Below, piece by piece: positions 1 to 60,939 of a DNA stretch of 60,939 bases. The translations under genes were made by a program, and so were the position numbers. Numbering within the stretch: position 1 is the first letter of the stretch; every line of letters begins with the position of its first letter. This DNA comes from Ferrovaceae bacterium (GTDB lineage: Bacteria; Pseudomonadota; Gammaproteobacteria; Burkholderiales; Ferrovaceae), in assembly GCA_027311025.1 (NCBI GenBank), contig DAICZS010000009.1:1-60939 (forward strand), read 5' to 3'. The notes beneath the pieces were generated by a model, which made no database searches, had not been told where the DNA came from, and saw only the letters and a list, made by a program, of their open reading frames with translations.

Positions 1-2813
1 ATCGGGGCCAGATACTTGCCAGTATGACTGCCGGGATCGGCAGCGATCTGTTCCGGGCTACCTTGTGCAATGATTCGGCCGCCGCCTCCACCACCATCCG
101 GTCCGAGATCGATCACCCAGTCTGCGGTTTTGATGACATCGAGGTTATGTTCAATCACCACCACCGTATTGCCGTGATCACGCAGGCGATGCAGCACCGT
201 GAGGAGCAGGTCGATGTCCTGGAAGTGCAGGCCGGTGGTGGGCTCGTCCAGAATGAACAGGGTCCGCCCGGTATCGCGCTTGGACAGTTCCAGCGACAGC
301 TTGACGCGTTGCGCCTCTCCCCCCGAGAGGGTGGTGGCCGACTGCCCCAAGGTGATGTAGCCCAGACCCACGTCCAGCAGGGTCTGCAGCTTGCGTGCAA
401 TCACCGGTACCGCGTTAAAGAACGCGAAAGCCTTTTCCACCGTCATTCCCAGCACTTCGTCGATGGTCCGGCCCTTGTACTGGATCTCCAGGGTCTCCCG
501 GTTGTAACGCTTGCCGTGGCAGACGTCGCAAGGCACGTAAATGTCGGGCAGAAAATGCATTTCCACCTTGATCACGCCGTCCCCCTGACAGGCTTCGCAG
601 CGCCCCCCCTTGACGTTGAATGAAAAACGCCCGGGCCCGTAGCCCCGTTCGCGGGACTGCGGAATACCGGCAAAGAGTTCGCGAATGGGTGTGAAGAGTC
701 CCGTGTAGGTGGCCGGATTGGAGCGCGGCGTGCGACCAATCGGGCTTTGGTCCACATTGATGACCTTGTCGAAATGCTCCAGCCCCGCGATGCGGGTATA
801 GGGTGCAGGTTCCGTCGCGCTGCCGTACAGATGGCGCGCCACGGCCGCATACAGGGTGTCATTGATGAGGGTGGACTTGCCCGAGCCGGACACCCCCGTG
901 ATGCACACCAGCAGCCCCACCGGCAAATGAAGGTCGACGCCCTTGAGGTTGTTGCCAGAAGCCCCCCCGATCACCAGCTGGCGCTGCGGGTCGGCAGGCA
1001 GTCGTCGCTCCGGCACGGCAATGCTGCGGCGTCCCGAGAGAAACTGTCCGGTCAGCGAATCCGGGTGCGCGGTCACTTCCTCCGGGGTGCCACAGGCCAC
1101 CACACGCCCGCCATGCTCGCCGGCACCCGGCCCCATGTCCACCACATAATCCGCAGCCCGGATGGCATCTTCATCGTGCTCCACCACGATCACCGAATTG
1201 CCCAGGTCACGCAGACGCACGAGGGTTTCCAGCAGGCGATGGTTATCACGTTGATGCAGCCCGATGGAAGGCTCGTCGAGCACATACATCACGCCCGTGA
1301 GGCCCGAGCCGATTTGCGAGGCCAGGCGAATGCGCTGGGCCTCGCCGCCTGAAAGCGTATCGGCAGAGCGGTCCAGCTGCAGGTAATCCAGCCCCACGTT
1401 GTTGAGAAACTGCAGGCGCGCCACGATCTCCTTGAGGATCTTGTCGGCGATGGCGAGCTTCTTTCCCTTCAGTTTGAGGTGCTGGAACAGGGTCAACGCA
1501 TCCTTGAGCGGCAAGGCGCTCAGTTCATACAGGGTATGCTGCCCCACGCGCACGTTGCGCGCCTCCAGACGCAGTCGGGTTCCCTCACACTCCGGGCAGG
1601 GCTTCTGGTTGAGCAGTTTTGACAGCTCTTCGCGCACCAGGGTCGAGTCCGTTTCCTTGTAGCGCCGGTCCAGGCTGGGAATGACGCCATCAAAGGCATG
1701 TTCCTTGATGCGAAACCGGCCCCGCTCGCCGGGGTAATGAAAGGCGATCTGTTCCTTGCCCGATCCCATCAGCAGGATCTTCTGGATCTTTTCCGGCAAC
1801 TGCTCGAAGGGGGTGTCCAGATCAAAGCCGTAATGTGTGGCGAGGTCGGTGAGCATCTGGAAATAAAACTGGTTGCGCCGGTCCCAGCCCTTGATGGCCC
1901 CTCCCGCAAGCCCCAGCTGCGGAAAGGCCACCACCCGCTTGGGGTCGAAGAAACTCACGACACCCAGGCCATCACACTGGTGGCAGGCGCCCATCGGGTT
2001 GTTGAAGGAAAACAGGCGCGGCTCCAGTTCCGGCAAGGCATAACTGCAGACGGGACAGGCAAAGCGCGCCGAAAACAGGTGCTCCGTGGCGCTGTCCATT
2101 TCCACGGCCAGCGCGCGGCCATCTGAGTGACGCAGCGCGGTCTCGAACGACTCGGCCAGACGCTGCTTCATGTCGGGGCGCACCTTGAGGCGGTCCACCA
2201 CCACTTCAATGGTGTGCTTCTGGTTCTTGTCGAGCTTTGGAATGGCGTCAATGTCCACCACCGCGCCATCGATGCGCAGGCGCACAAAACCCTGGGCGCG
2301 CAGTTCATTGAACAATTCCTGCTGCTGTCCCTTACGCCCCACCACCAATGGTGAGAGAATCATCAGGCGCGTGTCCTGGGGCAGCTCCAGCACATGGTCC
2401 ACCATTTGCGACACGCTCTGGGCTTCCAGCAGGATCTGGTGTTCGGGACAGTAAGGATCGCCCGCGCGGGCAAACAGCAGGCGCAGATAGTCGTGGATTT
2501 CCGTAACCGTACCCACCGTGGATCGCGGGTTGTGGCTGGTGGCCTTCTGTTCGATGGAAATGGCTGGCGACAGGCCTTCGATCAGGTCCACGTCAGGCTT
2601 TTCCATCAACTGCAGGAATTGACGCGCGTAGGCCGAGAGCGACTCCACATAACGGCGCTGTCCTTCGGCATAGAGCGTATCAAAGGCGAGCGATGATTTT
2701 CCCGAACCTGACAGCCCGGTCACGACCACCAGCCGATGCCGGGGCAGGTCGAGATCGATGTTCTTGAGGTTGTGGGTGCGGGCTCCACGAATGCGCAGGA
2801 TGTCTTGTGTCAC
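1..2813 (-). CDS. uvrA: Excinuclease ABC subunit A (UvrA), 3' end cut by the window edge
   Basis: UvrA is the damage-recognition ATPase of nucleotide excision repair; it loads UvrB at DNA lesions. The N-terminus reads [20 protein letters not shown] followed by the Walker A loop [14 protein letters not shown]...CHQC zinc module follows, and a second ABC module lies nearer the C-terminus. About 937 codons are visible and the reading ends in [10 protein letters not shown], a typical UvrA C-terminus, so only a few residues are missing. The start is taken as GTG at 2813, because it gives the usual family N-terminus and no in-frame ATG lies close upstream; the ribosome binding site is weak. It is divergent from the MFS gene at 2888. 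I saw no good LexA box in the 74-base gap. Confidence 0.97.
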
Positions 2814-2887
2814 GGCGTTGGGCGAGGCTTCGTTCTGGGAACCTGCTAATATACGCCAAGATTTTTACTTTTTCCTGTCTGGCCCTC

Positions 2888-4069
2888 ATGAAAACTCCCG
2901 ATAGAATGTCTCCCCTCGAATGGCGTGCCAGCATGGGATTGGCCAGCATTTTCGGCCTGCGCATGCTGGGCATGTTCATCATCCTCCCGGTATTTGCCCT
3001 GTATGCCGCGCAATTACCCGGAGGGGCCGACAAAACGCTGGTGGGCATCGCGCTCGGTGCCTATGGCCTCACCCAGGCTGCGCTGCAGATCCCTCTGGGG
3101 TGGTTGTCTGACCGCATCGGCCGCAAGCCGGTCATCATGGGAGGGTTGGTGATTTTTGCCCTGGGAAGTTTCGTCGCTGCTTCGGCCACCAGTATCGGAT
3201 GGGTCATTCTGGGACGCATCATCCAGGGCGCCGGGGCCATCTCGGCTGCGGTCATTGCACTGACGGCCGACCTGACCCGCGAACAGCATCGCACCAAAGC
3301 CATGGCCCTGATCGGCATGACCATTGGCGTCACCTTCAGCATGTCCATGATCCTGGCCCCGGCGCTCTACCCCGTCATTGGCGTGCCCGGCATTTTTGCC
3401 ATGACGGGCGTGCTGGCACTGCTGGCCATCGCCGTCGTGCAATGGATCATTCCGGATGCCCCCCGGCCCCCCCAGGCCGAAGTACGGGCCCCTTTCTCCA
3501 CCGTATTGCGCCACCTGGAGCTGCTGCGCCTCAACTGGGGCATTTTCGTGTTGCACGCCACCCTGATGGCCATATTCGTGGTAGTGCCCCCTGCCCTGGT
3601 GCGTGACGGTCTGCCGCAGGGCGATCACTGGAAACTCTACCTGCCCGTCATGCTGGGGTCCTTCGTGCTGATGATTCCGGGCGTGGCCCTGTCCCATGGC
3701 AAGTGGCGCAAATCCGTTTTTCTGGTTTCCGTGGCCGTCCTGTTGCTGGCCCAGTCGGCCCTGATGCTGGGCCTGGGGCAGGGTAGCGTCACGGGGATTG
3801 CCGTGGCCCTGACGATATTTTTTGTGGCTTTCAACGTGCTGGAAGCAAGCCTGCCCTCGCTCGTCACCGTGGTGGCCCCTCCCGGGACCAAAGGTACGGC
3901 CACTGGTGTTTACAGCAGCATCCAGTTTCTCGGCGCTTTCAGCGGGGCCTCTCTCGCTGGCGTGCTGTACAAGTATTGGGGGCCGGACGCCGTGCCGGTC
4001 TTTTGTGCAGGCCTCACCGCCATTTGGCTTGTGGTGGCGTGGCCCATGCAGGTCAAAAAAGCCAGTTAA
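2888..4069 (+). CDS. MFS transporter, YajR-like exporter without a C-terminal domain
   Basis: A 393-residue, twelve-helix major facilitator protein of the inner membrane, probably a proton-driven drug or metabolite exporter; the substrate is unknown. It opens with [20 protein letters not shown], resembling the N-terminus of E. coli YajR. It carries the MFS motif A form [13 protein letters not shown] between helices 2 and 3. E. coli YajR has an extra soluble C-terminal domain of about 60 residues that this protein lacks. ATG 2888 is used; a second in-frame ATG at 2906 is possible. It lies between uvrA and ssb on the plus strand, 17 bases before ssb, so the two may be cotranscribed. The uvrA-MFS-ssb order is common in betaproteobacteria (known from the family, not checked here). 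Confidence 0.88.
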
Positions 4070-4086
4070 TCGAGGGAGAGTGCGCT

Positions 4087-4530
4087 ATGGCTTCAGTCAA
4101 TAAAGTGATTCTGGTGGGCAATCTGGGGCGCGACCCCGAAGTCCGATACATGCCCGATGGCGGTGCCATTACCAACATCAGTGTGGCAACGACAGACACC
4201 TGGAAGGACAAGGCAGGTGAAAAGCAGGAAAAAACCGAATGGCATCGCGTGGCCTTCTTTGGCAAGCTCGCCGAAATTGCCGGCGAGTACCTCAAGAAAG
4301 GCAGCCAGGTCTACCTGGAAGGCCGCCTGCAAACCCGCAAATGGCAGGACAAGGACGGGCAGGACAAATACACCACCGAAATCGTTGCCGATCGCATGCA
4401 GATGCTGGGCAGCCGTTCGGGTGGCGGGGGCGGGGACATGCCCTCGGGTGGCAATGGCGGGGGTTCCGCACAAAAACCTTCCGGTGCCGGCGGCAAGTTC
4501 GCCGATTTCCCGGACGACATTCCGTTCTAG
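4087..4530 (+). CDS. ssb: Single-stranded DNA-binding protein
   Basis: SSB coats single-stranded DNA during replication, recombination and repair and recruits partners through its acidic tail. The protein has 147 residues. It begins [20 protein letters not shown], the typical start of the OB-fold. A glycine-rich linker follows (about residues 117-133), then the conserved acidic tip [11 protein letters not shown] 4087 is preceded by GAGGGAGA, a good ribosome binding site. A strong hairpin with poly-T follows the gene. Confidence 0.98.
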
Positions 4531-4550
4531 ACACCCTCGCGCGTCATCTC

Positions 4551-4592
4551 AAAAAAAGCCCGGCACCCATGTAACATGCCGGGCTTTTTGTT
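4551..4592. terminator. Bidirectional rho-independent terminator between ssb and the convergent MFS gene
   Basis: A 13-base perfect inverted repeat, AAAAAGCCCGGCA (4553-4565) and TGCCGGGCTTTTT (4577-4589), with an 11-base loop. The A tract on one side and T tract on the other let it end transcription from ssb (plus strand) and from the MFS gene ending at 4608 (minus strand). Confidence 0.93.
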
Positions 4593-4607
4593 GGGGTGCA
4601 CCGTGCT

Positions 4608-5819
4608 TCAGGGCATTGCCGGTTTCGCGCGCTGGTGATGGACTTTCAACGCCCGCGAAAAGGCAAGGCCGATCACCGGAAGGGCCAGGGCAGCCACAAC
4701 GAACAGCACGGCCATCCCCGCATGGGAGAGCAGCAGGGAGGCCAGCACCACACCCAGCGACTGTCCCAGAAAAAATGCCGAAGCAAACAGGGACACCGCA
4801 GTGCCCCGCACCTGCGGCGCCATTTGGGTGGCATTGGTCTGCAGCGTGTTATGCAGCATGTAGTAACCCAGGCCCACCAGGGTGCAGGCCGGGAGGGCCC
4901 AGCTCCAGGAGTCGCCCAATGCCAGAATGAGCCAGGCCACGCCAATGAGCAACCCGCCCATCCTGGCCAGCCCCACCTCGCCAAAATTGCTGACGAATTG
5001 CCGGGCAAAGAGGATGTACGAAAACCCGCCCAGGCCAAAGGTGGCCATCACGGCTCCTGCCATGGTCAACGACAGGCCAAAGCGATGATGCAGATAGGAT
5101 GGAACGAAGGCGAGCGTGCCAAACACCACCAGCCCTTCCACGAATACGGTCAGCAGGATGACCCTTGCCCAGGGCTCGCTCAACACGGCACGACATTGGG
5201 TCAACACCCCACCCGACTTACCCCCCTGCGCGTTGTGCACGTGTTGCGTGGAGGCATTGTTGCGCGATTCCGCCAGAACCCACAACCCAACCACCAGATA
5301 GGTCAACGCCATGAAACCGAACGCCCAGCGAAAACCCAGGGTGTCGGTGAACACACCGCCAATGAATTGCCCGCCAATCACGCCCACAATTTGCCCAGCC
5401 AGGAAACGCGCCAGCGTGGCCTGGCGATGCTCATAGGTAATGGTGTCGCCAATCCACGCCATGGATAAGGGAATGATGCCCGCCGCCGAGGCGCCCGTGA
5501 GCAGTCGCGACAGCATCAGCCAGTGCAGTGAGCCAGCCAGCATGGCGCCAAGGCTGCCCAGGGTGCAGGCCAGCGTGGTCCAGGCAATCAACCGGTATTT
5601 TCCCAGGCGATCCCCCAAGGGGCCGAAAAACATCTGCAGCACCCCGTAAGCCACCGAAAACGACGAGATGACCTGTGCCGTTTCGCCGGGGGAAGCCAGG
5701 AACGTCCTGGCAAGGTCGGGCAGCATGGGGTCGCAAAGGCGCGCCGAGGCCGCACTGGCGAACGCCGCAAGGGAAAGCAGCGTTACCGCGCGACGATGTT
5801 GTTGGTCCGAAGGTTTCAT
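4608..5819 (-). CDS. MFS transporter
   Basis: A 403-residue major facilitator protein, inner membrane, substrate unknown. The early part reads RLCDPMLPDLARTFLASPGE, followed by the motif A region GPLGDRLGKYRLI, as in AraJ/YnfM-like sugar or drug efflux proteins. The start is set at ATG 5819, which gives the normal MFS N-terminus (MKPSDQQHRRAVTLLSLAAF). The frame stays open upstream to 5843 and beyond, but that would overlap the region of the divergent gene. ATG 5819 overlaps the TGA of an upstream 16-codon mini-ORF in an ATGA arrangement, so translational coupling is likely. The 3' end shares the 4551-4592 terminator with ssb. Confidence 0.87.
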   Translation of the reverse strand: MKPSDQQHRRAVTLLSLAAFASAASARLCDPMLPDLARTFLASPGETAQVISSFSVAYGVLQMFFGPLGDRLGKYRLIAWTTLACTLGSLGAMLAGSLHWLMLSRLLTGASAAGIIPLSMAWIGDTITYEHRQATLARFLAGQIVGVIGGQFIGGVFTDTLGFRWAFGFMALTYLVVGLWVLAESRNNASTQHVHNAQGGKSGGVLTQCRAVLSEPWARVILLTVFVEGLVVFGTLAFVPSYLHHRFGLSLTMAGAVMATFGLGGFSYILFARQFVSNFGEVGLARMGGLLIGVAWLILALGDSWSWALPACTLVGLGYYMLHNTLQTNATQMAPQVRGTAVSLFASAFFLGQSLGVVLASLLLSHAGMAVLFVVAALALPVIGLAFSRALKVHHQRAKPAMP

Positions 5820-5866
5820 ACCCCTCGCTGCACGATGGTCCATCTGGGCATGAAGTTGTTCGACAT
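5816..5866 (-). CDS. Putative 16-residue leader peptide translationally coupled to the MFS gene
   Basis: On the minus strand a perfect AGGAGGG lies 7 bases before ATG 5866. It opens a 16-codon frame, MSNNFMPRWTIVQRGV, whose TGA overlaps the ATG of the MFS gene (ATGA at 5819-5816). The MFS start itself has only a GAGGGG one base upstream, so the main ribosome entry seems to be at this mini-ORF. Coupled or attenuating leader peptides are known upstream of drug-efflux and resistance genes. I do not recognise this peptide. It is supported by the site and overlap only, with no codon-level evidence. Confidence 0.5.
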   Translation of the reverse strand: MSNNFMPRWTIVQRGV

Positions 5867-5904
5867 GCTTTTCCCTCCTGATCGTCCTGGTTCGATGAAA
5901 TGGC

Positions 5905-5934
5905 ATAATAGTGCGACACTCATGGTCACGACAA
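5905..5934 (-). promoter_or_regulatory. Candidate sigma-70 promoter for the leader peptide/MFS unit
   Basis: On the minus strand, TTGTCG (5934-5929) and TATTAT (5910-5905) are separated by 18 bases. A start near 5898 would leave a 5' UTR of about 30 bases before the AGGAGGG of the mini-ORF. Confidence 0.45.
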
Positions 5935-6036
5935 AGAAAAATCAGCACCCTCCGGTGCGCCCGAACGCCCGATTGCATGCCGCATCGTGCCAAAAATGCC
6001 GTGCGTAGTCGCGTGGCACTGACACTCCTGGACTGA

Positions 6037-6786
6037 ATGATCCCTTCTTCGCCACAACGCACCTGGAAATTCCTGCTCCTCAGCGGCCTTGCCTTCTGGG
6101 GCCCTGATCTCATGGTGCCCGCCGCCTGGAGCCATAACGAGACGTATCTGCTGCTGTCCAACCTGTACCAGGAAGCCCTGGTCGTGGCCGGCTTCTGGTA
6201 CGGTCCTGCAATCTGCCAGGCCCTGGTGGTGCGGGAAATTGCGGAGGGGCCGTTGCGGCAGGCCGTGGACTGGACGCTTGCCGAGCTGCACCAACCCCGC
6301 GAGGCCGCATCCCGTTTTGCCGAAGTCCCCGTCACCCTGGCGGATCATCCGGGCCCTTTCATTGTTACGGCAGGGTTGCTGCCCGGGCAAAGCCGGATAT
6401 TCCTTTCTTCCGGGCTGACGGCGCGTCTGGGCATCCACGGCCTGCGCTTTCTGCTGGCCCGTGCCCTGGCTCACGCACACCCGTCACAGCGCCTGGCCGC
6501 ACTCCTGCCGCTGCTGATGCTGACGCTGGTGCTATCGGATGTGCCTGAAGGCGTCATGGCCTGGCTGGGTCTCTTCGGCTTTCTGGCAGGGTGGCTGCTT
6601 CTGCACTGGGTGTTTGAGTTGCTTGCGGATCGCAAGGCCGCGCGCGCCATGGGCGCTGACGCAACAGCGGGCCTTCTGGAAGTTCTGGCCGCCACGGCGG
6701 CGCCCGGCCACCGTCTGTCCGTGCGCCCGCCGCTCCGCTGGCGGTTGCGCGCAGTGGCTTCTACTTCATCTTCGAGCGAAGCTTGA
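6037..6786 (+). CDS. Degenerate M48-like (HtpX/Ste24-type) membrane protein, probable pseudoprotease
   Basis: A 249-residue protein. The order of segments resembles M48 metallopeptidases. A strand-like segment SRIFLSSGLTARLGIHGL matches the M48 pattern that precedes the zinc motif. Next comes ALAHAHPSQR where HExxH should be, then a hydrophobic hairpin (about residues 155-190), then FELLADRKAARAMG, matching the ExxxD motif that supplies the third zinc ligand. The catalytic Glu and the second His of HExxH are replaced (H-A-H-P-S), so proteolysis is not expected. The relationship is inferred from motif order alone. The start ATG 6037 has a weak ribosome binding site. The end overlaps the convergent flavin reductase gene by 26 bases. 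Confidence 0.6.
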   Translation: MIPSSPQRTWKFLLLSGLAFWGPDLMVPAAWSHNETYLLLSNLYQEALVVAGFWYGPAICQALVVREIAEGPLRQAVDWTLAELHQPREAASRFAEVPVTLADHPGPFIVTAGLLPGQSRIFLSSGLTARLGIHGLRFLLARALAHAHPSQRLAALLPLLMLTLVLSDVPEGVMAWLGLFGFLAGWLLLHWVFELLADRKAARAMGADATAGLLEVLAATAAPGHRLSVRPPLRWRLRAVASTSSSSEA

Positions 6787-7297
6787 GGGTTTCACCAGCC
6801 ACCATGAAACTGCCCCGTCCGCGATGGTGCAGGGTAAGCGGATTCTTGCAGGCCGGATCCCGCCAGGCCTTGAGCACTTCCAGCACGAAAAAATTGTAGC
6901 GATTCACCCAGCGCGTGTCGGCCACACGGCATTCCAGGCTGGCGTAACACTCGGCAATCAGTGGCGCCACCACCAGGGTGGCGGGCACGGGCGTGAGTCC
7001 GAATCGCTTGAATTTATCCACGCGGCGGCCCGAGGTGTTGCCACACCCCACCACCTGTGCCGCCAGATCCCGGGTTGGAATGTTGAGCACGCACTGGCGC
7101 GTGGCGCGCAATGCCTCAAAGCTGAAATCGCGGCCGCTGACGACGCATCCCACGAGCGGAGGCTCAAACTCCATCATGGTGTGCCAGGACAGGGGCATGA
7201 CATTGTCCCGTCCCTTTCTCGTCGTCGTCAGCAACAGTACCGGTCCGGGTTCTAGCAAACCATAAACCCGGGCCAGGGGATATGCGCGTTTGCCCAT
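6761..7297 (-). CDS. Flavin reductase-like domain protein
   Basis: A 178-residue FMN-binding split-barrel protein of the flavin reductase-like family, probably cytoplasmic. Members either supply reduced flavin to a partner oxygenase or bind FMN with other roles; the substrate is not evident. Supporting segments are PGPVLLLTTTRKGRDNVMPL near the N-terminus, then GRDFSFEALRATRQCVLNIP and the later CYASLECRVADT. ATG 7297 is chosen because GGAGGAG lies about 9 bases upstream; longer in-frame starts lack such a site. It is divergent from the patatin-like gene, with 107 bases between the starts. Confidence 0.8.
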   Translation of the reverse strand: MGKRAYPLARVYGLLEPGPVLLLTTTRKGRDNVMPLSWHTMMEFEPPLVGCVVSGRDFSFEALRATRQCVLNIPTRDLAAQVVGCGNTSGRRVDKFKRFGLTPVPATLVVAPLIAECYASLECRVADTRWVNRYNFFVLEVLKAWRDPACKNPLTLHHRGRGSFMVAGETLKLRSKMK

Positions 7298-7404
7298 CTC
7301 GCTGCTCCTCCGCTTGCGTGACCGCGCCTTTCGCGGCACGATGTCACGATGACTCCGCCCTGCCACAGTATTCCAGGATTGCCACGCATGCAATCCGTTC
7401 GCGC

Positions 7405-8304
7405 ATGAGCGCACGGCATCAACCCCGCATAGGATTGGCCTTGGGCGGCGGCTCGGCCCGCGGCTGGGCGCACGTCGGCGTGATCCGTGAGCTGGAGGCA
7501 GCAGGCATTCGCCCGGATCTGGTCTGTGGCACCTCAGTGGGCGCCATGGTGGGGGCCGCTTATGCCGCTGGAGAACTGGACCGGTTTGAACAATGGTTGC
7601 TCGACATGAGCGTGTCGGACGTGGTGTCGTTCATGGACGTCACCCTCAATGGCGGGGTGCTCAAGGGCGATCGTCTGATGGATTTTTTCCGACGCAATTT
7701 CGTCGATCACCCCATTGAGAATCTGGCCATGCCATTCGCCGCGGTGGCCACCTCACTGCGCACCGGGGCCGAAGTCTGGTTGCGCGAGGGCTCAACCGTC
7801 GAAGCGGTCCGTGCGTCCATTGCCTTGCCCGTATTGTTCACACCGGTACAGCACGACGGCCTGATCCTGGTGGATGGCGGGCTCGTCAATCCCGTCCCGG
7901 TGTCGCTGGCCCGCGCCATGGGCGCCGATCTCGTGATTGCCGTGGACCTCAATTCGGACATGCTAAGCCGCCACGAAGCCGCCGACCCTCCGCCCGAATC
8001 AACGGCGAGCCCGGTGGGCGAATGGATGCGCAAATTACAGGTCACGCTGGGGCTGCCCCTGTCAGAGGCTGCCAGCAACGAGCCCAAGCCTCCGTCCCTG
8101 CTCGACGTCGTCGGCTCCAGCATCAACATCATGCAGGTGCGCATCACGCGCAGCCGCATGGCCGGCGAGCCCGCAGACGTGGTGGTGGCCCCGCGGCTGG
8201 CCCACTTCGGCCTTTTCGATTTTCATCGCGCCAGGGAGGCCATCGACATTGGCAGGCGCAGTGTAAGGACCGTCCTTCACCAGCTCAGCTTGCTCAAGGA
8301 ATAA
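7405..8304 (+). CDS. Patatin-like phospholipase, RssA family
   Basis: A 299-residue Ser-Asp dyad lipid acyl hydrolase. The oxyanion loop is GGGSARG (residues 14-20), the nucleophile elbow is GTSVG (Ser44) and the catalytic Asp is in VDGG (Asp157). The size and sequence match the small cytoplasmic RssA type rather than secreted toxins. ATG 7405 gives MSARHQPRIGLALGGG, which places the conserved strand at the usual distance. The C-terminal part contains VRITRSRMAGEPADVVVAP, typical of the family. The substrate is unknown. It is followed by the promoter and riboswitch of motB and so is probably a separate transcription unit. Confidence 0.88.
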   Translation: MSARHQPRIGLALGGGSARGWAHVGVIRELEAAGIRPDLVCGTSVGAMVGAAYAAGELDRFEQWLLDMSVSDVVSFMDVTLNGGVLKGDRLMDFFRRNFVDHPIENLAMPFAAVATSLRTGAEVWLREGSTVEAVRASIALPVLFTPVQHDGLILVDGGLVNPVPVSLARAMGADLVIAVDLNSDMLSRHEAADPPPESTASPVGEWMRKLQVTLGLPLSEAASNEPKPPSLLDVVGSSINIMQVRITRSRMAGEPADVVVAPRLAHFGLFDFHRAREAIDIGRRSVRTVLHQLSLLKE

Positions 8305-8336
8305 TAGCCCGCTGACGGGAACGCCGCCCCCTTCGT

Positions 8337-8365
8337 TTGACAGCGCCCCGAACCCCTCCTAGAAT
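8337..8365 (+). promoter_or_regulatory. Consensus sigma-70 promoter driving the riboswitch-motB transcript
   Basis: TTGACA (8337-8342), a spacer of exactly 17 bases, then TAGAAT (8360-8365). Transcription would begin near 8372, just before the first hairpin of the riboswitch leader. Confidence 0.8.
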
Positions 8366-8376
8366 CGTCAGGCAAA

Positions 8377-8500
8377 CGTTGATTTTCCAATCAACGCCTG
8401 CAAGGGCAAACCCGTCGAAAGGCGGGGACGCAAAGCTTCCGGGCTAATGGACCAAGGTCCTAATCGACGACATGTCGAGTGCCAGCGGGGTCGCCAGGCG
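8377..8500 (+). promoter_or_regulatory. GEMM-class riboswitch, cyclic di-GMP-I type, in the motB leader
   Basis: The class I c-di-GMP aptamer core is readable: AGGGCAAACC, the P2 stem CCCGTC/GGCGGG (8411-8416 with 8421-8426) closed by a GAAA tetraloop, then GGGACGCAAAGC and CTTCCGGGCTAA, and later AGCGGGG. The outer stem P1 pairs CGCCTG (8395-8400) with CAGGCG (8495-8500). The GAAA loop would dock into P3 as in the Vibrio Vc2 structure. A separate 8-bp hairpin (8377-8396) precedes P1 and overlaps its first bases. No poly-T terminator is visible before motB, so control at translation is more likely than transcription termination. A cGAMP-selective GEMM-Ib variant cannot be excluded by eye. Confidence 0.92.
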
Positions 8501-8561
8501 ATCAGGATCATCCCCCCTGTTCCGGAGTCTTTGCGCATACAACCTGTTGCGAGGGTGTGTC

Positions 8562-9458
8562 ATGGCAAGACTGAGTTTGAGCGCCCGAAAATCTGCCGCC
8601 AAGGCAAAGCGACCCATCGTGGTCAAAAGAATCATCAAGCCCCCGAAATCGCTTCGCTCCGGCGGCACCTGGAAGATTGCCTATGCCGATTTCGTCACTG
8701 CCGTCATGGCGTTCTTTCTGCTGCTATGGCTGGTCAACAGCAGTTCGGCCAACAGCCTGCGCGGCATATCCGAGTATTTCAAGGCCCCATTGATGATAAC
8801 GCTCGCGGGCGGAAGGGCCATCGCCAGTACCCAACACATCGTGGGTGATGGCAGCAATGTCCCCAGCGACGGAATTGCCCAGGTCCAGATGGGAGAGGCC
8901 GACACGACCAGCAAAAGCGCCCTGGAGCATGCCCGGGTCAATTTGCGCCTGCAGGAAATCGAGCGCTTGCGGCAATTGAAGCGCCACCTGGAAAACGTGA
9001 TCGAAACCCGGCTGGACCTGTTGAAATTCAGGGACCAGTTGTTGCTGGACATCACCACGGAAGGTTTGCGCATCCAGATCATGGACAAGCAGAATCGCGC
9101 CATGTTCAGTCTGGGAAGTACCGCGCCAGAACCCTATGCGAAAGAGATCCTGCAGGAAATCGGCAAGGCACTCAATGAGGTGCCCAACAGGGTCAGCATC
9201 TCCGGCCACACGGATGCCGCACCCTACCAGGGAACCGAACTGAACTACAGCAACTGGGAGCTCTCCATCGACCGTGCCAACGCTTCGCGCCACGAGCTGA
9301 TTTCGGGTGGCATGGATGCTTCAAAGATCATTCGTGTCGTAGGGCTTTCCTCGTCGGCATTGTTGGACGCCAGCAACCCGCTGAACCCCAACAACCGTCG
9401 CATCAGCATCATCGTCATGAACAGAGAGGCAGAGCAGGCAGCACTGACGACCCAGTAA
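8562..9458 (+). CDS. motB: MotB-like stator protein of the flagellar motor
   Basis: MotB anchors the proton-driven stator to peptidoglycan. This protein has 298 residues. It begins with a basic cytoplasmic tail (IVVKRIIK), then GTWKIAYADFVTAVMAFFLL, the single membrane helix with the proton-carrying Asp (Asp43, equivalent to Asp32 of E. coli). A coiled-coil-like stretch follows (about residues 125-175), then the OmpA-like peptidoglycan-binding domain with ISGHTDAAPYQG and NWELSIDRA. ATG 8562 has GAGGG upstream. No motA precedes or follows it, which is unusual because the two are normally cotranscribed. It is controlled by the promoter and GEMM riboswitch upstream. Confidence 0.93.
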   Translation: MARLSLSARKSAAKAKRPIVVKRIIKPPKSLRSGGTWKIAYADFVTAVMAFFLLLWLVNSSSANSLRGISEYFKAPLMITLAGGRAIASTQHIVGDGSNVPSDGIAQVQMGEADTTSKSALEHARVNLRLQEIERLRQLKRHLENVIETRLDLLKFRDQLLLDITTEGLRIQIMDKQNRAMFSLGSTAPEPYAKEILQEIGKALNEVPNRVSISGHTDAAPYQGTELNYSNWELSIDRANASRHELISGGMDASKIIRVVGLSSSALLDASNPLNPNNRRISIIVMNREAEQAALTTQ

Positions 9459-9500
9459 ACCGGCTTTCGCTTCGTCGCAGCGTAGGCTATCCTCGTCGGG

Positions 9501-10685
9501 ATGAAACCAGTCACGGCATCATGGGACGTCATCGTCATAGGCGCCGGCGCAGCGGGCATGATGTGCGCCTCGCAGGCCGGACAGCGCGGTCGCCGCGTGC
9601 TGCTGATCGACCACAGCAGCAAGCTGGCCGAGAAAATCCGCATTTCCGGTGGAGGCCGATGCAATTTCACCAACCTTCACTGCCGTCCGGAACATTACCT
9701 TTCGCAAAATCCGCATTTCTGTCGCTCGGCACTGGCACGCTTCACCCCCCAGCACTTCATTGCCCTGGTGGAGCGTCACGGCATTGCCTATCACGAAAAG
9801 ACGCTCGGGCAGTTGTTTTGCGACGACAGCGCCCAGCAGATCATCACCATGCTCAAGGAGGAATGCGCCCTGGGGCAAGTGGCATGGCGCATGCCCTGTG
9901 AGGTGCTGGCAGTCACCCGCGAGGCGGACGGGTTCCATGTGACAACGACTCAGGGGCGCCATCTTGCGCCCGCACTCGTCATTGCCACCGGCGGACTCAC
10001 TGTTCCCAAGGTCGGGGCCTCCCCCTTTGCCTATCGCATCGCAGAACAGTTCGGCCTGAAAGTCATCCCGCCAAGACCGGCGCTCGTCCCGCTTTCCTTC
10101 GCCCCAGAAACCCTGACGCAGTTTGGCGACCTCTCTGGTGTTTCTCTCGAGGTGGAAGTGTCCTGCCACAACGGACGCTTCCGCGAGCATCTTTTGTTCA
10201 CCCACCGCGGCCTTTCAGGACCGGCCATCCTGCAAATCTCTTCCTACTGGAACCCCGGTGACTTCATCTCGATCAACCTCCTGCCATCACTGGACGTTCG
10301 CTCCTGGCTGATGGACGCGCATGCCAGCCGCACGCGCTTTGACAACCTGCTTTGTGAAGTGCTTCCCAAGCGCTTTGCGCAGCAATGGTGTGCCGCACAC
10401 CATCTGGCAAAGCCCATGCAGCAGTTCACCCGCGACGAACTGAACGATGCCGCCCATGCGCTGTGCAACTGGCAGGTTCGCCCCTCGGGAACCCTGGGAT
10501 ACAACAAGGCCGAAGTGACCCTGGGAGGGGTGGACACCGGGGCGCTATCATCCAAAACCATGGAAGTGCGCTCCGTTCCAGGTCTTTACTTCATTGGCGA
10601 AGCGGTGGATGTGACCGGCCACCTGGGGGGGTTTAATTTTCAGTGGGCCTGGGCGAGCGGCAGTGCCGCAGGACATGCCGTCTAG
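9501..10685 (+). CDS. FAD-dependent oxidoreductase of the HI0933/YhiN family
   Basis: A 394-residue flavoprotein. The dinucleotide-binding motif is GAGAAG (residues 14-19) after the first strand. The family signature KIRISGGGRCNFTN and the C-terminal GLYFIGEAVDVTGHLGG are clear. The family is widespread and conserved but its physiological substrate is not established. It starts 42 bases after motB; the gap holds no obvious promoter, so cotranscription with motB is possible. Confidence 0.9.
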   Translation: MKPVTASWDVIVIGAGAAGMMCASQAGQRGRRVLLIDHSSKLAEKIRISGGGRCNFTNLHCRPEHYLSQNPHFCRSALARFTPQHFIALVERHGIAYHEKTLGQLFCDDSAQQIITMLKEECALGQVAWRMPCEVLAVTREADGFHVTTTQGRHLAPALVIATGGLTVPKVGASPFAYRIAEQFGLKVIPPRPALVPLSFAPETLTQFGDLSGVSLEVEVSCHNGRFREHLLFTHRGLSGPAILQISSYWNPGDFISINLLPSLDVRSWLMDAHASRTRFDNLLCEVLPKRFAQQWCAAHHLAKPMQQFTRDELNDAAHALCNWQVRPSGTLGYNKAEVTLGGVDTGALSSKTMEVRSVPGLYFIGEAVDVTGHLGGFNFQWAWASGSAAGHAV

Positions 10686-10733
10686 TCCATGCAATCCGTA
10701 CTATCATGAGCAGACGTCATCGGGGAGGGGATC

Positions 10734-11345
10734 ATGAAAAACATCAGGACATGGCTGGTATTGGGCACAATGCTGTTGGGTGTGACGGTTGCCCTGGCAC
10801 AACCACAACCACCGATCAGGATACGCGGCACCATCACGGCGTTTGATGGAAATGAATTGCAGGTGAAGTCACGCGAGGGTCAGGATGTCACCCTGCACAT
10901 GGCCGACACCACCAAGGTCAACCTGCTGGCGCCAATACACCTGAGCGACATCAAGGAGGGCAGTTTCGTTGGGGTGACCGCTCTCCAGAATGGCCCGGGA
11001 AATTCATTGCAGGCGCTGGAAGTTCACGTGTTTCCCGAGGCCCTGCGCGGCACCGGGGAGGGCCATTACGCCTGGGATCTCGAACCTGGATCCAGCATGA
11101 CCAACGCCAACGTCGATGCCATCGTCAACGTCAACAATGGCAAGGAACTGGTGTTGAGTTACAAGGGGGGCAGCCAGAAGATCATCGTGCCCCAGGGGGT
11201 TCCGCTGGTCACCTTTGTTGCTTCTGACAGATCACAACTCATTCCGGGCGCCAAGGTTCTGGTCATTACCCGGCGGGAGGAGAATGGCGACCTGACGGCC
11301 CTGCGCATCAGCGTGGGCAAGGATGGCATGAAGCCGCCGATGTAA
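10734..11345 (+). CDS. Exported protein of unknown function, possibly OB-fold-like
   Basis: A 203-residue protein with a clear Sec signal peptide: a basic start (MKNIR), a hydrophobic core, and a probable cut after ALA at residue 22. The mature part is rich in beta strands and contains IRGTITAFDGNELQVKSREG and VTLHMADTTKV, reminiscent of DUF5666-type or OB-like periplasmic domains. I do not recognise a function. GGGGAGGGG lies upstream of ATG 10734. It ends only two bases before the convergent gene at 11348. Confidence 0.75.
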   Translation: MKNIRTWLVLGTMLLGVTVALAQPQPPIRIRGTITAFDGNELQVKSREGQDVTLHMADTTKVNLLAPIHLSDIKEGSFVGVTALQNGPGNSLQALEVHVFPEALRGTGEGHYAWDLEPGSSMTNANVDAIVNVNNGKELVLSYKGGSQKIIVPQGVPLVTFVASDRSQLIPGAKVLVITRREENGDLTALRISVGKDGMKPPM

Positions 11346-11347
11346 CC

Positions 11348-11914
11348 TTACTGCTTGTTGTAATCCTTGATGGCGTCCTTAATGGCCTTCACTTGAGGAT
11401 CTCGTTGCTTCTCGGGACTGGCTGCAACGACAGGGACAGGGGCCTTGGCGCTGGCAGGGTCCGGGGTGACGGCCGAAGTACTGCCGGACAGGCGTAACTG
11501 TTCTTCGACGGTGGGAGAGACTTTCAGCTTCACCTGGACCCTGGTCAGGCCCTGAATGATTTTTGCCAGGCTGTCATCGAGTTTTTTGCGTTCGCCATCC
11601 TGTAACGATTTTTCCTGCGCCAGCGTCATCTTGAGTTTTTCCAGATCGCTCCTGATGGTCAACAATCCGGCATTCATGCCGTTGACTTTCGCCAGCCCCT
11701 CCTTCAACTGGGTCTGGGCTGCCTGGTTGCCCGTGACGGCAATCACCGCAGTGACGAGTGCCACGAGGGACACCACCGGGGCAAACCCTTCTGCAATGTA
11801 TTGCCCACCCTTGCTCGCCCAGGTTTTCAGGCGCGAGGCCTTTGGCGCAGGCGCCTTGGCCTCATCGTCTTTCCTGTCTTTGGCGGTGTCTTCATGTTCG
11901 GGTTGTCTAGCCAT
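11348..11914 (-). CDS. Hypothetical membrane-anchored coiled-coil protein
   Basis: A 188-residue protein I do not recognise. It has a charged N-terminal tail (about 45 residues, rich in Lys, Glu and Ala), one membrane helix FAPVVSLVALVTAVIAVTG, then a predicted coiled coil with spaced hydrophobic residues from about 75 to 130. A Pro/Ala-rich stretch and a short basic end follow. The layout suggests an inner-membrane protein with its coiled coil in the periplasm or cytoplasm. ATG 11914 is preceded by GGAGG five bases upstream, which favours it over the longer frame. It lies downstream of the 11977 gene on the same strand (62-base gap). Confidence 0.6.
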   Translation of the reverse strand: MARQPEHEDTAKDRKDDEAKAPAPKASRLKTWASKGGQYIAEGFAPVVSLVALVTAVIAVTGNQAAQTQLKEGLAKVNGMNAGLLTIRSDLEKLKMTLAQEKSLQDGERKKLDDSLAKIIQGLTRVQVKLKVSPTVEEQLRLSGSTSAVTPDPASAKAPVPVVAASPEKQRDPQVKAIKDAIKDYNKQ

Positions 11915-11976
11915 GGTAGCCTCCGCAAACCTTGATTCTAGCACCACGCAATGGCCTCACGGCGAGTCCTGCACGT

Positions 11977-12420
11977 TCACTTCTGGGCGCCGAATGGGGA
12001 GCTTAACGTGGCGGGTTTTTTCTGCTTCGAAGCCTCCAGCGCCTGACGAAAGGGATCCTGTACCGGGGCTGCAGTGCCTTCCCGGGCAACGGCAGGAGGC
12101 ACTGGGTTGGCGCCCTGATTTTGCCTGGAAGCTTCCAGTGCGGCCTTGAAGGGATCGGCCGGGGGAGGTTGCTGCAAGGAACCGGGCGGTGACGCCATGG
12201 TCCTGATGCCATCCGGCATCGGCGCAGGCGTGGCAGTGCTGCCTGCGCCCTGGGCCTGCATGGCCTCCTGGGTGCGCCCGTCAGCAGCGCCGTCGCGCCA
12301 GACAAGCCACCAGGCGGCGCCCAGCAACAGCAACAGGAAGACCAGTACCCCGACACGCCGGGCGCCGTTGGCGCTTTGCATGTGGGGCTCGATGTTGGCA
12401 GGTTTGGTCAATCTGGTCAT
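11977..12420 (-). CDS. Hypothetical single-pass membrane protein with a duplicated motif
   Basis: A 147-residue protein I do not recognise. The N-terminal 20 residues are cytoplasmic in character, followed by one hydrophobic helix (GVLVFLLLLLGAAWWLVW). The rest is Pro/Ala/Gln-rich and carries two copies of a short motif, DPFKAALEASRQ and DPFRQALEASKQ. The start at ATG 12420 has a weak ribosome binding site. It is divergent from tag and probably cotranscribed with the 11348 gene. Confidence 0.55.
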   Translation of the reverse strand: MTRLTKPANIEPHMQSANGARRVGVLVFLLLLLGAAWWLVWRDGAADGRTQEAMQAQGAGSTATPAPMPDGIRTMASPPGSLQQPPPADPFKAALEASRQNQGANPVPPAVAREGTAAPVQDPFRQALEASKQKKPATLSSPFGAQK

Positions 12421-12513
12421 TCATGAAATAAAAACGTTCCGGACCATTCTACAACATCATGGGTTTCAGGCCGTGTCGTGGCTTTGACAGAATGCCTTAC
12501 AATGGGGCACATC

Positions 12514-13137
12514 ATGCATGCGCCAGGCACTACAACCGCCCTCACCCCACAACGCTGCCCCTGGTGCGGTGATGACCCGCTTTACGTGGCCTACCACGAT
12601 ACCGAGTGGGGCATGCCACAGCATGACGACCGTGTCCTGTTTGAATTTCTGCTGCTGGAAGGTGCTCAGGCAGGCCTTTCCTGGATAACCGTGCTGCGCA
12701 AACGCGACAATTATCGCCGCGCTTTTTCCGGATTCGATGCCCACCGCGTGGCCGCCTTTGGCGAAGCCGAGACGGCGCGCCTGATGGCTGATCCCGGGAT
12801 CATCCGCAATCGTGCCAAAATTGCTGCCGCCATCGGCAACGCCCGGGCCTATCTCGAGGTCCAGGATCAATTTGGCAGTTTTGACCGTTATCTGTGGTCG
12901 TTTGTGGATGGCGTCCCGATACAGAATGCGTGGCAACACCCTGGCGAAGTCCCGGCGCAAACCGCCCTGTCTGAAAGGCTCTCCAGGGATCTGCGCGCGC
13001 GCAACTTCAAGTTCGTGGGGTCCGCCATTTGTTATGCCTTCATGCAGGCCGTCGGTCTCGTCAACGATCACTTGCGCACCTGCCACCGACATGCCGCACT
13101 CAGCGCGCCAGCAACAGGTAGAGCAGCAGGCCGTTGA
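12514..13137 (+). CDS. tag: DNA-3-methyladenine glycosylase I
   Basis: Tag removes 3-methyladenine from alkylated DNA to start base excision repair. The sequence shows CPWCGDDPLYVAYHDTEWG, then LFEFLLLEGAQAGLSWITVL with the helix-hairpin-helix region after it. The C-terminal H-x3-C (DHLRTCHRH) completes the Cys/His zinc site known from E. coli Tag. About 207 residues from ATG 12514, which has GGGG upstream; GTG 12478 and ATG 12502 are alternatives. The 3' end overlaps the convergent kinase/phosphatase gene by 38 bases. Confidence 0.93.
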   Translation: MHAPGTTTALTPQRCPWCGDDPLYVAYHDTEWGMPQHDDRVLFEFLLLEGAQAGLSWITVLRKRDNYRRAFSGFDAHRVAAFGEAETARLMADPGIIRNRAKIAAAIGNARAYLEVQDQFGSFDRYLWSFVDGVPIQNAWQHPGEVPAQTALSERLSRDLRARNFKFVGSAICYAFMQAVGLVNDHLRTCHRHAALSAPATGRAAGR

Positions 13138-14779
13138 GCACCAGCGACAGGACCACACCGAGTTTGAGCAACAACGCGGGATCGCGTTTCAGAAGCGGCA
13201 TTTTGCGCGGAACGCGCAGCCGGCCATGCCCCCCCTTTTCCAGCGCCAACAAAAACGCCTCGATGGTTTCAAACCGGTCTTCGGGTTCGCGAGCCACGGC
13301 CTTCAACAGGATGGCTTCCAGCCATTCGGGAACGTCGGGACGATAACGCGTGGGACTTAACGGATCGCCAAAACGCGGATGTTGAAATGGTTCGATCTCG
13401 CCATAGGGAAACTTGCGTGTCAGCAATTCATACAAGGTCACTCCGCAGGCGTACAGATCTGAAACTTCTGAAGCCGGCTTTCCGGCATGCAGTTCTGGGG
13501 CCATGTAACTTGGGGTTCCGGGATTGTTGATCTCACCGAAATCCTGACCGTCAGAAGCAGCAACCCCCAGATCCAGTATGCGCAAATGGCCGTCCGCGCC
13601 CAGATGGATGTTGTCCGGTTTGATGTCCCGGTGGACAATGGACAGGCGGTGCAGCGCGCCAAGCCCCTTGAGCAGACGCATGCCGATGTCTGCGGTTTCT
13701 GCTGACGAAAAATGCCGCCCCTGACGCAACCATTGGCCCAGGGTTGCCCCTTCGTGCCAGGACATCAGGTAGTACAGATAACTGCGTCCCGGAGATGGCA
13801 TCACCTGCGGGAAAGCGGCGTCGATGACTCTCCGGGCCAGCCACTCTTCGTGCGCCAGGGCTGAAGCATCCGCACCGTCGCAACCCTGGCGCAAGGTTTT
13901 CAACACACAATGCTGCCCGGTAGCCTCAATGCGCGCTTCATATAACACCGTCACCCTGGACTCATGAAGCACCCTGATGATGGCAATGCCATCCAGTGTA
14001 TCGCCCGGCTTGAGGCGGTCCGGAATGGGCAGCCGCGCGGTGCTGGCGAGCGCATCCCGCAATTTCGCTGCGGGAACGACCAGGACGTTCACTACCAGCG
14101 CGGTGCAATTATCCTGGCTGCCCTCGTTCACTGCAGCCAGCGTGAGGTGCGACGCTGCATCCTGCGAATCGCCATGACTGAGCAGCGCATTGCGCATGCG
14201 CCCTTCACCCAGGCTGTTCCACACGCCATCCGAACAAATCAGGAATCGGTCTCCCGCTGCCAGCTCACCATCGCTATAGTCCACCAGCAGTTGGGCATCC
14301 AGCCCCACGGCTCGCGACAACACCGTATTCAGTTCGGGATGATCCCACACGTGATCCTGCGTCAAGCGCCGCAACTCGCCGTCACGAAACCGGTAGATGC
14401 GTGAATCGCCCACATGCGCAACATGGTAACGCCCCCCGCGCAGCAGCAGCACCGAGAGCGTCGTGGCCATGCCAGCATTGTGGCGCAACGACTGGTTTTG
14501 GGAGAACAGCCAGCGGTTGAGCGACTGGATGACCGTGTCCAGCGCATGAAACACGCTCCAGGTGTCCGGCGTTGCGTAGTAGTCTGCCAGCAATCCGCGC
14601 ACCACATACTCCGAGGCTTCGTTGGCGTTGCTATGCCCTCCCACGCCATCTGCCACGGCCGCCAACAATCCCTTGTTTTCAAGTTCGGGTCCATCCGGCG
14701 TGACGGCCCCACAAAAATCCTCATTGCGCGGCCGCGGCCCGGTCAGCGAACTAAAGCCCAGTGTAAACGCCGAAGTCAT
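13100..14779 (-). CDS. PP2C-type phosphatase fused to a Ser/Thr protein kinase, C-terminally membrane-anchored
   Basis: About 559 residues. The N-terminal half is a PP2C metal-dependent phosphatase: RNED (residues 18-21), VADGVGGHSN, HVGDSRIYRF, CSDGVW and QDNCTALVV supply the metal-binding acids. The C-terminal half is a protein kinase: the lysine of VLKTL, catalytic loop IVHRDIKPDN, DLG in place of DFG, and GTPSYMAPEL. The glycine-rich loop is degenerate (RVLHESRVTVLYEA). The last 25 residues form one hydrophobic helix, a tail anchor. ATG 14779 is used; GTG 14830 would overlap narK by 32 bases. It is the last gene of the nitrate assimilation operon. A similar kinase lies in the P. aeruginosa nirB/nasA locus (PA1782), but its role there is unclear. 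Confidence 0.88.
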   Translation of the reverse strand: MTSAFTLGFSSLTGPRPRNEDFCGAVTPDGPELENKGLLAAVADGVGGHSNANEASEYVVRGLLADYYATPDTWSVFHALDTVIQSLNRWLFSQNQSLRHNAGMATTLSVLLLRGGRYHVAHVGDSRIYRFRDGELRRLTQDHVWDHPELNTVLSRAVGLDAQLLVDYSDGELAAGDRFLICSDGVWNSLGEGRMRNALLSHGDSQDAASHLTLAAVNEGSQDNCTALVVNVLVVPAAKLRDALASTARLPIPDRLKPGDTLDGIAIIRVLHESRVTVLYEARIEATGQHCVLKTLRQGCDGADASALAHEEWLARRVIDAAFPQVMPSPGRSYLYYLMSWHEGATLGQWLRQGRHFSSAETADIGMRLLKGLGALHRLSIVHRDIKPDNIHLGADGHLRILDLGVAASDGQDFGEINNPGTPSYMAPELHAGKPASEVSDLYACGVTLYELLTRKFPYGEIEPFQHPRFGDPLSPTRYRPDVPEWLEAILLKAVAREPEDRFETIEAFLLALEKGGHGRLRVPRKMPLLKRDPALLLKLGVVLSLVLNGLLLYLLLAR

Positions 14780-14798
14780 GCCTCCCGGGATCCCGTCT

Positions 14799-16013
14799 TC
14801 AAATCCGTGCGCTGGTGAGACTTGCGGCACCCCAGGTGGTGCGCCAGCGCGTCTTGACCGCTGTCAACCCCACCAGCGCAATCACAGCCAGCATGGCGAA
14901 TATGTAGAACCCGGTCATGTAACTTCCAGTCATCTGCCTAGAGTACCCCAGGCTGGAGGCCAGATAAAATCCGCCCACGCCACCGGCCATCCCCACCAGC
15001 CCCGTCATGACCCCAATTTCCCTGCGAAAGCGTTGGGGCACCAGTTGAAACACGGCACCGTTTCCCATTCCGAGCGAAAGCATGGCCACGACAAATCCTG
15101 CCAATGCCATCCAGGATTGCGGCAGGCCCACCCCCACGACGGACAGTGCTCCCGCAGCCACCAGATAAACCACGCTGAGCAACCGGATGCCGCCGAAACG
15201 GTCTGCCAGTGCCCCGCCCATGGGACGCACCAATGATCCGGCGAACACGCAAGCCGCGGTAAAGAAACCGGCGGTCCTGGGATCCAGGCCGTACTGCGTG
15301 TTGAAGTAGATGGTGAGCGACGAAGCCAGGCCCACAAAGCCGCCAAAGGTGACCGAATAGAAGAACATGAACCACCAGGCATCCTTGTCCTTCAACACCA
15401 GCAGGTATTCCGACAGGCGCTTGGGTGGCGGCGCGTTGGGCGCATCCCTGGCCATGATCACATAGGCCAGCAGCACCAGGCTGAGCGGGATCAGCGCCAG
15501 TCCGAACACATTGCTCCAGCCAAAGGCGGTTGCCAGTGAGGGTGCGAAAAGCGCCGCGAAGACGGTTCCCGAATTTCCTGCCCCGGCAATGCCCAGCGCC
15601 TTGCCCTGATGCTCAGGAGGGTACCAGCGCGAGGCCAAAGGCAAGGCCACGGCAAAGGATGCGCCGGCCACGCCGAGAAACAACCCCAATACCAGGACCT
15701 GTTCATAGCTGTGGATGCCCCACCACCAGGCCGCAAACAGGGCGACGATCACGACGACCTGACCGATGATGCCGGTGATGCGCGCATTGAGGTGATCCAC
15801 CATGATTCCCAACACCAGTCGCAGGGCGGCACCCGACAACACCGGTGTCGCCACCATCAATCCCTTCTGGACATGATCGAGATTGAGGTCCCTGGAAATC
15901 TGCACGCCCAACGGACCCAGAATGACCCAGACCATGAATGCCAGATCGAAGTAGAGAAACGCTGCAATGAGCGAAGGCGTGTGTCCAGCTTGCAAGAAAG
16001 ATTTTCGATCCAT
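14799..16013 (-). CDS. narK: Nitrate/nitrite transporter, NarK/NasA family MFS
   Basis: A 404-residue twelve-helix MFS protein importing nitrate for the assimilatory enzymes encoded just upstream. The N-terminal region FDLAFMVWVILGPLGVQIS and the segments PLASRWYPPEHQGKALGIAG and AGNSGTVFAALFAP match the nitrate-signature helices of the family. ATG 16013 has AGGAG nine bases upstream. It follows nasA by 28 bases and precedes the kinase/phosphatase by 19, so it is part of one operon. Function in uptake rather than nitrite export is inferred from context. Confidence 0.92.
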   Translation of the reverse strand: MDRKSFLQAGHTPSLIAAFLYFDLAFMVWVILGPLGVQISRDLNLDHVQKGLMVATPVLSGAALRLVLGIMVDHLNARITGIIGQVVVIVALFAAWWWGIHSYEQVLVLGLFLGVAGASFAVALPLASRWYPPEHQGKALGIAGAGNSGTVFAALFAPSLATAFGWSNVFGLALIPLSLVLLAYVIMARDAPNAPPPKRLSEYLLVLKDKDAWWFMFFYSVTFGGFVGLASSLTIYFNTQYGLDPRTAGFFTAACVFAGSLVRPMGGALADRFGGIRLLSVVYLVAAGALSVVGVGLPQSWMALAGFVVAMLSLGMGNGAVFQLVPQRFRREIGVMTGLVGMAGGVGGFYLASSLGYSRQMTGSYMTGFYIFAMLAVIALVGLTAVKTRWRTTWGAASLTSARI

Positions 16014-16041
16014 GATCGGCTCCTGATGTGCTTCGTACGTG

Positions 16042-18891
16042 CTACAAAATATGTTGTGCCGGTTGCGACTGCCCTGACACAAGGCGCTTCAATTCGGGCA
16101 GGCAGGACCCGCAGTTCGTGCCACACTGAAGCGTCTGCTGCAACGCCTGCAGTCGTTGTGCTGCGGTTTCTGCCACCACTGCCTGCAATGCCGTGACAAT
16201 GGCCTGCTCGGAAACGTTGAAGCAGCTGCAGACCACCTTTCCACGAGCCAGGGGTTTTCCCGGCGGAACTTTTCCGGGGGTCAGCAACGCACGCCCCAGA
16301 CCTTCCACGGAAGCGCCGCTCTCGAGGTAATCCTGCAACCAGGAAGCCGCGGCCACCTGGGCTGTTTCGCCGGACACGAGCACGGCCGCGAGTTTTCCGT
16401 GCAACGCGCCGGTCACGCCGATGCGAATCAAACGGCTGATGCCGCGACGCCTGTCCTGATAGCGCAACACCCCGGGTTCGCCGGCATGCAGTCCCAGCAC
16501 TGCCTCAATGGCATTGCGCGTGGACTCGGGTGCCGGATCGTAATCGGCGATTCTCAACAACACGCCCACGGTCGCTTCATGGTCCTGCGTTTCATGGCCA
16601 AACAACACACAGCTGCCGAAGGCAAAGCCGGCCATGTGCGCACGCAACGACATTCGGGTTGTCAGTGCCGTGTGCTGCGGCATCCACGCAAAAGCCGTCA
16701 GGCGCCAGGGCAGCTCGGCCTTGAGGATCTTGATGGCGGCATGCTTGAGTTCGGGTTGCCCCGAATCGGCATCAATGGCAGGCAGCGTCAGGGTGTTGAC
16801 ACCAAACCCTGCAGCCCCCCCTGCCTGTCCGGCCACCGATTCCTCACCCCAATGCATGGCCACGAAGGCCTGCATGGGCGCCACTTCTTCCGAAGGCTGG
16901 AGTGGCAATACCTGGCTGCCACGACGACTGGTGAGATGAACCAGATCCCCTGCCTGCAGGTTCATGCGCGCACAGTCCGTTGGAGAAATTTGCACCACGG
17001 GTTCGGGGGCATGGGCATACAGCCGCGCCAGAGTACCGGTACGGCTCATGCCATGCCACTGATCGCGCAGCCGCCCTGTTGTCAGCGTAAAGGGATAGCG
17101 CGCATCTGCAGGCTCTGCAACGGCGTGATAGGGCGCTGCCACAAATCTTGCGCGCCCGTTGGCCGTGGCAAACACACCATCCTCGTAGAGCCTTGCCTTT
17201 CCAGACAGGGCACCTGACGGCATGGGCCACTGTTGTGGTCCATGCGTTTCGAGAAGGCCATAGGACAAACCGGTGATGTCCAGGTCGCGCCCGGCCGTGC
17301 TGGCCCGATGTTCCAACCAGATGGACTCCGGACTGTCATAGGGAAACAATGATTTTCCAGAGCGTGTGGCACGTTCGAGCAGCTTTTCCATGCGTTGCCC
17401 CACTGCCACGGCAATGGCCCAGTCATGGCGCGCCTGACCGAAGGGCGCTACTGCAGGCAGTACCCGGCTGATGCGGCGTTCTGAATTGGTGACGGTGCCT
17501 TCCTTTTCTGCCCAGGTGGTGGCTGGCAGCAAGACATCCGCAAACGGCACGGTGGCCGTATTGCGATAGGCTTCCTGCACCACCACGAATTCTGCCCGCG
17601 CCAGGGCCTCATGCACGGCCCCCTGGTTTGGCAGGGATTGCGCGGGATTGGTGCAGACAACCCAGATGGCCTTGAGCGAGCCGCCTCGCAAGGCTTCGAA
17701 AAGGGGAACGGCCGTCAAACCGGGCTGCTCAGGAACCGACGCCACATCCCACAGTTCCGCCACTTCAGCCCGATGTCGGGGATCAGCAAGGTTGCGGTGA
17801 GCCGACAGCAGGTTGGCCATGCCGCCCACCTCACGCCCCCCCATGGCGTTGGGTTGACCCGTCAGGGAGAAGGGACCGGCACCGGGCTTTCCAATCTGGG
17901 CAGTGGCCAGATGCAGGTTGATGAGCGTGGCATTATTTGCCGAACCCGAAGTGGATTGATTGAGCCCCTGGCAATACAGTGAAAGCGTGGCTTCTGATTG
18001 CGCAAACCATCTTGCCGCCTCGCGCAGGTCTTCTTCGCGGATGCCGCAGCACTGAGCGACGGCGCGTGGCGTGAATTCGGCCACCGTGTTTCTCAACGCC
18101 TCGAATCCTTCGGTATGTGCGTCAATGTAGTGCCGATCAACCCACCCTTCCCACAACATGACGTGCAGCATGCCGTGATGCAACGCCACGTCCGTTCCAG
18201 GCGCAATTCTCAAGAACAGGTCGGCGCTTTGGGCAGTGTCCGTCCAGCGCGGGTCCACCACGATCAACTTCATTGCCGGGTTCCTGGCACGCGCAGCTTC
18301 GATGCGTCGAAACAACACCGGATGCGCATAGGCCGTATTTGACCCGGAAATGAAGATGACCTGGGCTTGCTCAATGTCCTCGTAACTACAGGGCGGTGCA
18401 TCAGCCCCCAGCGTCTGCTTGTACCCCGCAACGGCACTGGACATGCACAGTCGCGAATTGGTGTCGATGTTGTTTGTTCCGATCAGGCCCTTGGCGAGCT
18501 TGTTGAACACATAATAGTCTTCCGTCAGGAGCTGTCCGGACACATAAATGCCGACGGCATCAGGGCCGTCACGGCGAATGATTTCCGCAAGGCGCTGCGC
18601 CACGGCATCCAGTGCCGTATCCCATTCCACGACACGACGGGCAGACGAGCGCTCATTGCGCATCTCGGGGTGGCTTGCGCGAACCTGTTCGTACACATGG
18701 GGCTGTGCCGTCAGGTGAAGCGTGGCGCCTTTGCTGCATAAACGCCCGAAATTAGCGGGGTGTTCGGGGTCGCCGCGCACGCCCGTGATGCGTTGCACCC
18801 CTGTGGCATCGGGTGCAGACTCGATCAGCATTCCGCAGCCCACACCGCAATAGCAGCAGGTGCTGCGCGTCACTTGCGATGCGCCGTTCAT
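16042..18891 (-). CDS. nasA: Assimilatory nitrate reductase, molybdopterin catalytic subunit with C-terminal BFD domain
   Basis: A 949-residue cytoplasmic enzyme reducing nitrate to nitrite. The N-terminus holds the [4Fe-4S] motif CCYCGVGCGM...GRLCSKG. The molybdopterin-binding core follows, with VVDPRWTDTAQSADLFLRIA and CQGLNQSTSGSANNATLINL. The dinucleotide-binding C-terminal region has TLTTGRLRDQWHGMSRTG. The final 80 residues contain a BFD-type [2Fe-2S] motif, CSCFNV...CGTNCGSC, probably the electron entry point. Its ATG overlaps the nirD stop by four bases (ATGA). Confidence 0.95.
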   Translation of the reverse strand: MNGASQVTRSTCCYCGVGCGMLIESAPDATGVQRITGVRGDPEHPANFGRLCSKGATLHLTAQPHVYEQVRASHPEMRNERSSARRVVEWDTALDAVAQRLAEIIRRDGPDAVGIYVSGQLLTEDYYVFNKLAKGLIGTNNIDTNSRLCMSSAVAGYKQTLGADAPPCSYEDIEQAQVIFISGSNTAYAHPVLFRRIEAARARNPAMKLIVVDPRWTDTAQSADLFLRIAPGTDVALHHGMLHVMLWEGWVDRHYIDAHTEGFEALRNTVAEFTPRAVAQCCGIREEDLREAARWFAQSEATLSLYCQGLNQSTSGSANNATLINLHLATAQIGKPGAGPFSLTGQPNAMGGREVGGMANLLSAHRNLADPRHRAEVAELWDVASVPEQPGLTAVPLFEALRGGSLKAIWVVCTNPAQSLPNQGAVHEALARAEFVVVQEAYRNTATVPFADVLLPATTWAEKEGTVTNSERRISRVLPAVAPFGQARHDWAIAVAVGQRMEKLLERATRSGKSLFPYDSPESIWLEHRASTAGRDLDITGLSYGLLETHGPQQWPMPSGALSGKARLYEDGVFATANGRARFVAAPYHAVAEPADARYPFTLTTGRLRDQWHGMSRTGTLARLYAHAPEPVVQISPTDCARMNLQAGDLVHLTSRRGSQVLPLQPSEEVAPMQAFVAMHWGEESVAGQAGGAAGFGVNTLTLPAIDADSGQPELKHAAIKILKAELPWRLTAFAWMPQHTALTTRMSLRAHMAGFAFGSCVLFGHETQDHEATVGVLLRIADYDPAPESTRNAIEAVLGLHAGEPGVLRYQDRRRGISRLIRIGVTGALHGKLAAVLVSGETAQVAAASWLQDYLESGASVEGLGRALLTPGKVPPGKPLARGKVVCSCFNVSEQAIVTALQAVVAETAAQRLQALQQTLQCGTNCGSCLPELKRLVSGQSQPAQHIL

Positions 18892-19238
18892 GGCGCACCT
18901 GTAAGTTCCGCCTTGCTAAGATACACCTGCCCGTTTTTCACCATGACCGACAGCCGTTTCGCACAACCGACATCCGGTGCCACGGCCTCACCGCTGTCGA
19001 GTTCGATGTTCCACCCATGCAGGGGACAGGTGACGCGATGGCCGTGCACGATGCCCTGGGACAGTGGCCCTCCCTTGTGTGGACAACGATCGCGCAGGGC
19101 AAACACACCTTGATCTTCCGTACGGAATAGCGCAACCGGGCCGATCGCCGCACCTTCCACCACGCGCGCCCCCAGCATGGGAATGTCTTCCAGTGCCAGA
19201 ACGGCAATCCATGTTTCCCGGGTTTCCACGAGGCTCAT
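18888..19238 (-). CDS. nirD: Nitrite reductase [NAD(P)H] small subunit
   Basis: A 116-residue Rieske-like subunit of the cytoplasmic NADH-nitrite reductase, paired with NirB. The Rieske ligands are intact: CPHKGG and CPLHGW. Many NirD proteins lack these ligands, so this one may hold a [2Fe-2S] cluster. It overlaps nirB upstream and nasA downstream by four bases each (ATGA), indicating tight translational coupling. Confidence 0.94.
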   Translation of the reverse strand: MSLVETRETWIAVLALEDIPMLGARVVEGAAIGPVALFRTEDQGVFALRDRCPHKGGPLSQGIVHGHRVTCPLHGWNIELDSGEAVAPDVGCAKRLSVMVKNGQVYLSKAELTGAP

Positions 19239-21694
19239 GACAGGGCTCCTTCTGCACTCGTGGCAAGCCGTACCGACTGAAACTGTTTCCAGTCCACCCC
19301 GGCCGCTTCCTGTGCCTTCCAGGGATCAGGTGCGCCGCGCAAGGCAAACAGCAACCGCTCAAACAGGGCGCGCCGCCCCTCGGCATCGTTGACGATGCGC
19401 TGGCGAATCACCTCCATGCCCACGCGCGACACGTAGTGCACCGTGCGCTCCAGATACCAACCCTCCTCGCGGTACAGTTGCAGAAACGCCCCGGAGTATT
19501 CCTTCACTTCATCGTCCGTCCTGACCTTGCACAGATACTGGGCCACTTCGGTCTTGATGCCGCCATTGCCGGCCACGTAAATTTCCCAGCCCGAATCCAC
19601 GCCAATCACGCCCACGTCCTTGATGCCCGCCTCCGCGCAATTGCGCGGACAACCCGACACTGCCAGCTTGACCTTGTGCGGCGAGTACATGCCGAACAGC
19701 ATTTTTTCCAGGTCGACGCCCATCTTCATGGACGACTGCGTGCCAAACCGGCAATGCTCGTCACCGACGCACGTTTTGACCGTACGGATGGATTTTCCAT
19801 AGGCATGGCCGGAGGGCATGTCGAGATCCTTCCACACGGCAGGCAGGTCTTCCTTGCGAATCCCCAGCAAGTCAATGCGTTGTCCGCCGGTGATCTTGAC
19901 GGTGGGCACGTTGAACTTCTCCGCCACATCCGCAATCCGGCGCAATTCCGCCGGATTGGTGAGCCCGCCCCACATGCGCGGCACCACGGAATAAGTGCCA
20001 TCTTTCTGGATGTTGGCATGGGCACGCTCATTGATGAACCGCGACTGCGGATCGTCGGCAGCCTCGTGGGGCCAGGTGGAAATCAGGTAATAGTTGAGTG
20101 CCGGCCTGCAGCTTGCGCATCCGTTGGGCGTGCGCCACTCCATGAACTGGCGCACTTCCTGTTGCGACAGCAGGTGGTGTTCACGAATGGATTTCCGTAC
20201 TTCGTCATGCGAGTGGTCCGTGCAACCGCACAGGGCCTTTTTTGTCGGCGTGTCGGAGTAGTCGGTGCCCAGAACGTTCATCAGGATCTGTTCCACCAAC
20301 CCGGTGCAGGAGCCGCAAGACCCGCTGGCCTTGGTGCACTTGCGCACGTCCTCCAGGGTGAACAGGCCCTGCTCCTGGATGGCCTTGACGATGGTGCCTT
20401 TGCTGATTCCATTGCAGCCGCACACTTCGTCCGTATCTGCCATGGCCATGGCTTTGTTGTGGCCTTCATGCCCCACATCGCCGATGTTGTTTTCGCCGAA
20501 CATCAGGGTATCGCGCAGCTCGGCAATTTTCCTGCCCTCGCGCAGCAACTTGAAATACCAGGTGCCGTCTGCCGTATCGCCATACAGGCAGGCGCCCACC
20601 AGATGGTCGTCCTTCAATACCAGTTTCTTGTACACCCCGCCCACCGGGTCGGACAGGGTGATTTCTTCCATGCCATCCCCTCCCATGAATGCTCCAGCGG
20701 AGAAGAGGTCCACGCCCGTCACTTTCAATTTGGTCGAGGTCACCGATCCGGTATAGCGGCCAATGCCCATGAAGGCCAGGTGGTTGGCGCACACCTTGGC
20801 CTGTTCGAAAAGCGGCGCCACGAGTCCATAGGCCATGCCGCGATGGCTGACACATTCCCCCACGGCGTAGATGCGCGGGTCATAGGTCTGGAGCGTATCG
20901 TTGACCAGGATGCCGCGCTGACAGGCCAGTCCTGCAGCCTCCGCGAGGCTTGTGTTGGGGCGTATGCCGGCAGCCATGACCACGAGGTCTGCGGGGATCT
21001 CGCTGCCATCCTGGCAACGCACCGCAGCGACGCGCGTGCCCGCGTCGTTGGCCAGCAGCTCGCTGGTCTGCGTGGACAGCCTGAACTGCAACCCTTTGGC
21101 TTCCAGGGATTGCTGCAGCAGCCCCGCAGCCACGGGGTCCAGCTGCCGCTCCAGCAACCACTCCGCCAGATGGATGACGGTCACGTCCATGCCGCGCAGT
21201 TTCAACCCATTGGCGGCCTCAAGCCCCAGCAAGCCGCCGCCAATGACCACCGCATGGCGGTAATGCTTTGCCGCTTCAATCATGCATTCCGTGTCGTGAA
21301 TGTCGCGATAGGTGATCACTCCAGGAAGGTCTTTTCCGGGAATGGGCAGGATGAAGGGCGAGGAGCCCGTGGCAATCAGAAGCCGGTCATAGTCCTCCAC
21401 GATGCCGTCCGTCGTGATGACCTGGCGTTTGACGCGATCGATGCGACTGACGGTCTTGCCCAGATGCAGGCGAATGCCATTTTCGGCATACCAGTCCAGA
21501 CCGTTGAGGATGATTTCATCCACGGTCTGCTCTCCGGCCAGCACCGGCGAGAGCAGGATGCGGTTGTAATTGGGGTAAGGCTCAGCGCCAAACACCGTGA
21601 TGTCGTACAGCTCCGGGGCAAGCTTGAGCAATTCTTCCAGGGTTCTGATCCCTGCCATACCATTGCCAATCACCGCCAGTTTCATTTTTTTCAT
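19235..21694 (-). CDS. nirB: Nitrite reductase [NAD(P)H] large subunit
   Basis: An 819-residue siroheme enzyme reducing nitrite to ammonium. In order: FAD-binding domain starting MKLAVIGNGMAGIRTLEELL, NADH-binding fold (VVIGGGLLGLEAANGLKLRG), BFD-type [2Fe-2S] region CGCNGISKGT...CGSCTG, and the ferredoxin-like/siroheme halves. The [4Fe-4S]-siroheme ligands are CRFGTQ and CPRNC. ATG 21694 has GGAG eight bases upstream; the downstream ATG 21685 is an alternative. It is the first gene of the nirB-nirD-nasA-narK-kinase operon, with NtrC/sigma-54-like control sites upstream. Confidence 0.95.
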   Translation of the reverse strand: MKKMKLAVIGNGMAGIRTLEELLKLAPELYDITVFGAEPYPNYNRILLSPVLAGEQTVDEIILNGLDWYAENGIRLHLGKTVSRIDRVKRQVITTDGIVEDYDRLLIATGSSPFILPIPGKDLPGVITYRDIHDTECMIEAAKHYRHAVVIGGGLLGLEAANGLKLRGMDVTVIHLAEWLLERQLDPVAAGLLQQSLEAKGLQFRLSTQTSELLANDAGTRVAAVRCQDGSEIPADLVVMAAGIRPNTSLAEAAGLACQRGILVNDTLQTYDPRIYAVGECVSHRGMAYGLVAPLFEQAKVCANHLAFMGIGRYTGSVTSTKLKVTGVDLFSAGAFMGGDGMEEITLSDPVGGVYKKLVLKDDHLVGACLYGDTADGTWYFKLLREGRKIAELRDTLMFGENNIGDVGHEGHNKAMAMADTDEVCGCNGISKGTIVKAIQEQGLFTLEDVRKCTKASGSCGSCTGLVEQILMNVLGTDYSDTPTKKALCGCTDHSHDEVRKSIREHHLLSQQEVRQFMEWRTPNGCASCRPALNYYLISTWPHEAADDPQSRFINERAHANIQKDGTYSVVPRMWGGLTNPAELRRIADVAEKFNVPTVKITGGQRIDLLGIRKEDLPAVWKDLDMPSGHAYGKSIRTVKTCVGDEHCRFGTQSSMKMGVDLEKMLFGMYSPHKVKLAVSGCPRNCAEAGIKDVGVIGVDSGWEIYVAGNGGIKTEVAQYLCKVRTDDEVKEYSGAFLQLYREEGWYLERTVHYVSRVGMEVIRQRIVNDAEGRRALFERLLFALRGAPDPWKAQEAAGVDWKQFQSVRLATSAEGALS

Positions 21695-21715
21695 GACCCG
21701 ATCTCCGAAAGGTAC

Positions 21716-21753
21716 CTCGGCACCTGGAATCGGTGTTCCATTTTCGTGCCGAG
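21716..21753 (-). promoter_or_regulatory. Nested hairpin in the nirB 5' leader
   Basis: Outer arms CTCGGCAC and GTGCCGAG (8 bp, perfect) enclose an inner TGGAA/TTCCA stem with a six-base loop (CACCGA on the minus strand). It would occupy about +3 to +40 of a transcript begun at the sigma-54-like element. ANTAR-type antiterminators (NasR, NasT) act on nitrate-operon leaders with hexaloop hairpins, but the loop here lacks the expected A1/G4 pattern and no poly-U follows. A role in mRNA stability or protein binding is equally possible. Confidence 0.55.
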
Positions 21754-21766
21754 TCACCCCATTCTC

Positions 21767-21782
21767 AGCAAGAATCAGACCT
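21767..21782 (-). promoter_or_regulatory. Candidate sigma-54 (-24/-12) promoter of the nitrate assimilation operon
   Basis: The minus strand reads AGGTCTGATTCTTGCT, with the invariant GG and GC separated by 10 bases and TTGCT matching the -12 half; the CAC of the -24 half is not conserved. The start of transcription would be near 21756. Support comes from the IHF-like and NtrC-like sites at conventional distances upstream. Confidence 0.6.
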
Positions 21783-21811
21783 GTTTTAAAAATTTATTTA
21801 AATTGTTTCCA

Positions 21812-21824
21812 GATCAAGGCATTA
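21812..21824. promoter_or_regulatory. IHF-like binding site upstream of nirB
   Basis: The plus strand reads GATCAAGGCATTA, matching 12 of 13 positions of the IHF consensus WATCARNNNNTTR. It sits next to an AT-rich tract (21785-21807), at about -56 to -68 from the predicted sigma-54 start. This is where IHF bends DNA in NtrC-type promoters. Confidence 0.45.
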
Positions 21825-21857
21825 CAGGTAACCATCCTTTTTCTGGGCGGCTGCCAT

Positions 21858-21892
21858 GCCGCAAATGGGTGCCCGACGCACTGCATGGGTGC
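21858..21892. promoter_or_regulatory. NtrC-like enhancer upstream of nirB
   Basis: The dyad GCACTGCATGGGTGC at 21878-21892 fits GCACY-N5-RGTGC completely. A weaker partner (GCCG, seven bases, then GTGC; 21858-21872) lies 20 bp away centre to centre, about two helical turns. The strong site is at about -122 to -136 from the predicted start. This suggests nitrogen-limitation control; no ntrC gene is in the window. Confidence 0.55.
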
Positions 21893-21904
21893 GTGTCATG
21901 GGCG

Positions 21905-21935
21905 AAAAAAAACCGCCGGGGATTCCGGCGGTTTT
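21905..21935 (-). terminator. Rho-independent terminator after rplQ
   Basis: AAAACCGCCGG and CCGGCGGTTTT form an 11-bp perfect stem with a 5-base loop. Eight A residues on the plus strand give a U8 tail to the minus-strand RNA. It marks the end of the ribosomal protein array. Confidence 0.93.
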
Positions 21936-21964
21936 GGGTGATGGCCTGGGTGACTGAACGGGGC

Positions 21965-22360
21965 TTATGCCTCCGGTGCACCTTCGGCATCGGCCGTCCC
22001 TGCAGGACGATCCAGCAACTCCACCAGCGCCATGGGCGCGTTGTCACCCTGGCGGAAGCCAAACTTGAGAATGCGCAAATAGCCCCCGTTGCGGGTCTGG
22101 TAGCGCGGTCCGAGTTCGTTGAACAGCTTGGTGACCATGTCGCGATCACGCAGCCGGCTGAACGCCAGGCGGCGATTGGCCAGCGAAGGCGCCTTGCCCA
22201 GGGTGATCAGGGGTTCTGCAACACGACGCAGTTCCTTGGCCTTGGGCAGGGTGGTGCGGATCACTTCATGCCGCAACAGTGAATTGGTCATGTTGCGCAG
22301 CATGGCCAGCCGATGGCTGGTGGTGCGGTTCAACTTGCGATTGCTAAGACGGTGACGCAT
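21965..22360 (-). CDS. rplQ: 50S ribosomal protein L17
   Basis: A 131-residue large-subunit protein near the tunnel exit. It begins [20 protein letters not shown], the family signature, and has a short acidic/alanine C-terminal tail. It is the last gene of the alpha operon (rpsM-rpsK-rpsD-rpoA-rplQ), 34 bases after rpoA and followed by a strong terminator. Confidence 0.98.
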
Positions 22361-22394
22361 GATGAATTATCCTTAAGGTTCGATTCGAGCGCGT

Positions 22395-23381
22395 TTAACG
22401 GCGGTCGGTCAGGCCGACAGGGGGCCAGTTTTCCAGCTTCATCCCGAGGGTCAAGCTCTTGGAGGCCAGCACTTCCTTGATTTCGTTGAGCGACTTGCGA
22501 CCCAGGTTCGGGGTCTTCAGCAACTCGGTTTCAGTGCGCTGGATGAGGTCGCCGATGTAATAAATGTTTTCGGCCTTGAGACAGTTCGCCGAGCGAACCG
22601 TCAGTTCAAGGTCATCCACTGGCTGCAGCAAAATGGGATCCACTTGCGGCGCCTTGGTGGCTTCCATCGCCATGGGCGTGCCCTGAAGATCGGCAAACAC
22701 ATTGAGCTGATCCATCAGTACGCGGGCCGCAAAGCGCACGGCTTCTTCCGGCTCAACGGCACCATTGGTTTCGATGTCCATGACCAGCTTGTCAAGGTCG
22801 GTACGCTGCTCAACGCGGGCACTTTCAACGGCATAGCTGACACGGCGCACGGGGCTGAAGGAAGCGTCCAGCTGGATGCCGCCCACTGCACGGGACTCCT
22901 GGTCGATGGCACGCGTGGTGGCAGGCTGATAGCCACGACCCTGCTCGACCTTGATCTGCATGTCCAGCTTGCCACCTGCCGTGAGGTGCGCAATCACATG
23001 TTCAGGATTGATGATTTCCACGTCATGCTGGGCTTCGATGTCGCCTGCAGTCACCACCCCCGGGCCCACCTTGATGAGCTTCAGGACGGTCTCATTATGA
23101 TTGTGCAATTTGAGCACGATCCCCTTGAGGTTGAGCAACAGGTCAACCACGTCTTCCTGAACACCTTCAACGGTCGAGTACTCATGCAGCACACCGGAGA
23201 TCTTGACCTCGGTGGGTGCGAAACCAGGCATGGACGACAACAGAATCCGGCGCAGGGCATTGCCCAGCGTATGGCCATAACCCCGCTCGAACGGCTCCAT
23301 GACTACCTTGGCATAGGTCGGAGATATATTCTGTACTTCGATACTGCGCGGTTTCAAAAACGCATTGGTTTGGCTTTGCAT
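22395..23381 (-). CDS. rpoA: RNA polymerase alpha subunit
   Basis: A 328-residue subunit that dimerises to start RNA polymerase assembly. The N-terminal assembly domain carries [20 protein letters not shown]. The C-terminal domain contains [20 protein letters not shown] and [14 protein letters not shown], which contact UP elements and activators. It lies within the alpha operon, 35 bases after rpsD. Confidence 0.98.
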
Positions 23382-23416
23382 CGTCTGTCCTTGTAACTAA
23401 CTGGAAGGAGGCCCTG

Positions 23417-24043
23417 TTACTTCGAGTACAGTTCCACCACCAGTGATTCGTTGATGGTCGTGGGCAGTTCGCTGCGCTGCGGGCGAGCCTTGAAAACACC
23501 CTTCATGGCCTTGATGTCCACTTCCAGCCATTCAGGGAACCCACGTCCCTCGGCGGCTTCAGTAGCGCCCTTGATGCGCAGCTGAGCCTTGGATTTCTCG
23601 GCGACTTCAACCGCATCGCCTGGGCGCAATTGGTACGACGGAATATTGACCCGCCGGCCATTGACCAGAATGCCATTGTGACGCACGACTTGACGCGCTT
23701 CGGCGCGCGATGCACCAAATCCCATGCGGTACGCCACGTTGTCGAGGCGGCTTTCCAGCGCCTGCAACAGGTTGTCTCCGGTAATCCCGCGAGCCTGATC
23801 AGCCGCGTGATAGGTTCTGCGGAACTGACGCTCAAGGATGCCGTAGATCCGGCGAACCTTCTGTTTGGCGCGCAACTGGCCACCGTACACCGACTGGCGG
23901 CCCTGCTTCTGTCCATGCTGGCCAGGCGCATAAGCGCGGCGCTCTACTGCGCACTTGTCGGTAAAGCATTTCTCTCCCTTGAGGAAGAGTTTCTCGCCTT
24001 CACGGCGACATTGGCGACACTTTGCATCCAGGTTTCTTGCCAC
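23417..24043 (-). CDS. rpsD: 30S ribosomal protein S4, zinc-ligand (C+) form
   Basis: S4 (208 residues) is a primary 16S rRNA binder that starts 30S assembly; in E. coli it also represses the alpha operon. The N-terminus carries Cys9, Cys12, Cys26 and Cys31, the same positions that bind zinc in Thermus S4 and that E. coli S4 lacks. The S4 RNA-binding domain follows ([20 protein letters not shown]). The start codon is GTG at 24043. Confidence 0.98.
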
Positions 24044-24065
24044 GATAGTTTCTCCCGATCCCTGG

Positions 24066-24461
24066 TTAAATACGGCGCTTCTTGGGCGGACGGCAGCCGT
24101 TATGCGGCACAGGCGTCACATCCGAGATGCTGGTAATCTTAAAACCCACGGCGTTCAGGGCACGCACAGCGGATTCACGTCCTGGGCCTGGGCCCTTGAT
24201 GCGAACTTCCAGGTTCTTGACGCCACACTCCTGCGCGGCCTTGCCTGCATTTTCTGCGGCAATCTGCGCTGCAAAAGGAGTGCTCTTGCGCGAACCCTTG
24301 AAACCATTGCTGCCCGATGTCGCCCAGGACAATGCGTTGCCCTGACGATCGGTGATGGTCACGATAGTGTTGTTGAAAGACGCGTGGATGTGCGCAATGC
24401 CTTCGGCCACATTCTTCTTGACCTTCTTGCGTGCACGAGTTGCTGTATTAGCCTTAACCAT
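24066..24461 (-). CDS. rpsK: 30S ribosomal protein S11
   Basis: A 131-residue small-subunit protein of the platform near the E site. The conserved segments [20 protein letters not shown] and the C-terminal [18 protein letters not shown] are intact. Alpha operon, 18 bases after rpsM. Confidence 0.98.
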
Positions 24462-24479
24462 TCAGGATTCTTCCTTCAA

Positions 24480-24842
24480 TTACTTCGTTGAGCGAACGGC
24501 CTTGCGCGGTCCCTTGCGGGTGCGCGCATTGGTACGGGTACGCTGACCCCGACAAGGCAAGCCACGACGATGCCGCGAGCCACGATAGCTACCCAGATCC
24601 ATCAGACGCTTGATGTTGAGGGACACTTCGCGGCGCAAATCTCCTTCCACTGCGAACTTGGTCACCTCAATACGGAGCTTCTCCATGTCGGCGTCCGTAA
24701 GATCCTTGATCTTGGTACTGGGCGTCACTCCTGAAGCGGCGCAAATGTCGCGCGCGCGGGAGCGTCCAATTCCATAGATCGCCGTCAGTGCGATCTCAGC
24801 ATGTTGATGATTCGGGATGTTGACCCCAGCAATACGAGCCAT
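24480..24842 (-). CDS. rpsM: 30S ribosomal protein S13
   Basis: A 120-residue protein of the 30S head that contacts the 50S subunit and the P-site tRNA. It begins [20 protein letters not shown] and ends in the basic tail [17 protein letters not shown]. First gene of the alpha operon, 49 bases after rpmJ. Confidence 0.98.
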
Positions 24843-24891
24843 AAACGACCTCGGTTTCTGTTGCGTTTAACGATTGAGCGAAAACCCAGGC

Positions 24892-25005
24892 TTAGCCCTG
24901 GCGTTGCTTGTGGCGCGGATCTTCACAAATCACGCGCAGCACACCCTTGCGCCGCACCAACTTGCACTTGCGGCAGACTTTTTTTACAGATGCCTGTACT
25001 TTCAT
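24892..25005 (-). CDS. rpmJ: 50S ribosomal protein L36
   Basis: A 37-codon gene read directly from the sequence: it starts [20 protein letters not shown] and ends DPRHKQRQG. The C-x2-C...C-x4-H zinc ribbon (CRKC and CEDPRH) is complete, so this is the zinc-binding form. It lies in its usual place between infA and rpsM, with AGGAG upstream of ATG 25005. Confidence 0.97.
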
Positions 25006-25028
25006 TTTCAGTTCTCCTGCAATCCGCG

Positions 25029-25247
25029 TTATTTTGCGCGGAAGGTAATTCGGCACCGGGTCAGGTCGTAGGGCGTAAGCTCCACGGTCACCTTATCGCC
25101 CGGCAAAATCCGGATATAGTGCATTCGCATCTTTCCGGAAATATGTCCCAGCACCACATGATCGTTTTCGAGCTTAACGCGAAAAGTTGCGTTGGGCAGG
25201 GTTTCCAGAATTTCACCCTGCATCTCGATCGTATCTTCCTTGGCCAT
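25029..25247 (-). CDS. infA: Translation initiation factor IF-1
   Basis: A 72-residue OB-fold protein that binds the 30S A site during initiation. The sequence begins [23 protein letters not shown] 25247 directly abuts the TAA of secY with no gap, so it is probably translated by coupling. The infA-rpmJ position inside the spc-alpha junction is typical of betaproteobacteria and many Gram-positives, unlike E. coli. Confidence 0.97.
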
Positions 25248-26564
25248 TTATCTAGTAAGCTGCCCTTTAAAGTTGGCCTTCTTCAAAAGGCTTTCATACT
25301 GTTGCGACATGGCGTACGACTGCACCTGGGCCATGAAATCCATGGTTACCACCACGATGATCAAGAGCGACGTGCCACCAAAGTAGAAAGGCACGTTGAA
25401 TCGCACGATCAAAAACTCGGGCAGCAAGCACACCAACGTGATGTAGATGGCCCCGGTCAGGGTCAGCCGCGTCATGATCTTGTCGATGTAACGCGCAGTC
25501 TGCTCACCTGGACGGATACCCGGCACGAATGCACCGCTCTTCTTCAGGTTGTCTGCCGTATCCTTGCTGTTGAACACCAGCGCCGTGTAAAAGAAACAGA
25601 AAAACAAAATGGCGCTTGCGTACAACAACACATAAATTGGTTGCCCCGGGCTCAGCATCGAGCTGATGTCCTTCAACCAGCCAAAATTTTCATGGCTGCC
25701 AAACCATCCGGCCAAAGTTGCCGGAAACAAAATGATGCTGCTGGCAAAAATGGGCGGGATCACGCCGGCCATGTTGAGCTTCAAGGGCAGGTGAGAGCTT
25801 TGGCCCCCATAGATGCGGTTGCCCACCTGGCGCTTGGCATAATTCACCGTAATCTTGCGTTGGCCACGCTCGACGAAAACCACCAGGGCCGTCACCAGAA
25901 TGACCGCAGCAAACAGTGCCAGCGCCATGAACCAGGAGAAGGCGCCCGTCCTGACCAGTTCAAGGGTGCTGCCCACCGCTCTGGGCAGCCCGGCCACGAT
26001 ACCGGCAAAGATGATCAACGAGATGCCATTGCCAATGCCGCGTTCCGTAATCTGTTCGCCCAGCCACATCAAAAACATCGTACCGGTCACCAGGGTGATT
26101 GCCGTGGTCACCCGGAAGGCCATGCCCGGGTCAAGCACCAGGCCTGGCTGCGCTTCAAGCGCTACGGCAATGCCGATAGCCTGGAAAAACGCCAGCACCA
26201 CCGTGCCATAACGCGTGTACTGCGTAATCTTGCGCCGTCCCGCCTCGCCTTCCTTCTTCAGGGCCTCGAGGGAGGGCACCACCGTGCCCAACAACTGCAT
26301 GATGATCGATGCCGAAATGTACGGCATGATCCCCAGGGCGAATACGGTAAAGCGCGACAGCGCCCCACCCGAGAACATGTTGAACATGCCCAGAATGCCG
26401 CCCTGCTGGCTGTTGAACAATTTTGCCAGCTCGTCCGGGTTGATGCCCGGTACCGGGATGTGTGCGCCCAGGCGGTAAACCACCAGCGCACCCACCACAA
26501 ACCACAAGCGCCGCTTGAGGTCGTCCATTTTATTGCCCGTCAGGGCATTGCCCACGTTGGCCAA
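25248..26564 (-). CDS. secY: Protein translocase subunit SecY
   Basis: The 438-residue channel subunit of the Sec translocon, with ten membrane helices. [20 protein letters not shown], the plug region, and [20 protein letters not shown] near the C-terminal half are characteristic. The start is assigned to TTG 26564 because [10 protein letters not shown] gives the usual N-terminal length. ATG 26528 (426 residues) is the alternative. It follows rplO by five bases. Confidence 0.96.
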
Positions 26565-26569
26565 CGGAA

Positions 26570-27016
26570 TCAGGCGCCTTGTTGTTCTTCGATGGTGCCA
26601 CCGGCCGCCTCAATGGCAGCGCGCGCACCCTTGGTGACCCCCACGCCACGCAACTTCACGGCGCGCGTCAGTTCACCCTTCAAAAACACCTTGGCCCCAC
26701 CCGCGCTGCCGGGAATCAAACCAGCCTGCTTGAGGGTCAACAAATCGATCACTTCACCCTCGACGCGAGCCAGATCTTCCAGGCGCACCTGAACCGTCTC
26801 ATGACGATTGACGGTAAGGAAACCCCGCTTGGGCAGACGACGCTGCAGTGGCATCTGGCCGCCTTCAAAACCGACCTTGTGGAAACCGCCGGAACGCGAC
26901 TTCTGGCCTTTGTGGCCACGACCTGCAGTCTTGCCAAGGCCGCTGCCGATACCGCGACCTACACGACGCCGGGCGCGCTTGGCACCGGAGGCAGGTTTAA
27001 TTGTATTCAGTTCCAT
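26570..27016 (-). CDS. rplO: 50S ribosomal protein L15
   Basis: A 148-residue protein with a basic, glycine-rich extension ([20 protein letters not shown]) that threads into 23S rRNA, and the globular part [16 protein letters not shown]. spc operon, between rpmD and secY. Confidence 0.98.
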
Positions 27017-27028
27017 GACGACAATCCT

Positions 27029-27217
27029 TTATTCGCAACGAACCAGGTGGCTGACCCGATTGATCATGCCACGGTTCTCTGGGGTGTCCTTGACTTCCAC
27101 CGTGTGGTGCATGCGGCGCAATCCCAAACCGCGAACACATCCCTTATGCGCTTTCAGCGCACCGATCGGGCTTTTGGTCAGTGTGACCTTGATCGTTTTT
27201 TCAGTGGCGGCGTTCAT
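27029..27217 (-). CDS. rpmD: 50S ribosomal protein L30
   Basis: A 62-residue protein. ATG 27217 is chosen because [19 protein letters not shown] gives the normal L30 length; the frame is open further upstream but overlaps rpsE. The segment [14 protein letters not shown] at the end is typical. Four bases after rpsE. Confidence 0.97.
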
Positions 27218-27221
27218 AGCG

Positions 27222-27728
27222 TTACTCCGTGATCTCTTCAATGGTCTTGCCGCGCTTGGCAGCAATTTCCGAAGGGCGACGCGTCGCTTCCAGACCATTC
27301 AGGGTAGCCCGAATGACGTTGTAAGGGTTAGATGAGCCAATGCACTTGGCCAGCACATTGGTAACGCCCATCACCTCAAAAACAGCCCGCATTGGTCCGC
27401 CGGCAATGATTCCGGTACCTTCGGAAGCTGGCTGCATGAACACCTTGGCAGCGCCATGCTCGCCGATCACGGAATGAAACAGGGTTCCGTTCTTGAGATT
27501 GATCTTGACCATCTTGCGGCGTGCCTGCTCCATGGCCTTTTGCACGGCAACCGGGACTTCGCGAGACTTGCCCTTGCCCATGCCGATGCCACCGTCGCCA
27601 TCGCCGACCACAGTCAGGGCAGCAAAACCGAGAATCCGGCCGCCTTTGACCACTTTGGTCACACGATTTACTGCGACCATTTTTTCGCGCAGACCGTCGC
27701 CGCGCTCTTCGTTATCGTTCTTTGCCAT
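27222..27728 (-). CDS. rpsE: 30S ribosomal protein S5
   Basis: A 168-residue protein at the mRNA entry site, affecting decoding accuracy. The dsRBD-like N-terminal domain carries [20 protein letters not shown]; the C-terminal domain has [20 protein letters not shown]. spc operon, 29 bases after rplR. Confidence 0.98.
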
Positions 27729-27757
27729 GTGCTATCCCAGTGGGTTCGCTTATCCGA

Positions 27758-28111
27758 TTAAAACTTGAGGCCGCCTTCGCGGGCAGCGTCGGCCAGGGCC
27801 TTGACGCGTCCGTGATAGCGAAAACCGGAACGATCGAATGCAACGCTTTCGATGCCGGCTTGCTTTGCCTTTTCCGCAATGCGACGACCCACGAGAGTCG
27901 CTGCATTGATGTTGCCGCCGTTGGCCACTTCCTTGCGCACTTCAGGTTCCAGCGTCGAGGCGCTGGCCAGTACCTTGGCGCCTGAAGCGTCAATGATCTG
28001 TGCGTAAACATGCTGGTTGGTGCGGTGCACGGTCAGGCGCACTGCAGACAACTCTGCAATTTTTGCGCGCGTCCGGCGGGCCCGGCGCAGTCTTCCATTG
28101 TCATGCATCAT
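27758..28111 (-). CDS. rplR: 50S ribosomal protein L18
   Basis: A 117-residue 5S rRNA-binding protein. Conserved parts are [20 protein letters not shown] and the end [20 protein letters not shown]. spc operon, 12 bases after rplF. Confidence 0.98.
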
Positions 28112-28123
28112 GATCTGTCCGCC

Positions 28124-28657
28124 TTATTTCTTCTTGGTTTCTTTGAGCACGATCACCTCGTCGGAATAACGCACGCCCTTGCCCTTGTAGGGTTCAGGCT
28201 TGCGGTATGCGCGCACTTCGGCAGCCACCTGGCCCACCGCCTGGCGATCAATACCCTTGATGATGATTTCAGTCTGGCTGGGCGTTTCAACCTTGATTCC
28301 TGCCGGCATTTGATGCACCACCGGGTGCGAAAAGCCGAGGGTCAGGTTGAGCTTGTCGCCTGCAGCCTGGGCACGATAGCCCACGCCGACCAGAGCCAGT
28401 TTCTTTTCCCATCCCTTGGTAACGCCATTGACCATGTTGAAGACCAGGGCGCGTGCCGTACCAGACATGGCATTGGCCTGCTGGCTGTTGTTTGCAGGCT
28501 TGAACTGCAACTGGTTTTCAACCTGGCTGATCTGCACCTGGTCACCCACATGCTGGCTCAACGCACCCAGCGGACCCTTGACAGAGATGGCACCGTTGGA
28601 AATGGTGACTTCAACCTTTTCCGGGATATCAACGGGATAATTTGCAATACGTGACAT
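28124..28657 (-). CDS. rplF: 50S ribosomal protein L6
   Basis: A 177-residue protein next to the factor-binding centre. ATG 28657 gives the standard start [17 protein letters not shown]; the frame remains open upstream but that part overlaps rpsH. The signature [15 protein letters not shown] is near the C-terminus. Confidence 0.98.
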
Positions 28658-28670
28658 GGTTACGCGCTCC

Positions 28671-29066
28671 TTATGCCACGATGCACAGCACTTCACCACC
28701 CATGTTACGGCTGCGTGCCGCACGGTCGGTGATGACGCCTGCCGGTGTGGACAGGATGGCCACGCCCAGGCCGTTCATGACCTTGGGAATATCATGGCAA
28801 CTCTTGTAAATTCGAAGTCCAGGTCGGCTTACGCGCTCAATCAGTTCGATAACCGGGCGGCCAGCGTAATACTTGAGAGACATCTCAAGGCTGGGCTTGT
28901 TATCGTTTTGATGGACCTGGAAACCGTCGATATAACCCTCATCCTTGAGAACCTGGGCAATCGCTACTTTTAGTTTTGACGACGGCATCGAGACACTGCT
29001 TTTCTCCGCGCGCTGGGCGTTGCGGATTCGGGTCAGCATATCGGCTATCGGATCTGTCATGCTCAT
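28671..29066 (-). CDS. rpsH: 30S ribosomal protein S8
   Basis: A 131-residue 16S rRNA-binding protein; in E. coli it is the repressor of the spc operon. [20 protein letters not shown] and the C-terminal [20 protein letters not shown] are characteristic. Confidence 0.98.
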
Positions 29067-29084
29067 CGGGTGTCGCTCCTGCTA

Positions 29085-29390
29085 CTACCAGCTGGCCTTG
29101 GTGATGCCCGGAATTTCTCCGCGCATCGCGATTTCGCGGAGCTTGCTGCGCCCCAGACCGAATTTGCTGTAAACGCCGCGCGGCCGGCCGGTCAAGGCAC
29201 AGCGGTTGCGCAGCCGGGAAGGGCTCGCGTTGCGGGGCAACTTTTGCAGCGCCTCACGAGCTTCAAAGCGGGCCTCATCGGTCGCCTTGCTGTCATTGAT
29301 GACACTTAACAGTTGAGCGCGCTTGGCGGCAAATTTCTTTACCACTTCACGACGCTTCTGCTCACGGTTGATCAGTGCAAGTTTCGCCAC
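29085..29390 (-). CDS. rpsN: 30S ribosomal protein S14, zinc-free (C-) form
   Basis: A 101-residue S14 of the long type without Cys motifs. It ends [20 protein letters not shown] plus W, the usual S14 C-terminus. The start codon is GTG at 29390. spc operon, 8 bases after rplE. Confidence 0.98.
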
Positions 29391-29398
29391 AGGGAACC

Positions 29399-29938
29399 TC
29401 AGACTTTCAAGGGGAATTTGAACGCCATCAGCAAAGCCTTCGCTTCGGCATCCGTCTTTGCGGTGGTGGTGATGGTGATATTCATCCCACGCACTGCGTC
29501 AATCTTGTCGTACTCGATTTCAGGGAATATGGTCTGTTCCTTGACGCCCATGCTGTAATTGCCACGGCCATCGAAAGAGCGTCCGGAGATTCCACGGAAA
29601 TCGCGAATTCTGGGAATCGCCACGGAAATGAGGCGGTCAAGAAATTCGTACATCCGGTCACGGCGCAGCGTCACCATGCAACCAATCGGGTAACCCTGGC
29701 GGATCTTGAAACCCGCGATGGATTTGCGCGACTTGGTCACCACAGGCTTTTGGCCTGCGATCTTCTGCATGTCGCCGACGGCATGCTCGATGACTTTTTT
29801 ATCCGCCACCGCCTCTCCCACCCCCATATTGAGGGTGATCTTGGTGATACGGGGCACTTCCATCACCGACTTGTAACCGAATTCCTTGACCAGGTTCGGT
29901 ACCACAGTGTCTTTGTAAAAGCTGTTCAGACGGCTCAT
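29399..29938 (-). CDS. rplE: 50S ribosomal protein L5
   Basis: A 179-residue 5S rRNA-binding protein at the central protuberance. It starts [20 protein letters not shown] and contains [20 protein letters not shown]. In E. coli the S8 target lies at the start of this gene; I did not verify such a fold here. Confidence 0.98.
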
Positions 29939-29947
29939 GCTTGTTCC

Positions 29948-30265
29948 TTACGCGTCAACGACTTCGCCATTGGATTTGAAAAACCGCACCCGCTGGCCAT
30001 CTTCAAGCACTCGAATACCCACGCGACTGGCCTTTTGCGTAGCCGGGTTGTAAAGCGCCACATTGGAGATATGAATCGGCATTTCCTTTTCGACGATTCC
30101 GCCCTGATCCCCTTTGACGGGATTGGGTTTCTGATGCTTCTTGACGCGGTTGATGCCTTCCACCACGACCGAAAAATCTCCGGCCATGCGCAGCACGGCG
30201 CCGCGCTTGCCCTTGTCCTTGCCTGCGATGGCGATGACTTCATCACCCTTGCGAATTTTGCGCAT
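29948..30265 (-). CDS. rplX: 50S ribosomal protein L24
   Basis: A 105-residue KOW-domain assembly initiator. [20 protein letters not shown] is the KOW start. spc operon, nine bases after rplN. Confidence 0.98.
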
Positions 30266-30274
30266 GTTTGGCTC

Positions 30275-30643
30275 CTATAACACTTCAGGCGCGAGCGAGA
30301 CGATCTTCATGAAGCGCTCGGTCCGCAGTTCGCGGGTTACTGGCCCGAAAATACGCGTGCCGATGGGTTCAAGCTTGGCATTGAGCAAGACGGCTGCATT
30401 GCCGTCAAACTTGACCAGTGAACCGTCCGGACGACGCACGCCCTTGGCGGTACGCACCACCACGGCATTGTAGACTTCACCCTTCTTGACGCGACCTCGC
30501 GGCGCAGCAGTCTTGATGCTGACCTTGATGACGTCGCCAATATTGGCGTAACGGCGTTTTGAACCGCCCAGTACCTTGATGCACATTACCGATTTGGCGC
30601 CGGTGTTATCAGCGACATCGAGCATCGATTGCATTTGAATCAT
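30275..30643 (-). CDS. rplN: 50S ribosomal protein L14
   Basis: A 122-residue 23S rRNA-binding protein. ATG 30643 gives the standard start [20 protein letters not shown]; an upstream in-frame extension of 22 codons is not conserved in the family. First gene of the spc transcription unit: a promoter and a nested leader hairpin lie in the 173-base gap behind rpsQ. Confidence 0.98.
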
Positions 30644-30664
30644 GGCTAAAGCCTCTCCAACTTT

Positions 30665-30695
30665 ATCCGCCGGGCCTTTCGGCTTTACCGGGGAT
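30665..30695 (-). other. Nested leader hairpin just upstream of rplN
   Basis: Three successive stems close on each other: ATCC/GGAT, CCGG/CCGG and GCC/GGC with a GAAA tetraloop in the minus-strand RNA. The structure ends about 20 bases before the rplN start and just ahead of its ribosome binding site (GGAGAGG). It could modulate translation of the first spc gene; no regulator is known for it. Confidence 0.5.
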
Positions 30696-30773
30696 GCATT
30701 TGACCCCACGGCTGCGACGGCTAGTTTTGGACCCCGTCAGGGGATAGAAAACAGTGCTTCCGAAGAATCTGCG

Positions 30774-30802
30774 ATTTTAGCGTAGACGCCTGCCCTTGGC
30801 AA
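30774..30802 (-). promoter_or_regulatory. spc operon promoter
   Basis: On the minus strand TTGCCA (30802-30797) and TAAAAT (30779-30774) are separated by 17 bases. This is the position of the E. coli spc promoter, upstream of rplN and behind rpsQ. Confidence 0.75.
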
Positions 30803-30816
30803 GCCCCCGCGCGAAC

Positions 30817-31098
30817 TCAGACCGTAATTGCCTTCGTGACCAAACGGGATACCTTCCAGGTTTTGGTCTTGGAGATCGGACGGCATTCCTCGATCATCAC
30901 GACGTCACCGGTATGGTAATCGTTGGTTTCCGTATGGGCATGGTACTTCTTGGAGCGACGAATCACCTTCCCGATGGTGGGATGGGTCACGGTGCGCTCA
31001 ACCAGCACCGTCACCGTTTTGTTCATCTTGTCGCTCACCACCGTTCCCGTGAGGGTGCGCTTGACCTTGGTGGCTGCATTTTGGGTTGCTTCAGTCAT
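30817..31098 (-). CDS. rpsQ: 30S ribosomal protein S17
   Basis: A 93-residue OB-fold protein that binds 16S rRNA early in assembly. The family block [20 protein letters not shown] is followed by [19 protein letters not shown]. It is the last gene of the S10 operon. Two adjacent ATGs (31101, 31098) overlap the rpmC stop by four or one base. Confidence 0.98.
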
Positions 31099-31289
31099 CA
31101 TTGCCCCGCCTTTTCTCGAATCAGCGTCTTGACCCGGGCGATGTCACGCCGCAGTTTGCCCAATTCGCTGGTCTTGTTGCTTTGCTGTGTGGACAACTGC
31201 ATCTTCAGGCCAAATCTGGCCTTGAGCAGGGATACCAGCTCCTGATTCAGTTCTTCCACGTTCTTGGTACGCATTTCACTCGCATTCAT
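31098..31289 (-). CDS. rpmC: 50S ribosomal protein L29
   Basis: A 63-residue two-helix protein near the tunnel exit. [20 protein letters not shown] begins it and [19 protein letters not shown] ends it. S10 operon, four bases after rplP. Confidence 0.97.
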
Positions 31290-31293
31290 GGCA

Positions 31294-31707
31294 TCACCCC
31301 AACTGACGGGTCACAAAAGTGGTTGCGATGGGCAGCTTGGCGGCAGCGAGCGTAAATGCCTCACGCGCCAGCTTTTCATCGACACCGTCCATCTCGTACA
31401 GCACCTTGCCTGGAACGATTTCGGCCACGAAATATTCCGGGTTACCTTTACCGTTACCCATCCGGACTTCGGCGGGTTTGCGGGAAATGGGCTTGTCCGG
31501 GAAAATCCGGATCCAGATGCGTCCACCACGCTTGATATGACGCGTCATGGCACGGCGGGCAGCCTCGATCTGGCGAGCGGTCAAACGGCCGCGTTCGGTG
31601 GCCTTGAGGCCGAAATCACCAAAGGAGACCTTGGCGCCGCGAGTCGCAACACCCGTGTTGCGGCCCTTTTGTTGTTTCCGGTATTTGGTTCTAGCTGGCT
31701 GCAGCAT
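31294..31707 (-). CDS. rplP: 50S ribosomal protein L16
   Basis: A 137-residue protein positioning tRNA near the A site. ATG 31707 gives the normal start [19 protein letters not shown]. Its start lies inside the 3' end of rpsC (17-base overlap). Confidence 0.98.
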
Positions 31708-32401
31708 TTCGGACTCCTGACTTGCGGGGTTTTTTCTCGGGCTCAACAGCGGCCACTACCGGCTGCTCGCCACGACCCACGATTTCACCCTTGAACACCA
31801 GTACCTGAACGCCGATGATGCCGTAGGTGGTTTTGGCTTCGGAGAAACCAAAATCAATGTCGGCACGCAGGGTGTGCAGGGGTACACGGCCTTCGCGATA
31901 CCATTCCGTGCGCGCGATTTCCGCCCCATTGAGGCGACCGCTGCTGGTGATCTTGATGCCCTGGGCACCCAGACGCATGGCATTTTGCATGGCGCGCTTC
32001 ATGGCACGACGGAACATGACGCGCTTTTCGAGCTGGCTGGTGATACCGTCGGCAATGATCTGCGCATCCAGTTCGGGCTTGCGGATTTCTTCGATATTCA
32101 CGGCAACCGGCACACCCATGAGGCGCTGCAGGCTGGTACGCAGGGTTTCGATGTCCTCACCCTTCTTGCCAATGACAACCCCTGGACGGGCGCTGTAAAT
32201 GGTGATTTTGGCGTTCTTGGCCGGACGCTCGATGATCACGCGACCCACGGAGGCATGCGCCAGCTTCTTTTTCAGGAAGGCACGGACCTTGATGTCGTCC
32301 TGAAGCATTCCTGGAAAGTTCTTGGAGTTAGCAAACCACTTGGAGCTCCAGTTTTTCAGAACGCTCAGGCGGAAGCCTGTTGGATGAATTTTCTGACCCA
32401 T
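31691..32401 (-). CDS. rpsC: 30S ribosomal protein S3
   Basis: A 236-residue protein at the mRNA entry tunnel with a KH domain ([20 protein letters not shown]). [20 protein letters not shown] is the normal start. The tail after about residue 210 is basic and short. Confidence 0.98.
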
Positions 32402-32403
32402 GG

Positions 32404-32739
32404 TTATTCCTTGTCCGCGACGGTGACATAGATGTGGCAGGTGGGCTTGACGATGCGATTGCCACGCCCCTTGGCCCGCGCCGTGAAGCGCTTCAAGACC
32501 GGCCCTTTTTCCACATAAATGGTGGAGACCTTGAGTTCATCCACGTCCAGGCCGAGATTATGTTCGGCATTGGCAATGGCAGACTCCAGGACCTTTTTGA
32601 TGATCTTTGCGCCCTTCTTGGGGCTGAACGTCAAAAGGTTGAGCGCCTGATCCACCTTGAGGCCGCGAACCTGGTCAGCGACCAACCGACCTTTCTGGGC
32701 CGACAGGCGTACGCCGCGCAGTGTTGCTTGTGCATTCAT
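32404..32739 (-). CDS. rplV: 50S ribosomal protein L22
   Basis: A 111-residue protein whose loop lines the exit tunnel. The loop region [20 protein letters not shown] is intact, so no macrolide-type loop deletion is seen. S10 operon, between rpsS and rpsC. Confidence 0.98.
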
Positions 32740-32751
32740 GGTTCAGGCTCC

Positions 32752-33036
32752 TTATTTCTTGGCCGGAGCGGCTTTCTTGTCCGCTGCGTGGCCCTTGAAA
32801 GTGCGTGTCAGCGAAAACTCGCCCAGCTTGTGGCCCACCATGTTTTCCGTAACGTACACGGGGATGTGCTGCTTGCCGTTGTGCACGGCAATGGTCAGGC
32901 CAACAAAATCGGGCAGCACCGTGGAACGGCGCGACCATGTCTTGATGGGGCGCTTGTCCTTGGAAGCCACGGCGGTTTCCACTTTCTTCATGAGATGACC
33001 GTCTACAAACGGTCCTTTTTTAATCGAACGAGCCAT
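32752..33036 (-). CDS. rpsS: 30S ribosomal protein S19
   Basis: A 94-residue protein of the 30S head. ATG 33036 gives the standard [20 protein letters not shown]; the open frame upstream reaches into rplB and is ignored. The Lys/Ala-rich C-terminus (KKAAPAKK) is slightly longer than in E. coli. Confidence 0.98.
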
Positions 33037-33047
33037 AGTCGTTACCC

Positions 33048-33875
33048 TTAAGCGGATTGACGGCGACGAACGATCATATTGTTCGTGCGCTTGTTCTTGC
33101 GAGTGCGATAACCCTTGGTCTGAATACCCCATGGGCTAACCGGATGGCGGCCTGCTGCCGTCTTGCCTTCACCACCACCGTGCGGGTGGTCGACCGGGTT
33201 CATGGCCACGCCGCGAACCGTCGGACGAATGCCGCGCCAGCGCTGCGCACCGGCCTTGCCGATGGAACGCAGGTTGTGTTCTTCATTCCCCACTTCACCG
33301 ATGGTGGCCCGGCAATCCACGTGGACGCGGCGGATTTCACCGGAACGCAGACGCAGCTGCGCGTACGCGCCTTCACGGGCCAGCAACTGCACCGAGGTTC
33401 CAGCCGAACGGGCCAGTTGCGCCCCCTTGCCAGGTTGCATCTCAATGCAATGCACGGTGCTACCCACCGGGATGTTGCGCAAGGGCAAACAGTTGCCCGG
33501 CTTGATCGGCGCATCGATGCCGCTCATCAGCTGGGCGCCCTTGGCCACGCCCTTGGGGGCGATGATGTATCTGCGCTCGCCATCGGCGTAGCAGAGCAGG
33601 GCGAGGTTGGCGGTACGATTGGGATCGTATTCCAGACGCTCAACCACCGCAGCGATGCCGTCCTTGTTGCGACGGAAGTCCACCAGACGGTAGTGCTGGC
33701 GGTGTCCACCGCCCTGGTGACGGGTGGTGATGTGGCCATTGTTGTTGCGGCCCGCTTTCTTGGACTGCTTTTCCAGCAGTGCCTGTACCGGTGCACCCTT
33801 GTGCAGGTCCGGACTAACAACCCGAATCACTCCACGCCGGCCGGGGGAGGTGGGTTTCATCTTGATGATTGCCAT
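33048..33875 (-). CDS. rplB: 50S ribosomal protein L2
   Basis: A 275-residue protein needed for subunit joining and the peptidyl transferase centre. The signature [15 protein letters not shown], with the essential His, is present. S10 operon, three bases after rplW. Confidence 0.98.
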
Positions 33876-33878
33876 GCC

Positions 33879-34187
33879 TTATTCCCCCGCGACGAGATTG
33901 ATTTCCTGACCTGGCTTCAGGCAGACATAGGCCTTCTTCCAGTCCTTGCGCTTTCCGGCGAACCGGCCGGAGCGCTTATGCTTGCCCTTGACGTTGACGA
34001 CCTGGACGCTTTCGACCTGTACTTTGAACAGGTGTTCGACCGCAGCCTTGATTTCGGGCTTGGTGGCATCGGGTACCACGCGGAAAATGACCTGTTCAAA
34101 CTTGTCGGCGACAAAGGTGCCCTTTTCAGAGACAACCGGAGCCTCGATGATTTGCAGCAGGCGTGCTTCGTTAGTTTGAGCGCTCAT
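33879..34187 (-). CDS. rplW: 50S ribosomal protein L23
   Basis: A 102-residue tunnel-exit protein that docks trigger factor and [23 protein letters not shown] and the later [18 protein letters not shown] are characteristic. Its ATG overlaps the rplD stop by four bases. Confidence 0.98.
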
Positions 34188-34804
34188 GCCAGCACCTCCT
34201 CGAATTTCTTGACTGCGCCCAGCGTCAGCACCACTTTGGGGAAGCGAATCAAGCTGACCGGATCGGTCTCATTCACTTCCAGCACCAGGGCGTTGGGCAG
34301 ATTTCTGGAAGACAGGTACAGGTTGTCGTCCAGATTGTCGGTGATGATCAGCACGCGGTCATAACCCATGCCTTTGATCTTGCCGGCCAGAATCTTGGTC
34401 TTGGGGGAGTCGAGCTCAAGCTGCTCCACCACGGCCAGACGATCTTCGCGCACCAGCTGGGACAGGATCGAACACAATCCAGCGCGATACATCTTGCGGT
34501 TGATCTTGTGCGTGAAGTTTTCATCCGGGCTGGACGGAAAAATCTTGCCGCCGCCACGCCACAACGGGCTGGAGGCCATCCCGGCACGGGCACGACCCGT
34601 ACCCTTCTGGCGCCAGGGTTTGCGCGTGGACTTGGCGACTTCGCTGCGGCCTTTCTGGGCGCGCGTGCCTTGTCTTGCATTGGCTTGAAACGCTACGACC
34701 AGTTGATGCACCAGCGGCTCGTTGTACTCGCGACCGAACAGGTCGTCAGATGCGGCGACGGTCGATTTGAGCTGACCGTTGTCATCGATGATTTTAAGTT
34801 CCAT
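34184..34804 (-). CDS. rplD: 50S ribosomal protein L4
   Basis: A 206-residue protein whose loop lines the exit tunnel; in E. coli it also represses the S10 operon. The loop segment [20 protein letters not shown] is wild-type in form. It starts exactly at the base after the rplC stop. Confidence 0.98.
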
Positions 34805-35455
34805 TTATGCCGCTCCTTTGGCTGCGGGCCGCACGATCACGTGGCCGCCTTTGGAACCTGGGACTGCGCCCTTGATCAGGAGCAGCTTGCGTTCACTGTC
34901 AATCCGAACGATCTCGAGGCTTTGTGCGGTACGACGCACGTTACCCAGATGACCCGCCATCCGCTTGCCGGGGAACACACGGCCGGGATCCTGCGCCATA
35001 CCGATCGAACCGGGACTGTTGTGGGAAACCGAGTTACCGTGGCTGGCACGGTTGGAGCTGAAGTGGTGGCGCTTGATGGCGCCGGAAAAACCCTTACCCT
35101 GGGAGGTACCGGTTACATCCACCTTTTGCCCTACCTGGAAAACGTCCAGCGCGATGGTGCCACCGGGGGCGAGGCTTGCGACCTGCTCCGGCGTCACGCG
35201 AAATTCGTGCGTCAACGTACCGGCGGTCACGCCTGCCTTGGCCAGATGACCGGCTTGCGCCTTGGTCACGCGGCTTGCCCGGCGTTCGCCAAAGGTTACC
35301 TGAACGGCAGTGTAGCCATCCGTTGCAGGATTTTTGATCTGGGTGACGCGATTGTCGCCCACCTCAACGACGGTGACCGGAATTGCTTCCCCGTCTTCGG
35401 TGAACACTCGCGTCATGCCGACTTTGCGGCCGACTAGTCCTAGCGTCATTGCCAT
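34805..35455 (-). CDS. rplC: 50S ribosomal protein L3
   Basis: A 216-residue protein reaching the peptidyl transferase centre. The conserved [20 protein letters not shown] and KRMAGHLG are present. It is separated from rpsJ by a 116-base structured spacer. Two in-frame ATGs lie close together (35455 and 35449). Confidence 0.98.
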
Positions 35456-35505
35456 GTTCCTTATGTTTGTTGGCCCGCCATCGCCTTGATTGGCTTGGGT
35501 CGGGT

Positions 35506-35525
35506 GCCGATTCCAATTGATCGGC
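35506..35525 (-). other. Hairpin in the rpsJ-rplC spacer
   Basis: GCCGAT (35506-35511) pairs with ATCGGC (35520-35525) across an 8-base loop, within a 116-base spacer that has no gene. Most r-protein genes here are under 40 bases apart, so the spacing stands out. No poly-U follows, so it is not a terminator. Confidence 0.4.
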
Positions 35526-35571
35526 TTACATTACTCAACGCCCTCGAGGAGCGCTTTGCACACCTTGCTGC

Positions 35572-35892
35572 TTACAACTTGATTTCCACATCCACGCCTG
35601 CCGGCAGATCCAGCTTCATCAGCGCATCAACGGTCTTGTCAGTTGGGTCGACAATGTCCATCAGACGCAGATGCGTGCGAATTTCAAACTGGTCCCGCGA
35701 CGTCTTGTTGACGTGTGGAGAACGCAACACGTCGAAGCGTTCGATGCGGGTAGGCAAGGGCACGGGGCCCTTGACCACGGCTCCCGTACGCTTGGCGGTT
35801 TCGACGATCTCCAGTGCCGACTGATCGATGAGACGATAGTCGAACGCCTTGAGGCGAATACGGATTTTCTGATGCGTGATCGCTGTTGCCAT
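35572..35892 (-). CDS. rpsJ: 30S ribosomal protein S10 (NusE)
   Basis: A 106-residue protein that also acts with NusG/NusB in antitermination. The block [20 protein letters not shown] and the loop [20 protein letters not shown] are typical. First gene of the S10 operon, 12 bases after tuf. Confidence 0.98.
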
Positions 35893-35904
35893 GATGCTCC
35901 TTAC

Positions 35905-37095
<1,191 letters not shown>

Positions 37096-37122
37096 GATGC
37101 TTCCTTAAATATCCGCTTCGGC

Positions 37123-39216
37123 TTACTTCTTGTTGATAATCGCTTCCGCCACATTGCGCGGAGCTTCCGAGTAGTGCTTGAATTCCATCGTATAAGTGGC
37201 GCGCCCCTGGGTCGCCGAACGCAGCGACGTGGAGTAACCAAACATTTCGGCAAGCGGCACTTCAGCCTTGATGACCTTGACGCCAGCCACGTCTTCCATG
37301 CCCTGGACCATGCCACGGCGTGAGGAAAGATCGCCCACCACGTTGCCCATGAACTCAGGGGGGGTTTCAACTTCCACGGCCATCATGGGCTCCAGCAACA
37401 CGGGGCTGGATTTGCGCATGCCATCCTTGAATGCCATGGAAGCCGCCATCTTGAAGGCGTTTTCGTTGGAGTCGACGTCGTGATACGAGCCGTAGTGCAA
37501 CGTCACTTTCACGTCCACCACAGGGAAGCCCGCCAGCACGCCGTTGGGCAGCGTATCGATGAGTCCCTTTTCCACGGCCGGGATGTATTCGCGCGGCACC
37601 ACGCCACCCTTGATGGCATCCACGAACTCAAAGCCCTTGCCGATTTCGTTGGGTTCAACCTTCAGCACCACGTGACCATACTGGCCACGGCCGCCGGACT
37701 GTTTGACGAACTTGCCTTCAACGCTGTCCACATGACCGCGAATGGTTTCGCGGTAGGCCACCTGGGGCTTGCCTACCGTGGCTTCCACGCTGAATTCGCG
37801 CCGCATGCGATCGACGATGATTTCAAGGTGCAGTTCGCCCATCCCGGAAATGATGGTCTGACCCGATTCTTCGTCGGTGTGGACGCGGAAGGAAGGATCT
37901 TCCTGAGCCAGGCGATTGAGGGCGATGCCCATCTTTTCCTGGTCTGCCTTGGTCTTGGGTTCAACGGCCTGGGAAATCACGGGCTCGGGGAACTCCATCT
38001 TTTCAAGGGTGATCACCTTGTCCGGGTCGCACAGGGTGTCGCCCGTGGTGGCTTCTTTCAGGCCCACTGCCGCAGCGATGTCGCCGGCGCGGACTTCCTT
38101 GATTTCTTCGCGCTGGTTGGCATGCATCTGCAGAATGCGCCCGATGCGCTCCTTGCGGCCCTTGATGGGATTGTAGATGGTGTCGCCGGAATTGATCACG
38201 CCGGAATAAACACGGAAGAAAATCAGCTGTCCGACAAACGGGTCGGTCATGATCTTGAATGCCAGTGCCGAGAACGGTTCCTTGTCGTCAGCCTTGCGCT
38301 CGCCCATCTTGCCATTTTCCAGTTCGCCATCCACGGGAGGAATGTCGACGGGGGAGGGCAGGTATTCGACGACGGCATCGAGCATGGCCTGCACGCCCTT
38401 GTTCTTGAACGCGCTACCGCACAGCATCGGGACGATTTCACCGGAAATGGTGCGCGCACGCAGGCCCTGGCGAATCTCCTCGAGGGTCAACTCGCCCGAC
38501 TCGAGGTATTTGTTCATCAATTCTTCGGAAGCTTCAGCAGCCGCTTCCACCATCTTTTCACGCCATTCCTCGGCAGATTCCTGCAGTTCTTCCGGAATGT
38601 CCCTGAACTCAAACTTCATCCCCTGTGACGCTTCGTCCCAGTAGATGGCTTTCATGCGGACCAGATCCACGACGCCGGCAAACTTTTCTTCGGCCCCGAT
38701 GGGAATCTGGATCAGCACCGGATTGCCGCGCAGGCGCTCCTTGATCTGACGGTAAACCTTGAAGAAATCAGCACCCACACGGTCCATCTTGTTGACGAAC
38801 GCGAGGCGCGGCACGCCGTACTTGTTGGCCTGGCGCCACACCGTTTCGGACTGGGGCTGCACGCCGCCCACCGAGTCGTACACCATGCAGGCACCGTCGA
38901 GCACCCGCATGGAGCGCTCCACTTCGATGGTGAAGTCCACGTGCCCCGGGGTGTCGATGATGTTGATGTGGTGCTCGGGAAACTTGCCTTCCATTCCCTT
39001 CCAGAAACAGGTCGTCGCAGCAGAGGTGATGGTGATGCCACGCTCCTGCTCTTGCTCCATCCAGTCCATGACGGCTGCGCCATCGTGCACTTCGCCAATC
39101 TTGTGCGACACGCCGGTATAGAACAGGACCCGTTCGGTGGTCGTGGTCTTACCCGCATCAATGTGTGCGGAAATGCCGATATTTCGGTACCGTTCGATGG
39201 GTGTTTTACGAGCCAA
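37123..39216 (-). CDS. fusA: Elongation factor G, TTG start
   Basis: A 697-residue translocase GTPase. It begins with [20 protein letters not shown] then [10 protein letters not shown] (G1), DTPGHVDF (G3) and [10 protein letters not shown] (G4). The start codon must be TTG 39216: an in-frame stop lies a few codons upstream and no ATG or GTG sits between it and the G1 loop. The upstream AGG-containing site is weak. A 198-base gap separates it from rpsG. Confidence 0.97.
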
Positions 39217-39253
39217 TTTCTTCTGCCTGTTGTGTGTTCAATCAATACGCCAA

Positions 39254-39277
39254 GGGCCCGGCATCCTGCCTGGGCCC
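39254..39277 (-). other. GC-rich hairpin in the rpsG-fusA spacer
   Basis: GGGCCC arms and an inner GGCA/TGCC stem with one bulged base form a strong hairpin 38 bases before fusA. On the minus strand a T run precedes it rather than follows it, so it is not a terminator. The rest of the 198-base spacer (39217-39414) holds no gene that I can see. In E. coli, S7 binds the rpsL-rpsG junction; this structure is in a different gap. Confidence 0.5.
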
Positions 39278-39414
39278 AAAAACGCCTCTGTATCATCTGC
39301 AGCAGGTACTCCCGCATGGGAAATACCGCTTTACCCGAATCGAGCGGCCCAACCGGCCGCCGATCTCCGCTATCCTGTCGTGAACCGACCGCGGATCGTG
39401 ATTCGGGTCAAACC

Positions 39415-39897
<483 letters not shown>

Positions 39898-39920
39898 TCA
39901 GAATTTTTCGGCAAACGACC

Positions 39921-40298
39921 TTAGGCCGCCTTCGGGCGCTTGGCGCCGTACTTGGAACGGGACTGCTTGCGATCCTTGACGCCGGCGGTATCGAGGCTGC
40001 CGCGCACCGTATGGTAACGGACCCCAGGAAGATCCTTGACCCGGCCGCCGCGAATCAGCACCACCGAGTGCTCCTGCAGGTTGTGGCCTTCGCCGCCAAT
40101 GTAGCTGGTCACTTCGAAACCGTTGGTCAGCCGCACCCGAGCCACTTTACGCAAAGCCGAATTCGGCTTTTTGGGCGTTGTGGTGTAGACGCGAGTGCAC
40201 ACGCCACGCTTTTGCGGCGAGTTGGCAAGCGCGGGTACCTTGCTCTTGGCCTTTTTAGCGATTCGCGGCTTGCGAATCAACTGGTTGATTGTAGGCAT
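39921..40298 (-). CDS. rpsL: 30S ribosomal protein S12
   Basis: A 125-residue decoding-centre protein. The streptomycin-related loops [16 protein letters not shown] and [17 protein letters not shown] carry the wild-type residues. First gene of the str operon, preceded by a consensus promoter and a nested leader hairpin. Confidence 0.98.
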
Positions 40299-40329
40299 TG
40301 TTCTTTATATCCCATGATCCGTGAAGGAC

Positions 40330-40371
40330 AGTCTTCGCGGAGGCAAATCGCAATTTGCCCCAAAAAAGACT
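40330..40371 (-). other. Nested hairpin in the rpsL leader
   Basis: On the minus strand AGTCTT/AAGACT (outer) and GGCAAAT/ATTTGCC (inner, four-base loop TGCG) are separated by a symmetric 6x6 internal loop. It begins at about the predicted transcription start of the rpsL promoter and ends 31 bases before the rpsL start. No poly-U follows. It may be a regulatory or stabilising 5' structure. Confidence 0.6.
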
Positions 40372-40375
40372 GATG

Positions 40376-40400
40376 ATTTTAGTTTGCTGTGCAACCCTTG

Positions 40401-40404
<4 letters not shown>
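40376..40404 (-). promoter_or_regulatory. str operon promoter; its -35 contains the rpoC stop codon
   Basis: On the minus strand TTGACA (40404-40399), 17 bases, TAAAAT (40381-40376). The TGA of rpoC (40403-40401) is inside the -35 hexamer. Transcription of rpsL-rpsG-fusA-tuf would start near 40369. Confidence 0.85.
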
Positions 40405-44603
<4,199 letters not shown>

Positions 44604-44693
44604 GCTTTACCTCCATCGAGTATCCCTTGTCGGCGACAAGGGAACCCAGTGATGAGTTCCGGAACCCGTAACTGTTGCCCGACAATTCCCTGC

Positions 44694-48764
<4,071 letters not shown>

Positions 48765-48806
48765 GTTGTCTCCACGGCAGAATGACAAATGCGTGAGGCG
48801 GGAGGA

Positions 48807-48840
48807 ATTGGGGACAGACCCCAATTCAGGGTCTGTCCCC
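48807..48840 (-). repeat. REP-like palindrome in the rplL-rpoB spacer
   Basis: A perfect 12-base inverted repeat, GGGGACAGACCC (48810-48821) and GGGTCTGTCCCC (48829-48840), with a 7-base loop. An alternative stem, ATTGGGG/CCCCAAT (48807-48813 with 48819-48825), would compete with it. The GGGGTCTGTCCCC core resembles short dispersed palindromes that occur with REP-associated transposases; that link is from memory. Confidence 0.7.
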
Positions 48841-48856
48841 ACCCACCATCCGGTCA

Positions 48857-48874
48857 CTTTCCGCTTGCGGAAAG
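48857..48874 (-). other. Hairpin 2 of the rplL-rpoB spacer
   Basis: CTTTCCG and CGGAAAG form a 7-bp stem with a four-base loop. In E. coli this intercistronic region holds an attenuator and an RNase III cut site, so these stems may do the same here. There is no poly-U. Confidence 0.5.
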
Positions 48875-48876
48875 CT

Positions 48877-48900
48877 GGGTTGACGGCGCCCCGTCAACCC
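48877..48900 (-). other. Hairpin 1 of the rplL-rpoB spacer
   Basis: GGGTTGACGG and CCGTCAACCC form a perfect 10-bp stem with a four-base loop, 18 bases after the rplL stop. It is the first structure met by polymerase leaving rplL and a good candidate for a partial attenuator or processing site. Confidence 0.6.
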
Positions 48901-48918
48901 GACCGGCTCATGCAGGAA

Positions 48919-49296
48919 TTACTTGATTTCGAAAGTTGCGCCAGCTTCGGCCAATTGCTTGGCAATCGCGTCGGCGTCGGCCTTCGAAACACCTTCCTTG
49001 ACGGACTTCGGTGCGCCGTCAACCAGATCCTTCGCTTCCTTCAGACCCAGGCCGGTGATGGTGCGGACCACCTTGATCACGTTGACCTTGTTGTCGCCGG
49101 CACCGGTCAGGATGACGTTGAACTCGGTCTTTTCTTCAACAGCGGCTGCGCCGGCTGCTGCAGGGGCGGCCACTGCCACGGCGGTTGCCGCTGCAGAAAC
49201 GCCAAACTTCTCTTCCATGTCCTTGATCATTTCGGACAGTTCAAGCACGGTCATGCCTGCGATTGCGTCCAGAATTTCAGATTTGCTGAGTGCCAT
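48919..49296 (-). CDS. rplL: 50S ribosomal protein L7/L12
   Basis: A 125-residue stalk protein, present in several copies per ribosome, that recruits translation factors. The N-terminal dimerisation part [20 protein letters not shown] is followed by an Ala/Val hinge, then the factor-binding domain with [23 protein letters not shown] 49296 has AAGGAG upstream. 15 bases after rplJ. Confidence 0.98.
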
Positions 49297-49311
49297 TTCC
49301 AACTCCTTAAA

Positions 49312-49839
49312 TTAAACAGTGGCTTGTTTTTGGTCGCGCACAGCTGCCAGGCCGCGCGCGAATTTGGCCGGGACTTCGTTGAGCGTCTGCACGAACTTTG
49401 CAACCGGAGCCTGCATGGTGCCCATCAACTTGGCGATGAGCTCGTCACGACTTGGCATGGTGGCCAGGCTGGCGACATCCTTGGGGGACATGACGAGATT
49501 CGCCATGGCACCGCCCTTGATGACCAACCGGTCATTTCCTTTTGAAAATTCGTGAATCACCTTTGCGGCCGCTACGGGATCGTCAGAAATGCCATACACC
49601 AGGGGCCCGACCATCTGGTCAGCCAAAGATGCAAATGGCGTCTCTGCTACCGCGCGACGCACAAGAGTGTTTTTCAGAACGCGGAAGTAAACCCCCGCTG
49701 CCCTGGCCTTGGCTCGTAGTACAGTCATATCGCTGACCGCCATCCCGCGATACTCTGCCAGGATGATGGACTGGGCACCGGAAATCTGGCCGGCAACCTC
49801 AGCGACAACTGCCTTTTTCTCTTCAAGATTGAGACTCAA
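49312..49839 (-). CDS. rplJ: 50S ribosomal protein L10, TTG start
   Basis: A 175-residue stalk base protein; with L12 it represses its own operon in E. coli. [20 protein letters not shown] is the family N-terminus. The start is TTG 49839 with GGAG nine bases upstream; no in-frame ATG lies nearby. It is preceded by a 232-base leader. Confidence 0.97.
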
Positions 49840-50071
49840 GGTCTGTTCTCCATTAAGATTACGGAACCACAGCGAACCGTGATTCCAACCACGGCGACCT
49901 TTCTTTCAGGGCTTTGGTGCCAACTGCCACCAATGAAACTTGACCTTCCATCAGGGTACGCCATCTGCGTAGGCTGTCTTGCGACGATTAAACCCATGAA
50001 ACGGGTCCCTACGGTCTTTGATGTCCAGTCGGGGAAACTTCCCCCGACTGCCCAAAGTCTGTTGCGCTTCC
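49840..50071 (-). promoter_or_regulatory. rplJ leader (probable L10-type autoregulatory region)
   Basis: A 232-base gap with no gene. Just after the rplA stop there is a 9-bp stem (CAGTCGGGG 50026-50034 with CCCCGACTG 50042-50050). Further along there are shorter pairings such as ACCC/GGGT. In many bacteria this leader binds L10-L12 to shut off rplJL. I infer the same here from position and size; I did not model the fold. Confidence 0.6.
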
Positions 50072-50767
50072 TTACACCGCGAGGGTGGTGTTATCCACGC
50101 GGATACCCACACCCATGGTGCTGGAAACTGAAATTTTTCTGAGGTAGATGCCCTTGGCCGTAGCGGGACGCGCACGATTGAGCGCACCCAACAGGGCCAC
50201 GAGGTTTTCCTGCAAGGCGTCGACCGTAAACGAAGCACGGCCGATGGAGCAATGCACCAGGCCTGCCTTGTCGGTTCGATATTGCACCTGCCCCGCCTTG
50301 GCGTTCCTGACCGCGCCCGCCACATCGGCAGATACCGTACCCACTTTGGGATTCGGCATCAGGCCACGCGGACCCAGCACCTGGCCCAACGGGCCGACGA
50401 TGCGCATGGCATCCGGCGAGGCGATGACCACGTCGAAATCCATGAAACCACCCTTGATCTTTTCTGCGAGATCCTCGAATCCCACATGCTCGGCACCGGC
50501 GGCGCGGGCCTTTTCAGCGTTTTCGCCCTGGGCAAACACGGCGACACGCATGGTCTTGCCGGTTCCTCTGGGCAATACGACAGAACCCCGTACCTGCTGG
50601 TCAGACTTCTTGGCATCAATGCCCAGATTGACCGCCACATCCACGGATTCGTCAAATTTTGCGGTGGCCGTTTTCTTGACCAGTTCCAGTGCCCCCGCAA
50701 CCGGGTATGACTTGGAACGATCGATCTCGGCACGCAATGCCTTGTGGCGCTTGGATACTGTAGCCAT
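50072..50767 (-). CDS. rplA: 50S ribosomal protein L1
   Basis: A 231-residue L1-stalk protein that moves the E-site tRNA and represses its own operon in E. coli. [20 protein letters not shown] starts it; [20 protein letters not shown] is the signature. Its ATG shares one base with the rplK stop (TAATG). Confidence 0.98.
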
Positions 50768-51201
50768 TATTTCACCCCCTCCACTTCAATGCCCATGCTG
50801 CGTGCGCTACCTGCCACGGTGCGTACCGCAGCATCCAGATCGGAAGCCGTGAGATCGGGCATTTTGGTCGTAGCAATGGCTTCGGCCTGCGCCCGGGTCA
50901 GCTTGCCCACCTTGTCGGTATGGGGCTTGGGGCTTCCCTTGGCGACACCGGCGGCCTTTTTGATCAGGACCGTTGCCGGCGGGGTTTTCATGATGAAGGT
51001 GAAACTCTTGTCGGCGAAGGCGGTAATCACCACCGGTACCGGCAGACCGACTTCCATGCCCTGTGTCTGGGCGTTGAAAGCCTTGCAGAATTCCATGATG
51101 TTGAGGCCCCTCTGGCCCAGTGCCGGGCCAATGGGCGGGCTAGGATTTGCCTTGCCCGCAGGGACTTGCAACTTGATATACCCTACGATTTTTTTTGCCA
51201 T
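50767..51201 (-). CDS. rplK: 50S ribosomal protein L11
   Basis: A 144-residue protein of the GTPase centre, needed for stringent-response sensing by RelA. The proline-rich N-terminal domain [20 protein letters not shown] is intact. First gene of the L11 operon part, 106 bases after nusG. Confidence 0.98.
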
Positions 51202-51227
51202 TTCAGCTCCATGTCATGGGTTCAATC

Positions 51228-51247
51228 GGATGGCACCCTTGCCATCC
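51228..51247 (-). other. Hairpin in the rplK leader
   Basis: GGATGGCA and TGCCATCC form an 8-bp stem with a four-base loop, 26 bases before the rplK start. A second stem, GCCTGAC/GTCAGGC (51296-51313), overlaps the nusG stop. The L1 repression target of E. coli lies in this leader; whether either stem is that target is not established. Confidence 0.45.
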
Positions 51248-51307
51248 TCCCCGGAAAATCAGCCAGGTCCTCGATGGACGCGACCGAACGGACCAGCCTG
51301 ACGAAAG

Positions 51308-51841
51308 TCAGGCCTTTTCCACCTGTCCGAAATCCAGCTCAACGGGTGTCGAGCGCCCGAAAATCAGCACCGACACGCGCAGTTTGTTCTTGTCGTAATT
51401 CACTTCTTCCACATTGCCGTGGAAGTCGGTAAATGGACCATCCTTGACCCGTACCGATTCGCCCACTTCGAACAGCACCTTGGGACGGGGCTTTTCCACC
51501 CCTTCCTGCACCTGATGCAGGATGCTGTCCACTTCCTTGTCCGTGATCGGCGTAGGCTTGTTGGCCCGTCCACCCACAAAACCCGTGACCTTGGGCGTGC
51601 TCTTGACGAGGTGCCAGGACTCATCCGTCATGTCCATCTGGACCAGGATGTATCCCGGAAAAAACTTCCGTTCGCTGATGCTTTTCTGGCCACCCTTCAT
51701 CTCGATCACTTCTTCGACGGGTACCAGAATCTCGCCAAACTGGTCCTGCATGCCGGAGCGCGCTATCCGCTCAATCAACGCACGCTGAACACTTTTCTCG
51801 AAGCCCGAGTAGGCGTGAACCACATACCAACGCATCGCCAT
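51308..51841 (-). CDS. nusG: Transcription termination/antitermination protein NusG
   Basis: A 177-residue elongation factor that joins RNA polymerase to Rho or the ribosome. The NGN domain begins [20 protein letters not shown] and the KOW domain has [20 protein letters not shown]. Start ATG 51841 shares one base with the secE stop; ATG 51835 is an alternative. Confidence 0.97.
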
Positions 51842-52188
51842 CACTCAGCCCTTCCCATCAGTCGTTGCACGATCACCAGAAGTCCCCAATCCACCAGCCA
51901 GAGAAACAGCCCCATCACCAGCACCAGCGCAAAAACCACCAGGGTGGTCTGCCAGGTTTCCTTGCGTGAAGGCCATACCACGCGCCGGGTCTCGGCAATG
52001 GCTTCCTGACCAAATCGATAAAACTCCTGTCCGGGCGCCGTAAACCAGGCAGCCGCCGCACCCAGACCCAAGCCCGCCAGCACCGACAGCACGCGCAGGA
52101 TCAGCGCGTGCTCGGACAGCTGGTAGTACCCTACGATTCCTGCGATTACCAACGCAATCGCGAAACCAAATTTGATCTTGTCCGCCAT
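51841..52188 (-). CDS. secE: Protein translocase subunit SecE
   Basis: A 115-residue three-helix subunit of the Sec translocon, with the conserved amphipathic block [20 protein letters not shown] before the last helix. The long three-helix form is as in E. coli (127 residues). It lies 36 bases after tRNA-Trp and is coupled to nusG. Confidence 0.96.
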
Positions 52189-52224
52189 GCCAGCGAAAGT
52201 CCTTATGCCGTGCTAGTGTCTGTG

Positions 52225-52300
52225 TGGCAGGCCAGGAGGGCCTCGAACCCCCAACCTACGGTTTTGGAGACCGTCACTCTGCCAATTGAGCTACTGGCCT
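52225..52300 (-). tRNA. trnW: tRNA-Trp (anticodon CCA)
   Basis: A 76-base cloverleaf with the acceptor stem AGGCCAG/CTGGCCT, anticodon loop TCTCCAAAA with CCA, the T-loop GTTCGAACC and an encoded 3' CCA. It sits between tuf copy 2 and secE and is probably processed from their shared transcript. Confidence 0.97.
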
Positions 52301-52313
52301 GCTGCTCCCACAC

Positions 52314-53504
<1,191 letters not shown>

Positions 53505-53557
53505 ATCGATTTCCTTGAGAGTACTCAGCTAGCGCCGATGATCGTCGTTAAGTCATT

Positions 53558-53632
<75 letters not shown>

Positions 53633-53654
53633 CTTGCTTTCACCACATTCTGCA

Positions 53655-53728
53655 TGGAGCGGGTGAAGGGAATCGAACCCTCGTCGTAAGCTTGGAAGGC
53701 TTCTGCTCTACCATTGAGCTACACCCGC
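53655..53728 (-). tRNA. trnG: tRNA-Gly (anticodon TCC)
   Basis: A 74-base cloverleaf: acceptor GCGGGTG/CACCCGC, loop CTTCCAA with anticodon TCC, T-loop GTTCGATTC and encoded CCA. Second tRNA of the cluster. Confidence 0.97.
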
Positions 53729-53777
53729 GCGTCCGAATTCCAGTGCAACCTGTGAAATACATCCACCACCGGTCGGG

Positions 53778-53862
<85 letters not shown>

Positions 53863-53876
53863 AAAACGAACCCGTA

Positions 53877-53905
53877 ATTATGGGCCAGTGTCAATAGGCT
53901 GTCAA
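53877..53905 (-). promoter_or_regulatory. Promoter of the tRNA-tuf operon; its -35 contains the gtrA-like stop codon
   Basis: On the minus strand TTGACA (53905-53900), 17 bases, CATAAT (53882-53877), with a start near 53870, eight bases before tRNA-Tyr. The TGA of the gtrA-like gene (53904-53902) lies inside the -35 hexamer. Confidence 0.8.
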
Positions 53906-54309
53906 TGCTTAAATCGATTCCGAAATACCCACCAGCGCGAAACCCCGTAATTGAAGGCCATTCCAGCCACCGACCCCAATGCCACGGCCAGTGCCGGTTG
54001 CTGCGCCAGCTCCTGGCTGGCAAAGATCGCGACCAGATAAACCCCGTTGTTGACCACCCCGCCCAGGCCATTGGCCCAGACATAACGCAACCACTCGCGC
54101 AACCACTGGGGGTGCGCCCGTTTTGCGAAGGTAAAGCGTCGATTGAGCGCCCAGGTTGCGCTCACGGCCAGCGAAAACCCCACGGCCTTGGCGCTGACGA
54201 GATCCAGCCCCGCCCGTCTTGTGAGCAAGACCACCGTTCCGGCGTCCACACAAAACCCGACGCAACCCACCAACGCAAACGAAAGGATTTCACGAGCCCG
54301 CGAATGCAC
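53902..54309 (-). CDS. GtrA-like membrane protein
   Basis: A small four-helix membrane protein of the GtrA family, which is thought to flip polyprenyl-phosphate-linked sugars. Segments EILSFALVGCVGFCVDAGTV and NRRFTFAKRAHPQWLREWLR are typical, and the C-terminus has FNYGVSRWWVFRNRF. GTG 54309 has AAGGA five bases upstream and gives 135 residues; TTG 54345 (147 residues) is possible. It is divergent from a glycosyltransferase of the kind that makes such lipid-linked sugars. Confidence 0.88.
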   Translation of the reverse strand: MHSRAREILSFALVGCVGFCVDAGTVVLLTRRAGLDLVSAKAVGFSLAVSATWALNRRFTFAKRAHPQWLREWLRYVWANGLGGVVNNGVYLVAIFASQELAQQPALAVALGSVAGMAFNYGVSRWWVFRNRFKH

Positions 54310-54351
54310 AGCATTCCTTTTGATTTTGAAGGTTTTTTCTGACAACAGCGG

Positions 54352-54357
54352 TATAAT
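54352..54357 (+). promoter_or_regulatory. Possible -10 element for the glycosyltransferase gene
   Basis: A perfect TATAAT 50 bases before ATG 54407. No good -35 is seen at 17 bases; TTGAAG at 54326-54331 is 20 bases away. Reported as a weak candidate. Confidence 0.35.
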
Positions 54358-54406
54358 ACAGGGTGTTGAACTTAGCGTTCCAACTCATGCGTCATTCATC
54401 GATACC

Positions 54407-55354
54407 ATGCAACCCACGCTCAGCCTGATCGTTCCGATGCGCAATGAGGCCGCCAACATCGGCCCCTTCTACGAGCGCATCCGCTCCGTGCTGGACCCCC
54501 TGGGCGAATCCTGGGAGATGGTGTGCGTCAATGACGGCAGTGGAGACGCCACGCTGCAGCGGCTTTTGACGCTGCGCACGCTGGATCCGCGCATCGTCGT
54601 CATCGATTTGTCCCGAAATTTTGGCAAGGAAGCGGCCTTGACCGCCGGCCTGGACCACGCACGGGGCGATGCCGTCATCCCCATGGATGCAGACCTGCAG
54701 GACCCACCAGAGCTCATTCCCGAGCTTCTGGCACGCTGGCGGGAAGGGTTCGAGGTGGTACTGGCCATTCGCACCAGCCGCGCCAGCGACAGTCTTTTCA
54801 AACGCACCACGGCGCACCTGTTCTACAGTTTCATCAATCGCCTGAGCACCGTTCCCATTCCCGCCAATGCCGGCGACTTCCGCCTGATGTCGCGCGCCGT
54901 CGTCGAAGCCATCCAGCAACTGCCAGAGCGGCGGCGCTTCATGAAGGGACTGTTTGCCTGGGTTGGCTTCAAAACCGCTGAGGTGCATTACCAGCGCCCG
55001 CCCCGGCACGCAGGCCAAACCAATTTCAATTACTGGCGCTTGTGGAATTTTGCCCTGGAGGGCATCACTTCCTTCAGCCACATTCCACTCAAGATGTCAT
55101 CCTACTTCGGGTTGCTGGTGTCTTTCTTCGCGTTTCTGTACGCTGTCAAAATCATCATAGACACCTGGGTCTACGGTAACCCCGTCAAGGGTTATCCCTC
55201 CATCATGGTGGCCATCCTTTTTTTCTCCGGTGTGCAACTGGTTGCCATCGGCGTGATTGGCGAATACCTGGGCCGCCTGTATGAGGAAAGCAAACAACGG
55301 CCCGTTTACCTGATCAGAAAATGCTATGGCCCCCCGCCATCCGAACCGAGTTGA
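54407..55354 (+). CDS. Family 2 glycosyltransferase, GtrB/dolichol-phosphate-sugar synthase type
   Basis: A 315-residue enzyme that moves a sugar from a nucleotide donor to undecaprenyl phosphate on the inner membrane. The GT-A domain shows LSLIVPMRNEAANI, VNDGSGD, and the metal motif MDADLQDPPEL. Two membrane helices follow at about residues 230-290. ATG 54407 gives the usual start of the family; the ribosome binding site is weak. It is divergent from the gtrA-like gene. Together they could modify a surface polymer; the sugar is unknown. Confidence 0.92.
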   Translation: MQPTLSLIVPMRNEAANIGPFYERIRSVLDPLGESWEMVCVNDGSGDATLQRLLTLRTLDPRIVVIDLSRNFGKEAALTAGLDHARGDAVIPMDADLQDPPELIPELLARWREGFEVVLAIRTSRASDSLFKRTTAHLFYSFINRLSTVPIPANAGDFRLMSRAVVEAIQQLPERRRFMKGLFAWVGFKTAEVHYQRPPRHAGQTNFNYWRLWNFALEGITSFSHIPLKMSSYFGLLVSFFAFLYAVKIIIDTWVYGNPVKGYPSIMVAILFFSGVQLVAIGVIGEYLGRLYEESKQRPVYLIRKCYGPPPSEPS

Positions 55355-55355
55355 G

Positions 55356-55901
55356 ATGATGACGCCAAAAACCACATGGATCCTGTTGCTGGTGGCAGCC
55401 CTTGCAGGTTGCAGTGCCATTCTGCCGCAATCGGAAAACACTGACGTCAACCCCTGGACCAGCTACCAGGAAATGCAGACGATGTTCGACAGCATCATCC
55501 CCCACAAAACCACGGTGGAGGACCTCAAGGCCCTGAAGCTGGATCCGCACACCAACCCCAACATTGCCATCCTGAACTATTCCGACATTCTGCGTCGTTT
55601 CATTCCCAGCCCCTCCATCAACGCGCATGACCTGGACCTGGGCGTTCAGGAATGCATCAAGGCCAAGATGGAATGCGAAGGTTATGAAATCAACCAGGCG
55701 GTCATGGAGAGCAACCGTTATGGAAACTTTTTTATTGATTTCTTCAACTTCAAACGACAGACGAACATCGAGGGCTGGCGCTTCAACGGCATCCTGCTGA
55801 TCAAGGACAACATCGTCATCTACAAGCTGACTGGCGGCGAACCCGCCATCCATAAAAACGAAGAGCACCTCAACCCACTGGGGCCCCTGCAGATTTTCTG
55901 A
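55356..55901 (+). CDS. Putative lipoprotein
   Basis: About 181 residues. A short basic start, a hydrophobic core and the lipobox LAGC (Cys19) mark a lipoprotein signal peptide. The mature protein is mixed alpha/beta and has no motif I know. ATG 55356 starts just after the glycosyltransferase TGA, so the two are coupled. The link to glycosylation is only by position. Confidence 0.75.
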   Translation: MMTPKTTWILLLVAALAGCSAILPQSENTDVNPWTSYQEMQTMFDSIIPHKTTVEDLKALKLDPHTNPNIAILNYSDILRRFIPSPSINAHDLDLGVQECIKAKMECEGYEINQAVMESNRYGNFFIDFFNFKRQTNIEGWRFNGILLIKDNIVIYKLTGGEPAIHKNEEHLNPLGPLQIF

Positions 55902-55904
55902 AGG

Positions 55905-56591
55905 TCAGCCAACCTTGCCGGACAGCGCAGCCTGATCCACGTACCATTCGGCCCCCACGACCAGTGCAGCGGGAAATTGCGCCCCGTCCTCCATGCGCTG
56001 CAAGGCCTGATGTTTTTCAGTCCCCGCAACCAGAAACAGTTTATGGCGTGATGCATTCAACACGTCGAGTCCCAGCGACACCCGCAATGCCGGGGGTTTT
56101 GGGGCACCCACCACCGGCACGACAAGCGCCTTGCTGCGCCACGCGTGATCGTCCGGAAACAGGCTTGCGGTATGCCCGTCCTCTCCCATGCCCAGCAAGA
56201 CCAGATCGAGCGGTTGCGCCAAAGCAAGCACCCGGACATACGCCGCAGCAGCTTCAGCGGGCCCCAGTTCTGCAGGAATGACATGGATGTGCGATGGGGG
56301 GACCGGAACGTGGCGCAGCAGGGTTTCGAAGGCCATCGTATCGTTGCGTTCAGGATCTCCCCGCGGCAGGCAGCGCTCATCGCTGAAATACACTTCAGTG
56401 TGCAGCCAATCAATTGCGCCGTGACGCAGGTGCTCGTAACAGCGGTGCGGCGTTCGCCCCCCGGAGAGCGCGAGGCGGAAGACCCCGCGCTCGGCCTGTG
56501 CACGCGCCGCAAGTGCGGCTATGCGCCCGGCTGCAGCAACGGCCAGGGCTTCGGAATCTGCAAACACCTCAATAGGGTTGCAGGTCGGCAC
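55905..56591 (-). CDS. pgl: 6-phosphogluconolactonase
   Basis: The DevB-type lactonase hydrolysing 6-phosphogluconolactone, second step of the oxidative pentose phosphate pathway. Motifs are LALSGGRTPHRCYEHL, FSDERCLPRGDPERND and LGMGEDGHTASLFPDD. The start is uncertain: GTG 56591 (228 residues, overlapping zwf by 23 bases) or GTG 56567 (220 residues, directly after the zwf TGA). It ends three bases from the convergent lipoprotein gene. Confidence 0.9.
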   Translation of the reverse strand: MPTCNPIEVFADSEALAVAAAGRIAALAARAQAERGVFRLALSGGRTPHRCYEHLRHGAIDWLHTEVYFSDERCLPRGDPERNDTMAFETLLRHVPVPPSHIHVIPAELGPAEAAAAYVRVLALAQPLDLVLLGMGEDGHTASLFPDDHAWRSKALVVPVVGAPKPPALRVSLGLDVLNASRHKLFLVAGTEKHQALQRMEDGAQFPAALVVGAEWYVDQAALSGKVG

Positions 56592-58074
56592 CGTCGGGGT
56601 CCAGGGAATGGCGCCAGAACTGGTCATCGCGCGAAAAGAGGCGATAGGTACCGCGCGGCCCCCAGCTGCCCGCCTGATAGCTGTTGATGAAGTCGCGTTC
56701 CATGGACCATACCTTGATGACCGGATCAACGACACGCCAGGCGGCCTCGACTTCGTCCATGCGCAAAAACAGCGAGTGGTCGCCGTGCATGACGTCCAGC
56801 AACAACTCCTCGTAGGCGTCGTAGTCTGCATCCTCACCCTGGCGATACGTGGCATCCAGGCTGATGGTGCGGGTCTGCAAATCCAGCCCGGGCATCTTGA
56901 CCTGCATTTCCATTCTGAGACTGTCGTTGGGCTGGATTCCCAGCATGATCCAGTTGGGTTGCGGAGGGCCGTGGCGAGACTGGCGCAGCAGATCCTGTGG
57001 CGGACTCTTGAAGCGAATGCAGATGGCTGAACTGTTTTCTGCCATGCGCTTGCCCGTCCTCAGATAAAAAGGCACGCCAGCCCAACGCCAGTTGTCGATA
57101 TAGACCCTCAGTGCCGCATAGGTTTCGGTCACGCTGTCCGGGGCCACACCGGGTTCTTCCAGATAGCCGGGCACGGATTCACCCCCGATCGTGCCGCTGG
57201 CATACTGCCCCCGAAACGCATGGGCATGCACCGCATTCTGGGGTATGGGCCGGATGGCCTTCAGCACCTTGACCTTCTCGTCGCGCAGGTGTTCGGCAGA
57301 CAGTGAGACCGGGGGTTCCATGGCCACCAACGTCAGCAGCTGCAGCAAATGGCTCTGGATCATGTCCCGCAGGGCGCCCGCACCTTCGTAGTAATCTGCG
57401 CGCCCTTCGATCCCGTGCGTTTCGGAATGCGTGATCTGCACGTGATCCACGTAATGCTGGTTCCATAGCGGTTCCAGCAGCAGGTTGGCAAACCGGAAGA
57501 CCATGACGTTCTGTACCGTGCCTTTGCCCAGATAATGGTCGATGCGGAAAATCTGGGGCTCGTCCAGGTGCCGGTATAATCCGGCCTGCAGGGTCTGCGC
57601 GCTGAGCAGGTCATAGCCGAAGGGCTTTTCGATGACCACCCTCCGCCAGCCCCCCTTCTCGTTGAGCAGCCCCGACTGCCCCAGATGCTCCACGATGCCC
57701 GGGTAATCCGCGGGCCGCACTGCCATGTAGAAAACCATGTTGGCTGGAAAACCCCCGGTGTGTTCCAGTTTTTCCTGCAGCGCGTGATACGACTCCTGTT
57801 GCTCAGGGTCGATGCGATGGTAGTGCAATCGATTTCGGAAGCGCTCCAGCGTGGGGGTGTTCGCCCCAACCGGATCGTGGGCCTGCAGCAAGCCCACCAC
57901 CTCATCCTGCCAGGCCTGCCGGTCCATGGCTTCAAGGCTGGAGCCCACCAGGACCATGTCGTCGGACAGCCGCCCCGAGCGCTCCAGCTGGTAGAGCGCC
58001 GGGATCAATTTGCGCCGTGAAAGGCTGCCACGGGCACCGAAAATGACCAACGTGCAGGGTTCAGGCTTTTTCAC
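56569..58074 (-). CDS. zwf: Glucose-6-phosphate 1-dehydrogenase
   Basis: A 501-residue enzyme making NADPH and 6-phosphogluconolactone. The coenzyme motif reads LVIFGARGSLSRRKLIPALY, with Ser where most members have Asp (GDL). The active-site motif is RIDHYLGKGTVQN, with Gly where the usual residue is Glu; His is intact. GTG 58074 is chosen, with AAGGA five bases upstream; ATG 58107 would be longer. It overlaps gnd by 14 bases. Confidence 0.93.
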   Translation of the reverse strand: MKKPEPCTLVIFGARGSLSRRKLIPALYQLERSGRLSDDMVLVGSSLEAMDRQAWQDEVVGLLQAHDPVGANTPTLERFRNRLHYHRIDPEQQESYHALQEKLEHTGGFPANMVFYMAVRPADYPGIVEHLGQSGLLNEKGGWRRVVIEKPFGYDLLSAQTLQAGLYRHLDEPQIFRIDHYLGKGTVQNVMVFRFANLLLEPLWNQHYVDHVQITHSETHGIEGRADYYEGAGALRDMIQSHLLQLLTLVAMEPPVSLSAEHLRDEKVKVLKAIRPIPQNAVHAHAFRGQYASGTIGGESVPGYLEEPGVAPDSVTETYAALRVYIDNWRWAGVPFYLRTGKRMAENSSAICIRFKSPPQDLLRQSRHGPPQPNWIMLGIQPNDSLRMEMQVKMPGLDLQTRTISLDATYRQGEDADYDAYEELLLDVMHGDHSLFLRMDEVEAAWRVVDPVIKVWSMERDFINSYQAGSWGPRGTYRLFSRDDQFWRHSLDPDGADLQPY

Positions 58075-58981
58075 GGGAATCCTTGATGGCGTGTCCGCCA
58101 AAGGCATTGCGCATCAGTGAAAGCAGCCTGAACCCGTAGCCGCTCTCATCCTGGCTTTGAAACCGCATCTGCAAGGCAAGGCTGAGCACCGGGGTTGCCA
58201 CTCCCTGCTCGATGGCTTCGATGGCTGTCCAGCGACCTTCCCCGGAGTCAGCCACATAAGGGGCCACAGTGGCCAGGGTTGCATCAGACCGCAAAGCTTC
58301 AGCGGTCAGGTCCAGCAGCCAGCTTCGAACCACGGATCCGTCCTGCCACAGCGCAGTAATCCTGGCGAGGTCGAGCGCAAACTCCCGCTTGCCCTCCAGC
58401 AGGGTCAGGCCTTCGGCCAGGGCCTGCATCATGCCGTACTCGATGCCGTTATGGACCATCTTGACAAAATGTCCGGCGCCCACCGGTCCCACATGCGCCC
58501 ATCCGCGATCAGGTGCGGGGGCCAGAATCCTCAGCACGGGCGCTACGGTCGCCGCCACTTCGGGTGTGGCCCCCACCATCAGGCAGTAGCCGTTCTGCAG
58601 GCCCCAGATGCCTCCCGAAGTGCCCGCGTCCATGAAGCCGATGCCTTTTGTGGCCAGTAACTCACCGCGTCTCTGGCTGTCGTGGTAGTTTGAGTTGCCG
58701 CCGTCCACGATGACATCCCCGGGCTGCAGCAGGGGTGTGAGCTCTGCGATCTGGTTTTCCGTCACGGCGCCGCTGGGCAACATCAGCCAGACGATACGCG
58801 GTGATGCAAGCTGCGCCACCGCCTGGGCAGGAGAGGCGCTTGGGATGACCCCCGCCTCTTGCGCCAGTCTGTTCAGGACCTCCGGTGAACGATCATAACC
58901 AACGACCGAGACCCCACCGCGGCATAACCGCGTTGCCATGTTGCCTCCCATCTTGCCCAGTCCGATCATGCAGATTTTCAT
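58061..58981 (-). CDS. gnd: 6-phosphogluconate dehydrogenase, short (NAD-type) form
   Basis: A 306-residue enzyme of the short GntZ/YqeC type, about 160 residues shorter than E. coli Gnd. MKICMIGLGKMGGNMATRLC is the coenzyme fold. An Asp after the second strand (VVGYDRSPEV) suggests NAD rather than NADP. The substrate loops are DGGNSNYHD, MDAGTSGGIWG and KMVHNGIEYGMM. First gene of gnd-zwf-pgl; AGGGGA precedes the ATG. Confidence 0.93.
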   Translation of the reverse strand: MKICMIGLGKMGGNMATRLCRGGVSVVGYDRSPEVLNRLAQEAGVIPSASPAQAVAQLASPRIVWLMLPSGAVTENQIAELTPLLQPGDVIVDGGNSNYHDSQRRGELLATKGIGFMDAGTSGGIWGLQNGYCLMVGATPEVAATVAPVLRILAPAPDRGWAHVGPVGAGHFVKMVHNGIEYGMMQALAEGLTLLEGKREFALDLARITALWQDGSVVRSWLLDLTAEALRSDATLATVAPYVADSGEGRWTAIEAIEQGVATPVLSLALQMRFQSQDESGYGFRLLSLMRNAFGGHAIKDSREKA

Positions 58982-59032
58982 TGGCCATCCCCTGTTATGT
59001 CCGAATACCGCTTCCTCTCGGCCAGTTTACGC

Positions 59033-59551
59033 TCAGAACCGGTAAGCAACCCCGGCATAAAGCTCTGTGGTGTGCCCTCCGGGAATGAGCGCTGAATTAC
59101 CCACATCATATCGGTCCAGACCGAAACGCAGTCCGACGGTTTGCGTCAATGTGTACTGACCACCTATCCCCACGACGATGCCGTTCTCGCTCGAAGTGTT
59201 TGGCGCATCCAGGCTTGTTCTGGCAAACCCGAATTTACCCCTCAGGGTGAAATTCGTATTCCCCACCGGAATGATCCCGATCGCCGCCAGTGAGGTGGCA
59301 TTGAGTCGATAGTCATTGCCCTGGCCAATTTTTCCCATCCGGTCGTACTGCGCCTCGACAGCCAGCGCCTTGGAGAGCTGATACCCCCCGATCAGGCCCA
59401 GGCTGGCGTCCACGCTTTGGGTCAGGTCCGGGCCACTCACGTCCGTACTGACCCGGCCCACATCGGCACCAATGTAAAAACCGCTGTCGTTTGCAAAAAC
59501 GGGGAAGGCTGTGGCCATCATCAGCCCGATGGGGATGACAATCCTGTTCAT
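59033..59551 (-). CDS. Small outer-membrane beta-barrel protein
   Basis: A 172-residue protein. A Sec signal peptide is cut after VFA (residue 20). The mature part has alternating polar/aromatic strands, such as GFYIGADVGRVSTDVSG, and ends in the outer-membrane signal YRF. The size suggests an eight-strand barrel of the OmpA/Opa-like group. ATG 59551 has GAGGA upstream. Function unknown. Confidence 0.82.
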   Translation of the reverse strand: MNRIVIPIGLMMATAFPVFANDSGFYIGADVGRVSTDVSGPDLTQSVDASLGLIGGYQLSKALAVEAQYDRMGKIGQGNDYRLNATSLAAIGIIPVGNTNFTLRGKFGFARTSLDAPNTSSENGIVVGIGGQYTLTQTVGLRFGLDRYDVGNSALIPGGHTTELYAGVAYRF

Positions 59552-59700
59552 GGAATATCCTCGCATTGTTGGAACACCCGGATTGTCCGAACTTTTCCGG
59601 GATATGTCATTTCAACAAATTTCAGATCTTAAGCAAGTAATGCGGTGATGCGGTGCAGAAACCGTACTTGTGAACGAACGCAGTGGTGCAGACGCTGTCG

Positions 59701-60489
59701 TTATTTGAAGAGGCTGACAAACGCATATTTGCTGAGAAGCACCCTGGGCGACACATTCAGCCTGAACTGGGCCACCTTTTCCTTGTAGTCATCCCCGTCC
59801 CTGGGAGACTTTCTGACGTCCCGGTAGAGCGCTCGCAGACTCAATAGAAAAATGAACGGATAAAAAAACACCATGAATGCAGCGGATGTTTTTCCCCACT
59901 CCGTCATGTGCGCCTCGGTTCGCTTGAATCCGGCAACCTTGCCCAGCGTGTTGAGTTGCTGAATGCCGATGAGCCAAAGGTGGCCAAAATATTGTTCACC
60001 CTGATCATTTTTTCCCCAAACGCCATCAATGAAGCTCCAGGGAGTGGACCTCAAATGCTCGCTTTCAAACACAAGATAACTCAACCTTGATTGCAGCGAA
60101 CTTCTGCTGGGAGTGGTGATGAACAGCTCGCCTCCAGGCTTCAGGATGCGATACGCCTCTTGCAAGGTCAGCAACTGATTGGGGAGATGCTCGATGACTT
60201 CCTGAAGCACCACCATATCCACGGACTCGTCTTCGATGGGCAGCACTTTTTGCACATCCGCATAATGCGGCTTGTCCTCCAGTTTGCTCCAATCGGGAAT
60301 CAACTCGTAGGGCGTTACGGTGGCGCCCAGTTTGCGAAGGATGAAGGTCGTGACCCCTTCGCCGCAAGACAGGTCAATGACGCGCTTCCCTTGCCAATCC
60401 TGCCTTCCAGAAAAAAACCGGGCAATGTTTGCGCGAACGCCCGTATAGCGAGTTCCATCAAACGGATTATTTTTCAAATAATCATTCAT
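59701..60489 (-). CDS. Class I SAM-dependent methyltransferase
   Basis: A 262-residue protein with motif I VIDLSCGEGVTTFIL, motif II-like VLQEVIEHLP and RILKPGGELFITTP. The C-terminal part holds a hydrophobic stretch (FMVFFYPFIFLLSLRAL) that could bind the membrane. The type resembles methyltransferases in surface polysaccharide clusters. The substrate is unknown. Nothing is seen in the 149-base gap to the barrel gene. Confidence 0.85.
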   Translation of the reverse strand: MNDYLKNNPFDGTRYTGVRANIARFFSGRQDWQGKRVIDLSCGEGVTTFILRKLGATVTPYELIPDWSKLEDKPHYADVQKVLPIEDESVDMVVLQEVIEHLPNQLLTLQEAYRILKPGGELFITTPSRSSLQSRLSYLVFESEHLRSTPWSFIDGVWGKNDQGEQYFGHLWLIGIQQLNTLGKVAGFKRTEAHMTEWGKTSAAFMVFFYPFIFLLSLRALYRDVRKSPRDGDDYKEKVAQFRLNVSPRVLLSKYAFVSLFK

Positions 60490-60939
60490 CCCGTTCCTCG
60501 CGATGGATTGTTGGGACAGTAGGAATCGAACAGTAACAGGAAAGCCTTATGGATGGCCATTCTAATTTTTTATAAATTATGTCCTGCCCCCAAAGTTGCC
60601 CCCTAGCGTCGGTACTGCACCAAGAAATACCCTAACACCACCAGCATGGACCAAATCCAAATAGACTCGGCCGGTACCGTGGGTTTGGGCCACCGATGGA
60701 AATCCCAAGATCTTAGGTGATCCTGACAACCACTACCTTGGGAGTGTTCTTGCCATCCTTGAGGTTCTCAGTCAGTTTCTTACCGCCTATCAATGTACTC
60801 GCCCTAGTTTCGCTCAAGTTGACCTACAGAATGGTAACTTTATGCGTCAGAAGAAACAAAGCCCGTAACTTCACAGTAGGTGCATAAATATAGATTGCCC
60901 TAGGCGCTACTCAAGGCACACTTTGCCCCATCTAAATAT
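60490..60939. other. Terminal 450 bases without a recognisable gene
   Basis: No complete reading frame with family features is found. The stretch looks more AT-rich than its neighbours. On the minus strand a short open stretch (about 36 codons, around 60716-60830) ends in KNTPKVVVVRIT and lacks an ATG. It may be the remnant of a gene or the edge of another element. Confidence 0.4.

Follow-up and report, generated by a model that had tools for sequence, protein, structure and literature searches.

The window analysed here, a 60,939-nt stretch of a Ferrovaceae contig (DAICZS010000009.1), carries genes for nitrate assimilation in the order nirB-nirD-nasA-narK, followed by a gene for a PP2C phosphatase-protein kinase fusion (Table 1). 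What might such an enzyme act on? The initial annotation, which named the NarK transporter or the reductases as plausible targets, had described a single chain with both domains and a terminal membrane helix, encoded last in the nitrate operon, and in these respects the open reading frame, Pfam and AlphaFold2 agree with it, coordinates included. The frame opens with an ATG preceded by GGGAGG, and the next gene, tag, is convergent and overlaps the 3' end of the fusion gene by 38 nt. Overlaps of 4 nt join nirB to nirD and nirD to nasA, narK follows nasA after 28 nt (counted from the narK ATG at 16013), and 19 nt separate narK from the fusion gene; these short gaps and overlaps suggest that the five genes are probably a single transcript. 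The genes rpoA and rpsD lie upstream on the same strand, and a hairpin followed by eight T residues, read by eye from the sequence between rpoA/rpsD and nirB, suggests that transcription of the nitrate genes probably starts from a promoter of their own. (Note that an automatic scan of the region upstream of nirB returned no minus-strand terminator or promoter.)

Table 1. Features of the nitrate locus in the window, in the order of transcription of the nitrate genes.
Feature	Coordinates	Strand	Evidence
nirB, nitrite reductase large subunit, start unrefined	19235..21757	-	TIGR02374 above cut-off
nirD, nitrite reductase small subunit	18888..19238	-	TIGR02378 above cut-off
nasA-like assimilatory nitrate reductase with C-terminal BFD-like [2Fe-2S] domain	16042..18891	-	Profile matches
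narK, NarK-family nitrate/nitrite MFS transporter, 404 aa from ATG, directly 5' of fusion	14799..16013	-	TIGR00886 299.7 bits (just below cut-off 311.7), MFS_1
W390-R-T392-T393-W-G395 codons in narK, tail motif co-varying with fusion (Thr392 codon 14838-14840)	14829..14846	-	NarK alignments, column ranking, pairs
PP2C phosphatase-protein kinase fusion with C-terminal membrane helix, 559 aa	13100..14779	-	ORF, Pfam, residues, AlphaFold2 model, Foldseek
PP2C domain, about aa 1-235, metal-site residues kept	14075..14779	-	Pfam PP2C_2 4.5e-16, residues, tPphA/PppA fold match
Protein kinase domain, about aa 262-517; K294, HRD385, DLG403, APE429	13229..13996	-	Pfam Pkinase 7e-28, residues, PknB fold match
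HESRVTVLY, aa 272-280, in place of Gly-rich loop	13940..13966	-	Alignment; model beta strands 265-273, 277-284
C-terminal membrane helix, aa 534-558	13106..13180	-	Model; hydropathy of the family's last 45 residues
tag, convergent to fusion, next gene after it	12478-13137	+

When modelled by AlphaFold2 with an alignment of 46 family members (from which L071 and L122 were omitted), the fusion forms two folded domains and a terminal helix with a mean pLDDT of 88.8; the mean was 37.2 when it was modelled from its single sequence alone. The best Foldseek matches in the PDB were tPphA and PppA for the PP2C half and PknB for the kinase half, and PstP also matched on the PP2C side. The first half has the fold and the metal-site residues of PP2C/PPM phosphatases (N19, D21, D44, G45, D125, R127, D184 and D223 are present), and the second has the fold, catalytic Lys, HRD Asp, DFG Asp and APE Glu of Hanks-type kinases (K294, H383-R384-D385, N390, D403 of DLG and E429 of APE). 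Judged by these residues, both halves would be able to work. In place of GxGxxG, the kinase has the glycine-free stretch HESRVTVLY, and by its Gly-rich loop it would be at best a divergent Hanks-type member. The initial annotation had likewise described a degenerate loop with Lys, HRD and DLG retained; the residue alignment agrees, and the loss is a trait of the family, since among 203 aligned relatives this stretch has no Gly in 163, one in 36 and two in 4. Although the loss could lower kinase activity, the hairpin itself survives in the predicted structure as two strands and a short turn. The Stk1/PASTA kinase model NF033483 gave 129.1 bits against a cut-off of 450, a Pfam and NCBIfam profile search found no PASTA domain in the fusion, and no additional sensor domain was found in it.

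Relatives of the fusion occur in 131 members of an even sample of 398 genomes across the phylum. We fetched 120 of at least 150 matches, which with the second copy in the window's own genome (L083) gave 121 loci; 28 matches listed but left out all belong to family f40. Neighbourhoods were scored with local profiles for NarK, a second MFS branch, FNT, cyanase, NirB, NirD, NasA and NrtA. (The second MFS branch is NarK family by NCBIfam, at 333.8 bits against a cut-off of 311.7 for L148, and the FNT group is Pfam Form_Nir_trans, as assigned for L083.) Scored by script, 101 of the 121 loci have a transporter gene no more than 700 bp from the fusion gene, and the number rises to 102 after correction of L165, which has an over-long call of the fusion ORF and an FNT gene directly 5'. 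These 101 transporters comprise 45 of the FNT class, 31 of the second MFS branch and 25 NarKs, and in 92 of the loci the transporter gene is directly 5' on the same strand. Four more loci (L108, L110, L112 and L122) have a transporter within 2.5 kb, separated from the fusion in the first three by a gene for an outer-membrane protein (Pfam Alginate_exp in L108; L110 and L112 alike by eye). The 15 loci with no transporter scored within 2.5 kb include a clade of eight linked to a pyrophosphatase gene, L187, where a weaker MFS match lies beside the fusion, and L101, where a NarK is 3.6 kb away; the contig ends about 0.5 kb upstream of the fusion in L116 and L124, and a profile scan of the locus found no transporter near the fusion in L095, L125 and L168. 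In a closer set of 80 fusions of the window's type (counted without the fragments L001 and L002), narK lies within 700 bp in 73, at about 2 kb in 1 and at about 6 kb in 1, and the other 5 are at contig ends.

Among the 103 loci whose flanks both extend for 6.5 kb or more (a count in which L187 is scored as having a transporter), 88 have a transporter within 700 bp; a nirB-like gene is found within 6.5 kb in 54, a nasA-like gene in 42, and either one in 55. Moreover, 38 of the 48 well-flanked loci that are devoid of nirB and nasA within this distance still have the transporter. Since the adjacency persists where reductase genes are absent, the constant partner of the fusion is the transporter and not the reductases, which these neighbourhood counts rank below it. 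Of the two targets named at the outset, NarK is thus strengthened, by adjacency for three transporter classes and by a tail Thr that tracks the fusion (see below), and the reductases are not, as they are often missing where the transporter stays. The co-occurrence beyond chance that the initial annotation expected with nasA and nirB was checked here against the transporter and was not refuted. The annotation was also right that similar genes lie in other nitrate loci, but this was too narrow, because the family also occurs in FNT-cyanase loci, including that of the second copy in the window's own genome, which sits between an FNT gene and cyanase. When loci scored as transporter-less are set aside, a tree of 144 fusions accounts for the three transporter classes with 2 changes, the smallest number possible. 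Such a pairing is stable but has arisen few times independently, so that the argument from adjacency by itself depends on some three ancient events whose outcome many lineages have retained. No single-chain fusion of transporter and regulator (a Rosetta-stone test) was found among the 11,695 ORFs of the 203 loci L001-L203.

The clade of eight provides a natural contrast. In transporter-linked fusions, the PP2C residues D21, D44, D125, D184 and D223 and the kinase residues D385 and D403 are present in 181 of 181, and K294 in 180 of 181; most members linked to FNT or the second MFS branch (67 of 82) have HQD instead of HRD. In L192-L199, which have no transporter scored nearby, an inorganic pyrophosphatase gene adjoins the fusion relative in 8 of 8 (by Pfam for L193), and Asp21, Gly45, Arg127 and Asp184 of the phosphatase together with Asp385 of the kinase have been lost in all eight; Asp44, Asp125, Lys294 and Asp403 are still present. 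Given that the transporter-linked members keep their catalytic residues and the transporter-less clade has lost the catalytic Asp, the constraint on the former seems to be on catalysis.

If the fusion acted on NarK, the transporter might itself carry a trace of the pairing. The NarK of the window ends in ...VKTRWRTTWGAASLTSARI, and the motif WRTTW within this tail recurs among fusion-linked NarKs. In a NarK search, close fusion-linked NarKs mostly aligned through the last residue of the window's NarK and close fusion-free ones ended earlier, because of this difference in the tail. We then counted the motif in NarKs sampled blind to the fusion within the families of three fusion-free genomes, with presence of the fusion looked up afterwards; five genomes from five further families were added after the pattern had been seen, and all five fit it. 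At a cut-off of E <= 1e-100 (about 350 bits, 50% identity), WRTTW is present in 36 of 37 NarKs from genomes with the fusion and in 2 of 32 from genomes without it (G773 being scored as fusion-free despite a weak kinase-only match of 3e-15). Left out of this tally are weaker NarKs of genomes with the fusion, having WRTTW (L106, L142, L155 and L170) or WTRTW (L100, L101 and L102), those that lack both fusion and motif (L213, L214 and L217-L219), those that lack the motif in genomes with only an FNT-linked fusion (L215 and L216), L220 (broken genes), G575 (L264; tail out of frame) and many weaker NarKs that were never fetched. In a wider count that includes most of the weaker NarKs, the motif is found in 110 of 114 with the fusion and in 2 of 35 without it.

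Two fusion-free NarKs keep WRTTW (L211 and L212), and both group with fusion-linked NarKs. The fusion-bearing genomes without the motif have WRMTW (L225), WGTTW (L071) or, in the more distant NarKs of L100, L101 and L102, WTRTW; in G271 and G151 an FNT-linked fusion is accompanied by a distant NarK that lacks it (L215 and L216). In four counted genomes the fusion is not linked to narK, having either no transporter class scored beside it or neighbours that were not scored, and the NarKs of all four (L221, L253, L254 and L258) keep WRTTW.

Because other NarK columns share the same ancestry, we ranked the columns of the alignment against each other. Thr392 is the first of 406 columns in separating the two groups, occurring in 99% of 112 NarKs with the fusion and 7% of 30 without it (L100, L102 and the distant L213-L219 being left out of this all-rows ranking). 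It is also first within family f46 (10 of 11 against 0 of 13), and in family f45, with only 3 fusion-bearing rows, it is tied first with 7 other columns (3 of 3 against 0 of 10). At this position, 28 of the 30 fusion-free NarKs have A, S, R, K, N, Q, L or V, with Ala in 12, and none has Asp or Glu. When the tail was left out of the tree, supported branches yielded 8 independent pairs, of which 6.5 were concordant, 0 opposed and 1.5 without difference (median p 0.016, range 0.016-0.063). Note that this was a second look, taken after the five genomes had been added and near-duplicates thinned; the first run, with fewer rows and pairs, was not significant (median p 0.125). (The 8-pair tree took in 22 of the loci L003-L082 and left out L100, L102, L142, L155, L170, L213, L214, L217-L219 and L107, the same gene as L231.) In a separate greedy pairing, Thr392 fits in 7 of 9 pairs and is opposed in 0, the top of 403 columns; L211 and L212 account for 1 of the 9 pairs, and the runners-up are three columns at 6 of 9 (alignment positions 344, 290 and 396). 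Taken together, the statistical support for co-variation of Thr392 with the fusion is good but not overwhelming.

The Thr does not account for the pairings with FNT and the second MFS branch. For FNT, no residue separating fusion-linked from fusion-free proteins was found when 80 of 267 fusion-free genomes were searched, of which 5 have such an FNT; 4 of these 5 are distant (43-44%), and the sole close one (L277, 73% identical) has like termini. The second MFS branch yielded one fusion-free example in 80 genomes, a set partly different from that used for FNT.

With moderate confidence, we propose that the fusion is a dedicated, reversible phospho-switch on the adjacent transporter of nitrogen oxyanions, here NarK. 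The terminal helix would anchor the kinase and phosphatase domains to the cytoplasmic side of the membrane, next to the transporter, where the kinase half would phosphorylate it and the PP2C half dephosphorylate it, so that nitrate uptake could be stopped and resumed with no need to make new protein. Thr392, which would lie just beyond the last membrane helix as part of the membrane-proximal tail WRTTWG, is the most probable phosphosite. The C-terminus of NarK is cytoplasmic, per the structures of E. coli NarK; these structures (4jr9 and 4u4t) are among the closest solved relatives of the window's NarK, and the alignment stops short of the tail. Phosphorylation would most likely close the transporter, as the frequent Ala and the lack of Asp and Glu in fusion-free NarKs suggest that the unphosphorylated form is the working state. 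The input signal is perhaps ammonium, nitrite or energy state, and the lack of any extra sensor domain found makes ATP, metal, PII-type partners or the transporter's own state candidate signals. Domain anatomy, retained catalytic residues, adjacency to the transporter and co-variation of the Thr are what we observe; from these we infer that both halves are active, and likewise what they act on, at which residue, to what effect and in response to which signal.

The same observations can be read in other ways. The fusion might act on the transporter with WRTTW as a docking or structural site and the phosphate placed elsewhere on the transporter or on the fusion itself; the motif is basic-aromatic and membrane-proximal, and its second Thr (5 of 9 greedy pairs) tracks the fusion too, as do the three runner-up positions. 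We nevertheless consider this unlikely, given that the first Thr outranks every other column overall, in f46 and in the greedy pairing, and shares first place in f45, and that a Thr, replaced in fusion-free NarKs by residues that are never acidic, suits a Ser/Thr kinase. Less probable again is that the fusion controls the reductases or a general nitrogen regulator, and that adjacency to the transporter stems from operons travelling as units. A reductase gene does lie nearby in 55 of 103 loci, and horizontal transfer of a nitrate cluster has been suggested for a Ferrovum strain (PMC4886054); however, the transporter is kept in most reductase-less loci, the fusion pairs with FNT and cyanase away from nitrate genes, and Thr392 tracks the fusion even where the two are unlinked, in four genomes.

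It is very improbable, in our estimate, that the kinase half works as a pseudokinase, sensing ATP or another ligand and doing no more than steer the phosphatase, with phosphorylation left to another kinase. The disappearance of the Gly-rich loop from most of the family would suit such a role, as would HQD in place of HRD, but the catalytic Lys, Asp and DFG-Asp are kept in all but one of the 181 transporter-linked members, and it is in the transporter-less clade that the catalytic Asp was lost, although Lys and DFG-Asp stay there. We favor the phospho-switch on the transporter.

The family is probably already known as an annotation. In published passages, PA1782 of Pseudomonas aeruginosa is one of at least three Ser/Thr kinases, and a putative one (PMC8560001), it is flanked by locus number by PA1783, the nitrate transporter nasA, and PA1781, nirB (PMC7214821; a table in another source pairs PA1783 with a gene labelled nasT instead, PMC5524735), and it otherwise appears merely in a list of regulated genes (PMC4412052); none of these passages on PA1782 gives a substrate or function. 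The order transporter-fusion-nirB-nirD-nasA is found in many of the loci L084-L099, and judging by gene order PA1782 is probably the same gene as the fusion. (P. aeruginosa is absent from the matches listed in a control search with PF13672.) Among the open-access papers listed, with subscription journals mostly outside this literature, none described a kinase or phosphatase for NarK, NirC, cyanase loci or cyanate uptake in bacteria, and we found no publication on the fusion-transporter pairing or the tail Thr of NarK. The fusion is thus a known domain combination in a role that we did not find described, and one wider than the one nitrate locus. Control of nitrate assimilation in bacteria is known mainly as transcription and antitermination (NtrC, NasT). 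If our proposal is true, there would be a widespread, fast post-translational layer on the uptake of nitrate, nitrite and perhaps cyanate, which would bear on ammonium shut-off, the toxicity of nitrite and models of the nitrogen cycle, and one two-activity enzyme with one neighbouring substrate and one predicted residue would offer a simple system for how kinase-phosphatase fusions choose direction.

Several known systems resemble the fusion in part. The PknB/PstP and StkP-type pairs have the same two folds, with opposing kinase and phosphatase activities encoded together as separate chains and with extracellular PASTA domains, whereas the fusion is one chain with a terminal anchor and no sensor domain found. 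In type VI secretion, PppA and PpkA are a kinase-phosphatase pair of separate proteins that serves a single membrane machine; the fold of PppA is one of the best matches to the fusion, but the target differs. The cyanobacterial PP2C tPphA, which acts on the PII protein, is the closest solved PP2C by both sequence and fold, but stands alone and is not fused to a kinase. For the proposed logic, the nearest likeness is to NRT2.1 of Arabidopsis, itself an MFS transporter. Phosphorylation of its C-terminal Ser501 inactivates the transporter, and the PP2C phosphatase CEPH reverses this (PMC10944928). For the fusion, a comparable phosphosite in the transporter tail is a candidate, suggested by co-variation of the tail Thr; CEPH, unlike the PP2C half of the fusion, is a separate plant protein with no fused kinase, and no homologous motif is shown, so that the likeness is one of logic and not of membership. 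More tentatively than for the switch itself, we suggest as a possibility that the fusion could be a modular transporter valve, a tail-anchored chain of kinase and phosphatase serving two unrelated superfamilies (NarK-type MFS and FNT), with Thr392 as the switch of NarK, and a separately evolved bacterial counterpart of NRT2.1-CEPH.

The genome from which the window derives encodes a second copy of the fusion (at locus L083), which is 35% identical to the fusion of the window and lies in the gene order FNT - fusion - cyanase, FNT being a channel-type transporter class unrelated to NarK. The kinase half of this second copy carries HQD and LRPDN and its PP2C half carries DGISSSD. Note that the third PP2C match of the genome, which falls in a 303-codon frame, is located approximately 13 kb away from the FNT-fusion-cyanase locus.

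In the window itself, rpsD and rpoA stand 5' of the nitrate operon, and a terminator-like hairpin-T8 was read by eye from the sequence ahead of nirB. An automatic scan of the same region did not include this hairpin-T8 among its entries. A match to the c-di-GMP-I-GGC riboswitch aptamer was also found in the window, with a score of 59.2 bits that barely reached the Rfam threshold of 59.

Coordinates of the features described in the text
Feature	Location	Strand	Contig
Second fusion copy of the genome	L083:8269-11375		C32
Third PP2C match	G000:C32:14891-15553		C32
rpsD, rpoA and hairpin-T8 region	window 21757-24043	-	
Riboswitch aptamer match	window 8396-8499	+	
Divergent fusions of L192-L199	~7.9-9.7 kb in each locus		

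Genome G443 is without a fusion, and the NarK tail at its locus L224 reads WRAH; a single open frame of 1270 codons spans NarK and NirB there. In genome G496 (locus L275) the fusion is sited apart from narK, and adjoins a gene that we take to be probably moeA (molybdenum cofactor).

The fusions of L192-L199, which form a divergent clade, have no transporter nearby; each adjoins an inorganic pyrophosphatase gene (8/8 loci), with a phosphofructokinase gene also beside the fusion in seven of the eight. Several catalytic residues are gone from both the PP2C and the kinase domains of these proteins, and the membrane helix is retained. The L192-L199 fusion is perhaps a double pseudoenzyme.
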